Source: a virus
Virus record (IMG/VR): IMGVR_UViG_3300006033_000062
Span: 1 to 36,994 of that record
Reading direction: 5' to 3' (one strand)
DNA length: 36,994 nucleotides
In this document: positions 1 through 36,994 of the stretch, in pieces
How positions within the stretch are numbered: the first letter of the stretch is position 1
Layout of the letters: the number at the start of each line of letters is the position of its first letter
Program-made: the position numbers and the translations under genes
The notes under the pieces: generated by a model
Seen by the model: the letters and a program-made list of their open reading frames with translations, nothing else
Database searches by the model: none
What the model was told of the DNA's origin: nothing

Positions 1-44
1 TGGATCAGCGGCGCGCGCGGCACTTTGATAACATCTGCTCAAGT

Positions 45-120
<76 letters not shown>

Positions 121-130
121 CTATTTAAAA

Positions 131-158
131 AACCAACCGTTCTCGGTTGGTTTTTTTT
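131..158 (+). terminator. Rho-independent terminator of tRNA-Ala
   Basis: AACCAACCG (131-139) and CGGTTGGTT (144-152) form a perfect 9-bp stem with a TTCT loop, followed by a run of T to 158. It begins 10 nt after the tRNA and should end its transcript. The next 228 nt, up to the stop codon of the minus-strand DUF4145 gene at 387, hold no gene that I can support. Confidence 0.9.
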
Positions 159-386
159 CGCCCGTTCTCCCCTGTGGTGGCGCGGGTTCCTGCACCGCTG
201 CGACGGACGCCGCTGCCACGGACAGCCCCGTGTCGGGCGGTTTTCCGTTCTCTGTTTACGCCCATTCTCTGTTTCTGCGAAGGACGACTCCGCGCCCAAG
301 CCTGCAATGACGCGGGCTTCCGACTGCTTGTTCGTCACGGAAACCGCCGCCGCGCTGGAGACTCCATGCAAACCAGTGGTCAGATT

Positions 387-1157
387 CTAGGGATGCGCCT
401 TTGACTGCTTTTTTTGTCGCAGTGCCTTTGCGCGCTTCAATTCTTCAGCCTTCTCAGGCAGCTCGTACAACTGCTCCAGCGTATGTTCGACGATCTCAAT
501 CGCAAGCCGAAGTTCATCTGTTGATGGGCGCGCAAGTTGGTGCACCGCGTCATTGCCAAGGTATCGGTGTTCGTGAAGGGTGTCTGAGCTCGTTTGGGTA
601 AGCAGTCCCTTTTCTTGGAGACCTGAAATTCGGCCTCGGAGGTCATCTTTCCTTACGATTTTTTTGCTGCCGTCCTTCAAGGTTTGCTCTACAGGGCCAT
701 CCAGGACACCTCGCTCGGCACAAATTCCTTCGACAATTGCTCTGAGACCAGCAGCGCAGAGAGTTGGACTGTCGTTGTTAAAGCAGTCAATTAGCTCACT
801 GTAAATCCTCCGTAGATTGGAGGGCACGTTGTAGTACGGCTTCGTCGGGAGAGTCTCCAGTCCTCGTTTGGGGTAAAGCCGTTCTGTCTCGCCGCTCTCA
901 CCCGACATCGGATCAGCGTCTTCCGAAAACCAACTTGTGTGGCGGAATGAAATCGATTCGCACCCACCGCACTGGATGACCTGATAGTGATCAACCCAGT
1001 TGACGCTCCACTCTTCGCCCTGGTCGTATGCCTCCCCATCCACATCAATCGAGGCTAGAACTTGGTGCTTCGTTGCACCGTTGCACTTGACGCATGGCAC
1101 GGAAAATTTTTCCGACTTGGTCTTGTTTTCAGTTTGTTTGACATCTGTTTTTGACAT
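387..1157 (-). CDS. Zinc-ribbon DUF4145 domain protein
   Basis: This 256-aa protein has a predicted zinc ribbon (C22/C25 and C63/C66). The C-terminal half, about residues 115-235, reads as a helical DUF4145 domain with the typical 'CAAGLRAIVEGIC' and 'HEHRYLGNDAVH' stretches. DUF4145 is common in restriction and anti-phage loci and is fused to restriction enzyme subunits in some families; its biochemistry is not settled. It is the last gene of the minus-strand operon, starting 32 nt after the stop of the QueC-like gene. ATG at 1157 is the only sensible start and its ribosome-binding site is weak. The gene is visibly more AT-rich than the phage genes, which fits acquisition by transfer. A role as accessory or effector of the QueC-like protein is inferred from position only. 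Confidence 0.8.
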   Translation of the reverse strand: MSKTDVKQTENKTKSEKFSVPCVKCNGATKHQVLASIDVDGEAYDQGEEWSVNWVDHYQVIQCGGCESISFRHTSWFSEDADPMSGESGETERLYPKRGLETLPTKPYYNVPSNLRRIYSELIDCFNNDSPTLCAAGLRAIVEGICAERGVLDGPVEQTLKDGSKKIVRKDDLRGRISGLQEKGLLTQTSSDTLHEHRYLGNDAVHQLARPSTDELRLAIEIVEHTLEQLYELPEKAEELKRAKALRQKKQSKAHP

Positions 1158-1189
1158 TTTCTGCTCGGTGATGGGTTTGGTTTCAATAG

Positions 1190-3310
1190 TTAATCGTTTG
1201 CGATGGGACGAACTTCCCAGGTGACAGCGATCTCCGGTCGGTACACTGCTTCATTGCCGTGCTTGATGGAGTCCTTCAGGTGCTGGGCCAGCGGCTTGTC
1301 GTACTTGTCGATCTGCTTGATGGCCCGGTCGACGGCGTTGCGGAACGCGTCGCGGACGTTTTTTCTCCTGTCGGCGACCTTGCGCAGCTTGCCTCCCTTA
1401 CCTTGGGCTCCTGTCACTGCCGCCACGAGTTGGGCCATTTCGATCTGGATTTCCTCGAGGCGCTCATGGTCTCCGTCTGCCTCGGCATCTGCCTTTTCGC
1501 TGACCAGTTCGTTGAACCTGCCACGGTACTGCTGGATCGCCTTTCTGTCGGCCACCACGCCAGCATCACCCAGCGGCACCCCGACAGAGACTTGATACCC
1601 CTCTTCGATGTCGTCGTGATCCAGTCCGGTGTTCGCAGCGGACTCAATGATCCCGATTTCGCTCCCGCAAACGACCTCAAAAACCGAGGTCTCTCGGGCG
1701 GGATGTGCAAGCAACAGGTTGATGTACTCGGCCCCTTTGTCCACGCCCTGGATCAGGATGGGGTGTCGCCCACGCCCTTGGAAACGTGCCTCCCAGACGT
1801 TGCCGCGCTTTCGGAAGATGTTGTCCGGCATCTTTTCTGCCGACGCGACGGCGGGTACCGAGATCACAGAACCTGACTCGTAGACCGTCCGAAGCAGGCA
1901 GTCACCCGGGAGCGTGCGTTCCCGAATCGCGGTGATGTTCCGTGAAACCAACTCATCAAGGGCCCCGGTCACCTCGGTGGCGTGCCGCTTGTACAGGTCG
2001 AACACGCGTTGCGCCGCCTGAGCTGTGCTGCCGTCGAGGTACCGAAAAACCCGACTCACCTCGGCGTAACTGCTGATGAACTGGGTCACATCGGTCAGCG
2101 ACTTCACCTGATTGGCCCGTTCGAGGTAGGCCGCTGCCATGATCTTGTCGTCGCCCTTGTTGCGACTCTGAGTAAAAACGTCGACCTTGTAGTGGTCAGC
2201 AGGGTCGTACTGGTCGGCCTTTGCCGCGACCACGGCAAACCGGCGGTCGATGCACTGCGAGCAGCCGCCGCAATGGGTGTGCTGGTTCGTCATCTCCCAG
2301 GTGTGGGTGCAGGTCATCGAGTGCGCGATCAGATCGGCGCATCCAGCCTTGGTGATGACCTCGACGACATCTGCCTTGGTCTTCCAGATGAACGGGTTCT
2401 CGATGGTGAAGGGCTCGCCCGCCACCAGGGAGATGATCTCTTGGAAGCCCTTCATGACCTTGGGGTGCGTCGTTCGCGTGGCGCGGCCACCGGCGACTTG
2501 GGCGCACACCGGCAGATTCAGGCTGATGACCCCGTTTTCGTAGAAGCGCACGCTCTTGAGGCCGAGCATCTTGGCGATGGTCGCGCCAATCGACATGTAC
2601 AGGAAAGATCGGCTGCGCTGGGTGTACTCGTGGTTCAGCCCTTTGGTCTTGTGGACACGGACGCTGATGTGGTGTGGCGCGTTGTCCCCGGCCTTCGCCG
2701 CCAGCAGCGTTTCCATATTTCGGTGGCGGTTGTTCAGTTTCGGTGTCGACTTGTGCGTCACCAGCACCACCCTGCGCTTCTGCGTCAGGATTTCCTCAAT
2801 CGCGCCACCCAGGGAGTCCAGGCCACCGGAGAACATCACCACCTGCTCGGGACGCCCGAATAACTGTAGGGTGTCGTTGAATTCGAGGTATTCCTGGATC
2901 GTGTGATCTTGATCCATCTGGACGAAGTCGAACTGGTAGTTGTCGTCGGACAAGAAGCCCAAGGTCGACCGCAACGTCGCAAGGACATTCGCCGAGCGCC
3001 AGAAATCGAGGTTGCGAACCGGCACCACGAAGTGAAGGTCGCGCCGCCAGCCGTCGCCGAAGTTGTCGACATCGTCCGCACCGCGCTTGATGGCCTGATC
3101 GGCGCTGTAGACGTAGGTGGCAATCTCCAACAGATCGTGAAACTGGGTCGGGACGCTTCGAACCATCTTGCTGTGGATGTCCTCGATGCGCAGCGTGATA
3201 TTGCCTTGCCCTTCCTTACCAGAAAGCCGAAGCCGCAGGTCGCGTTTGGGATCGTCGCTGATGCCTTTGGCCGAAGCGTTGCCACAAATGATGTACCGCT
3301 TATCTTGCAT
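1190..3310 (-). CDS. QueC-like PP-loop ATPase with N- and C-terminal extensions
   Basis: The centre of this 706-aa protein is QueC-like. A PP-loop SGGLDS (161-166) binds ATP in the family. A four-Cys zinc site (C334, C347, C350, C353; HCGGCSQC) is followed by R356, as in 7-cyano-7-deazaguanine synthase. True QueC has about 220-240 residues, so about 150 N-terminal and 340 C-terminal residues are extra. The last 210 residues look like a recurrent C-terminal module of bacterial regulators and ATPases: a small W-x-x-R-F/LL-P-A-R-E unit (about 505-545), a charged coiled coil (585-635) and a basic tail ending H-L-K-D-S-I...Y-R-P. No other queuosine genes are nearby, so tRNA modification is unlikely. 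QatC and CBASS Cap9 are QueC relatives used in phage defence. The start has GGGAG 9 nt upstream and overlaps the preceding gene by 11 nt. Confidence 0.85.
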   Translation of the reverse strand: MQDKRYIICGNASAKGISDDPKRDLRLRLSGKEGQGNITLRIEDIHSKMVRSVPTQFHDLLEIATYVYSADQAIKRGADDVDNFGDGWRRDLHFVVPVRNLDFWRSANVLATLRSTLGFLSDDNYQFDFVQMDQDHTIQEYLEFNDTLQLFGRPEQVVMFSGGLDSLGGAIEEILTQKRRVVLVTHKSTPKLNNRHRNMETLLAAKAGDNAPHHISVRVHKTKGLNHEYTQRSRSFLYMSIGATIAKMLGLKSVRFYENGVISLNLPVCAQVAGGRATRTTHPKVMKGFQEIISLVAGEPFTIENPFIWKTKADVVEVITKAGCADLIAHSMTCTHTWEMTNQHTHCGGCSQCIDRRFAVVAAKADQYDPADHYKVDVFTQSRNKGDDKIMAAAYLERANQVKSLTDVTQFISSYAEVSRVFRYLDGSTAQAAQRVFDLYKRHATEVTGALDELVSRNITAIRERTLPGDCLLRTVYESGSVISVPAVASAEKMPDNIFRKRGNVWEARFQGRGRHPILIQGVDKGAEYINLLLAHPARETSVFEVVCGSEIGIIESAANTGLDHDDIEEGYQVSVGVPLGDAGVVADRKAIQQYRGRFNELVSEKADAEADGDHERLEEIQIEMAQLVAAVTGAQGKGGKLRKVADRRKNVRDAFRNAVDRAIKQIDKYDKPLAQHLKDSIKHGNEAVYRPEIAVTWEVRPIAND

Positions 3311-4088
3311 CGCTGCGCGCTCCCGCCTTCAGTTCATCTGTCATCTTCTTCAGCGCGTAGCCTGCGAATCCATCAGACGATTTTCTTGAAATGACCCCGC
3401 TTTCCTCGAAGCGGTGCTTGGAAAACCAACCAGCGGAAAACGTCTCCACGATCAATGACGCTTCCCGGGTGTGGGTCGTCAACGCGGAATCAAATTGCGC
3501 CTTTTGATTCATCGTCGCAAAGCGCATCCCCTCGCCGAGATTGGTATTCAGGTTTTTGCTCAGGAAATACTGCAGGCTCTCGTTGGCCAGTCGGGCAAAG
3601 AAACTCCGCGAGAGCTCCCCGAACTCCTTTTGCTTGCCCAAGGTCGAAAGTGCAGCCCGCATCGTGTCCGGGTCGGATGGAAACAGGGTGTGCAGCTTGG
3701 GGGATAAAGCATCGGCCACCGCCCCGACCAGGGCACGTCCCGCCAGCTCGCCAAGGTCTGATCTTTTGCCTGAAGCGTCCGTGGCTCGATCAAGTGCCTC
3801 TGAAATGGACGTCGTCACATCAGTCAGGGTGGCATCACTGGGCAACGAGATGCCCACGGAGTCGAGGTGGGCCAGGATGTCTGTCTTCTTGGCCGCAATA
3901 GCAAGCTGCGTCATCAGCCAGACGGCCTCCGTGTACCCGATGTCGTTCATGACAAAGGAGAAGGCGTTCTCGGCAGCGGTGATGGTGGCATTGGCCACTT
4001 GGGAAACGTCGGCTCCGGCGGCAATCAAGCCGACCACTTCCTTCCACGCTTTCGACCTTGGCAGCAGTCCAAGTCGAACATGACCCAT
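3300..4088 (-). CDS. Met-Gly N-terminus protein paired with the QueC-like enzyme
   Basis: I do not recognise a family for this 262-aa, mostly helical, soluble-looking protein. It has no signal peptide, membrane segment or cysteine cluster. It begins MGHVRLGLLPRSKAW, a compact basic N-terminus in which methionine removal should expose Gly2. The start at 4088 is well supported: GGGGGAG lies a few bases upstream and no earlier in-frame start is plausible. The 3' end overlaps the QueC-like gene by 11 nt, so the two are translationally coupled and probably work together. In Qat systems the gene next to QueC-like qatC is qatB, of unknown fold, and in type IV CBASS the QueC-like enzyme modifies the N-terminal glycine of its partner. 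By analogy this protein may be the substrate of its neighbour; that is inference from position and the Met-Gly start. Confidence 0.7.
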   Translation of the reverse strand: MGHVRLGLLPRSKAWKEVVGLIAAGADVSQVANATITAAENAFSFVMNDIGYTEAVWLMTQLAIAAKKTDILAHLDSVGISLPSDATLTDVTTSISEALDRATDASGKRSDLGELAGRALVGAVADALSPKLHTLFPSDPDTMRAALSTLGKQKEFGELSRSFFARLANESLQYFLSKNLNTNLGEGMRFATMNQKAQFDSALTTHTREASLIVETFSAGWFSKHRFEESGVISRKSSDGFAGYALKKMTDELKAGARSDAR

Positions 4089-4126
4089 GCAGACTCCCCC
4101 TTGCCTATGGCATTAACTCGCTGCCA

Positions 4127-4360
4127 TCAGTCCAGGCGTTTGATGACGACGATGCTTCGTGCTTTTCGTTCTTCTTTCCTCAAATACTCTTTGCGCACCA
4201 ATTGCGCGATCTGTTCGTGGGCACTGGCATGGCTGATGCCCAACGCGTCCGCCAATTCCTTGACGGTCGGGGGCAGACCATTGGCATCCAGAATTTCACA
4301 GATCATCCGCAGTGTCTTTGCCTGCGGCTCGGTGATGCCCTCGGTCTTTTTTTTGCTCAT
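4127..4360 (-). CDS. Stand-alone LexA-type winged-helix regulator
   Basis: Almost all of this 77-aa protein aligns with the LexA DNA-binding domain: 'PQAKTLRMICEILDANGLPP', then TVKELADALGIS as helix-turn-helix with the recognition helix after it, then a wing 'KEYLRKEERKARSIVV'. It lacks the LexA cleavage site and Ser/Lys protease domain, so RecA-triggered self-cleavage cannot inactivate it. I chose ATG 4360 over 4378 because GGAG lies 7-8 nt upstream of it. It is the first gene of the operon, 38 nt before the Met-Gly gene, and directly downstream of a promoter with a perfect inverted repeat. Autoregulation by binding that repeat is the natural reading, but binding is not shown. Confidence 0.85.
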   Translation of the reverse strand: MSKKKTEGITEPQAKTLRMICEILDANGLPPTVKELADALGISHASAHEQIAQLVRKEYLRKEERKARSIVVIKRLD

Positions 4361-4386
4361 GGCATTTCTCCACGCCAACGTGCTGC

Positions 4387-4415
4387 AGTATATGACCTGA
4401 TAAACATCAGGTCAA
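4387..4415 (-). promoter_or_regulatory. Sigma70 promoter of the QueC-like operon
   Basis: Read on the minus strand, -35 TTGACC (4415-4410) and -10 TATACT (4392-4387) are separated by exactly 17 nt. That is 5/6 and 5/6 matches to consensus at the ideal spacing. Transcription should start near 4380, giving a leader of about 20 nt before ATG 4360. Confidence 0.85.
4393..4414. promoter_or_regulatory. Perfect inverted repeat, putative operator
   Basis: Arms TGACCTGAT and ATCAGGTCA, 9 bp and fully complementary, are separated by AAAC. The repeat covers most of the -35 box and the whole -35/-10 spacer, so a bound dimer would block RNA polymerase. The core CTG-N8-CAG resembles a LexA box (CTG-N10-CAG) but is 2 bp shorter, so it probably belongs to the operon's own LexA-like protein and not to host LexA. 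Confidence 0.85.
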
Positions 4416-4452
4416 TTGAGGCGACCCGGAACAGAAATGCTCTCTGGGGCCG

Positions 4453-4977
4453 CTATCGGTGGGATGTGTGTCGCCAATCCCAAGGGGGCGATGGATGCGC
4501 ATCGGCCCACAGTCCCACGCGCTGTGCCTGGGCCTCGTTCTCTGCCAGTTCATAGAGATTGGCATCCGACGCCGATTGTTCGCGCGCGTACTTCCGGTAC
4601 CACCACGCCAACCCCATCGTGATCAGGGCATGGCCTGCATCCAGTGTCTTGGGACACGGACTGGATTGGCAGCTTGGGTCAGCAACCAACACCTTCCCGA
4701 CGGTGCGGCCGTAACGGTCGTGTTTGCCAGCCACCACTTCGACCTCTTTGCCGATTACCAAGGTGGACATTGATGCCTTCGAGCGCTGGCCGAAAGGTTG
4801 TGCCTTCTCCGGGGCATCGATGCCAGCAACGCGGATCTTGTGCTGTGTCTTGTCGCGATCCAGCACGGTGATGGTGTCGCCGTCGGTCACGCCGACCACT
4901 CGGCCCGAGATGGTTTCGGCGCTGGCGCTGCACGCCGCCAGGACGATCAACGCCGCCCCAAAGATTCTGATCGAAAT
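4453..4977 (-). CDS. Exported thermonuclease-family (SNase) nuclease
   Basis: This 174-aa protein has the staphylococcal nuclease fold. 'TDGDTI' supplies the metal aspartate; 'IRVAGIDAPE' supplies the equivalents of R35, D40 and E43 of the S. aureus enzyme; 'DRYGRTVG' supplies the R87 equivalent. The active site is therefore intact. A hydrophobic N-terminus (IFGAALIVLAAC) forms a signal peptide with a possible lipobox LAAC, or alternatively an A-S-A signal peptidase I site. No ATG, GTG or TTG lies at a sensible position: ATT 4977, with AGGGAG 6 nt upstream, is my best start, and the open frame further upstream to 5220 looks non-coding. Such genes are common near integrases of proteobacterial islands. 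It lies upstream of the operon promoter and is probably a separate unit. Confidence 0.75.
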   Translation of the reverse strand: MSIRIFGAALIVLAACSASAETISGRVVGVTDGDTITVLDRDKTQHKIRVAGIDAPEKAQPFGQRSKASMSTLVIGKEVEVVAGKHDRYGRTVGKVLVADPSCQSSPCPKTLDAGHALITMGLAWWYRKYAREQSASDANLYELAENEAQAQRVGLWADAHPSPPWDWRHTSHR

Positions 4978-5074
4978 CTCGCTCTCCCTATCTGATGCAC
5001 GCCGAAACGGGATACCCCGACCGCCTTGTGTGCATATTCTTACCGACGGTCTGACAACTTTACTGGTCACCGAA

Positions 5075-5263
5075 ATGATCGTCGAACAAACACTCCCTGA
5101 CTTGATGTCGCCACGCCAAAGAGCGCGCGAAGCCGCAGAAATTATCGCGGCCGCCATCGCGCGATTGCATTCAACTCTGCCCCGAGAAAGCGATATTTCA
5201 CTTGGCTTCTCGGCACCCAAGCGCGTTCATACAAACCCGTCTACAGAAGGAGTTTGCAAATGA
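5075..5263 (+). CDS. Small protein upstream of DUF2924 gene
   Basis: A 62-aa ORF whose stop TGA (5261-5263) overlaps the ATG of the DUF2924 gene. Its 'RAREAAEIIAAAIARL' helix resembles short proteins often found just before DUF2924/recombinase pairs, which suggests a real gene of the integration module. Function is unknown. ATG 5075 and ATG 5105 are both possible starts, neither with a strong ribosome-binding site. The 97 nt between this ORF and the thermonuclease start are a divergent promoter region without a clear consensus. Confidence 0.6.
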   Translation: MIVEQTLPDLMSPRQRAREAAEIIAAAIARLHSTLPRESDISLGFSAPKRVHTNPSTEGVCK

Positions 5264-5721
5264 ATGTATCGACAGTCGCCCCATCCCTGGCGGCGCAAAT
5301 TACCAATTTGCCCAAGTTGGCAATGAATGATTTATGGGCGCTGTGGGACAAGTATTTCCCGCGTCGCCCCCCTCATAACAACCGGGCTTATGTCGAAGGC
5401 CGCGTCGCCTACAAGATCCAGGAAGAAGCATTTGGTACCAAGCTGGTCGTCCAGACCCAGATGGCCCGGATCGGCGAAGCGCAATCTCGGATCAAGACCC
5501 AGCGCGGAGTCGAAGTCCAGGTCGTACCCGGCACGGTACTGGTGCGCGAATTCGACCGCCGCGAGCACCGCGTCACTGCGCAGGCCGACGGCACCTTTGA
5601 ATACGAGGGTCGCCGCTACAAGAGCCTGTCTGCCGTGGCACGCCACATCACGGGCACTCAGTGGTCGGGGCCACTGTTTTTCGGAATCACCAAGAACAAG
5701 CCGAAGCGAGGTGATAAATGA
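5260..5721 (+). CDS. DUF2924 domain protein
   Basis: This 153-aa protein matches the DUF2924 pattern: an N-terminal 'MNDLWALWDKYFPRRPPHNNR' segment, then 'LVREFDRREHRVTAQADGTFEYEGRRYKSLSAVARHITG', a small beta-rich unit expected to bind DNA. DUF2924 genes almost always directly precede a phage serine recombinase, and a partner or directionality role has been assumed from that. The start is ATG 5260, 8 nt after AGGAG; an upstream in-frame TTG is not needed. It overlaps the previous stop (ATGA) and the next start by 4 nt. Confidence 0.88.
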   Translation: MNVSTVAPSLAAQITNLPKLAMNDLWALWDKYFPRRPPHNNRAYVEGRVAYKIQEEAFGTKLVVQTQMARIGEAQSRIKTQRGVEVQVVPGTVLVREFDRREHRVTAQADGTFEYEGRRYKSLSAVARHITGTQWSGPLFFGITKNKPKRGDK

Positions 5722-7085
5722 ACGCCGTCGTGACCAAAAAACGCTGTGCCGTCTACACCCGCGTCTCAACCGACGAGCGCCTCGACCAGTCCTTCAACTC
5801 CCTCGATGCCCAGCGCGAGGCGGGCCAAGCCTACATCGTCAGTCAGCGCGCCGAGGGCTGGTTGCCGGTGGGCGACGACTACGACGACGGCGGCTACTCG
5901 GGCGGCAATACGGAACGCCCAGCTTTGAAACGCCTGATGGCCGACATCATTGCCGACCAGATCGACATCGTGGTGGTCTACAAAATTGACCGCCTGACGC
6001 GCAGCCTGACCGATTTTTCCAAGCTGGTGGAGGTGTTCGAGCGGCACAAGGTGTCGTTCGTATCGGTGACCCAGCAGTTCAATACCACCACGTCGATGGG
6101 GCGGCTGATGCTCAACATCCTGCTGTCTTTCGCCCAGTTCGAGCGGGAGGTTACTGGCGAGCGTATCCGCGACAAGATCGCCGCCAGCAAGCGCAAGGGC
6201 CTGTGGATGGGTGGCTACACGCCGCTGGGCTATGAGGCGAAGGATCGAAAGCTGGTCATCGAGGAAAAAGATGCGGAAACCATCCGGCGGATTTTCACGC
6301 GCTTCACGGAGATCCAGTCCATTACCGAGATCGTCCGGGAGATGTCGCTGGAGGGCATCACGACCAAGCCCAACCGCCTGAAGGACGGCCGCGTGCGCAA
6401 CGGCACGCCAATGGACAAAAAGTACCTCTCCAAGCTACTGCGCAACCCCATCTACATTGGCGAGATACGCCACAAGGACACGGTTTTCGCAGGTCAGCAC
6501 GAACCGATCATCACTCGCCAGCTTTGGGATCGGGTGCAAGCCATCCTCGCCGAGGACGCTCACCAGCGCATGGGCAAAACCCAGACCCGGCACAAGACCG
6601 ATGCACTGTTGCGTGGCCTGATGTACGGCCCCGATGGCGGCAAGTACCACATCACCTACAGCAAGAAGCCGTCGGGCAAGAAGTACCGGTACTACATCCC
6701 CAAGGCGGATAACCGGTATGGCTATCGCAGCAGCGCCACCGGGATGATTCCGGCCGACCAGATCGAGGAAGTGGTGGTGAACCTGCTGGTGGGGGCGCTC
6801 CAGTCGCCCGAAAGCATCCAGGGGGTCTGGAACACGGTGCGCAGCCAATACCCGGAGATCGACGAACCGACCACCGTGCTGGCGATGCGTCGCCTCGGCG
6901 ATGTCTGGAAGCAACTGTTTCCTGCCGAGCAGGTGCGATTGGTCGCCCTGTTGATCGAACGCGTCCAGCTTCTCTCCGACGGCGTCGATATCGTCTGGCG
7001 CGAATCCGGCTGGCGAGATTTGGCCGGTGAACTGAGCCCGGGCAGCATCGGCGGCGAGATGCAGGAAATGGAGGTGGTGTCGTGA
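5718..7085 (+). CDS. Large serine recombinase (phage integrase)
   Basis: This 455-aa protein carries the resolvase/invertase catalytic domain at residues 9-150: Y13, R15 and nucleophile S17 in 'YTRVSTDE', then 'VVYKIDRLTRS' and 'FEREVTGERIRDKI'. A recombinase domain follows at about 165-270 ('GYTPLGYEAKDR...ITTKPNRLKDGR...LLRNPIYIGEIRH'), then a C-terminal region. It should catalyse site-specific integration and excision through a 5'-phosphoserine link. The segment that is a Cys4 zinc ribbon in many large serine recombinases is present in outline ('LLRGLMYGPDGG...YRYYIPKA') but has no cysteine, as is usual in the DUF2924-associated branch. ATGA overlaps link it to both neighbours. Confidence 0.95.
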   Translation: MNAVVTKKRCAVYTRVSTDERLDQSFNSLDAQREAGQAYIVSQRAEGWLPVGDDYDDGGYSGGNTERPALKRLMADIIADQIDIVVVYKIDRLTRSLTDFSKLVEVFERHKVSFVSVTQQFNTTTSMGRLMLNILLSFAQFEREVTGERIRDKIAASKRKGLWMGGYTPLGYEAKDRKLVIEEKDAETIRRIFTRFTEIQSITEIVREMSLEGITTKPNRLKDGRVRNGTPMDKKYLSKLLRNPIYIGEIRHKDTVFAGQHEPIITRQLWDRVQAILAEDAHQRMGKTQTRHKTDALLRGLMYGPDGGKYHITYSKKPSGKKYRYYIPKADNRYGYRSSATGMIPADQIEEVVVNLLVGALQSPESIQGVWNTVRSQYPEIDEPTTVLAMRRLGDVWKQLFPAEQVRLVALLIERVQLLSDGVDIVWRESGWRDLAGELSPGSIGGEMQEMEVVS

Positions 7086-7558
7086 ACCGCTCGTCCAAGA
7101 GGCTGGTTGGCGATGGACAACCCCATGAGCGCCGCCATCCGCTGGAAGGTGGCGGCGTGCGGATCACCACCTTCGTGCCGTTTCATTTCAAGAAGCGGGG
7201 CATCAAGAAAGTGATCGTGGCCCCGGACGGGGTCAGCCAGCCGGTCGCCGTCACTGAAACGCCGGTGTTGGCCCCCGAACAGGATCAACCGCTGCTCAAG
7301 GCCCTGGGGCGCGGCATCTATTGGCAACAACTGATTGACAGCGGTGCGGTGGCCAGCGGTACCGAGATCGCCGAACGCGAGGGTATCCATCGTTCGACGG
7401 TCAACGTTTTCCTGCGCTTGGCGCTTCTCTCTCCCGACATTGTCCAGGCTGCCTACGAAGGACGGCTGTCCAGGGCGGTGTCCCTGGAGGCCATCTGGCG
7501 GGCCACGGTGCCCTTGGACTGGGATGAGCAACGCCGGTTGATTGCGTCACTCGGGTAG
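7082..7558 (+). CDS. HTH protein coupled to the recombinase
   Basis: This 158-aa protein starts with GTG overlapping the recombinase stop (GTGA). After a basic N-terminus and a beta segment ('GVRITTFVPFHFKKRGIKKVIVAP'), residues about 75-150 carry a helix-turn-helix, 'GTEIAEREGIHRSTVNVFLRLALLSPDIVQAAYEG', like the HTH of ParB/KorB-type proteins. Similar small HTH proteins often follow DUF2924-linked recombinases. It may regulate the integration module or assist recombination; neither is shown by the sequence. Tandem dyad repeats lie just downstream (7585-7622) and are possible binding sites. Confidence 0.75.
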   Translation: MNRSSKRLVGDGQPHERRHPLEGGGVRITTFVPFHFKKRGIKKVIVAPDGVSQPVAVTETPVLAPEQDQPLLKALGRGIYWQQLIDSGAVASGTEIAEREGIHRSTVNVFLRLALLSPDIVQAAYEGRLSRAVSLEAIWRATVPLDWDEQRRLIASLG

Positions 7559-7584
7559 CGAGGGAGCACGCAAAAAAAGTTTCC

Positions 7585-7622
7585 GCTACGCCAAATGTAG
7601 CCATTGCTACGCCGGATGTAGC
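7585..7622. repeat. Two tandem dyads GCTACGCCrrATGTAGC, 21 bp apart
   Basis: GCTACGCCAAATGTAGC (7585-7601) and GCTACGCCGGATGTAGC (7606-7622) differ at 2 of 17 positions. Each has GCTAC/GTAGC arms around a 7-nt centre. The centre-to-centre distance of 21 bp is two helical turns, so two protein dimers would sit on the same face. They lie in the gap of 158 nt between the integration module and the early operon, the place for an early promoter operator or a recombinase accessory site. I see no clear -35/-10 pair here. Confidence 0.75.
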
Positions 7623-7716
7623 GCCTTCCCCGATGAAGGCGTGAACCGGCGTCAACGGCCAGTACAGGACTGGCCACCGGTCGCGCCCCAATCCCTGAAC
7701 GGGAAGGAGCACGGCA

Positions 7717-8028
7717 ATGGCCTATTCAATGGCAATGTCTGGAGGCTTCGGTGGCACACCGGGCCTCAATTCCGGCGTCGGATTCAATTCGACGCCAACC
7801 CCTGAAATCGCAACGCTGTCACAGCGGCGGTTCCTCAGCGAGATCGAACTCGCCAATCGGTGGGGGATGTCCCCCAAGACGCTCACGCGCTGGCGTGGCA
7901 TGGGTCGGGGCCCTGTCTTCAACAAGTTTTCGAAGAAGGTGGCCTATCCCCTCGATGGCGAGAACGGCGTGCTCGATTTCGAGAAGCGCCACGTCTACGC
8001 CTCGACGTCCGAACGCGTGCCGGTTTGA
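7717..8028 (+). CDS. Excisionase-like HTH DNA-binding protein
   Basis: A 103-aa protein with a flexible Gly/Ser/Thr-rich N-terminus of about 35 residues, then a MerR-type helix-turn-helix, 'FLSEIELANRWGMSPKTLTRWRGMGRGPVFNKF', and a wing 'KKVAYPLDGENGVLDFEKRH'. This fold is shared by phage excisionases and small phage regulators. The start has GGGAAGGAG 8 nt upstream. It is the first gene of the rightward early operon, next to the tandem dyads, so it could be the recombination directionality factor or an early regulator. Confidence 0.78.
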   Translation: MAYSMAMSGGFGGTPGLNSGVGFNSTPTPEIATLSQRRFLSEIELANRWGMSPKTLTRWRGMGRGPVFNKFSKKVAYPLDGENGVLDFEKRHVYASTSERVPV

Positions 8029-8039
8029 GGAGAGCAGCC

Positions 8040-8522
8040 ATGAAAGAACTGACTCTCTACCCGGCCGACCTCGCGAACATGACCGTCGCTCAACTGGCGG
8101 CCGCACCGATCCAAGTTTTTCTGGACTCCGAGCGCAATGTCGACGAGGCCATTGCGTTTCTCAAGCCGCTGCGGGCCAAGCTGGACGCCGCCAAGCTCCA
8201 GCGCTACGGCGAGCAGGCACGCACAGTCCTGCGTGACTCTGGACGCGACTTCGGGACTGCCCACGTCAGCGACGGCGCGCTGCATGTCAAGTACGAACTT
8301 CCCAAGAAGGTGAGCTGGAGCCAGCCCATCCTCAAGGAGATGGCCGAGCGCATCGTGGCCTCGGGCGACAAGGTCGAGGACTACATCGACATCAAGTTGT
8401 CGGTGTCCGAGTCCCGGTACATCAACTGGCCCCCCGCATTGCAGCAGCAGTTCGCTGCCGCCCGCACTGTCGAGGAAGGCAAGCCGACCATCACCCTGAC
8501 GCTTGATGGGGGTGCAGCATGA
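8040..8522 (+). CDS. Conserved phage protein before the Sak4-like gene
   Basis: I do not recognise this 160-aa protein. It is soluble and mostly helical in the first 65 residues, mixed after that, with no cysteine and no clear motif. ATG 8040 follows GAGGAGA; reading further upstream in the same frame runs through the preceding gene and is not real. Its stop overlaps the ATPase start (ATGA), which ties it to the recombination module. A helper of the ATPase/SSB pair is possible from position alone. Confidence 0.7.
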   Translation: MKELTLYPADLANMTVAQLAAAPIQVFLDSERNVDEAIAFLKPLRAKLDAAKLQRYGEQARTVLRDSGRDFGTAHVSDGALHVKYELPKKVSWSQPILKEMAERIVASGDKVEDYIDIKLSVSESRYINWPPALQQQFAAARTVEEGKPTITLTLDGGAA

Positions 8523-9364
8523 AACGGCTCCCCATCGTGTCCGCCATTGAGCGGATGGCTGAGCGCAAGGGCGTGAAGCTGCTGATGCTTGGCAAGTCCG
8601 GTATCGGAAAGACGTCCCGGCTCAAAGACCTTGATCCCGCAACCACGCTGTTTCTTGACTACGAGTCTGGCGATTTAGCTGTCGCTACTTGGCAGGGCGA
8701 CACCATCCGCTTGAAGTCGTGGACGGAAAGCCGCGATCTGTTCGTGTTCCTAGCGGGCCCGGATAAGTCGTTGCCGCCAGAGAGCGCGTTTTCCCAGGCG
8801 CACTACGACCACGTCATCGAGAAGTTTGGGGACGCAGGGCAGCTTGATCGCTACCAGACCTTCTTTCTGGACTCGATCACCCAGTTGGCGCGGCAGTGCT
8901 TTGTGTGGTGCAAGACGCAGCCCGGCGCGGTCAGCGACCGTTCCGGCAAACCCGATCTGCGCGCGGCCTACGGGCTGCTCGGCCAGGAAATGATCGGTGC
9001 GCTGACCCATCTGCAGCATGCCCGGGGCAAAAACGTGGTGTTCGTCGCCATCCTCGACGAGCGGCTCGACGACTTCAACCGAAAGGTGTTCGTGCCACAG
9101 ATCGAAGGCAGCAAGACCAGCCTGGAGCTGCCCGGCATCGTCGACGAAGTCGTGACCCTGGCCGAGATCAAGGCCGAGGACGGTAGTTCTTACCGCGCCT
9201 TCGTCACGCACACCGTCAATCCCTACGGCTTCCCAGCTAAAGACCGCAGCGGTCGTCTCGACCTGCTGGAGCCGCCGCATCTCGGCGCGCTGATCGCCAA
9301 GTGCGCGGGCTCTCTCCCTGTACCCAGCGCTGCCACCCAGAACACCACCGAATCCAAGGAGTAA
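8519..9364 (+). CDS. Sak4-like RecA-fold ATPase, phage recombination protein
   Basis: This 281-aa P-loop protein has Walker A GKSGIGKT (25-32), 'LFLDYESGD' just after it, and Walker B 'YQTFFLDSIT' with D118. This is the compact AAA_24/Sak4 layout of a single RecA-like domain without LexA- or DNA-repair extensions. Sak4 proteins are phage single-strand annealing or RecA-like recombinases that usually work with a phage SSB, and a likely SSB follows directly. The start overlaps the previous gene (ATGA). The C-terminal 20 residues are low-complexity S/T/N-rich. Annotation simply as 'phage nucleotide-binding protein' would also fit. Confidence 0.82.
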   Translation: MKRLPIVSAIERMAERKGVKLLMLGKSGIGKTSRLKDLDPATTLFLDYESGDLAVATWQGDTIRLKSWTESRDLFVFLAGPDKSLPPESAFSQAHYDHVIEKFGDAGQLDRYQTFFLDSITQLARQCFVWCKTQPGAVSDRSGKPDLRAAYGLLGQEMIGALTHLQHARGKNVVFVAILDERLDDFNRKVFVPQIEGSKTSLELPGIVDEVVTLAEIKAEDGSSYRAFVTHTVNPYGFPAKDRSGRLDLLEPPHLGALIAKCAGSLPVPSAATQNTTESKE

Positions 9365-9369
9365 TCGCC

Positions 9370-9999
9370 ATGTCTTCCAACTATTTTGATTTCCAGGATG
9401 CCGACCCCCAACAGTCCGGCTTCGACCCGATTCCCAAGGGCGTCATTGCACCGATGCGCATGACCTTGAAGCCGGGGGGCTATGACGATCAAAGCCAGGA
9501 CTGGACGGGCGGCTTTGCCACCCAGTCTTTCGACACTGGTGCGGTCTACCTTGCTGCCGAGTTTGTTGTCACCGGCGGTGAGTACGCGAAGCGCAAGCTG
9601 TGGTCGAACATCGGGCTGCATTCCCCCAAGGGGCCGACCTGGGGCCAGATGGGACGCAGCTTCATCCGCGCTGCGCTCAACAGCGCCCGCAACGTCCACC
9701 CGCAGGACAACAGTCCGCAGGCCGCCGCCGCGCGTCGCATCACGGGTTTTCACGAACTCGATGGTCTGGAGTTCCTTGCCCGCGTGGACATCGAGAAGGA
9801 CAGCAAGGGCCAAGACCGCAACGTGGTCAAGGTCGCAGTCGAGCCCGACCACCCGGATTACGCCAAGTTGATGGGTGTCCCTGCCAAGGCGAATCCTGGT
9901 GGTGGCACCTCCGGCGCTCCGGCCCAACCCGCACCGGCGTTTCAAGCGCCAGCCCCGCAACGCGCACCAGTGACGGGCAAACCGTCCTGGGCTCAATAA
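9370..9999 (+). CDS. Probable phage single-stranded DNA-binding protein
   Basis: This 209-aa protein has a beta-rich core (about residues 30-160, with 'GAVYLAAEFVVTGGEYAKRKLWSNIGL' and 'LEFLARVDIEKDSKGQDRN') and a disordered tail rich in Pro, Ala and Gln (about 175-209). Such a core with a low-complexity tail, placed directly behind a Sak4-like ATPase, matches phage SSB/DUF669-type proteins. The tail lacks the acidic DDxPF tip of bacterial SSBs and ends PSWAQ. It should coat ssDNA for recombination or replication. The family assignment rests on layout and neighbours. Confidence 0.65.
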   Translation: MSSNYFDFQDADPQQSGFDPIPKGVIAPMRMTLKPGGYDDQSQDWTGGFATQSFDTGAVYLAAEFVVTGGEYAKRKLWSNIGLHSPKGPTWGQMGRSFIRAALNSARNVHPQDNSPQAAAARRITGFHELDGLEFLARVDIEKDSKGQDRNVVKVAVEPDHPDYAKLMGVPAKANPGGGTSGAPAQPAPAFQAPAPQRAPVTGKPSWAQ

Positions 10000-10009
10000 G
10001 GAGGCTGCC

Positions 10010-10864
10010 ATGACTGCAACTCTTCACACAGCCAGCCACTACGGCATCGTCCGCTTTGACGACCTCGAATGCGAAGCGGTCGTGCTCACCACCGGTGAGC
10101 GCGGCTACGTCCGCAAGGAACTTGCCAAGCTGCTCGGTTTCCACGAGTCGCACAAGGGTGGCCGTTTCGCCCGATTTCTGGCCGAAATCGCACCTAACTC
10201 ATTGTCACTATTGGAGAAAACGTCAGGGCCGATTTTGCTGCCATCGGGCCGTCAAACGCAGTTCTTCCCGGCAGGGATCATTGCCGATGTGGCTTCTGCC
10301 GTGGTGAATGCGGCCATCACTGGCTCTCTGCATCGTGCCCGCCAGGGCATCGTCGGCAACTGCCTGACCATCATGCGTTCGCTGGCCACCACCGGCGAAG
10401 TCGCGTTGATCGACGAAGCAACCGGTTTCCAGCATCACCGCGCACCCGACGCATTGCAGGAGTTGATCTCCAAGTTGCTGCGTCAGTCCAGTTCGTCGTG
10501 GGAGCGTCGTTTCCACCCGGACTACTACCGCGCGCTCTATCGCCTGTTCAACTGGCGCTACCAGGGGCACGAGCAGAACCCGCCGCACGTCATCGGCCAG
10601 ATCACGCTGCGCTGGGTCTATGGCCCGGTGTTGCCGGAAGAGCTGCTGGGCGAGATTCGCAACCGCAAGGGTATCTCGCAAAAGCACCACCAATGGCTGT
10701 CCGAGCAGGGCCTTGCGCATCTGGAGTCCCAGATTCACGCGGTCACCGCCATCGCGCGCAGTTCGATGAGCTATCCCGATTTCAAGCGCCGTTGTGAGGC
10801 GGCCTTCGCTGGCGCAGCCCTGCAGATGGGGCTACTGCTCGATGACCTTGAGGAGGATGCGTGA
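10010..10864 (+). CDS. P63C domain protein
   Basis: This 284-aa protein ends with a P63C-type domain (about residues 165-250): 'RRFHPDYYRALYRLFNWRY' leads, followed by 'TLRWVYGPVLPEELLGEIRNR' and 'QKHHQWLSEQGLAHLESQI'. The N-terminal half has a small domain ('RGYVRKELAKLLGFHESHKGGRFARFL') like phage antirepressor-type DNA-binding modules. P63C proteins are frequent in prophages and their function is unresolved; an antirepressor or host-takeover role is often suggested from such N-termini. AAGGAGG precedes the ATG, and the stop overlaps the next GTG. Confidence 0.82.
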   Translation: MTATLHTASHYGIVRFDDLECEAVVLTTGERGYVRKELAKLLGFHESHKGGRFARFLAEIAPNSLSLLEKTSGPILLPSGRQTQFFPAGIIADVASAVVNAAITGSLHRARQGIVGNCLTIMRSLATTGEVALIDEATGFQHHRAPDALQELISKLLRQSSSSWERRFHPDYYRALYRLFNWRYQGHEQNPPHVIGQITLRWVYGPVLPEELLGEIRNRKGISQKHHQWLSEQGLAHLESQIHAVTAIARSSMSYPDFKRRCEAAFAGAALQMGLLLDDLEEDA

Positions 10865-11349
10865 AATGCTGGGTCTGCAAACGACAGGCCCGGGGCTACG
10901 GCCACACCGACAACCGCCACGGTGTGGGCGATCCCCGGCGCTACCCCATCGATTGGGTGTTCTGCTCGCAGCGCTGCCAGAACGCGTTCCACGCGATGTA
11001 TGGCAACTGGCAGCGCGTCAAGGAAGGTCGCATCGACAAGTCGGAGGTCGCCATGATCGATCCGTCTGATATCGAACTGGCCGCGATGCGCCAGTGCCTC
11101 AAGGCCTTCGGCGAGGCAGCAGGCGAGATCGGCTTTACGAAGGCGCTGGGGGACTACACCGAAGCCGAGGCCCTGCGGGTGATCGACGCCATCGTCACCT
11201 GCTGGTCGGACGCGATGGTGGTCCACCACGAGTCCTCCAAGTTTCCGCCTGTACGGGGCTTGCCGCCCACGCCCGATCCGATGGCCAACCCGTTCGCCGA
11301 TCTGGAGGACGACCTGCCTTGGGAAGAGCCGAAGGGAGGCAAGTCGTGA
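10861..11349 (+). CDS. Zinc-finger phage protein (DUF6511-like)
   Basis: This 162-aa protein starts with GTG overlapping the previous stop (GTGA). The first 40 residues form a treble-clef-like zinc site: C3-W-V-C6 and 'WVFCSQRCQNAFHAMY'. The rest is helical ('LAAMRQCLKAFGEAAGEIGFTKALGDYTEAEALRVIDAIVTCW') with an acidic tail. I recall this layout as DUF6511 in phage replication operons. It sits between P63C and the Cas4-like nuclease genes, overlapping both, so it is expressed with the DNA-processing proteins. Function unknown. Confidence 0.75.
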   Translation: MKCWVCKRQARGYGHTDNRHGVGDPRRYPIDWVFCSQRCQNAFHAMYGNWQRVKEGRIDKSEVAMIDPSDIELAAMRQCLKAFGEAAGEIGFTKALGDYTEAEALRVIDAIVTCWSDAMVVHHESSKFPPVRGLPPTPDPMANPFADLEDDLPWEEPKGGKS

Positions 11350-12080
11350 TCGACTTCAACTCATCTTCGAGCATCACGGGCCAGTTCGCCGCCTTGGTCG
11401 ACGCCGGGTTGCAACAGTCCCGCGCCCGACAGTCCGAGCGCCAGTACCTCGGGGCCTCGCGCCTCGGGGTGGCCTGCGAGCGCGCTCTGCAGTTCGAATA
11501 CGCCAAGGCCCCCATCGATCACGGGCGCGACATCCCGGGCCGGATGCTGCGCATCTTCGAGCGCGGCCACGTCATGGAGGACTGCATGGTCGCTTGGCTG
11601 CGGGACGCGGGTTTCGACCTGCGCACCCGCAAGGCCGACGGCGAGCAGTTTGGCTTCTCGGTGGCCGATGGTCGCCTGCAGGGTCACGTCGACGGCGTCA
11701 TCGTCGCGGGCCCGGAGGGCTTCGCTTATCCCGCGCTCTGGGAGTGCAAGTGCCTGGGAAACAAGTCCTGGAGCGACCTGGAGAAAAAGGGGCTGGCCAT
11801 CTCCAAGCCCATCTACGCCGCGCAGGTGGCGATTTACCAAGCCTATCTCGAACTGCACGAGTACCCGGCGATCTTAACGGCCATCAACGCCGACTCGATG
11901 GAGATCTACACCGAGCTCGTGCCCTTTGACGCGGCGCTGGCCCAGCGCATGTCGGATCGGGCGGTGAAGGTCATTACGGCGACCGAGGCGGGCGAACTCC
12001 TGCCGCGAGCCTTCAATGACCCGACCCACTTCGAGTGCCGGATGTGCGCGTGGCAAGACCGCTGCTGGAGGACGCAATGA
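11346..12080 (+). CDS. Cas4/RecB-like PD-(D/E)XK nuclease with Fe-S cysteines
   Basis: In this 244-aa protein the nuclease core reads: D116 in 'GHVDGVIV', E133 and K135 in 'LWECKCLG', then Q160-V-A-I-Y164, the RecB-family QxxxY motif. One cysteine near the N-terminus (C44, 'GVACERALQF') and three near the C-terminus (C231, C234, C240, 'ECRMCAWQDRC') match the split 4Fe-4S pattern of Cas4 and AddB. It should be a DNA exonuclease that makes single-stranded ends for the Sak4-like protein. There are no cas genes or CRISPR repeats nearby, so this is a phage recombination enzyme. The start is GTG 11346 inside GTGA; the open frame upstream is shadow. Confidence 0.85.
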   Translation: MIDFNSSSSITGQFAALVDAGLQQSRARQSERQYLGASRLGVACERALQFEYAKAPIDHGRDIPGRMLRIFERGHVMEDCMVAWLRDAGFDLRTRKADGEQFGFSVADGRLQGHVDGVIVAGPEGFAYPALWECKCLGNKSWSDLEKKGLAISKPIYAAQVAIYQAYLELHEYPAILTAINADSMEIYTELVPFDAALAQRMSDRAVKVITATEAGELLPRAFNDPTHFECRMCAWQDRCWRTQ

Positions 12081-12289
12081 ACCATACCCAATCAAGAGCA
12101 CCTGCGGTGGAGCCAATGGTGGGTGCGCATCAAGCCGCTCGCCTCATGAATCTTCCGCCGTACTACTTCACCAAACCACGGTGTCGCGTCTCGAAGCGCA
12201 TTCCGCACTACCGCGTCGGTCAGATGGTTCGCTTCCGAATGTCGGAGCTCGCGGCATGGGCGGCTACACAAGGAGGCGCGCATGAGTGA
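12077..12289 (+). CDS. Small excisionase/MerR-type HTH protein
   Basis: A 70-aa protein with an excisionase-like winged helix: 'GAHQAARLMNLPPYYFTKPRCRVSKRIPHYRVGQMVRFRMSELAAW'. The ATG overlaps the nuclease stop (ATGA). Upstream in-frame codons belong to the nuclease region in another frame. The spacing to the primase-helicase gene suggests a replication or early regulatory role, but this fold is too general to decide between excisionase and regulator. Confidence 0.75.
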   Translation: MNHTQSRAPAVEPMVGAHQAARLMNLPPYYFTKPRCRVSKRIPHYRVGQMVRFRMSELAAWAATQGGAHE

Positions 12290-12338
12290 ATACCGTGTCC
12301 GCATCGCCGACGTAATCGGAGGTGTCGCCGATGCTTGA
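12282..12338 (+). CDS. Possible 18-aa coupling/leader ORF
   Basis: ATG 12282 stands 5-6 nt after a perfect AGGAGG, overlaps the end of the HTH gene, and runs to TGA 12338, which lies inside the first codons of the primase-helicase gene. The peptide starts MSEYRVRIADVIGG and has no known relatives that I recall. Such an arrangement can carry ribosomes across to the next start. Translation is inferred from the ribosome-binding site only. Confidence 0.4.
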   Translation: MSEYRVRIADVIGGVADA

Positions 12339-14619
12339 CTTCAACGACACCCAACCATCTATCGAGCCCAGGCGCATCCTCAATGACAGCGAACGCGAGG
12401 AGCTTCGCTGCGAACTGATTGCCCGCCTGGAGTCGGTGCTGACCACGATGTTCCCGGCAGGCAAGAAGCGTCGAGGCAAGTTCCTCATAGGCGACGTGCT
12501 GGGCAGCCCTGGCGACAGCCTCGAGGTCGTGCTCGATGGCGAGAAGGCCGGACTTTGGACGGATCGCGCCACGGGCGATGGCGGCGACATTTTTGCGCTG
12601 ATCGCCGAACATTTGGCGCTAGACATCCACACCGATTTCAATCGTGTGCTGGATGCGGCTGCTGACTTGCTGGGCCGTTCGCGGAAAGTGGAAGTGCGCA
12701 AGGGCAAGTCGCTGCCCCCGATCGATGAACTCGGCCCGGCCACCGCCAAGTGGGACTACCTTGACGCAGCGGGTCATCTCATCGCCGTGGTGTACCGGTA
12801 TGACCCACCTGGGCAGAAAAAGCAGTTCCGGCCCTGGGATGCCAAGCGGCGAAAGATGGCACCGCCCGACCCGCGTCCGCTGTACAACCAGCCAGGGATG
12901 GCAAGCGCCGCGCAGGTGGTACTGGCCGAGGGCGAGAAATGCGCGCAGGCCTTGAACGACACCGGCGTGGTGGCCACTACGGCAATGCACGGCGCGAACG
13001 CGCCCGTGGACAAGACCGACTGGTCGCCGCTGGCGGGCAAGGCTGTACTGATTTGGCCCGACCGCGACAAGCCGGGCTGGGATTACGCCACCCAGGCAGC
13101 GCAGGCCATCCTGTCAGCGGGTGCCAAGTCCTGCCACGTTTTGTACCCGCCCGAGGATGCCGCCGAGGGCTGGGATGCTGCAGACGCCATCGCGGAAGGG
13201 TTCGATGTATCGACCTTTCTCAGCCACGGCCCGCGCTTGCAGATGCACGATGTCACCGACGATGCAGAGCCGGTCGTCAGCAGCGATGAGTCTGTGTGGG
13301 GCACAGAGGATGCGCTGGCGCTGGCTTTCACCCGACGCTACCACCGTGACTGGCGCTACGTGGCGACGTGGGGGCGCTGGCTGGTGTGGGACGGAACCTG
13401 TTGGCGTACCGAGGACACGCTGGCGGCCACCGACCTGATCCGCAGCGTCTGCCGCCACGCTGCCTTGCGTGCCGACAACCCCAAGATCGCCGCCAAACTC
13501 GCCAGCTCCAGCACGGTCGGTGGCGTGGAGCGACTGGCGCGGGCAGACCGCAGGCACGCCGCCACCACCGAGGAGTGGGATGCCGATCCGTGGCTGCTCA
13601 ACACCCCTGGTGGAGTGGTCGATCTCAAGACAGGTCGCAAGCGCGCGAACGACCGCGCCGACCGGATGACCAAGATCACGACGGCCACGCCGGGTGGCGA
13701 ATGCCCGCAATGGACGGCATTCCTTTCCGACGTCACCGGTGGCGATGGCGATCTGCAGGCCTACCTGCAGCGGATGGTCGGCTATTGCCTGACCGGCGTG
13801 ACGAACGCCCACGCACTGTTCTTCCTGTACGGCACCGGTGCCAACGGCAAGAGCGTCTTCGCCAACGTGATCAGCACCATCCTCGGCGACTACGCCGCCA
13901 CTGCATCGATGGACACCTTTGTCGAAACGCGAGGCGACCGCCATCCGACCGATCTGGCAGGCCTGCGCGGCGCGCGGTTCGTGACGGCCATTGAGACTGA
14001 GCAGGGACGGCGTTTGAACGAGTCCAAGGTCAAGGCCATCACCGGCGGCGACAAGATTTCCGCTCGCTTCATGCGCCAGGACTTCTTCGAGTACACGCCG
14101 CAGTTCAAGCCGGTGATCGTGGGCAACCACAAGCCCGCCATCCGCAACATCGACGAGGCGATGAAGCGGCGCATGCACATGATCCCCTTCACCGTGACGA
14201 TCCCGCCCGAACGACGCGATGGTCGCTTGACCGAAAAGCTGCTCGCCGAGCGTGATGGGATTCTGGCGTGGGCCGTGACCGGGTGTCTTGCGTGGCAGCG
14301 TGAAGGACTCAAACCGCCAGCCAGCGTGGTGTCGGCAACTGAGGAGTACTTCGAGTCCGAGGACGCCCTGGGCCGGTGGCTCGATGAGCGTTGTGTGCGC
14401 ACCGCAAACGCCAAGTCGTTGACGGCCGAGCTGTTCACCGACTGGAAGCAATGGGCAGAAACGTCGGGCGAATTCATCGGTTCGCAGCGACGGTTTTCCG
14501 ATCTTCTCATCACGCGGGGACTGGAGAAGTGGCGCAACAGCGTGGGTGTACGCGGATTCCAAGGAATCGGCCTCAAACACCCGCCCATGCCCGCTTACAC
14601 CCCCTACGCGGACAACTGA
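12331..14619 (+). CDS. Phage/plasmid primase-helicase (Toprim + SF3 helicase, P4 type)
   Basis: This 762-aa protein combines primase and helicase. Residues about 30-110 resemble an N-terminal primase zinc/CHC2-like region without the cysteines. A Toprim-like domain follows, with E200 in 'VVLAEGEKCAQAL' and D244-R-D246 in 'LIWPDRDKPG'. The C-terminal half is a P4-type SF3 helicase with D5 N-terminal region: Walker A GTGANGKS (501-508), then 'FVTAIETEQG' and 'FKPVIVGNHKPAIRNIDEAMKRR' (sensor Asn and arginine finger). It should prime and unwind phage DNA. ATG 12331 has GGAGG at ideal distance; the in-frame GTG 12322 overlaps that site and is not the start. Confidence 0.92.
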   Translation: MLDFNDTQPSIEPRRILNDSEREELRCELIARLESVLTTMFPAGKKRRGKFLIGDVLGSPGDSLEVVLDGEKAGLWTDRATGDGGDIFALIAEHLALDIHTDFNRVLDAAADLLGRSRKVEVRKGKSLPPIDELGPATAKWDYLDAAGHLIAVVYRYDPPGQKKQFRPWDAKRRKMAPPDPRPLYNQPGMASAAQVVLAEGEKCAQALNDTGVVATTAMHGANAPVDKTDWSPLAGKAVLIWPDRDKPGWDYATQAAQAILSAGAKSCHVLYPPEDAAEGWDAADAIAEGFDVSTFLSHGPRLQMHDVTDDAEPVVSSDESVWGTEDALALAFTRRYHRDWRYVATWGRWLVWDGTCWRTEDTLAATDLIRSVCRHAALRADNPKIAAKLASSSTVGGVERLARADRRHAATTEEWDADPWLLNTPGGVVDLKTGRKRANDRADRMTKITTATPGGECPQWTAFLSDVTGGDGDLQAYLQRMVGYCLTGVTNAHALFFLYGTGANGKSVFANVISTILGDYAATASMDTFVETRGDRHPTDLAGLRGARFVTAIETEQGRRLNESKVKAITGGDKISARFMRQDFFEYTPQFKPVIVGNHKPAIRNIDEAMKRRMHMIPFTVTIPPERRDGRLTEKLLAERDGILAWAVTGCLAWQREGLKPPASVVSATEEYFESEDALGRWLDERCVRTANAKSLTAELFTDWKQWAETSGEFIGSQRRFSDLLITRGLEKWRNSVGVRGFQGIGLKHPPMPAYTPYADN

Positions 14620-14673
14620 GCCACATGAAAACCACGCTGCCTGACGCATCCGACGTTCTTGCACGTAACTCTC

Positions 14674-14696
14674 TATACGCGTGCGCGTGTGCGCGC
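14674..14696. other. 23-nt alternating pyrimidine-purine tract
   Basis: From 14674 to 14696 every base alternates pyrimidine and purine, mostly CG and TG steps (core CGCGTGCGCGTGTGCGCGC). It lies in the 141-nt gap between the primase-helicase and the resolvase genes, which otherwise holds only the ribosome-binding site of the resolvase. Such tracts can adopt left-handed Z-DNA under negative supercoiling. A function here is not shown. Confidence 0.6.
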
Positions 14697-14760
14697 CTCA
14701 CAGGAAGTTTCGTCGAGCTGTGTCCGATGCGTCAGTCCAGCCGAATCAAGGACTGACACC

Positions 14761-15237
14761 ATGACCATCACAATCCTCGCCCTCGATCTGGGCACTACCA
14801 CTGGCTGGGCGCTGCGCGGCAGCGACGGCCACATCACCAGCGGCTCCGAAAGCTTCCGACCGCAGCGTTTCGAAGGCGGTGGAATGCGCTTCCTCCGCTT
14901 CAAGCGCTGGCTCACCGAGATCAAGCAATCCAGCGACGGCATCGACTGTCTGCATTTCGAGGAAGTTCGCCGCCACGTTTCCACGGATGCGGCCCACGCC
15001 TACGGAGGGTTCCTAGCCACGCTCACGGCGTGGTGCGAGCACCACCAGATCCCTTATCAGGGCGTGCCCGTAGGCACGATCAAGAAGCACGCCACCGGGA
15101 AGGGCAACGCCAGCAAGGACGAGATGTTGGCGTCCGCCCGTGCCCGTGGTCACACACCAGTCGATGACAACGAGGCCGACGCGCTGGCCCTGCTGTCCTG
15201 GGCTGTTCACCACCACGACGTTGGACAGGAGGTGTGA
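14761..15237 (+). CDS. RuvC-like Holliday junction resolvase
   Basis: A 158-aa RNase H-fold protein with RuvC-type acidic residues: D9 in 'ILALDLGTTTGWAL', E67/E68 in 'LHFEEVRRH', and D135/D136 plus D140 in 'PVDDNEADALALL'. 'KKHATGKGNASKDEML' is the usual RuvC loop. It should cleave Holliday junctions or branched DNA before packaging. ATG 14761 follows AAGGACTGACACC; the longer upstream frame has no support. A Sak4-like protein, Cas4-like nuclease and resolvase in one operon form a complete phage recombination set. Confidence 0.88.
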   Translation: MTITILALDLGTTTGWALRGSDGHITSGSESFRPQRFEGGGMRFLRFKRWLTEIKQSSDGIDCLHFEEVRRHVSTDAAHAYGGFLATLTAWCEHHQIPYQGVPVGTIKKHATGKGNASKDEMLASARARGHTPVDDNEADALALLSWAVHHHDVGQEV

Positions 15238-15238
15238 C

Positions 15239-15631
15239 GTGCGCAGCCCTTGGACGATTGAGGACGTGGCTGCGCGCTTTGAGGACGCAGCCACCACTGG
15301 ACGACGTCTGCCACCTGTGCGTGTGCAGGGCTACTTCAACTGCTGGCCAGCCATTGTGCGCAGGGAGTGGGAGACGTTCGCTGCGGACGAAAAGGTCTAC
15401 CGGCCTTACCCCCCGAGCCCCGAGGACATCGACCGGATGCTGGAGACGATGAAGTGGGTGCAATGGCTGGAGGTCGAGCAGCGCCACCTCGTGTGGATGC
15501 GAGCCAAGCGCTACGGCTGGCGGGACATCACGATCCGCTTCGCCTGCGACCGCACCACGGCGTGGCGACGCTGGCAGAAGGCCTTGCAGACGGTGGCAGA
15601 CCAGCTCAATGGCTGCGTCGTCGCGGGGTAG
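15239..15631 (+). CDS. DUF6362-like phage protein
   Basis: This 130-aa basic protein begins at GTG 15239 just after the resolvase stop, with AGGAGG upstream. It contains 'PWTIEDVAARFEDAATTGRRLPPVR', a conserved 'YFNCWPAIVR' and a helix-turn-helix-like end: 'MRAKRYGWRDITIRFACDRTTAWRRWQKAL'. This fits the DUF6362 family of phage proteins. The HTH suggests DNA binding, perhaps late gene control, since it is the last gene of the early operon and precedes the regulatory gap. Confidence 0.72.
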   Translation: MRSPWTIEDVAARFEDAATTGRRLPPVRVQGYFNCWPAIVRREWETFAADEKVYRPYPPSPEDIDRMLETMKWVQWLEVEQRHLVWMRAKRYGWRDITIRFACDRTTAWRRWQKALQTVADQLNGCVVAG

Positions 15632-15959
15632 TCTTTGAACGCGAATGGTCGTGGATCGGCTGTCATGCGCTGCCATTGGCTACCAACAGCGGCTTTTGCC
15701 CCTGCAACAAAGCAGGCCGATCAGGGGTAGTATTTCGGCTATCTTCTGGACAGCGGTGACGGTTGAGGCGATGGGCCCAGGCAAAAGGGGTCCTTCCTTC
15801 CCGAATCGCAATGCGGGGGGCGCGAGCGCGGCATTCGCCTAGCGTCCGACTGCAAACCAAGGTTTGCAGGGTTTGCAGTTTGCACCCACCCCGGTCCGCA
15901 CCCATCACGAGCCCGCCCACGGTTTTCCGTCGGCGGGTTTTCTTTTTGAGGAACCGATT
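15632..15959. other. Regulatory gap with GTTTGCA repeats; possible cos or late control region
   Basis: No gene is supported here. 15851-15868 is the perfect palindrome TGCAAACCAAGGTTTGCA, followed by GTTTGCA again at 15871-15877 and 15878-15884: three direct copies and one inverted copy within 34 bp. Just before it, 15810-15832 is very GC-rich, with GGGGGGCGCGAGCGCGGC between short CGAAT/ATTCG arms, which could be a packaging or control site. A terminator at 15912-15947 closes the region. Origin, cos or operator are all possible. Confidence 0.5.
15912..15947 (+). terminator. Rho-independent terminator at the end of the early operon
   Basis: CCCGCC (15912-15917) pairs with GGCGGG (15932-15937) and ACGG with CCGT around a TTTT loop, with one C/C mismatch, followed by TTTTCTTTTT. 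It lies 13 nt before the likely CTG start of the methyltransferase, so the ribosome-binding site of that gene directly follows the terminator. Confidence 0.8.
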
Positions 15960-17369
15960 CTGAACACGCTCAACGTCGAGTACCGCAAGGTCGAGGCGCT
16001 GATCCCCTACGCCCGCAATCCACGCACGCACACTGACGAGCAGGTGGCCAAGATCGCCGCCAGCATCGTCGAGTACGGCTGGACGAATCCGGTGCTGGTG
16101 GACGGCGACAACGGGATCATTGCGGGCCACGGTCGTCTGGCCGCCGCGCGCAAGCTCGGGCTGGATCAGGTGCCGGTCATAGAACTGGCGCACCTCTCGC
16201 CCACGCAGAAGCGTGCCTACGTCATCTCTGACAACCGGCTGGCGCTCGACGCCGGTTGGAACGAGGAGATGCTGGCGCTGGAAATGGCCGAGCTGTCCGA
16301 GGCCGGGTACGACCTTGCGTTGACCGGTTTCGAGGATGCCGAGATCGAGGCCTTGCTAGCTGACGAGGTGGAAACCGATGACGCCGACCAGGAGGCAGAT
16401 GCCGACGAGCCAGACGCTGGTGACGATGTGCCGGATGCCCCTGTGGTGCCGGTGTCCCGCACCGGCGATGTCTGGGCCATCGGCTCCCACCGTCTGATCT
16501 GTGGCGATGCCACCGACCCGACAGCAGTCGCCACGCTGATGCAGGGCGATGCGGCCCGGCTGTGCTTCACCTCACCGCCATACGGCAACCAGCGCGACTA
16601 CACCTCCGGCGGCATCACCGATTGGGATGGCCTGATGCGCGGTGTCTTCGCCAAAGTGCCAATGGCCGACGACGGGCAGGTGCTGGTCAACCTCGGGCTG
16701 ATCCATCGAGACAACGAAGTCATCCCGTATTGGGATGCGTGGCTGGGCTGGATGCGCACGCAGGGCTGGCGGCGTTTCGCTTGGTACGTCTGGGATCAAG
16801 GGCCAGGGATGCCCGGGGACTGGGCCGGTCGCTTCGCCCCGAGCTTCGAGTTCGTCTTTCACTTCAACCGCGCCAGTCGCAAACCCAACAAGATCGTGCC
16901 CTGCAAGCACGCGGGCCAGGAGTCGCACCTGCGCGCAGACGGGTCGTCCACGGCCATGCGTGGTAAGGACGGCGAGGTCGGCGGCTGGACGCACAAGGGC
17001 CAGCCGACACAGGACACCCGGATTCCCGACTCGGTGATTCGCGTGATGCGCCACAAGGGCAAGATCGGTCAGGACATCGACCACCCGGCGGTGTTCCCGG
17101 TGGCGCTGCCGGAATTCGTGATCGAGGCCTACTCGGATGCTGGCGACGTCGTGTTCGAGCCCTTTGGCGGCAGCGGCACGACGATGTTGGCCGCGCAGCG
17201 CACCGGTCGTGTGTGTCGCAGCGTGGAGATCGCGCCGGAGTACGTGGATGTCGCCATCAAGCGCTTCCAACAGAATCACCCCGGCGTGCCGGTGACGCTA
17301 TTGGCAACAGGCCAGTCCTTTGACGAGGTGGTCAATGAACGTCTGGCTACCACGGAGGCCGAGCAATGA
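15960..17369 (+). CDS. ParB-like domain fused to DNA methyltransferase (SPPY)
   Basis: About 469 aa. The N-terminal 100 residues are a ParB/Srx-like domain: 'VEALIPYARNPRTHTDEQVAKIAAS' and 'GIIAGHGRLAAARKLG' (GHGR 56-59). An acidic linker (about 140-170) leads to a beta-class methyltransferase: SPPY (205-208) as motif IV and 'FEPFGGSGTT' (from about 400) as the SAM-binding motif I. SPPY fits N4-cytosine or N6-adenine methylation. No restriction enzyme is nearby, so protection from host restriction or regulation is likely. The only start after the terminator with a proper ribosome-binding site (GAGGAA, 8 nt) is a CTG at 15960; the open frame upstream runs through the terminator. Confidence 0.88.
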   Translation: MNTLNVEYRKVEALIPYARNPRTHTDEQVAKIAASIVEYGWTNPVLVDGDNGIIAGHGRLAAARKLGLDQVPVIELAHLSPTQKRAYVISDNRLALDAGWNEEMLALEMAELSEAGYDLALTGFEDAEIEALLADEVETDDADQEADADEPDAGDDVPDAPVVPVSRTGDVWAIGSHRLICGDATDPTAVATLMQGDAARLCFTSPPYGNQRDYTSGGITDWDGLMRGVFAKVPMADDGQVLVNLGLIHRDNEVIPYWDAWLGWMRTQGWRRFAWYVWDQGPGMPGDWAGRFAPSFEFVFHFNRASRKPNKIVPCKHAGQESHLRADGSSTAMRGKDGEVGGWTHKGQPTQDTRIPDSVIRVMRHKGKIGQDIDHPAVFPVALPEFVIEAYSDAGDVVFEPFGGSGTTMLAAQRTGRVCRSVEIAPEYVDVAIKRFQQNHPGVPVTLLATGQSFDEVVNERLATTEAEQ

Positions 17370-18637
17370 CCGCCTCTTGGTTTGCGGACAAGATCGAGCA
17401 GTGGCCGACCGCCAAGCTGCTGCCCTATGCCCGCAACGCGCGTACCCACTCGGACGATCAGGTGGCGCAGATCGCCGCGTCGATTGCCGAGTTCGGATTC
17501 ACCAATCCGATCCTCGCCGGTAGCGACGGAGTGATCGTCGCCGGTCACGGACGGCTTGCCGCTGCGCAGAAGCTTGGGCTGGCGGTGGTGCCGGTGGTGG
17601 TGCTCGATCATCTGAGCGCGACGCAGCGCCGGGCACTGGTGATCGCGGACAACCGCATCGCCGAGAACGCGGGCTGGGACGACGCGATGCTGCGTATCGA
17701 GATCGCGTCCCTCCAGGACGACGACTTCGACGTGTCGCTGACCGGCTTCGATGCCGATGCGCTCGCCGAGTTGATGGCGGGCGACGAGCCGGATGCCGAA
17801 GGCGAAACTGATGACGATGCGGTACCCGAGGTCAGCGAGACTCCGGTTTCGCGTACCGGCGATGTCTGGCTGCTCGGCGGCCACCGTCTGCTGTGTGGCG
17901 ACTCCACCGTGGCTGAGAGCTACGACCGAGTTCTTGATGGCGAGCCGGTGGATATGGTCTTCACCGACCCGCCGTACAACGTGAACTACGCCAACAGCGC
18001 CAAGGACAAGATGCGCGGCAAGGATCGCGCGATCCTGAACGACAACCTCGGCGACGGTTTCTACCACTTCCTGCTGGCGGCGCTGACGCCGACCATCGGG
18101 AACTGCCGGGGCGGCATCTACGTGGCGATGTCGTCCAGCGAACTGGATGTGCTGCAGGCAGCGTTCCGTGCCGCCGGTGGAAAGTGGTCGACGTTCATCA
18201 TCTGGGCCAAGAACACCTTCACGCTGGGCCGGGCCGACTACCAGCGCCAGTACGAGCCAATCCTGTACGGATGGCCCGAGGGCGCGCAGCGTCACTGGTG
18301 CGGCGACCGCGACCAGGGCGACGTCTGGAACATCAAGAAGCCGCAGAAGAACGACCTGCATCCGACGATGAAGCCGGTGGAGTTGGTCGAGCGCGCGATC
18401 CGCAATTCGAGCCGACCGGGCAACGTGGTGCTCGACCCGTTCGGGGGCTCCGGCACGACGCTGATCGCCGCCGAAAAGTCAGGACGGCTGGCACGGCTGA
18501 TCGAGCTCGACCCGAAGTACGCGGACGTGATCGTGCGCCGCTGGCAGGAATGGACTGGCAAGCAAGCCACCCGTGAGTCGGATGGCGCGCTGTTCGATAA
18601 TCAGGCGGCGAGCGACTCTTCCGCGATCTCGCAATGA
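17366..18637 (+). CDS. ParB-like domain fused to DNA N6-adenine methyltransferase (DPPY)
   Basis: This 423-aa protein has the same layout as its upstream neighbour: ParB-like domain with 'LLPYARNARTHSDDQVAQIAASIAEFG' and GHGR (60-63), an acidic linker, then a beta-class methyltransferase. Motif IV is DPPY (201-204), typical of N6-adenine enzymes, and motif I is 'LDPFGGSGTT' (from about 357). The ParB-like halves of the two proteins are closely similar while the catalytic halves differ, so this is an old tandem duplication or domain shuffle. The start overlaps the previous stop (ATGA). Its last 37 nt overlap the convergent minus-strand gene. Confidence 0.92.
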   Translation: MTASWFADKIEQWPTAKLLPYARNARTHSDDQVAQIAASIAEFGFTNPILAGSDGVIVAGHGRLAAAQKLGLAVVPVVVLDHLSATQRRALVIADNRIAENAGWDDAMLRIEIASLQDDDFDVSLTGFDADALAELMAGDEPDAEGETDDDAVPEVSETPVSRTGDVWLLGGHRLLCGDSTVAESYDRVLDGEPVDMVFTDPPYNVNYANSAKDKMRGKDRAILNDNLGDGFYHFLLAALTPTIGNCRGGIYVAMSSSELDVLQAAFRAAGGKWSTFIIWAKNTFTLGRADYQRQYEPILYGWPEGAQRHWCGDRDQGDVWNIKKPQKNDLHPTMKPVELVERAIRNSSRPGNVVLDPFGGSGTTLIAAEKSGRLARLIELDPKYADVIVRRWQEWTGKQATRESDGALFDNQAASDSSAISQ

Positions 18638-18969
18638 ATCACAAAGCCCGTCAGGTAAGGCAGGCCGCGCGGGATGCCGTACTGCTTGCTGGTCTGGCGG
18701 CCAATCGTCCAGCCCATCCACTGTTGGGTGGCGGCGTTGATCGCGTCCGCCAGGGTCTGGCCCCGGTACAGCCCGTTTTGCACATCGTCCGCAAAGTGGC
18801 GGCCGTGGCGACTGTCGAGGAAGACGCGGACTGATTCGAGGGGCTGGCTGGTGGCGTCTGAGATGGCGGTCATCGCCAGGGGCCACGCGGCGCTGGCGTG
18901 TTCGTTCATCGTGCCCCAAAAGCCCCAGGCATCGTTCTGGGTGGCGGGCATTTGCTGGTTTGTGTTCAT
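18601..18969 (-). CDS. Small prophage protein, minus-strand block
   Basis: I do not recognise this 122-aa protein. It is soluble, with 'LESVRVFLDSRHGRHFADDVQNGLYRGQTLADAINAATQQWMGW' in the middle, a helical stretch rich in aromatic residues, and a C-terminal 'GIPRGLPYLTGFVIHCEIAEE'. ATG 18969 follows AAGGAG at 7 nt; the open frame to 19095 is not needed. It overlaps the 3' end of the convergent methyltransferase gene by 37 nt. It carries the first copy of the shared promoter-like element, 39 nt upstream. Confidence 0.72.
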   Translation of the reverse strand: MNTNQQMPATQNDAWGFWGTMNEHASAAWPLAMTAISDATSQPLESVRVFLDSRHGRHFADDVQNGLYRGQTLADAINAATQQWMGWTIGRQTSKQYGIPRGLPYLTGFVIHCEIAEESLAA

Positions 18970-19008
18970 CTCTGGCTCCTTGGGGTTGATCGTTGCGACA
19001 CCCGTAGT

Positions 19009-19050
19009 AACGCGCTGTTCGATTGAGAAGCCAAGCGCTGCTTGGCCTCT
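19009..19050 (-). promoter_or_regulatory. Bipartite promoter-like element, copy 1
   Basis: On the minus strand this reads TTGGCTTC, 6 nt, GAACAGCGCGTT (19034-19009), ending 39 nt before ATG 18969. Read as a promoter it gives TTGGCT, 17 nt, GTTACT. The upstream part forms an imperfect 11-bp hairpin (19026-19050). Confidence 0.6.
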
Positions 19051-19066
19051 TTCTCGATCTTTCTGA

Positions 19067-19582
19067 TCAGGCGATCCGGTAGACCCGCTCGCCACCTTGG
19101 ACCTTGTCCGAGACGATGGTCAGGCCGAGCTTCTTCTTGAAGGCCCCGGCAAAGGTGCCGCGCACCGTGTGCGCCTGCCAGCCGGTGGTCTGGCAGATCT
19201 GCTGCACGGTTGCGCCCTCGGGGCGCTGCAGCATCTGGATCACGGTGGCCTGCTTGCTGTTCTCTCGGGTGCGGGGTTTGGCCTCTGCGCGTTCCTTGGC
19301 CCACGTGGCCTCTGCGGCTGCGACGGTGGCCTCGATTTCGGGGTCGGCGACCAAAGGCGCAGGTGCAGGCCGTTCGCGCCCCATCGCGTCGTAGCCCTCG
19401 GCGGCAACGAACCAGTGGGTGCCGTCGGAGGTGATCAGGGCGCGGTTGAACAGGCCGTCGAGCACCTTCTTGCGTGCGCCGCCTTTTATGTTGTCGGGGA
19501 ACCAGTCGATCTTGCCGCCAGTGTGTTCGAGGGCGTAGGCCAGGATCGCGTGCTGGGCTGGTGTCAGTTGGGTGGTGGTCAT
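19067..19582 (-). CDS. DUF3489 domain protein
   Basis: This 171-aa protein has two winged-helix-like parts. Residues 1-75 ('LTPAQHAILAYALEHTGGKIDWFPDNIKGGARKKVLDGLFNRALI') form the first. Residues about 108-171 match DUF3489 ('TVIQMLQRPEGATVQQICQTTGWQAHTVRGTFAGAFKKKLGL' through 'GGERVYRI'). A charged linker joins them. DUF3489 is frequent on phages, plasmids and islands; it looks like a DNA-binding regulator but has no assigned function. CGAAGGAG precedes the ATG, and copy 2 of the shared element lies upstream. Confidence 0.9.
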   Translation of the reverse strand: MTTTQLTPAQHAILAYALEHTGGKIDWFPDNIKGGARKKVLDGLFNRALITSDGTHWFVAAEGYDAMGRERPAPAPLVADPEIEATVAAAEATWAKERAEAKPRTRENSKQATVIQMLQRPEGATVQQICQTTGWQAHTVRGTFAGAFKKKLGLTIVSDKVQGGERVYRIA

Positions 19583-19621
19583 TTGCTTCTCCTTCGGAGG
19601 GGTTGATGGGGTGACGTGATG

Positions 19622-19666
19622 AACGCGCTGTTCGGGATTGAAGCCAAGCGCTTTCTGCTTGGCTTC
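19622..19666 (-). promoter_or_regulatory. Bipartite promoter-like element, copy 2
   Basis: TTGGCTTC, 6 nt, GAACAGCGCGTT on the minus strand (19647-19622), 39 nt before ATG 19582. Upstream it extends into a perfect 10-bp hairpin (GAAGCCAAGC and GCTTGGCTTC, 19640-19666), 12 nt after the stop of the preceding gene. No T-run follows on either strand, so it is not a standard terminator. Confidence 0.65.
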
Positions 19667-19678
19667 GAAGGTTCTTGA

Positions 19679-19876
19679 TCAGTTGTTGGCTTTGTCCGAC
19701 TTCGCCGCCTTGCGGCCCTGTTCGACGCCTGCGTTGAACGCGGCTTCAAGGGCGTCGCGTAGGCACCAGACCGCCACGTCGTGGAAGTCGAGGCTGCCCG
19801 AATTGCGGGTTTCCAGGGTTTCGATGCCCAGCTTGCTTAGCGCGATCTGGGTCAGGAGTTGTTCGAGCTTGCTCAT
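19679..19876 (-). CDS. DUF6900-like small protein
   Basis: A 65-aa protein with an N-terminal helix 'MSKLEQLLTQIALSKLGIETLETRNSGSLDFHDVAVWCLRDALEAAFNAG' and a lysine-rich tail. This is the pattern I recall as DUF6900, a short protein of phages and plasmids, often near DUF3489 genes. ATG 19876 has AAGGAAG in front; the open frame to 20053 is shadow. It is the most upstream gene of the minus-strand trio and carries copy 3 of the shared element. Confidence 0.8.
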   Translation of the reverse strand: MSKLEQLLTQIALSKLGIETLETRNSGSLDFHDVAVWCLRDALEAAFNAGVEQGRKAAKSDKANN

Positions 19877-19913
19877 TGCTGCTTCCTTTGATGGTGTTGA
19901 TGACGTCCGTATG

Positions 19914-19939
19914 AACGCGCTGTTCCAGAGAGAAGCCAA
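19914..19939 (-). promoter_or_regulatory. Bipartite promoter-like element, copy 3
   Basis: TTGGCTTC, 6 nt, GAACAGCGCGTT on the minus strand, ending 37 nt before ATG 19876. It lacks the inverted half that gives copies 1 and 2 a hairpin, so the shared unit is the bipartite element and not the stem-loop. Confidence 0.6.
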
Positions 19940-19993
19940 GCTGATTTCGAGTGAATGACGAACAAATGATTGAAGGGGCAACCGGTTCTCAAA

Positions 19994-20521
19994 ATGGGCA
20001 TCTCGATTCGCGCTTACGCCCGTCACCGTGGTGTGACCGACACCGCAGTTCACAAGGCCATTCGCGCAGGTCGGATCACGCCGGAGGCTGACGGCACCAT
20101 TGATGCCGACCGTGCTGACCGCGAGTGGGCGCGTAACTCCGATGCGCCCAAGACTGGAACGCGCGCCAAGGCTGTGAAGGCTGCCGTGCCGGAGGGCAGT
20201 GGCGACGGGCCTGCAGCTCTACCTGCTGGTGGTGCGTCGCTGCTTCAGGCGCGGACGGTCAACGAGGTGGTCAAGGCGCAGACCAACAAGGTGCGTCTGG
20301 CCCGACTGAAGGGCGAGTTGGTGGATCGGCCGCAGGCCATCGCCCACGTTTTCAAGCTGGCGCGCTCCGAGCGCGATGCGTGGCTGAACTGGCCAGCGCG
20401 CATCTCGGCGCAGATGGCGGCCAAGCTCAATATCGATCCGCACACGATGCACGTCGCCCTGGAGGCGGCGGTACGTGAGCACCTGCAGGAACTGGGCGAA
20501 CTGCGGCCCCGGGTGGACTGA
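19994..20521 (+). CDS. Probable terminase small subunit
   Basis: This 175-aa protein starts with an HTH-like region ('MGISIRAYARHRGVTDTAVHKAIRAGRIT', then 'TIDADRADREWARNSD'), like the DNA-recognition domain of Nu1-type small terminase subunits. A Gly/Ala linker follows and then a helical domain ('LVDRPQAIAHVFKLARSERDAWLNWPARI'). It ends one base into the large terminase start (TGATG). Recognition of the packaging site and handover to the large subunit is the expected role. ATG 19994 lacks a near ribosome-binding site; TTG 19970 in frame is an alternative start. Confidence 0.75.
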   Translation: MGISIRAYARHRGVTDTAVHKAIRAGRITPEADGTIDADRADREWARNSDAPKTGTRAKAVKAAVPEGSGDGPAALPAGGASLLQARTVNEVVKAQTNKVRLARLKGELVDRPQAIAHVFKLARSERDAWLNWPARISAQMAAKLNIDPHTMHVALEAAVREHLQELGELRPRVD

Positions 20522-22488
20522 TGCTGGATGTTGAATACGAAGGTGCTGCCGAAATCGAGCGCGCGTGGCGCGAAGGGCTCACACCTGATCCTCTGCTCTC
20601 GGTGTCCGAATGGTCGGATCGCCACCGGATGCTTTCGAGCAAGGCGTCCGCCGAGCCGGGGCGCTGGCGTACCAGCCGCACGCCTTACCTGAAGGCCATC
20701 ATGGACTGCCTGTCGCCGACCTCGCCAGTCGAGCGCGTGGTGTTCATGAAAGCCGCACAGCTCGGTGCGACCGAGATGGGCTCGAACTGGATCGGCTACG
20801 TGATCCACCACGCGCCGGGGCCGATGATGGCGGTATGGCCGACGGTGGATATGGCCAAGCGCAATTCCAAGCAGCGGATCGATCCGTTGATCGAGGAGTC
20901 GGCGGCGCTGAGCGAACTGATCTCCCCGGCACGGTCACGCGACTCGGGCAACACCATCCTGGCCAAGGAGTTCCGGGGCGGTGTGCTGGTGATGACTGGG
21001 GCCAACAGCGCGGTCGGACTGCGCTCGATGCCGGTTCGGTATCTGTTCCTCGACGAGGTCGACGGCTATCCACTGGACGTCGAGGGCGAAGGCGATGCGA
21101 TCTCGCTGGCCGAGGCGCGCACGCGAACCTTCGCTCGGCGCAAGATCTTCATCGTGTCGACGCCGACGATCTCGGGGGCGAGCGCCATCGAACGCGAGTA
21201 CGAGGCCAGTGACCAACGTCGCTACTTCGTGCCGTGTCCGCATTGCTCGCATCGCCAGTGGCTGCGATTCGAGCAGTTGCGATGGGAAAAGGGGCAACCG
21301 GACACGGCGGCGTACATCTGCGAATCGTGCGACAAGTCGATTGCCGAGCACCACAAGACCTGGATGCTGGAGCACGGCGAATGGCGCGAGATGATCAGCG
21401 ACGGCACGGGCAAGACTGCGGGGTTTCACCTGTCGTCGCTGTACAGCCCGGTCGGTTGGCGCGGTTGGCGCGACATTGCCGCCGCCTGGGAAAGCTCCGT
21501 CAACAAGGAATCGGGGTCGGCGGCCGCCATCAAGACCTTCAAGAACACCGAACTGGGCGAGACCTGGGTCGAGGAAGGCGAAGCGCCCGATTGGCAACGG
21601 CTGGTCGAGCGCCGTGAGGATTACCGCATCGGCACGGTGCCGCCGGGTGGGCTGCTCCTGGTGGGCGCTGCCGACGTGCAGAAGGATCGCATCGAGGCGT
21701 CCATCTGGGCGTTCGGGCGTGGCAAGGAGTCCTGGCTCGTCGAACACCGCGTGCTGATGGGCGACACCGCCCGCGACGCGGTGTGGAAGCGACTCGCCGA
21801 GTTGCTTGCAGAAAACTGGACGCACGCCTCGGGTGCAGCGATGCCGCTGGCCCGTTTCGCCCTGGACACTGGCTTTGCGACGCAGGAGGCCTACGCCTTC
21901 GTGCGGGCCTGCCGTGACCCGCGTGTGATGCCGGTCAAGGGGGTGCCGCGCGGCGCGGCTCTGATCGGCACGCCGACGGCCATCGATGTTTCGCAGGGCG
22001 GCAAGAAGCTGCGCCGGGGCATCAAGGTGTTCACGGTGGCGGTCGGTATCGCCAAGCTGGAGTTCTACAACAACCTGCGCAAGGGCGCGGACGTCAGCGA
22101 GGACGGCGTGACCACCGTCTACCCGACGGGGTTCGTTCACCTGCCAAAGATCGACGCCGAGTTCATCCAGCAGCTCTGCGCCGAACAACTGATCACCCGC
22201 CGCGACCGCAACGGCTTCCCGGTGCGCGAGTGGCAAAAGATGCGCGAGCGCAATGAAGCGCTCGACTGCTACGTGTACGCCCGCGCGGCCGCATCGGCGG
22301 CGGGCCTGGATCGCTTCGAGGAACGCCACTGGCGCGAACTGGAGCGGCAACTCGGGATGGAACGGCCACCGGATGAGCCGCCCCCGATTCAAACATTCGA
22401 CCCAGACGAGGCCACCCAACGCGGTGGCCTTTCTGTTTCTGCAACCCCATCACGGCGGCGCGTCATCAAGAGCCGCTGGCTGTCCTGA
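20521..22488 (+). CDS. Terminase large subunit, GpA family
   Basis: This 655-aa protein is the ATP-driven DNA packaging motor and nuclease. The Walker A region is the variant 'FMKAAQLGATE' (75-85), Walker B is 'YLFLDEVDG' (174-182), 'IVSTPTISG' is the coupling motif, and a zinc ribbon (C239, C242, C267, C270) follows, as in lambda gpA relatives. The C-terminal half holds the nuclease domain ('LVGAADVQKD', 'ARFALDTGF' supply its acidic residues). Length fits the family. GpA-type terminases cut at cos, so a cos site is expected upstream. Confidence 0.96.
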   Translation: MLDVEYEGAAEIERAWREGLTPDPLLSVSEWSDRHRMLSSKASAEPGRWRTSRTPYLKAIMDCLSPTSPVERVVFMKAAQLGATEMGSNWIGYVIHHAPGPMMAVWPTVDMAKRNSKQRIDPLIEESAALSELISPARSRDSGNTILAKEFRGGVLVMTGANSAVGLRSMPVRYLFLDEVDGYPLDVEGEGDAISLAEARTRTFARRKIFIVSTPTISGASAIEREYEASDQRRYFVPCPHCSHRQWLRFEQLRWEKGQPDTAAYICESCDKSIAEHHKTWMLEHGEWREMISDGTGKTAGFHLSSLYSPVGWRGWRDIAAAWESSVNKESGSAAAIKTFKNTELGETWVEEGEAPDWQRLVERREDYRIGTVPPGGLLLVGAADVQKDRIEASIWAFGRGKESWLVEHRVLMGDTARDAVWKRLAELLAENWTHASGAAMPLARFALDTGFATQEAYAFVRACRDPRVMPVKGVPRGAALIGTPTAIDVSQGGKKLRRGIKVFTVAVGIAKLEFYNNLRKGADVSEDGVTTVYPTGFVHLPKIDAEFIQQLCAEQLITRRDRNGFPVREWQKMRERNEALDCYVYARAAASAAGLDRFEERHWRELERQLGMERPPDEPPPIQTFDPDEATQRGGLSVSATPSRRRVIKSRWLS

Positions 22489-22505
22489 TTTTCAGAGGAG
22501 TTTTC

Positions 22506-22997
22506 ATGAGTCTTGCCACCCGTATCGAGAGCCTGGTCATCCGGGTTGCCCAGGAGTTCAACGACGTCCGCGCGACGGCAGGCAGTCTGGCCAGCCTGTC
22601 CACCAACGACAAGTCGAGTCTGGTCGCCGCCATCAACGAGCTCAAGGCTGCGGTTCTGTCCGCGATGGCCATCGATGACAACCAGATCGCCACCACCAGC
22701 ACCTACTCGTCGAACAAGATCGTGTCGTTGCTGGACGCGCTCAAGGCCGACATTCTGGGTGGTGCCGACGCCGCCTACGACACCCTGGTGGAAATCCAGC
22801 AGGCGCTGCAGAACGGCACCAGCGGTCTGGATGCGATTCTGAGTGCCGTCAATCTGCGCGTGCGCTTCGATGCGGCGCAAACCCTGACGGTCGCCGAGCA
22901 ACTGCAGGCCCGCACCAACATCGGGGCGGTCGCCGCCAGTGATGTCGGCAACACCGATACCGACTTCGTCGTGATCTTCGACGGGGCGCTGGCCTGA
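22506..22997 (+). CDS. Small virion-type protein with coiled coil, MSLA N-terminus
   Basis: A 163-aa protein starting 'MSLATRIESLVIRVAQEFNDVR', a short heptad helix, then a helical region ('SSLVAAINELKAAVLSAM', 'DTLVEIQQALQNGTSGLDAIL') and a tail-fibre-like stretch 'AEQLQARTNIGAVAASDVG'. The last pattern is common in phage tail fibre and baseplate proteins. Its place between terminase and connector is unusual for a fibre; a head decoration or head fibre is possible. GGAG precedes the ATG, and its stop overlaps the next start. Confidence 0.7.
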   Translation: MSLATRIESLVIRVAQEFNDVRATAGSLASLSTNDKSSLVAAINELKAAVLSAMAIDDNQIATTSTYSSNKIVSLLDALKADILGGADAAYDTLVEIQQALQNGTSGLDAILSAVNLRVRFDAAQTLTVAEQLQARTNIGAVAASDVGNTDTDFVVIFDGALA

Positions 22998-23389
22998 TGA
23001 GTCTTGCGTCCAGCATCGCCGCCTTGGCGGCGCGCATCGGCTTCGAGGTCAAAACCAAGATCGACGCCACGCATCCCGGTATCGCCAGGGTGTGGGCCAG
23101 CTTCGGCTACGTCAACGGTCAGGTGGTGATCGCCAGCGCGCACAACGTCGCCAGCGTGGTGCGCACGGCGGCGGGCCGGTACCGCGTGCATTTCGCGATA
23201 GCGATGCCGGATACGAATTACTGCTGGACGGCGCTCGCCCGCAGCAGCACCAACACCGGCCAGCAGCGCGTGGCCCTGGTACGTGCCAGCTCCGACCTCA
23301 AGACCGCGCAGTACGTCGACGTCTCGTGTGCGACGGCTGCGGCGTCGTTTGACGACTCCTCTGAAATCAACCTCGTGGTGTACCGCTGA
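22997..23389 (+). CDS. Small beta-rich virion-type protein, MSLA N-terminus
   Basis: This 130-aa protein begins 'MSLASSIAALAARIGFEVKTK', the same short helix type as its upstream neighbour, and continues as a beta-rich domain ('VWASFGYVNGQVVIASAHNVASVVRTAAGRYRVHFAIAMPDTNYCWTALAR'), the pattern seen at tips of phage fibres. The shared N-terminal helices suggest that the two proteins dock to the same site or to each other. Starts and stops overlap on both sides (TGATG). Function in the particle is inferred. Confidence 0.7.
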   Translation: MSLASSIAALAARIGFEVKTKIDATHPGIARVWASFGYVNGQVVIASAHNVASVVRTAAGRYRVHFAIAMPDTNYCWTALARSSTNTGQQRVALVRASSDLKTAQYVDVSCATAAASFDDSSEINLVVYR

Positions 23390-23610
23390 TGGCCTACACA
23401 GAAGCCCAACTCCAGGCATTGGAGACCGCGCTCGCCAAGGGCGAACGCCGCGTCAGCTTCGGCGACAAGACGGTCGAGTACCGCTCGGTCGATGAACTGA
23501 AAGCTGCGATCCGCGAAGTCAAGCGCGGCATCCTGGAGCAGGCAGCCGCCACTGGGCTGTGGCCGGGTGCGCCGCGCCAGATCCGGGTCACGACCTCGAA
23601 GGGGTTCTGA
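23389..23610 (+). CDS. Head-tail connector protein, gpW family
   Basis: A 73-aa protein matching the gpW pattern: 'MAYTEAQLQALETALAKGERRVSFGDKTVEYRSVDELKAAIREV', two helices around a short beta hairpin. gpW joins the head to the tail and stabilises packaged DNA. It directly precedes the portal gene, as W precedes B in lambda, with a TGATG overlap at both ends. Confidence 0.92.
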   Translation: MAYTEAQLQALETALAKGERRVSFGDKTVEYRSVDELKAAIREVKRGILEQAAATGLWPGAPRQIRVTTSKGF

Positions 23611-25121
23611 TGGCCTGGTATTCGAAGATCCGCAGCCTGTTCGGCCAGCAACCCGTCCACGAAGCGGCTGGCCGTGGTCGCCGCTCGTTGGCTTGGATGC
23701 CCGGCAACCCGGGCGCGGTCGCCGCGATGCTGGCGACCAACACCGAACTGCGCATCAAGAGCCGCGACCTCGTGCGCCGCAATGCCTGGGCGCAGGCCGG
23801 TATCGAGGCCTTCGTGTCCAACGCGGTCGGCACCGGCATCAAGCCGCAGAGTCTGGCAGCAGACGAGCGCTTCAAGACCGACGTGCAGGCGCTGTGGCGT
23901 GACTGGACGGAGGAAGCCGACGCTGCAGGTCAGACCGACTTCTATGGGCTGCAGGCGCTGGCCTGCCGCGCGATGCTCGAGGGCGGTGAATGCCTGATCC
24001 GGCTGCGCCCGCGTCGTCCGGAAGATGGCTTGGTGGTGCCCTTGCAACTGCAGTTGCTGGAGCCCGAGCACCTGCCGATCAGTCTCAACCTCGATCTGGC
24101 TTCGGGCAACGTGGTGCGCTCTGGCATCGAATTCGACAGCCTCGGGCGGCGCGTCGCTTACCACCTTTACCGCTCGCACCCCGAAGACGGTCGGCTGGCT
24201 CCGATGTCGGGCCAGGGCGGGATGGACACGGTGCGCATCGATGCGAAGGAAATCATCCACCTGTTCCGCGTCCTGCGTCCCGGCCAGATCCGGGGCGAGC
24301 CGTGGTTGTCGCGGGCCTTGGTCAAGCTCAACGAGCTCGACCAGTACGACGACGCCGAGCTGGTGCGCAAGAAGACCGCCGCGATGTTCGCTGGGTTCGT
24401 GACCCGCCAGAACCCCGAGGACAACCTGATGGGCGAAGGCGCGGCAGACAACGACGGCATTGCACTCGCCGGTCTGGAGCCGGGCACCTTGCAGATATTG
24501 GAGCCCGGCGAGGACATCAAGTTCTCCGACCCAGCCGACGTCGGTGGCTCGTATGGCGAGTTTCTGCGCACGCAGTTCCGCGCGGTTGCCGCTGCCATCG
24601 GCGTCACCTACGAGCAGTTGACTGGCGATCTCACAGGCGTGAACTACTCGTCCATTCGCGCCGGGATGCTGGAGTTCCGGCGTCGCTGCGAGATGGTGCA
24701 GCACGGGGTGCTTGTGCATCAGATGTGCCGTCCGGTTTGGGCCGCGTGGATGAAACAGGCCGTGCTCGCCGGTGCCATCGAAGCTCCCGGCTTCGCGCGT
24801 GGCGGCCCAGCCCGTCGCCGCCAGTACCTGCAGGTGAAGTGGATTCCCCAGGGCTGGCAGTGGGTCGATCCTGAGAAGGAGTTCAAGGCAATGCTGCTGG
24901 CCATCCGGGCGGGCCTGATGAGCCGCTCGGAAGCCATCGCTGCCTTTGGCTACGACGCCGAGGACGTTGACCGCGAGATCGCCGCCGACAACCAGCGCGC
25001 CGACGACCTCGGGTTGATTTTCGACTCCGACCCGCGCCGCACGTCCAAGGACGGCGGAAGCGCCGAGCCGAACAAGAACGCTGCAGACACCACGCAAACC
25101 GGCGACACATCGTCTGCCTGA
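23610..25121 (+). CDS. Portal protein, lambda family
   Basis: This 503-aa protein forms the dodecameric portal ring at the head vertex. It shows lambda-type portal features: an N-terminal 'ARR/GR' linker followed by 'NAWAQAGIEAFVSNAVGTGIKPQ', 'EGGECLIRLRPRR', 'DAKEIIHLFRVLRPGQIRGEPWLSRAL' and 'AAAIGVTYEQLTGDLTGVNYSSIRAGMLEFRR'. The C-terminus is acidic and disordered (about 465-503). ATG 23610 overlaps the gpW stop. Confidence 0.95.
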   Translation: MAWYSKIRSLFGQQPVHEAAGRGRRSLAWMPGNPGAVAAMLATNTELRIKSRDLVRRNAWAQAGIEAFVSNAVGTGIKPQSLAADERFKTDVQALWRDWTEEADAAGQTDFYGLQALACRAMLEGGECLIRLRPRRPEDGLVVPLQLQLLEPEHLPISLNLDLASGNVVRSGIEFDSLGRRVAYHLYRSHPEDGRLAPMSGQGGMDTVRIDAKEIIHLFRVLRPGQIRGEPWLSRALVKLNELDQYDDAELVRKKTAAMFAGFVTRQNPEDNLMGEGAADNDGIALAGLEPGTLQILEPGEDIKFSDPADVGGSYGEFLRTQFRAVAAAIGVTYEQLTGDLTGVNYSSIRAGMLEFRRRCEMVQHGVLVHQMCRPVWAAWMKQAVLAGAIEAPGFARGGPARRRQYLQVKWIPQGWQWVDPEKEFKAMLLAIRAGLMSRSEAIAAFGYDAEDVDREIAADNQRADDLGLIFDSDPRRTSKDGGSAEPNKNAADTTQTGDTSSA

Positions 25122-25130
25122 AGGATTCCC

Positions 25131-26360
25131 ATGACCCTGTTGCCCCATTTGGCGGCACGCCTCTACGGTGTGCCGCTGGCGATCCATCGCCCAAAACTTG
25201 ATGTGATCCTGGCCGTGCTCGGCCCCCGGATCGGCTTGGCTGACTTGGCTGCACCCTCGGCCTTCACGCCGCCCGTGCGTCCCGCAGCCACCCAGACGAC
25301 GAAGGTCGCGGTCATCCCAATCCACGGCACGCTGGTGCGACGCACCGTGGGCCTGGAAGCCGAATCCGGCTTGACCAGCTACGCCGGTCTCAGCGCGCAG
25401 TTGGATGCCGCGCTGGCCAGCCCGGATGTCGCCGCCATCCTGCTTGACGTCGACTCACCGGGGGGCGAGTCGGGCGGCGTGTTCGATCTGGCCGACCGCA
25501 TCCGTGCGGCTGCCCAGACGAAGCCGGTCTGGGCCGTGGCCAACGACATGGCCTTTTCAGCGGCCTACGCACTCGCGTCTGCTTCCAGCAAGGTGTTTGT
25601 GTCACGCACCGGCGGCGTCGGCTCGATTGGCGTCATTGCGATGCACGTCGACCAGTCCGAGAGGGATGCCCAAGACGGCGTTCGCTACACGGCGGTCTTT
25701 GCGGGCGACCGCAAGAACGATCTCAACCCGCACGAGCCGATTTCCAGCGAAGCCCACGCCTTTCTCAAGGGCGAGGTGAATCGCGTCTACGGCCTGTTCG
25801 TCGAGACGGTGGCCCGAAACCGGGGCATCGAGGCATCTGCCGTGCGTGACACCGAGGCGGGGCTGTTCTTCGGGCAAGCCGCCGTTGCCATCGGGCTGGC
25901 CGACGCCATCGGCACCTTCGACGACGCCCTTGCGCAGCTTTGCGAATCCGTTTCCCCACTCCCGAAGTTGGCGGCAAGCCACTCCGGTCTTTTTAGCAAC
26001 CCCCAGATGGAGTCATCAATGAATGATCGAACCGACCCCGCTGCTCCTGATCGGCTTGCTGCTGATCCTGCTGGCAGTCTTTCTCAACAGGCGGCCGCCA
26101 CCGCCATGACCGTGGCCGACGCGATTGAGGTCGCCCAAACCTGCACCCTGGCCGGGCGCACCGACCTGATCGCAGGCTTCCTCGAAGCGAAGGCATCACC
26201 CGCCAAGGTGCGCAGCCAGTTGCTGGCGGCGAAGGCCGAAGCGTCCCCCGAAATCGTCAGCCGCATCGCTCCCGATGCTGCTGCATCCACGAGCAACCCG
26301 CTGCTCGATGCCGCGAAGCAGCTCGCGGCCAAGTCCGCATCACTGAAGAAGGAGATCTGA
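25131..26360 (+). CDS. S49 family capsid maturation protease with scaffold-like C-terminus
   Basis: This 409-aa protein has the SppA/S49 fold at about residues 55-260: 'LLDVDSPGG' for the oxyanion hole, nucleophile S143 in 'MAFSAAYALAS', 'GVGSIGVIAMHVD', and the general base K195 in 'AGDRKNDLNP'. It corresponds to lambda gpC, which trims the prohead. Residues 293-409 are helical and low complexity like scaffold proteins, and an internal start begins at M297. The ATG follows GAAGGATTCCC. Confidence 0.94.
   Translation: MTLLPHLAARLYGVPLAIHRPKLDVILAVLGPRIGLADLAAPSAFTPPVRPAATQTTKVAVIPIHGTLVRRTVGLEAESGLTSYAGLSAQLDAALASPDVAAILLDVDSPGGESGGVFDLADRIRAAAQTKPVWAVANDMAFSAAYALASASSKVFVSRTGGVGSIGVIAMHVDQSERDAQDGVRYTAVFAGDRKNDLNPHEPISSEAHAFLKGEVNRVYGLFVETVARNRGIEASAVRDTEAGLFFGQAAVAIGLADAIGTFDDALAQLCESVSPLPKLAASHSGLFSNPQMESSMNDRTDPAAPDRLAADPAGSLSQQAAATAMTVADAIEVAQTCTLAGRTDLIAGFLEAKASPAKVRSQLLAAKAEASPEIVSRIAPDAAASTSNPLLDAAKQLAAKSASLKKEI
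26019..26360 (+). CDS. Nested in-frame scaffold protein (Nu3-like)
   Basis: ATG 26019, codon 297 of the protease gene, has GGAG 6 nt upstream. It would give a 113-aa product starting MNDRTDPAAPDRLAADPAG. The product is helical and Ala-rich, with a Lys-rich end, as expected for a capsid scaffold. In lambda, Nu3 is made from an in-frame start inside gene C; position and reading frame here are the same. A second in-frame ATG lies at 26007. Confidence 0.65.
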   Translation: MNDRTDPAAPDRLAADPAGSLSQQAAATAMTVADAIEVAQTCTLAGRTDLIAGFLEAKASPAKVRSQLLAAKAEASPEIVSRIAPDAAASTSNPLLDAAKQLAAKSASLKKEI

Positions 26361-26361
26361 G

Positions 26362-26742
26362 ATGCCCACCGTGTTTTCTGAATCGATGAACTTGGGCGAC
26401 CTGCTCAAGTACGAGGCCCCGAACCTCTACTCGCGCGACCGCGTCACCGTGGTCGCAGGCCAGACCCTGCCGCTGGGTGCGGTCGTCGGGATGGTGACTG
26501 CCACGGGCAAGGTCAAGCAGATCGACCCCTCGGCCACTGACGGCAGCCAGTACGCCGCTGGCGTGCTGATGCAGTCCGTCGATGCCGCCCTGGCCGAACG
26601 CCCGGACGGTCTGATGGTGGCGCGTCACGCCATCGTCGCCGACCACGCGCTGCAGTGGCCCACCGGCATCACCACCGCCGAACAGCAGGCGGCCGTTGCC
26701 CAGCTCAAGGCGCTGGGTGTCCTCGTTCGCCAAGGAGTCTGA
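26362..26742 (+). CDS. Head decoration protein (gpD-like)
   Basis: A 126-aa beta-rich protein with 'FSESMNLGDLLKYEAPNLYSRDRVTVVAGQTLPLGAVVGMVTATGKVK' and 'GVLMQSVDAALAERPDGLMVARHAIV', the head decoration pattern of lambda gpD. It should bind as trimers to the expanded capsid to stabilise it. It starts one base after the protease stop and precedes the major capsid gene, as D precedes E in lambda. Confidence 0.93.
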   Translation: MPTVFSESMNLGDLLKYEAPNLYSRDRVTVVAGQTLPLGAVVGMVTATGKVKQIDPSATDGSQYAAGVLMQSVDAALAERPDGLMVARHAIVADHALQWPTGITTAEQQAAVAQLKALGVLVRQGV

Positions 26743-26744
26743 CC

Positions 26745-27764
26745 ATGCAGAACATCTTCGAAAACCCCGCATTCTCGATGTCGGCACTCACCGCCGCCAT
26801 CAACTTCCTGCCCAACAACTACGACCGCCTGGGCGCGATGGGCCTGTTTGTCGACAAGCCGCAGCGCTTTCGCTCGGTGATCGTGGAAGAGCAGAACGGC
26901 GTGCTCACGCTGCTGCCAACCATGCCCCCGGGCTCGCCGGGAACGGTGGGCGTGCGCGGCAAGCGCAAGGTGCGCTCGTTCACCATCCCTCACATCCCCC
27001 ACGACGACGTGATCCTGCCCGAGGAAGTCCAGGGCATCCGCGCCTTCGGGTCGGAGACGGAGCTGCAGACCGTGGCGGGCGTGATGGCGCAGCACCTGCA
27101 GACGATGCGCAACAAGCACGCAATCACGCTGGAGCATCTGCGCTTCGGCGCGCTCAAGGGCCAAATTCTGGACGCCGATGGCAGCGTGATCTACGACCTC
27201 TACAACGAGTTCGAGATCACGCCCAAGACCTTCACGTTCAACATCGCCGACCCGGCCAACGGCTGGGACGTGAAAAAGGCCTGTCTGGACGTCGTCCGCT
27301 ACGTGGAGGACAACCTGCAGGGCGAACGGATGAGTGGCCTACACGCCTTCGTCGGTGAGGACTTCTTCGACGCGCTCACCGGGCACGATGAGGTCAAGGC
27401 CGCCTACGACCGCTGGCAGGATGGGCAGGCGCTTCGCACCGATATGCGCGCTGGCTTCACCTTCGCCGGGATCACGTTCGAAGAGCATCGTGGCCGGGCC
27501 GTCGCGCCGGGCAGTGCTGTGCGCCGATTCGTCGAGCCCGATGAGGGTCACATCCTGCCGCTGGGCACGATGGACACGTTCGCCACCTACTACGCGCCCG
27601 CCGACTTCAATGAGACGGCCAACACCGTGGCCCTGCCGCTGTACGCGAAGCAGGAGCCTCGCAAGTTCGACCGGGGCACCGATCTGCACACGCAGGCCAA
27701 CCCGCTGCCGTTGTGCCACCGCCCGGCGCTGCTGGTCAAGCTGGTCATGGGCGCTGGCGTATGA
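26745..27764 (+). CDS. Major capsid protein (gpE family)
   Basis: A 339-aa HK97-fold capsid protein of the lambda E family: 'MSALTAAINFLPNNYDRLGAMGLF', 'QNGVLTLLPTMPPGSPG', 'RKVRSFTIPHIPHDDVILPEEVQGIRAFG' and 'FGALKGQILDADGSVIYDLYNEF' are typical stretches. AAGGAG precedes ATG 26745, two bases after the decoration gene. The C-terminal 'LCHRPALLVKLVMG' is the usual end. It is the main shell building block. Confidence 0.96.
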   Translation: MQNIFENPAFSMSALTAAINFLPNNYDRLGAMGLFVDKPQRFRSVIVEEQNGVLTLLPTMPPGSPGTVGVRGKRKVRSFTIPHIPHDDVILPEEVQGIRAFGSETELQTVAGVMAQHLQTMRNKHAITLEHLRFGALKGQILDADGSVIYDLYNEFEITPKTFTFNIADPANGWDVKKACLDVVRYVEDNLQGERMSGLHAFVGEDFFDALTGHDEVKAAYDRWQDGQALRTDMRAGFTFAGITFEEHRGRAVAPGSAVRRFVEPDEGHILPLGTMDTFATYYAPADFNETANTVALPLYAKQEPRKFDRGTDLHTQANPLPLCHRPALLVKLVMGAGV

Positions 27765-28063
27765 GTCTGGTCGCTCAGATCTATGAGTCAGCCGCGAACG
27801 CAGGGCTGCTGAAGGAATGCCTTTGGTATCCGTCGAACGGTGCGCCATCGCAACGGCATCAGGTCGGCTTTGCCGCGCCGGATGAGTCCCTTCTCGACGG
27901 CCTGACCTTGAGCACCGACTACGAGATGACCTACCCGGTCACGGCGTTCGGAGGACTTGTTGCCCGCGAAGTCGTCGAAATCGGTGGCACGTCTTTCCAG
28001 GTGCGAGACATCCGGGCCGTGGGTGACGGCTCCGAGATCCGCGCCAAGCTCACCCGGCTGTAA
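27761..28063 (+). CDS. Head-tail joining protein (FII-like)
   Basis: A 100-aa protein in the position of lambda FII. It is beta-rich: 'LSTDYEMTYPVTAFGGLVAREVVEIGGTSFQVRDIRAVGDGSEIRAKLTRL' resembles the head-tail attachment fold. ATG 27761 overlaps the capsid gene stop (ATGA). The family assignment is by order and secondary structure pattern. Confidence 0.72.
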   Translation: MSLVAQIYESAANAGLLKECLWYPSNGAPSQRHQVGFAAPDESLLDGLTLSTDYEMTYPVTAFGGLVAREVVEIGGTSFQVRDIRAVGDGSEIRAKLTRL

Positions 28064-28067
28064 ACCC

Positions 28068-28514
28068 ATGGCAGATAACTCCATCCGCGAGCGGATTCTG
28101 CTGGCGGTGATGGCGGCTGCCCGTCCCGCAGTCGAAGGGCTCGGGGCCACGCCGCACCGGTCGCCCACGGTGGCCATCAGCCGCGAACTTTGCCCGGCGC
28201 TCGCGGTGTTTCCCGAGTCGGAGTCCATCACCGAGCGTGCCAACGACCGCGTCACACGCGAACTGACCGTTCGCGTCGTGGCTCTGGCTCGGGCCGTTCC
28301 ACCCGCGTCTCCCGAAACCGAGGCCGACCGCCTGCTCACCGCCGCGCACGCCGCTCTGTTCGCGGATGGCACGTTTGGTGGGTTGGCGCTGGGCATCCGG
28401 GAACAGGAGAGCGAGTGGGAAGTCGAGGACGCCGATGCGGTGGCCGTGGCGCTCCCGGCGCGTTACCGCATCACGTACCGGACGCTGGCCAATGACCTTT
28501 CAACCCTTGGATGA
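28068..28514 (+). CDS. Probable tail terminator / minor tail protein
   Basis: A 148-aa protein with the alternation 'IRERILLAVMAAARPAVEGLGAT...RELCPALAVFPESESITERANDRVTRELTVRVVALARA...', typical of tail-terminator and tail-completion proteins (gpU-type), which cap the tail tube. It begins 4 nt after the preceding stop and its own stop overlaps the next ATG. Membership in the U family is inferred by place and pattern. Confidence 0.7.
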   Translation: MADNSIRERILLAVMAAARPAVEGLGATPHRSPTVAISRELCPALAVFPESESITERANDRVTRELTVRVVALARAVPPASPETEADRLLTAAHAALFADGTFGGLALGIREQESEWEVEDADAVAVALPARYRITYRTLANDLSTLG

Positions 28515-28714
28515 CCCCTATGACCCAGCTTGTTCTGACACGCCCGCACACCCACGCGGGCAAGACCTATGGCGTCGGTGACCGGATCGAGAGCGACGCG
28601 ACATCAGCCGACTGGTTGATCTCGCACGACATCGCCACGCCGGAGCCGACCGCCCCAACCGCTGAACCCATTCCCGAACCCAAACCCCTCCAACGCAAGG
28701 AACCCAAGCAATGA
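28511..28714 (+). CDS. Small DUF7210-like tail-region protein
   Basis: A 67-aa protein: 'LVLTRPHTHAGKTYGVGDRIESDATSADWLISHDIATPEP' followed by a Pro/Glu-rich tail. I recall this as a DUF7210-type phage protein found next to tail tube genes. It overlaps both neighbours by 4 nt (ATGA). Function unknown; accessory tail assembly is a guess. Confidence 0.72.
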   Translation: MTPMTQLVLTRPHTHAGKTYGVGDRIESDATSADWLISHDIATPEPTAPTAEPIPEPKPLQRKEPKQ

Positions 28715-29463
28715 GCACCTATGCCAGTTTTCAAGGCCGCGTCTTCCTCGGCAAGCGCGACACCGACGGCCTTCCCATCGAAGTGCGCTCGCCCGGTAAC
28801 GTCGCCGAGCTGAAGCTCTCCCTCAAGACCGACGTGCTGGAGCACTACGAGAGCCAGACCGGCCAGCGCTCGCTGGATCACCGGATGGTCAAGCAGAAGT
28901 CCGCCACCGTGAACCTCACCATCGAGGAATTCACCAAGGAGAACCTCGCGCTGGCCCTGTACGGCAACCACGTCGTCGGCACGCCGGGCACGGTCACCGC
29001 CGAGCCAGTGGGCGGTGCCACGCCGATTGCGGGCGACCGCTACTTCCTGGCCCACCCGAAGGTGTCGTCCTTGGTCGTGACGGATTCGGCTGGCACGCCC
29101 GCGACCCTGGCCTTGGGCACGAACTACACGGCTGATCCCGACTTCGGTGCCCTCCAGTTTCTGGATACCACCGGCTTCACTGCGCCGTTCAAGGCCAGTT
29201 ACGCCTACGGTGTGGCCACCGAGATCGGCATCTTCACGCAGGCGCTGCCGGAACGCTTCCTGCGGCTCGAAGGCATCAACACGGCCCAGGGCAATGCCAA
29301 GGTGCTGGTCGAGCTTTACCGCGTGGCATTCGATCCGCTGAAGGAAATCTCCTTCATCTCGGACGAGTACAACAAGTTCGAGCTGGAGGGATCGCTGCTG
29401 GCCGACACCACCAAGCCCTTCGACGCGGTGCTGGGCCAGTTCGGCCGCATCGTGCAACTGTGA
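28711..29463 (+). CDS. Major tail tube protein
   Basis: A 250-aa beta-rich protein: 'ASFQGRVFLGKRDTDGLPIEVRSPGNVAELKLSLKTDVLEHYESQTGQRSLDHRMVKQKSATVNLTIEEF', then a low-complexity middle and 'FDAVLGQFGRIVQL' at the end. It matches tail tube proteins of siphovirus tails and sits where V stands in lambda, before G/GT. ATGA and TGATG overlaps couple it to both sides. Confidence 0.85.
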   Translation: MSTYASFQGRVFLGKRDTDGLPIEVRSPGNVAELKLSLKTDVLEHYESQTGQRSLDHRMVKQKSATVNLTIEEFTKENLALALYGNHVVGTPGTVTAEPVGGATPIAGDRYFLAHPKVSSLVVTDSAGTPATLALGTNYTADPDFGALQFLDTTGFTAPFKASYAYGVATEIGIFTQALPERFLRLEGINTAQGNAKVLVELYRVAFDPLKEISFISDEYNKFELEGSLLADTTKPFDAVLGQFGRIVQL

Positions 29464-29876
29464 TGGGTGCCGCCATGAGTGATCTGGACACCCTGATTCC
29501 GCAGGCGGTCGAACTGGTGATCGACGGTGAGCCGCTGGCCATCAAACCGCTGAAGGTCGGGCAGATGCCCGGTTTTCTGCGAGCGATCTCGCCGGTGATG
29601 CAGCAGCTCACTGCCTCCAACATCGACTGGCTGGCGTTGTTCGGCGAGCGCGGCGATGACCTGCTGTCGGCCATCGCCATTGCCGTCGGCAAGCCTCGGG
29701 CGTGGGTCGATGAGCTGGCTGCCGACGAGGCAATCCTGCTGGCGGCCAAGGTGATCGAGGTGAACGCCGATTTTTTTACCCGGACGGTGATTCCGAAGCT
29801 CGACGGGCTGTTCGGCCAAGTGAAGCTGCCGCCCATCGTGAAAGCGGCGGCTGGTTCGATGCCGTCCAGCACCTGA
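29463..29876 (+). CDS. Tail assembly chaperone G
   Basis: A 137-aa protein, 'LDTLIPQAVELVIDGEPLAIKPLKVGQMPGFLRAI...' with helical C-terminal half 'GDDLLSAIAIAVGKPRAWVDELAADEAILLAAKVIEVN', the usual pattern of tail assembly chaperones placed between tube and tape measure. It binds the tape measure during assembly in lambda. The start overlaps the previous stop; ATG 29475 (MSDLDTL) is an equally good start. A slippery run at 29771-29777 lies near its end. Confidence 0.82.
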   Translation: MGAAMSDLDTLIPQAVELVIDGEPLAIKPLKVGQMPGFLRAISPVMQQLTASNIDWLALFGERGDDLLSAIAIAVGKPRAWVDELAADEAILLAAKVIEVNADFFTRTVIPKLDGLFGQVKLPPIVKAAAGSMPSST

Positions 29877-30076
29877 TCGAGCACGGGCACCGCTTGCCCG
29901 ACATCCTCGACTACACGTTGGCGCAGGTGCGCGGCTTCGTCGCAGCGACGGCGCGCACCGATGCGGCCCGCGATGCACGGCTGCTGTCCGTGATCGCCAT
30001 CGGCACGCGCAGCGATGCCCGCCACCTCGACCAAACCCTCGACCGACTTACTGACAAGGCCATCGACCGTGCCTGA
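29463..30076 (+). CDS. Frameshift product GT (tail assembly chaperone)
   Basis: A -1 shift at T TTT TTT (29771-29777) takes ribosomes from the G frame into an open frame that runs to TGA 30076 without a stop. The extension goes Y-P-D-G-D-S-E-A... and ends in 'LPDILDYTLAQVRGFVAATARTD' and 'LLSVIAIGTRSDARHLDQTLDRLTDKA'. The GT-type product in lambda links tube and tape measure. The joined product should be about 204 aa. No independent start with a ribosome-binding site supports separate translation of the second ORF. Confidence 0.78.
29771..29777 (+). other. -1 frameshift slippery heptamer T TTT TTT
   Basis: In the G frame the codons are GAT TTT TTT ACC, so the seven T fall in exact X XXY YYZ register. 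The next codon after slipping is TAC. The two ORFs overlap in the right relative frame (-1), as in the lambda G/GT pair. Confidence 0.82.
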
Positions 30077-30726
30077 TGACCATGCGCATTTCCGTCCAGA
30101 TCGATAGCGCCGCAGCCCAGGCGCAGTTGCGTCGTTGGGGCGGTGAGTTCCGCAACAAGGTCAAGAAGGCGGTGTCGCGGGCGATTGCCAGCGAGGCGGT
30201 CGAACTCAAGCAGGACGTGCGCAGCCACGTCGCCAGCCAGATGGCCGTGGTCAAGAAGTCCTTCCTCAAGGGCTTCAGCGCCAAGGTGCTGGACAAAGAC
30301 CCGAACCGACTGCCCGCGCTGTACGTAGGTTCGCGCATTCCGTGGTCGGGGATGCACGAGACCGGCGGCCAGATTGCCGGGCGGATGCTGATTCCACTGA
30401 ACGGTCGGGTGGGCCGCAAGCGCTTCAAGGCGCAGGTGGCCGAGCTGATGCGCGGCGGCAATGCCTATTTCATCAAGAACGCGAAGGGGAACATCGTCCT
30501 GATGGCCGAGAACATCAAGGAGCACGACCGGCCACTGTCAGGCTTCAAGCGCCGCTACCGCAAGGCAGAGGGCATCAAGCGCCTCAAACGCGGCGCGGAC
30601 ATCCCGATTGCCGTCCTGGTGCCCAAGGTCGTACTCAAGAAGCGCATCGATGTCGAGCGGCTGGTCGCGGGTCGCATCCCGCGTCTGGCGGCGGCCGTCG
30701 AGAAGCAGATCAGCACGGTGGATTGA
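30076..30726 (+). CDS. Minor tail protein, gpZ/DUF6441-like
   Basis: A 216-aa basic protein: 'VQIDSAAAQAQLRRWGGEFRNKVKKAVSRAIASEAVELKQDVRSHV', then 'NRLPALYVGSRIPWSGMHETGGQIAGRMLIPLNGRVGRKRFK' and a C-terminal 'RIPRLAAAVEKQI'. This is the pattern of lambda Z-like/DUF6441 tail completion proteins, placed before the tape measure instead of after FII. It starts at ATG 30076, overlapping the GT stop (TGATG). Confidence 0.75.
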   Translation: MTMRISVQIDSAAAQAQLRRWGGEFRNKVKKAVSRAIASEAVELKQDVRSHVASQMAVVKKSFLKGFSAKVLDKDPNRLPALYVGSRIPWSGMHETGGQIAGRMLIPLNGRVGRKRFKAQVAELMRGGNAYFIKNAKGNIVLMAENIKEHDRPLSGFKRRYRKAEGIKRLKRGADIPIAVLVPKVVLKKRIDVERLVAGRIPRLAAAVEKQISTVD

Positions 30727-30729
30727 TTC

Positions 30730-33700
30730 ATGGCCAAGCGAATTTCCATCCTCGTCGCGCTCGAAGGGGCCGACGATGGGCTCAAACGCGCCATCACGTC
30801 GGCCGAGCGCAGTCTCGGTGAGCTGTCGACCACCGCCAAGACTGCTGGGGCTAAGGCTGCAGCCGGAATGGCCGAGGTCAAGGCCGGGATGTCGGCCTTC
30901 GGTGATCAGGTGGCGACGGCCAAGACGCAGTTGCTTGCCTTCCTGTCGATCAACTGGGCTGCTGGCAAGGTACAGGAGATCGTCCAGATCGCCGATGCCT
31001 GGAACATGATGTCCGCGCGCCTGAAGTTGGCGACGGCGGGACAGCGTGAATTCACGACCGCGCAAGCGGCCCTGTTCGACATCGCCCAGCGCATCGGTGT
31101 GCCGATTCAGGAAACGGCCACGCTGTACGGCAAGCTCCAGCAGGCTGTTCGGATGCTGGGTGGCGAGCAGAAGGACGCGCTCACGATCACCGAGAGCATC
31201 TCGCAGGCACTGCGCCTGTCGGGCGCATCGGCTACCGAAGCGCAGTCCTCTCTGCTGCAATTCGGGCAGGCGCTGGCGTCTGGTGTGCTGCGAGGCGAGG
31301 AATTCAACTCCGTCGTCGAAAACAGCCCCCGTCTGGCGCAGGCACTGGCCGATGGCCTGAATGTGCCCATCGGGCGACTGCGCAAGCTGGCCGAAGAAGG
31401 CCGCCTGACCGCTGACGTGGTGGTCAACGCGCTGATGAGCCAGAAGGACAAGCTGGCCAGCGAGTACGCTCAACTGCCGCAGACGGTTAGCCAGGCCTTC
31501 GAGCGCCTGCGCAATGCCTTCGGGCAATGGATCAACCGGGTCGATGAATCGACGGGCCTGACCAAGAAGCTGGCCGAGGCTCTGACCATGCTCGCCAACA
31601 ACCTCGACACGGTCATGCAGTGGTTGAAGCGCATCGCCGAAGTCGGTCTGGCGGTGCTGATCTACCGCCTGATCCCGGCGCTCATCACCGCGTGGCAGAC
31701 CGCCGGTGCGGCGGCCGTCACGGCCGCCAGTGCCACTGCGGCGGCGTGGACGACGGCCAACCTGTCGGTGTCGGCCGCCGTGGCCAGCGTCGGCTTGCTC
31801 AAGACGGCATTCACTGTGCTGGGTGCCTTCCTGGTCGGCTGGGAGATCGGCACGTGGCTGTCGGAGAAGTTCGAGATCGTCCGCAAGGCGGGCATCTTCA
31901 TGGTCGAGATGCTGGTCAAGGCAGTCGAGCAGTTGCGCTACCGCTGGGAGGCATTCGCCGCCATCTTCACCTCGGACACGATTGCCGAGGCGACCAAGCG
32001 CCACGAGGCTCGTCTCGCGGAGATGAACCAGATCTTCGCGCAGATGTACTCCGACGCGACCAAGGGGGCAGATGCGGCCAAGGGTGCAATGAACACCGCT
32101 GCAACGACCGCCGAGGAAATCGCCAAGCGGCTCGAAGCCGTGCGTCAGGGCACGCAGGAGGCGGTCGGGCGCGGCGTCGAGCCCGTCCACAGTGCCCTGG
32201 AGAAGCTGAAATCCCGCCTCGGTGAGGTTGAGCAGGCTGTCGGCAAGGCCAATCAGACGGTCAGCGACGCAACCGCCAAAATGGCCGAGGCCTACAAGGG
32301 CCTGACGTCCATCGTCGAGGCCAACCTGCTGCGCCAGATCGAAGCGGTCAAGGCGCGCTACCAGCAGGAACAGTCGGCGCTGGAGACATCCAAGCAGTCC
32401 GAAGCGGCGCTGATCACCAAGTCGACGCAGTTGCTGACGGAAGCCCTCACGCAGCAGACCACGTTGCGGCGGCAGTCCACGATAGACACGCTGAAGCTCA
32501 TTGACGATGAGTCCAAGGCGCGGATCGAGTCGGCCCGCCGCCAGGGTCAGACGGAAGAAGAGCGCCGCGCCAACGTCCAGCGGGTCGAAAACGACATCCT
32601 GGCCACCAAGCGCCAGACGATGACGCAGGCGCTGGCCGAGTACCGGCAGCACATCGATGCGCTCAACGCAGAGGCCAACCGGCATCTGACTGAGATCAAG
32701 CGCATCGAGGAGGAGAAGCGCCAGCTCTCGATGACGACCGAGGAACGTGTCCGCGACATCCGTCGGCAGGGCATGACCGATTTCGAGGCGACGGAAGATC
32801 GCAAGCGCCAGATCGCCGAGTACCAGGGGAAGGCACGTGAGGCGCTGGCCAACGGCGAGTTCGAGCAGGCTCGGCAACTCGCCCAGAAGGCGATGGACTT
32901 GGCCGCACAGGTGGCCAGCTCGCAAACCAGTGAAGCCAAGCGCGGCGAAGATGCCCGCAAGCAGTCCGAACAGGCGGTTTCGCAGGTCACCCAGCTCGAA
33001 TCGCAGTCACGCGATGCCTATCGCAAGCAGGAATACGCGCAAGCCGAAGCCCTGATGCGCCAAGCAGACGCGTTGCGCGCCGAACTGGCCCAGAAGACCA
33101 AGGATGCGGACACCCAGATTGCGCAAGGCAAGGATGGTGTCAATCAGGCCATCCAGCGCATCCGCGAGTCAGAGGAAATCCTCAACAAGACCCTGGATGC
33201 CGAAGCCAAGGCGCACCAGACGGCCGCACAGTCAGCATTGACAGCGCGCGACCAAATCCAGCAGACCCTCACGCAGACCGAAAACCAGATCGACCAGATC
33301 ACGGCCAAGTTGAAAGACGGTCTGAAGGTCACGCTGGACGCCGATACGACCCGCTTCGACAAAGCCATCGCCGATCTGGACAAGGCCCTGGCGGAAAAAG
33401 AGTACCTGCTCAAAATTCAGGCCGATTTGCAGGAGGCCGAGAAGAAGCTGCAGCAGTACGAACAACTGCTGAAAGAGGGCAAGACACTCCCGGTCGATGC
33501 CGACGTGTCCAAGGCCAAGGAGGCGCTGGACAAGCTCAAGACCTACGCCGACCAGAACTCGCAGTTCGAATTGAAGGTGGCGACCGAGAAGGCGCAGGCC
33601 GCGATCACCAACGTCGAGGGGATGATCAAGGCGCTGGATCGCATCCAGACCGAGTCGCGCCATCAGGTCAGCACCAATGCCGACGCAGCCCGCTCCGAGA

Positions 33701-34773
33701 TCATGAGCCTGAACGGGGTCAACACCTCAAGCACGCACACGATCTATGTGCGCAAGGTAGAGGCAAACGCGACTGGCGGTTTGGTGGGCGGTGGCGTGCG
33801 CCGCTTCGCTGACGGCGGCGCTGTTGCCCCGGCCTTTCCCCGAATGAGCGGTGGATCGGTTCCCGGCTCTGGCCACCACGACACCGTGCCGCGCACCTTG
33901 GAAGCCGGGGCCTTCGTGATTCGCAAGGCGGCGGTGCAGAAGTACGGCGGCGGTGCGCTCTCACGGCTGGCCAATGGTGTCGCCCGATTCGCCGTCGGTG
34001 GTCGCGTGCAGGGCTTTGGCAACGGTCGATCTCAAGGCACCGATCCCGATGGCAAGCCGATTGTCCCGAAGAAGAACCGGGAGGCAGTCGAGGCGATGAA
34101 GATGATCGACCTCGGCCTGCAGGGGATGAACGAGTACACGAATTGGCTCCAGTGGAACTACGGTGCCTCGGTCAGTCTTGATATGCGCAGCAAGACGATG
34201 GATAGCTACGGCAAGCAGGCCCAGCAGGATCGGCGCGCGCTGGAAGACTTCATCAGTCGTAAGACGCTCACCGGCAACGAACGCCAGAATCTAGAGCGCA
34301 TCAAGCAGACGTGGAGGCAGGCGATGGCCCAGCCGCTGCTCTGGGGCAAAGACCTGGAGCGCGAGCTGATCGACTACATGGAGCAGAACCAGGGCGAGTT
34401 CTACCGGCGCGGCGGCATGGCCAAGTCCGACACCGTCCCGGCGATGCTCACGCCGGGTGAGTTTGTCGTGAACAAGGATGCCGTGTCCCGCTACGGGGCT
34501 GGCTTCTTCGAAGCAATCAACAACCTGTCGGCCCCGGCGCAAGCCCTGGCCAGTCGTGCGCTTGCGGGTGTCCAGGGCTTCGCCACGGGTGGGCTGGTGC
34601 AACCCAGCGGGTCGCGGCTGGCCCGACCGGTGTTGGCGGCCGATGCCGGGCCCAGCCGCACGGTGCGTGTGGAACTGTCCTCGGGGCAGCAGAAGGTCAA
34701 CGCCACCGTCGACGCACGAGACGAGTCTCGTCTGCTGCAACTGCTGGACGCTGCCCGCGCCCGCACTGCCTGA
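30730..34773 (+). CDS. Tail tape measure protein
   Basis: This 1347-aa protein sets tail length. Residues 100-260 carry the TMP core ('FTTAQAALFDIAQRIG', 'SQALRLSGASATEAQSSLLQFGQALASG', 'FERLRNAFGQWINR'). Hydrophobic segments follow at about 300-345 and 355-375. A long Gln/Lys/Glu-rich coiled coil spans about 480-1000. Near the C-terminus a module with 'DTVPRTLEAGAFVIRKAAVQKYG' (about 1050) recurs as 'DTVPAMLTPGEFVVNKDAVSRYG' (about 1234). The size predicts a tail of roughly 200 nm by the usual 1.5 Å per residue rule. The start has no strong ribosome-binding site and follows the previous stop by 3 nt. Confidence 0.95.
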   Translation: MAKRISILVALEGADDGLKRAITSAERSLGELSTTAKTAGAKAAAGMAEVKAGMSAFGDQVATAKTQLLAFLSINWAAGKVQEIVQIADAWNMMSARLKLATAGQREFTTAQAALFDIAQRIGVPIQETATLYGKLQQAVRMLGGEQKDALTITESISQALRLSGASATEAQSSLLQFGQALASGVLRGEEFNSVVENSPRLAQALADGLNVPIGRLRKLAEEGRLTADVVVNALMSQKDKLASEYAQLPQTVSQAFERLRNAFGQWINRVDESTGLTKKLAEALTMLANNLDTVMQWLKRIAEVGLAVLIYRLIPALITAWQTAGAAAVTAASATAAAWTTANLSVSAAVASVGLLKTAFTVLGAFLVGWEIGTWLSEKFEIVRKAGIFMVEMLVKAVEQLRYRWEAFAAIFTSDTIAEATKRHEARLAEMNQIFAQMYSDATKGADAAKGAMNTAATTAEEIAKRLEAVRQGTQEAVGRGVEPVHSALEKLKSRLGEVEQAVGKANQTVSDATAKMAEAYKGLTSIVEANLLRQIEAVKARYQQEQSALETSKQSEAALITKSTQLLTEALTQQTTLRRQSTIDTLKLIDDESKARIESARRQGQTEEERRANVQRVENDILATKRQTMTQALAEYRQHIDALNAEANRHLTEIKRIEEEKRQLSMTTEERVRDIRRQGMTDFEATEDRKRQIAEYQGKAREALANGEFEQARQLAQKAMDLAAQVASSQTSEAKRGEDARKQSEQAVSQVTQLESQSRDAYRKQEYAQAEALMRQADALRAELAQKTKDADTQIAQGKDGVNQAIQRIRESEEILNKTLDAEAKAHQTAAQSALTARDQIQQTLTQTENQIDQITAKLKDGLKVTLDADTTRFDKAIADLDKALAEKEYLLKIQADLQEAEKKLQQYEQLLKEGKTLPVDADVSKAKEALDKLKTYADQNSQFELKVATEKAQAAITNVEGMIKALDRIQTESRHQVSTNADAARSEIMSLNGVNTSSTHTIYVRKVEANATGGLVGGGVRRFADGGAVAPAFPRMSGGSVPGSGHHDTVPRTLEAGAFVIRKAAVQKYGGGALSRLANGVARFAVGGRVQGFGNGRSQGTDPDGKPIVPKKNREAVEAMKMIDLGLQGMNEYTNWLQWNYGASVSLDMRSKTMDSYGKQAQQDRRALEDFISRKTLTGNERQNLERIKQTWRQAMAQPLLWGKDLERELIDYMEQNQGEFYRRGGMAKSDTVPAMLTPGEFVVNKDAVSRYGAGFFEAINNLSAPAQALASRALAGVQGFATGGLVQPSGSRLARPVLAADAGPSRTVRVELSSGQQKVNATVDARDESRLLQLLDAARARTA

Positions 34774-34783
34774 AGGATTCCCG

Positions 34784-35191
34784 ATGCAACTGACGAACCT
34801 CGATGCCGGGGTGGCTTTGCCATTGCCTGACGATTTGCTGTGGAGTGATGAGCACGCGTGGTCGCCCGCTGTGGCGACCAGTTCTTACCTCATCACCGGA
34901 GCCTTGCTGATCCAGTCTGCCACCCGGCAAGCCGGTCGCCCCATCACGCTGGTGGGCGCACCCGACATGGCTTGGGTCACGCGGGCCACGGTCGAGCAAC
35001 TACGGGCCTGGGCCGCGCTTCCAGTCGGCAGTGCTACCGGCCGATTCGGCTTGACCTTCGCCGATGGCCGCTCGTTCACCGTGGCATTCCGCCACGCAGA
35101 AACGGCCATCGAAGCCGAGCCCGTGCTGGGCATCCCGGCCCGTGCCGCTACCGACTTCTATCGCCTGACCCTTCGATTCCTGGAGATTTGA
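34784..35191 (+). CDS. Tail tip / minor tail protein
   Basis: This 135-aa beta-rich protein follows the tape measure: 'LTNLDAGVALPLPDDLLWSDEHAWSPAVATSSYLITGALLIQSATRQAGRPITLVG' and 'FGLTFADGRSFTVAFRHAETAIEAEPVLG'. Such proteins lie between tape measure and tail tip genes of siphoviruses; the exact equivalent (M- or L-like) cannot be told. ATG 34784 follows GAAGGATTCCC; a longer frame upstream is shadow of the tape measure. Confidence 0.78.
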   Translation: MQLTNLDAGVALPLPDDLLWSDEHAWSPAVATSSYLITGALLIQSATRQAGRPITLVGAPDMAWVTRATVEQLRAWAALPVGSATGRFGLTFADGRSFTVAFRHAETAIEAEPVLGIPARAATDFYRLTLRFLEI

Positions 35192-35192
35192 A

Positions 35193-36994
35193 ATGCCGAT
35201 CCAATCCGGCGACGTGAAACTGCTGAAGTCCGCCGTGATGGCGGATGTGCCCGAGGGCGGTGGCGCGCCCACGGGCAACACCATTGCCGATGGCGTCTCG
35301 AACGCCATCTTTCCTGACATCTCCGAGCTGGATCGCGCCGGGGGTCGGGTCAACCTGCGCAAGTCCTTCGTGTCGGTGCAGACCGACGACACCGACACCT
35401 ACTTCGGTGCCAACGTGATCGTGGCCGAGCCGCCGCAGGATGCGCGCGTCAGCGTCACGCTGTTCAGCACCGAGAAGACCTTCGACACTCGCGAGCAGGC
35501 GCAAGTCCGCATCGAGGCCTACCTTAATAAGGGCCCGGAGTGGGCGGGCTACCTGTTCGAGAACCACATCGCGGGCCAGCGCGTCATTCAGCTTTTTCAG
35601 CGCACGACCGACGCCGTTCCCAATGTCGGCCAGACCTTGGTCTTGATCGAGAACGAGGGACTTGGCACCCAGAAAGAGCAGTACATCCGGGCCACCTCGG
35701 TGTCCGTCGTCGAGCGCACCTTCACTTACGACGGCGACAAGGACTACAAGGCCAGCATCGTCACAGTCGACATCAGCGACGCCCTGCGCTACGACTTCAC
35801 CGGCTCGCCCGCAAGCCGCACGTTCACCCGGGCCGCGAACAGCACCAAGACGCGCGACACGGTCGTGGCGGACGCCGGAACCTACGTCGGGGTGGTACCG
35901 CTGACGCAGACTGCCGCCGTCGGCGACTTCACGATCAAGGGCACCTCGATCTACACGCAGTTGGTGCCGAGCGCGCAGACCGAGACGCCGATCTCCTTCG
36001 TTCCTCCCTACGCGGCCGCAGGATTGCCGGTTCCCGGTGCAGTGGCGGTGAGCTATACGGCCTACCACGCCTGGACAACCAGCATCAAATTCAACCTGCC
36101 GGGCGGTTGCTTACCCGGGTCGCTGACCATCCAGACCGACGGCATCACGATCTTCGATGACGCGGGACTGCTCAAGACCGCCAGCGGAACGATGGGCACC
36201 ATTGATTACGCCAACGGCATCCTGACTCTGAACTCGGGGACGATGTCGAACGCGAAGGCCATCACCTACACGCCCGCCGCGCAGATTCTGCGTGCGCCGC
36301 AAAGCTCGGAGATCCCGGTCACGCCCGAGTCGCGCAGCCAGTCCTACGTGGGCACGGTCAACCCGGTGCCGCAGCCCGGTACGCTGTCGATCAGCTACAT
36401 GGCCCAGGGCCGCTGGTACGTGTTGTCTGACAGTGGCAACGGTTCGCTCAAGGGCCTGGATGCCAGCTACGGCGCGGGCACGTTCAACCGGAACACCGGG
36501 GCCTTCGTGGTGACGTTGGGTGCATTGCCCGATATCGGCAGTTCGCTCGTGCTGACCTGGAACGTGCCGACGCAGGAGACGCAGCAGCCGTCGACCACCC
36601 TCAAGGCGGCGCAGAGTCTTGCATTGAATCCGCCCGCAGGGACGGCGGTACAACCCGGCTCACTCACGGTGTCCTGGGAGTATGGCGGCACAAAGACGGC
36701 AACGGCGGCCACCTCCGGCGTGCTGTCTGGTGCGGCCACCGGCAGTCTGAGCGTGGCGCAGAACCGCGTGGACTTCGCGCCCAATGTGCTGCCAGCGGTG
36801 GGCACGCAACTCACCGTGAGCTACGTCGCGGGCCCGAAGCAGGAAGATTCGTTTGCGCATCCGTCACGCAACGGATCGGGGCTGTTGCCGGTCACCGCGA
36901 CCCTTGGGGCCATCGAGCCGGGTTCGCTCGAAGTCGAGTGGAACACTTTCACCGACGAGGCGGTTCTCGGCGCGTACACCTTCGCTCAATTGCA
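35193..36994 (+). CDS. Tail protein with tandem beta repeats, cut at window end
   Basis: The frame is open from ATG 35193 (GGAGA 5-6 nt upstream) past the end of the window, giving at least 600 residues. The first 280 residues include 'GDVKLLKSAVMADVPEGGGAPTGNTIADGVSNAIFPDISELDRAGGRVNLRK'. After that a P-G-S/T-L motif returns at residues 308, 395, 488 and 576, a period of about 90, each followed by a strand-rich unit ending '...LTVSY' or similar. This suggests a rod of tandem beta-sandwich domains in the tail. I do not recognise the exact family. The stop is outside the window. Confidence 0.82.
   Translation, partial: MPIQSGDVKLLKSAVMADVPEGGGAPTGNTIADGVSNAIFPDISELDRAGGRVNLRKSFVSVQTDDTDTYFGANVIVAEPPQDARVSVTLFSTEKTFDTREQAQVRIEAYLNKGPEWAGYLFENHIAGQRVIQLFQRTTDAVPNVGQTLVLIENEGLGTQKEQYIRATSVSVVERTFTYDGDKDYKASIVTVDISDALRYDFTGSPASRTFTRAANSTKTRDTVVADAGTYVGVVPLTQTAAVGDFTIKGTSIYTQLVPSAQTETPISFVPPYAAAGLPVPGAVAVSYTAYHAWTTSIKFNLPGGCLPGSLTIQTDGITIFDDAGLLKTASGTMGTIDYANGILTLNSGTMSNAKAITYTPAAQILRAPQSSEIPVTPESRSQSYVGTVNPVPQPGTLSISYMAQGRWYVLSDSGNGSLKGLDASYGAGTFNRNTGAFVVTLGALPDIGSSLVLTWNVPTQETQQPSTTLKAAQSLALNPPAGTAVQPGSLTVSWEYGGTKTATAATSGVLSGAATGSLSVAQNRVDFAPNVLPAVGTQLTVSYVAGPKQEDSFAHPSRNGSGLLPVTATLGAIEPGSLEVEWNTFTDEAVLGAYTFAQL

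What the first reader, a model, noticed from the sequence alone, without database searches (positions are those of the whole stretch)
3300..4088. Met-Gly partner may be N-terminally modified by the QueC-like enzyme
In type IV CBASS a QueC-like enzyme (Cap9) is reported, as I recall, to attach a deazaguanine amide to the N-terminal glycine of its partner. Here the gene overlapping the QueC-like gene encodes a protein starting MGHVRLG, with the start fixed by a strong ribosome-binding site. Gly2 would be exposed after methionine removal.
Basis: inference. Interest (0 to 1): 0.65.

Follow-up and report, generated by a model that had tools for sequence, protein, structure and literature searches.

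The report
Two-gene prophage Qat variant, Gly2 invariant
A bacterial virus carries two overlapping genes related to the core of a known anti-phage system (Qat), and the partner protein's second residue, glycine, never changes in 43 divergent versions, which fits but does not prove that the enzyme attaches something to that end of the partner.

Summary
The partner (3300-4088, -) starts ATG-Gly-His behind GGGGGAG, with no possible upstream start, and overlaps the enzyme (1190-3310, -) by 11 nt. Homologues were fetched with the enzyme, so the search did not select for the partner's N-terminus. All 43 clusters below 80% identity have Gly2, with all four Gly codons in use; 42 have His3; positions 4-14 vary.

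The Cap9 analogy needs correcting. The enzyme is QatC-like: best solved structure QatC, active site RTTHP with Thr/Thr instead of the Cap9/QueC Tyr/Asp. The partner is a probable remote QatB homologue (HHalign 91%) with a tail of about 14 residues and motif MGH instead of MGTS. QatA and QatD are absent from all 125 related loci searched, but present in 14/14 canonical ones. The window is a prophage with the module beside its attachment site.

Published work shows QatB Gly2 is essential and QatBC alone can defend, but QatC's reaction is unresolved. Here Gly2 is probably the substrate end. That the added group is a deazaguanine is unproven: one host with an intact module lacks detectable QueD, QueE and QueC. 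Verdict: new variant of a known kind.

The parts
3300..4088 (-). Partner gene, 262 aa, MGHVRLGLLPRSKAW...; probable remote QatB homologue and putative substrate of the enzyme
   Evidence: no Pfam, NCBIfam, PADLOC, PHROGs or PDB match; HHalign to 15 QatB sequences 91% probability, E 1.1e-6, reversed decoy 1.1%, column shuffles at most 0.3%; AF2 model pLDDT 82, pTM 0.83, all-helical
4080..4088 (-). Codons Met1-Gly2-His3; Gly2 would become N-terminal after methionine removal
   Evidence: Gly2 in 61/61 aligned homologues and 43/43 clusters, His3 in 42/43
4094..4100 (-). Ribosome-binding site GGGGGAG
   Evidence: Read directly from the sequence
1190..3310 (-). QatC-like enzyme, 706 aa
   Evidence: NCBIfam QatC 213 bits (cut-off 280), PADLOC QatC 186 bits, PDB QatC 9vlk E 1.7e-29; model matches QatC 9y01_B at E 1.5e-17
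2813..2830 (-). SGGLDS pyrophosphate-binding loop, residues 161-166
   Evidence: S, G, G, D and S in 42/42 homologues
2462..2485 (-). RATRTTHP, residues 276-283: substrate-pocket segment with QatC-type Thr278/Thr280
   Evidence: T278 T/S, T280 41/42, HP 42/42; aligned with Pa QatC T278/T280 (PMC13279940)
2252..2311 (-). Zinc-site cysteines C334, C347, C350, C353
   Evidence: 42/42
1190..1945 (-). Extra C-terminal region of about 250 aa that canonical QatC lacks; function unknown, variable in distant homologues
   Evidence: Alignment A7; predicted fold partly confident; 69-aa C-terminal query without a plasmid match
4127..4360 (-). Small LexA-type winged-helix gene, probable regulator of the operon
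   Evidence: Pfam LexA_DNA_bind E 2.7e-12; same-strand homologue 37-68 bp upstream of the partner in 30 of 66 genome loci
45..120 (+). tRNA-Ala(CGC) at the window edge, inferred attachment site next to the module
5254..7085 (+). DUF2924 protein and serine recombinase (integrase) on the far side of the cargo region
   Evidence: Pfam; relatives in 34 of 55 genome loci with at least 5 kb upstream

Best explanation
The two overlapping genes form a minimal Qat-like module, in effect QatB plus QatC without QatA and QatD, carried as cargo by a temperate phage. Methionine aminopeptidase exposes Gly2 of the QatB-like partner (established rule for small second residues). The short flexible tail Gly-His-x-Arg then enters the active site of the bound QatC-like enzyme, which uses ATP to activate an acid and joins it to the glycine amine. 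The modified partner serves, directly or as a sensor, in defence of the lysogen against other phages. Shown here: the gene pair, Gly2/His3 invariance, an intact QatC-type active site, no QatA/QatD nearby, prophage context. Inferred: the physical complex, the modification, its chemistry and the defence role.
For: Enzyme homology to QatC along its full length with all catalytic and zinc residues kept in 42/42 homologues. Partner remotely homologous to QatB (supported in separate subsets). Gly2 invariant in 43 clusters using four synonymous codons, at residues that the AF2 model leaves least ordered (2-5, pLDDT below 50). The pair is kept together over many phyla. Canonical QatB has Met-Gly-Thr-Ser at the same place in all 15 sequences examined. 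Literature: QatBC alone defends against lambda vir, QatB G2D and QatC active-site mutants abolish defence, and the QatB tail lies in the QatC active site in E. coli structures (PMC13279940).
Against: No complex was modelled and no modification is shown. The whole stretch 1-15, not Gly2 alone, is well conserved (H3, W15), so binding without chemistry would also fit. Foldseek finds no match to QatB although QatB-QatC entry 9y01 is in the library, and the best block-shuffled decoy reached 59% (score 38.2 against 51.1 for the real profile). The tail is far shorter than QatB's 30-90 residues. Defence function was not tested.
Confidence: 0.6

Rival explanations
1. The chemistry is exactly that of Cap9: 7-carboxy-7-deazaguanine (CDG) made by the host is joined as an amide to Gly2, giving the NDG modification.
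For: Same enzyme superfamily and same acceptor residue; 19 of 21 hosts examined encode a QueD-family protein.
Against: The nucleobase-reading Tyr/Asp pair is replaced by Thr/Thr as in QatC. Tepidicella xavieri (L036), with both genes intact, has no detectable QueD, QueE or canonical QueC, and two other hosts (L020, L077) have no QueE by three models. Draft genomes, salvage or a silent module could explain this.
Confidence: 0.3
2. The N-terminus is a docking or plugging element that binds in the enzyme pocket and regulates it, with the enzyme acting on another substrate; Gly2 is conserved for fit and is not modified.
For: Conservation extends over G2, H3, R5, P10 and W15, which looks like a binding motif; the QatC reaction is unresolved.
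Against: Gly2 lies exactly where Met removal would expose it and is never replaced even by Ala or Ser, while Arg5, Leu6, Gly7 and Pro10 are; Cap9 precedent with the same layout.
Confidence: 0.22
3. The locus is an ordinary qatABCD system that existing profiles merely recognise poorly.
For: QatC models match well above noise.
Against: QatC score 213 against a curated cut-off of 280; no partner scored matches a QatB model, although QatB controls do; no QatA or QatD in 125 loci against 14/14 controls; MGH instead of MGTS; about 250 extra enzyme residues.
Confidence: 0.05
4. Gly2 conservation reflects recent common descent or a constraint on the DNA around the start codon, with no protein-level meaning.
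For: All copies share ancestry, and close relatives share nearly the whole N-terminus.
Against: Pairwise identities fall to 20%, all four Gly codons are used, and neighbouring codons vary freely.
Confidence: 0.05

Closest known systems
Qat anti-phage system (qatABCD), core pair QatB-QatC
   Same: QatC-type enzyme with N- and C-terminal extensions, Thr-x-Thr pocket and zinc cysteines; overlapping partner gene directly upstream; invariant Gly2; remote QatB profile similarity
   Different: No QatA or QatD; motif MGH instead of MGTS; tail about 14 residues instead of 30-90; about 250 extra C-terminal residues on most enzymes; carried in prophages beside a serine recombinase and often preceded by a LexA-type HTH gene
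Type IV CBASS Cap9 with its CD-NTase (NDG modification)
   Same: QueC-family enzyme paired with a protein that begins Met-Gly; exposed N-terminal glycine
   Different: Partner is not a CD-NTase; Cap9 is about 185 aa and keeps Tyr/Asp; Foldseek to Cap9 much weaker (E 3.6e-4) than to QatC (E 1.5e-17)
QueC (PF06508), preQ0 synthase
   Same: Rossmann-type core, SGGxDS and zinc motif
   Different: YPDC and related substrate motifs absent; large extensions; encoded with a partner protein and not with queD/queE

Membership tests
Qat (qatABCD) | QatC-type QueC homologue with SGGxDS, zinc cysteines and Thr-x-Thr pocket | tested here: met
Qat (qatABCD) | Enzyme passes the curated QatC equivalog cut-off (280 bits) | tested here: not met
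   213.3 bits for P0002
Qat (qatABCD) | Partner matches a QatB family model | tested here: not met
   No match for P0001 or seven homologues, while two QatB controls match
Qat (qatABCD) | Partner is homologous to QatB at profile level | tested here: inconclusive
   HHalign 91%, E 1.1e-6 with clean reversed and shuffled decoys, but block shuffles up to 59% and no Foldseek match
Qat (qatABCD) | QatA (KAP ATPase) and QatD (TatD nuclease) in the operon | tested here: not met
   0 of 125 loci against 14 of 14 canonical loci
Qat (qatABCD) | Partner N-terminal glycine | tested here: met
Qat (qatABCD) | MGTS motif and a long (30-90 aa) disordered tail | tested here: not met
   MGH motif; first helix starts at residue 15
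Type IV CBASS (Cap9) | CD-NTase partner | tested here: not met
   No Pfam family in the partner
Type IV CBASS (Cap9) | Tyr/Asp deazaguanine-reading residues | tested here: not met
   Thr278/Thr280 instead
Type IV CBASS (Cap9) | Cap10 (TGT-like) gene alongside | not tested
   Not searched specifically; no such cluster stood out among neighbours
N-terminal NDG modification | Covalent 7-amido-7-deazaguanine on Gly2 | not testable with these tools
   Needs mass spectrometry

The most novel reading that the evidence does not exclude
A widespread, phage-carried, two-gene Qat relative in which the enzyme attaches a group other than a deazaguanine to the glycine of an MGH-type partner, so that N-terminal glycine conjugation by QueC-family enzymes is a general strategy with more than one chemistry and partner fold.
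Probability: 0.3. Interest if true: 0.8.

Novelty: new variant of a known kind. Interest (0 to 1): 0.62.

Why it matters
The open question for Qat is what QatC does to QatB (PMC13279940). These natural pairs have a much shorter tail, no QatA or QatD, and a different but equally invariant Met-Gly motif. They offer a simpler system for reading out the adduct by mass, and they suggest that the N-terminal glycine, not the MGTS sequence or the long tail, is the shared feature. Hosts without the CDG pathway provide a direct test of whether the donor is a deazaguanine. The pairs also suggest that phages spread QatBC-like modules between phyla.

Tried and rejected
Family searches of the partner in Pfam, NCBIfam, PADLOC and PHROGs and phmmer against the PDB: no match. 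Foldseek of the partner model against PDB and viral structures: nothing below E 0.1. Profile comparison with the Rhizobiaceae partners (MSDGPHK...): no homology (0.2%), despite a look-alike N-terminus. DUF4145 neighbour as a third component: rejected, found in 0 of 73 genome loci and 3 of 40 viral loci. Plasmid search with the enzyme's C-terminal 69 residues (the query as typed had one wrong residue, S for G at position 2): no match. Relatives of the window genome could not be drawn because it is a virus record. A paper search for Qat in prophages found nothing relevant.

Full report
Observation. The partner gene lies at 3300-4088 on the - strand and encodes MGHVRLGLLPRSKAW... (262 aa). Its ATG is the first start codon of the frame, GGGGGAG sits 5 nt upstream, and its end overlaps the next gene by 11 nt. 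That gene (1190-3310, -) encodes a 706-aa QueC-family protein (Pfam QueC E 2.2e-9). The description is correct.

What the enzyme is. It matches QatC, not Cap9: NCBIfam QatC 213 bits (below the curated 280), PADLOC QatC 186 bits, PDB QatC 9vlk E 1.7e-29. The AlphaFold2 model (pLDDT 80) matches QatC 9y01_B at E 1.5e-17 and Cap9 9nto_B only at 3.6e-4. Alignment with five QatC sequences covers the whole of QatC; about 250 further residues follow. SGGxDS, the zinc cysteines and HP are present in 42/42 homologues, with T278 as Thr or Ser, T280 in 41/42 and R279 in 42/42. In P. aeruginosa QatC these threonines replace the Tyr/Asp of Cap9 and QueC and are essential (PMC13279940).

To avoid selecting for the partner's N-terminus I searched genomes with the enzyme alignment (78 loci kept, from Proteobacteria, Desulfobacterota, Planctomycetota, Verrucomicrobiota, Bacteroidota and others) and read the gene upstream. 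All 68 intact partners begin ATG-Gly, 67 with His3 and one with Asn. Five loci gave none: three have damaged partners and two run off the contig. With viral loci there are 43 clusters below 80% identity: ATG-Gly in 43, His3 in 42, Gly written with all four codons. Weighted frequencies show Gly2 100% and His3 98%, while positions 4, 8, 11 and 14 vary widely; Gly2 ranks 12th and His3 4th of 283 alignment columns in conservation. A Leptospira plasmid homologue, 22% identical by tblastn, keeps MGHERLGILPKTRSW.

What the partner is. No family model matches it, and seven homologues scored together with two QatB controls gave no QatB match either, while the controls did. The AlphaFold2 model is all-helical (pLDDT 82, pTM 0.83), with residues 2-5 the least confident and the first helix at 15. 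Foldseek finds no match, although the QatB-QatC entry 9y01 is in the library. HHalign against 15 QatB sequences gives 91%, E 1.1e-6, colinear over 150 columns outside the tail; a reversed profile gives 1.1% and column shuffles at most 0.3%. Separate subsets give 40-91%; block-shuffled profiles reach 59% with lower scores. I read this as probable, not certain, remote homology to QatB.

Context. QatA and QatD homologues occur in 14 of 14 canonical loci and in none of 125 loci of this kind (some of the 125 are overlapping fetches of the same contig). A LexA-type HTH gene lies 37-68 bp upstream on the same strand in 30 of 66 genome loci, so the operon is probably HTH-partner-enzyme. The window encodes a serine recombinase, DUF2924, D5 primase, terminase gpA and tape measure protein, so it is a prophage or temperate phage. 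The module lies between a tRNA-Ala(CGC) at 45-120 and the recombinase. In relatives the same end abuts tRNA-Ala or tmRNA, which share the 3' end. In 34 of 55 genome loci with enough flank the recombinase or DUF2924 is also present.

Chemistry. In type IV CBASS, Cap9 conjugates CDG to the N-terminal glycine of the CD-NTase. In Qat, QatB Gly2Asp and QatC active-site mutants abolish defence and QatBC alone suffices against lambda vir, but the reaction is unresolved; another group proposes carboxydeazaguanylation (PMC13329287). That group finds qatA in only 34% of QatC-cluster neighbourhoods, which leaves room for pairs like this one. I asked whether hosts can make CDG. Of 21 hosts, Tepidicella xavieri (L036) has no QueD, QueE or canonical QueC, and two more have no QueE, although TGT is present. 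This weighs against CDG as an obligatory donor, weakly, because the genomes are drafts and salvage is possible.

Wider pattern. A Bradyrhizobium QatC-like pair has a partner starting MGSGSFGGG and an SGGLDS enzyme. In contrast four Rhizobiaceae plasmids pair an enzyme with SDGLDS and no TRTTHP with a partner starting MSDGPHK. Gly2 thus goes with the intact active site in the families seen, but four related plasmids are too few for a test.

Conclusion. The prediction that Gly2 is invariant is confirmed and the case for N-terminal targeting is good. The identity of the adduct, and whether there is one, is not shown. The module is a new variant of the Qat kind, not a member of qatABCD as defined and not a CBASS system.

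Noticed in passing
window 45-120; L022, L012, L030, L034, L023 near 8370: The element end next to the module abuts tRNA-Ala(CGC) or tmRNA, which share the same 3' end (GTTCGA...CTCCACCA), so the element seems to use either as attachment site.
   Followed up: partly
L092, L177, L178, L179: Rhizobiaceae plasmid family: QatC-like enzyme with SDGLDS in place of SGGxDS and no TRTTHP, partner starting MSDGPHKSLP, followed by an XRE-type gene. Possible natural case of changed or lost chemistry.
   Followed up: partly
L094, L180: Bradyrhizobium/Mesorhizobium family: QatC-like enzyme with RHAHP, followed by an ASCH-domain gene; the L094 partner starts MGSGSFGGG (glycine-rich), the L180 start is uncertain.
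   Followed up: partly
L014, L043, L054: Partner gene deleted or rearranged next to the enzyme gene (full length in L014 and L054, 419 aa in L043).
   Followed up: partly
L175: Homologue reads CTG-Gly-His where others have ATG-Gly-His, with GGGAGG upstream; possible CTG start, or a GTG start giving Met-Gly-Gly.
   Followed up: no
window 387-1157 (-): DUF4145 protein with Cys pairs near its N-terminus, found beside the module in only a few close viral relatives.
   Followed up: partly
window 1190-1945 (-): The extra C-terminal region of the enzyme has no family match and differs among distant homologues (for example L078).
   Followed up: no
Viral-contig scan: The MGH-type pairs outnumber canonical QatBC pairs among the viral contigs found, although the query was canonical QatC.
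   Followed up: no
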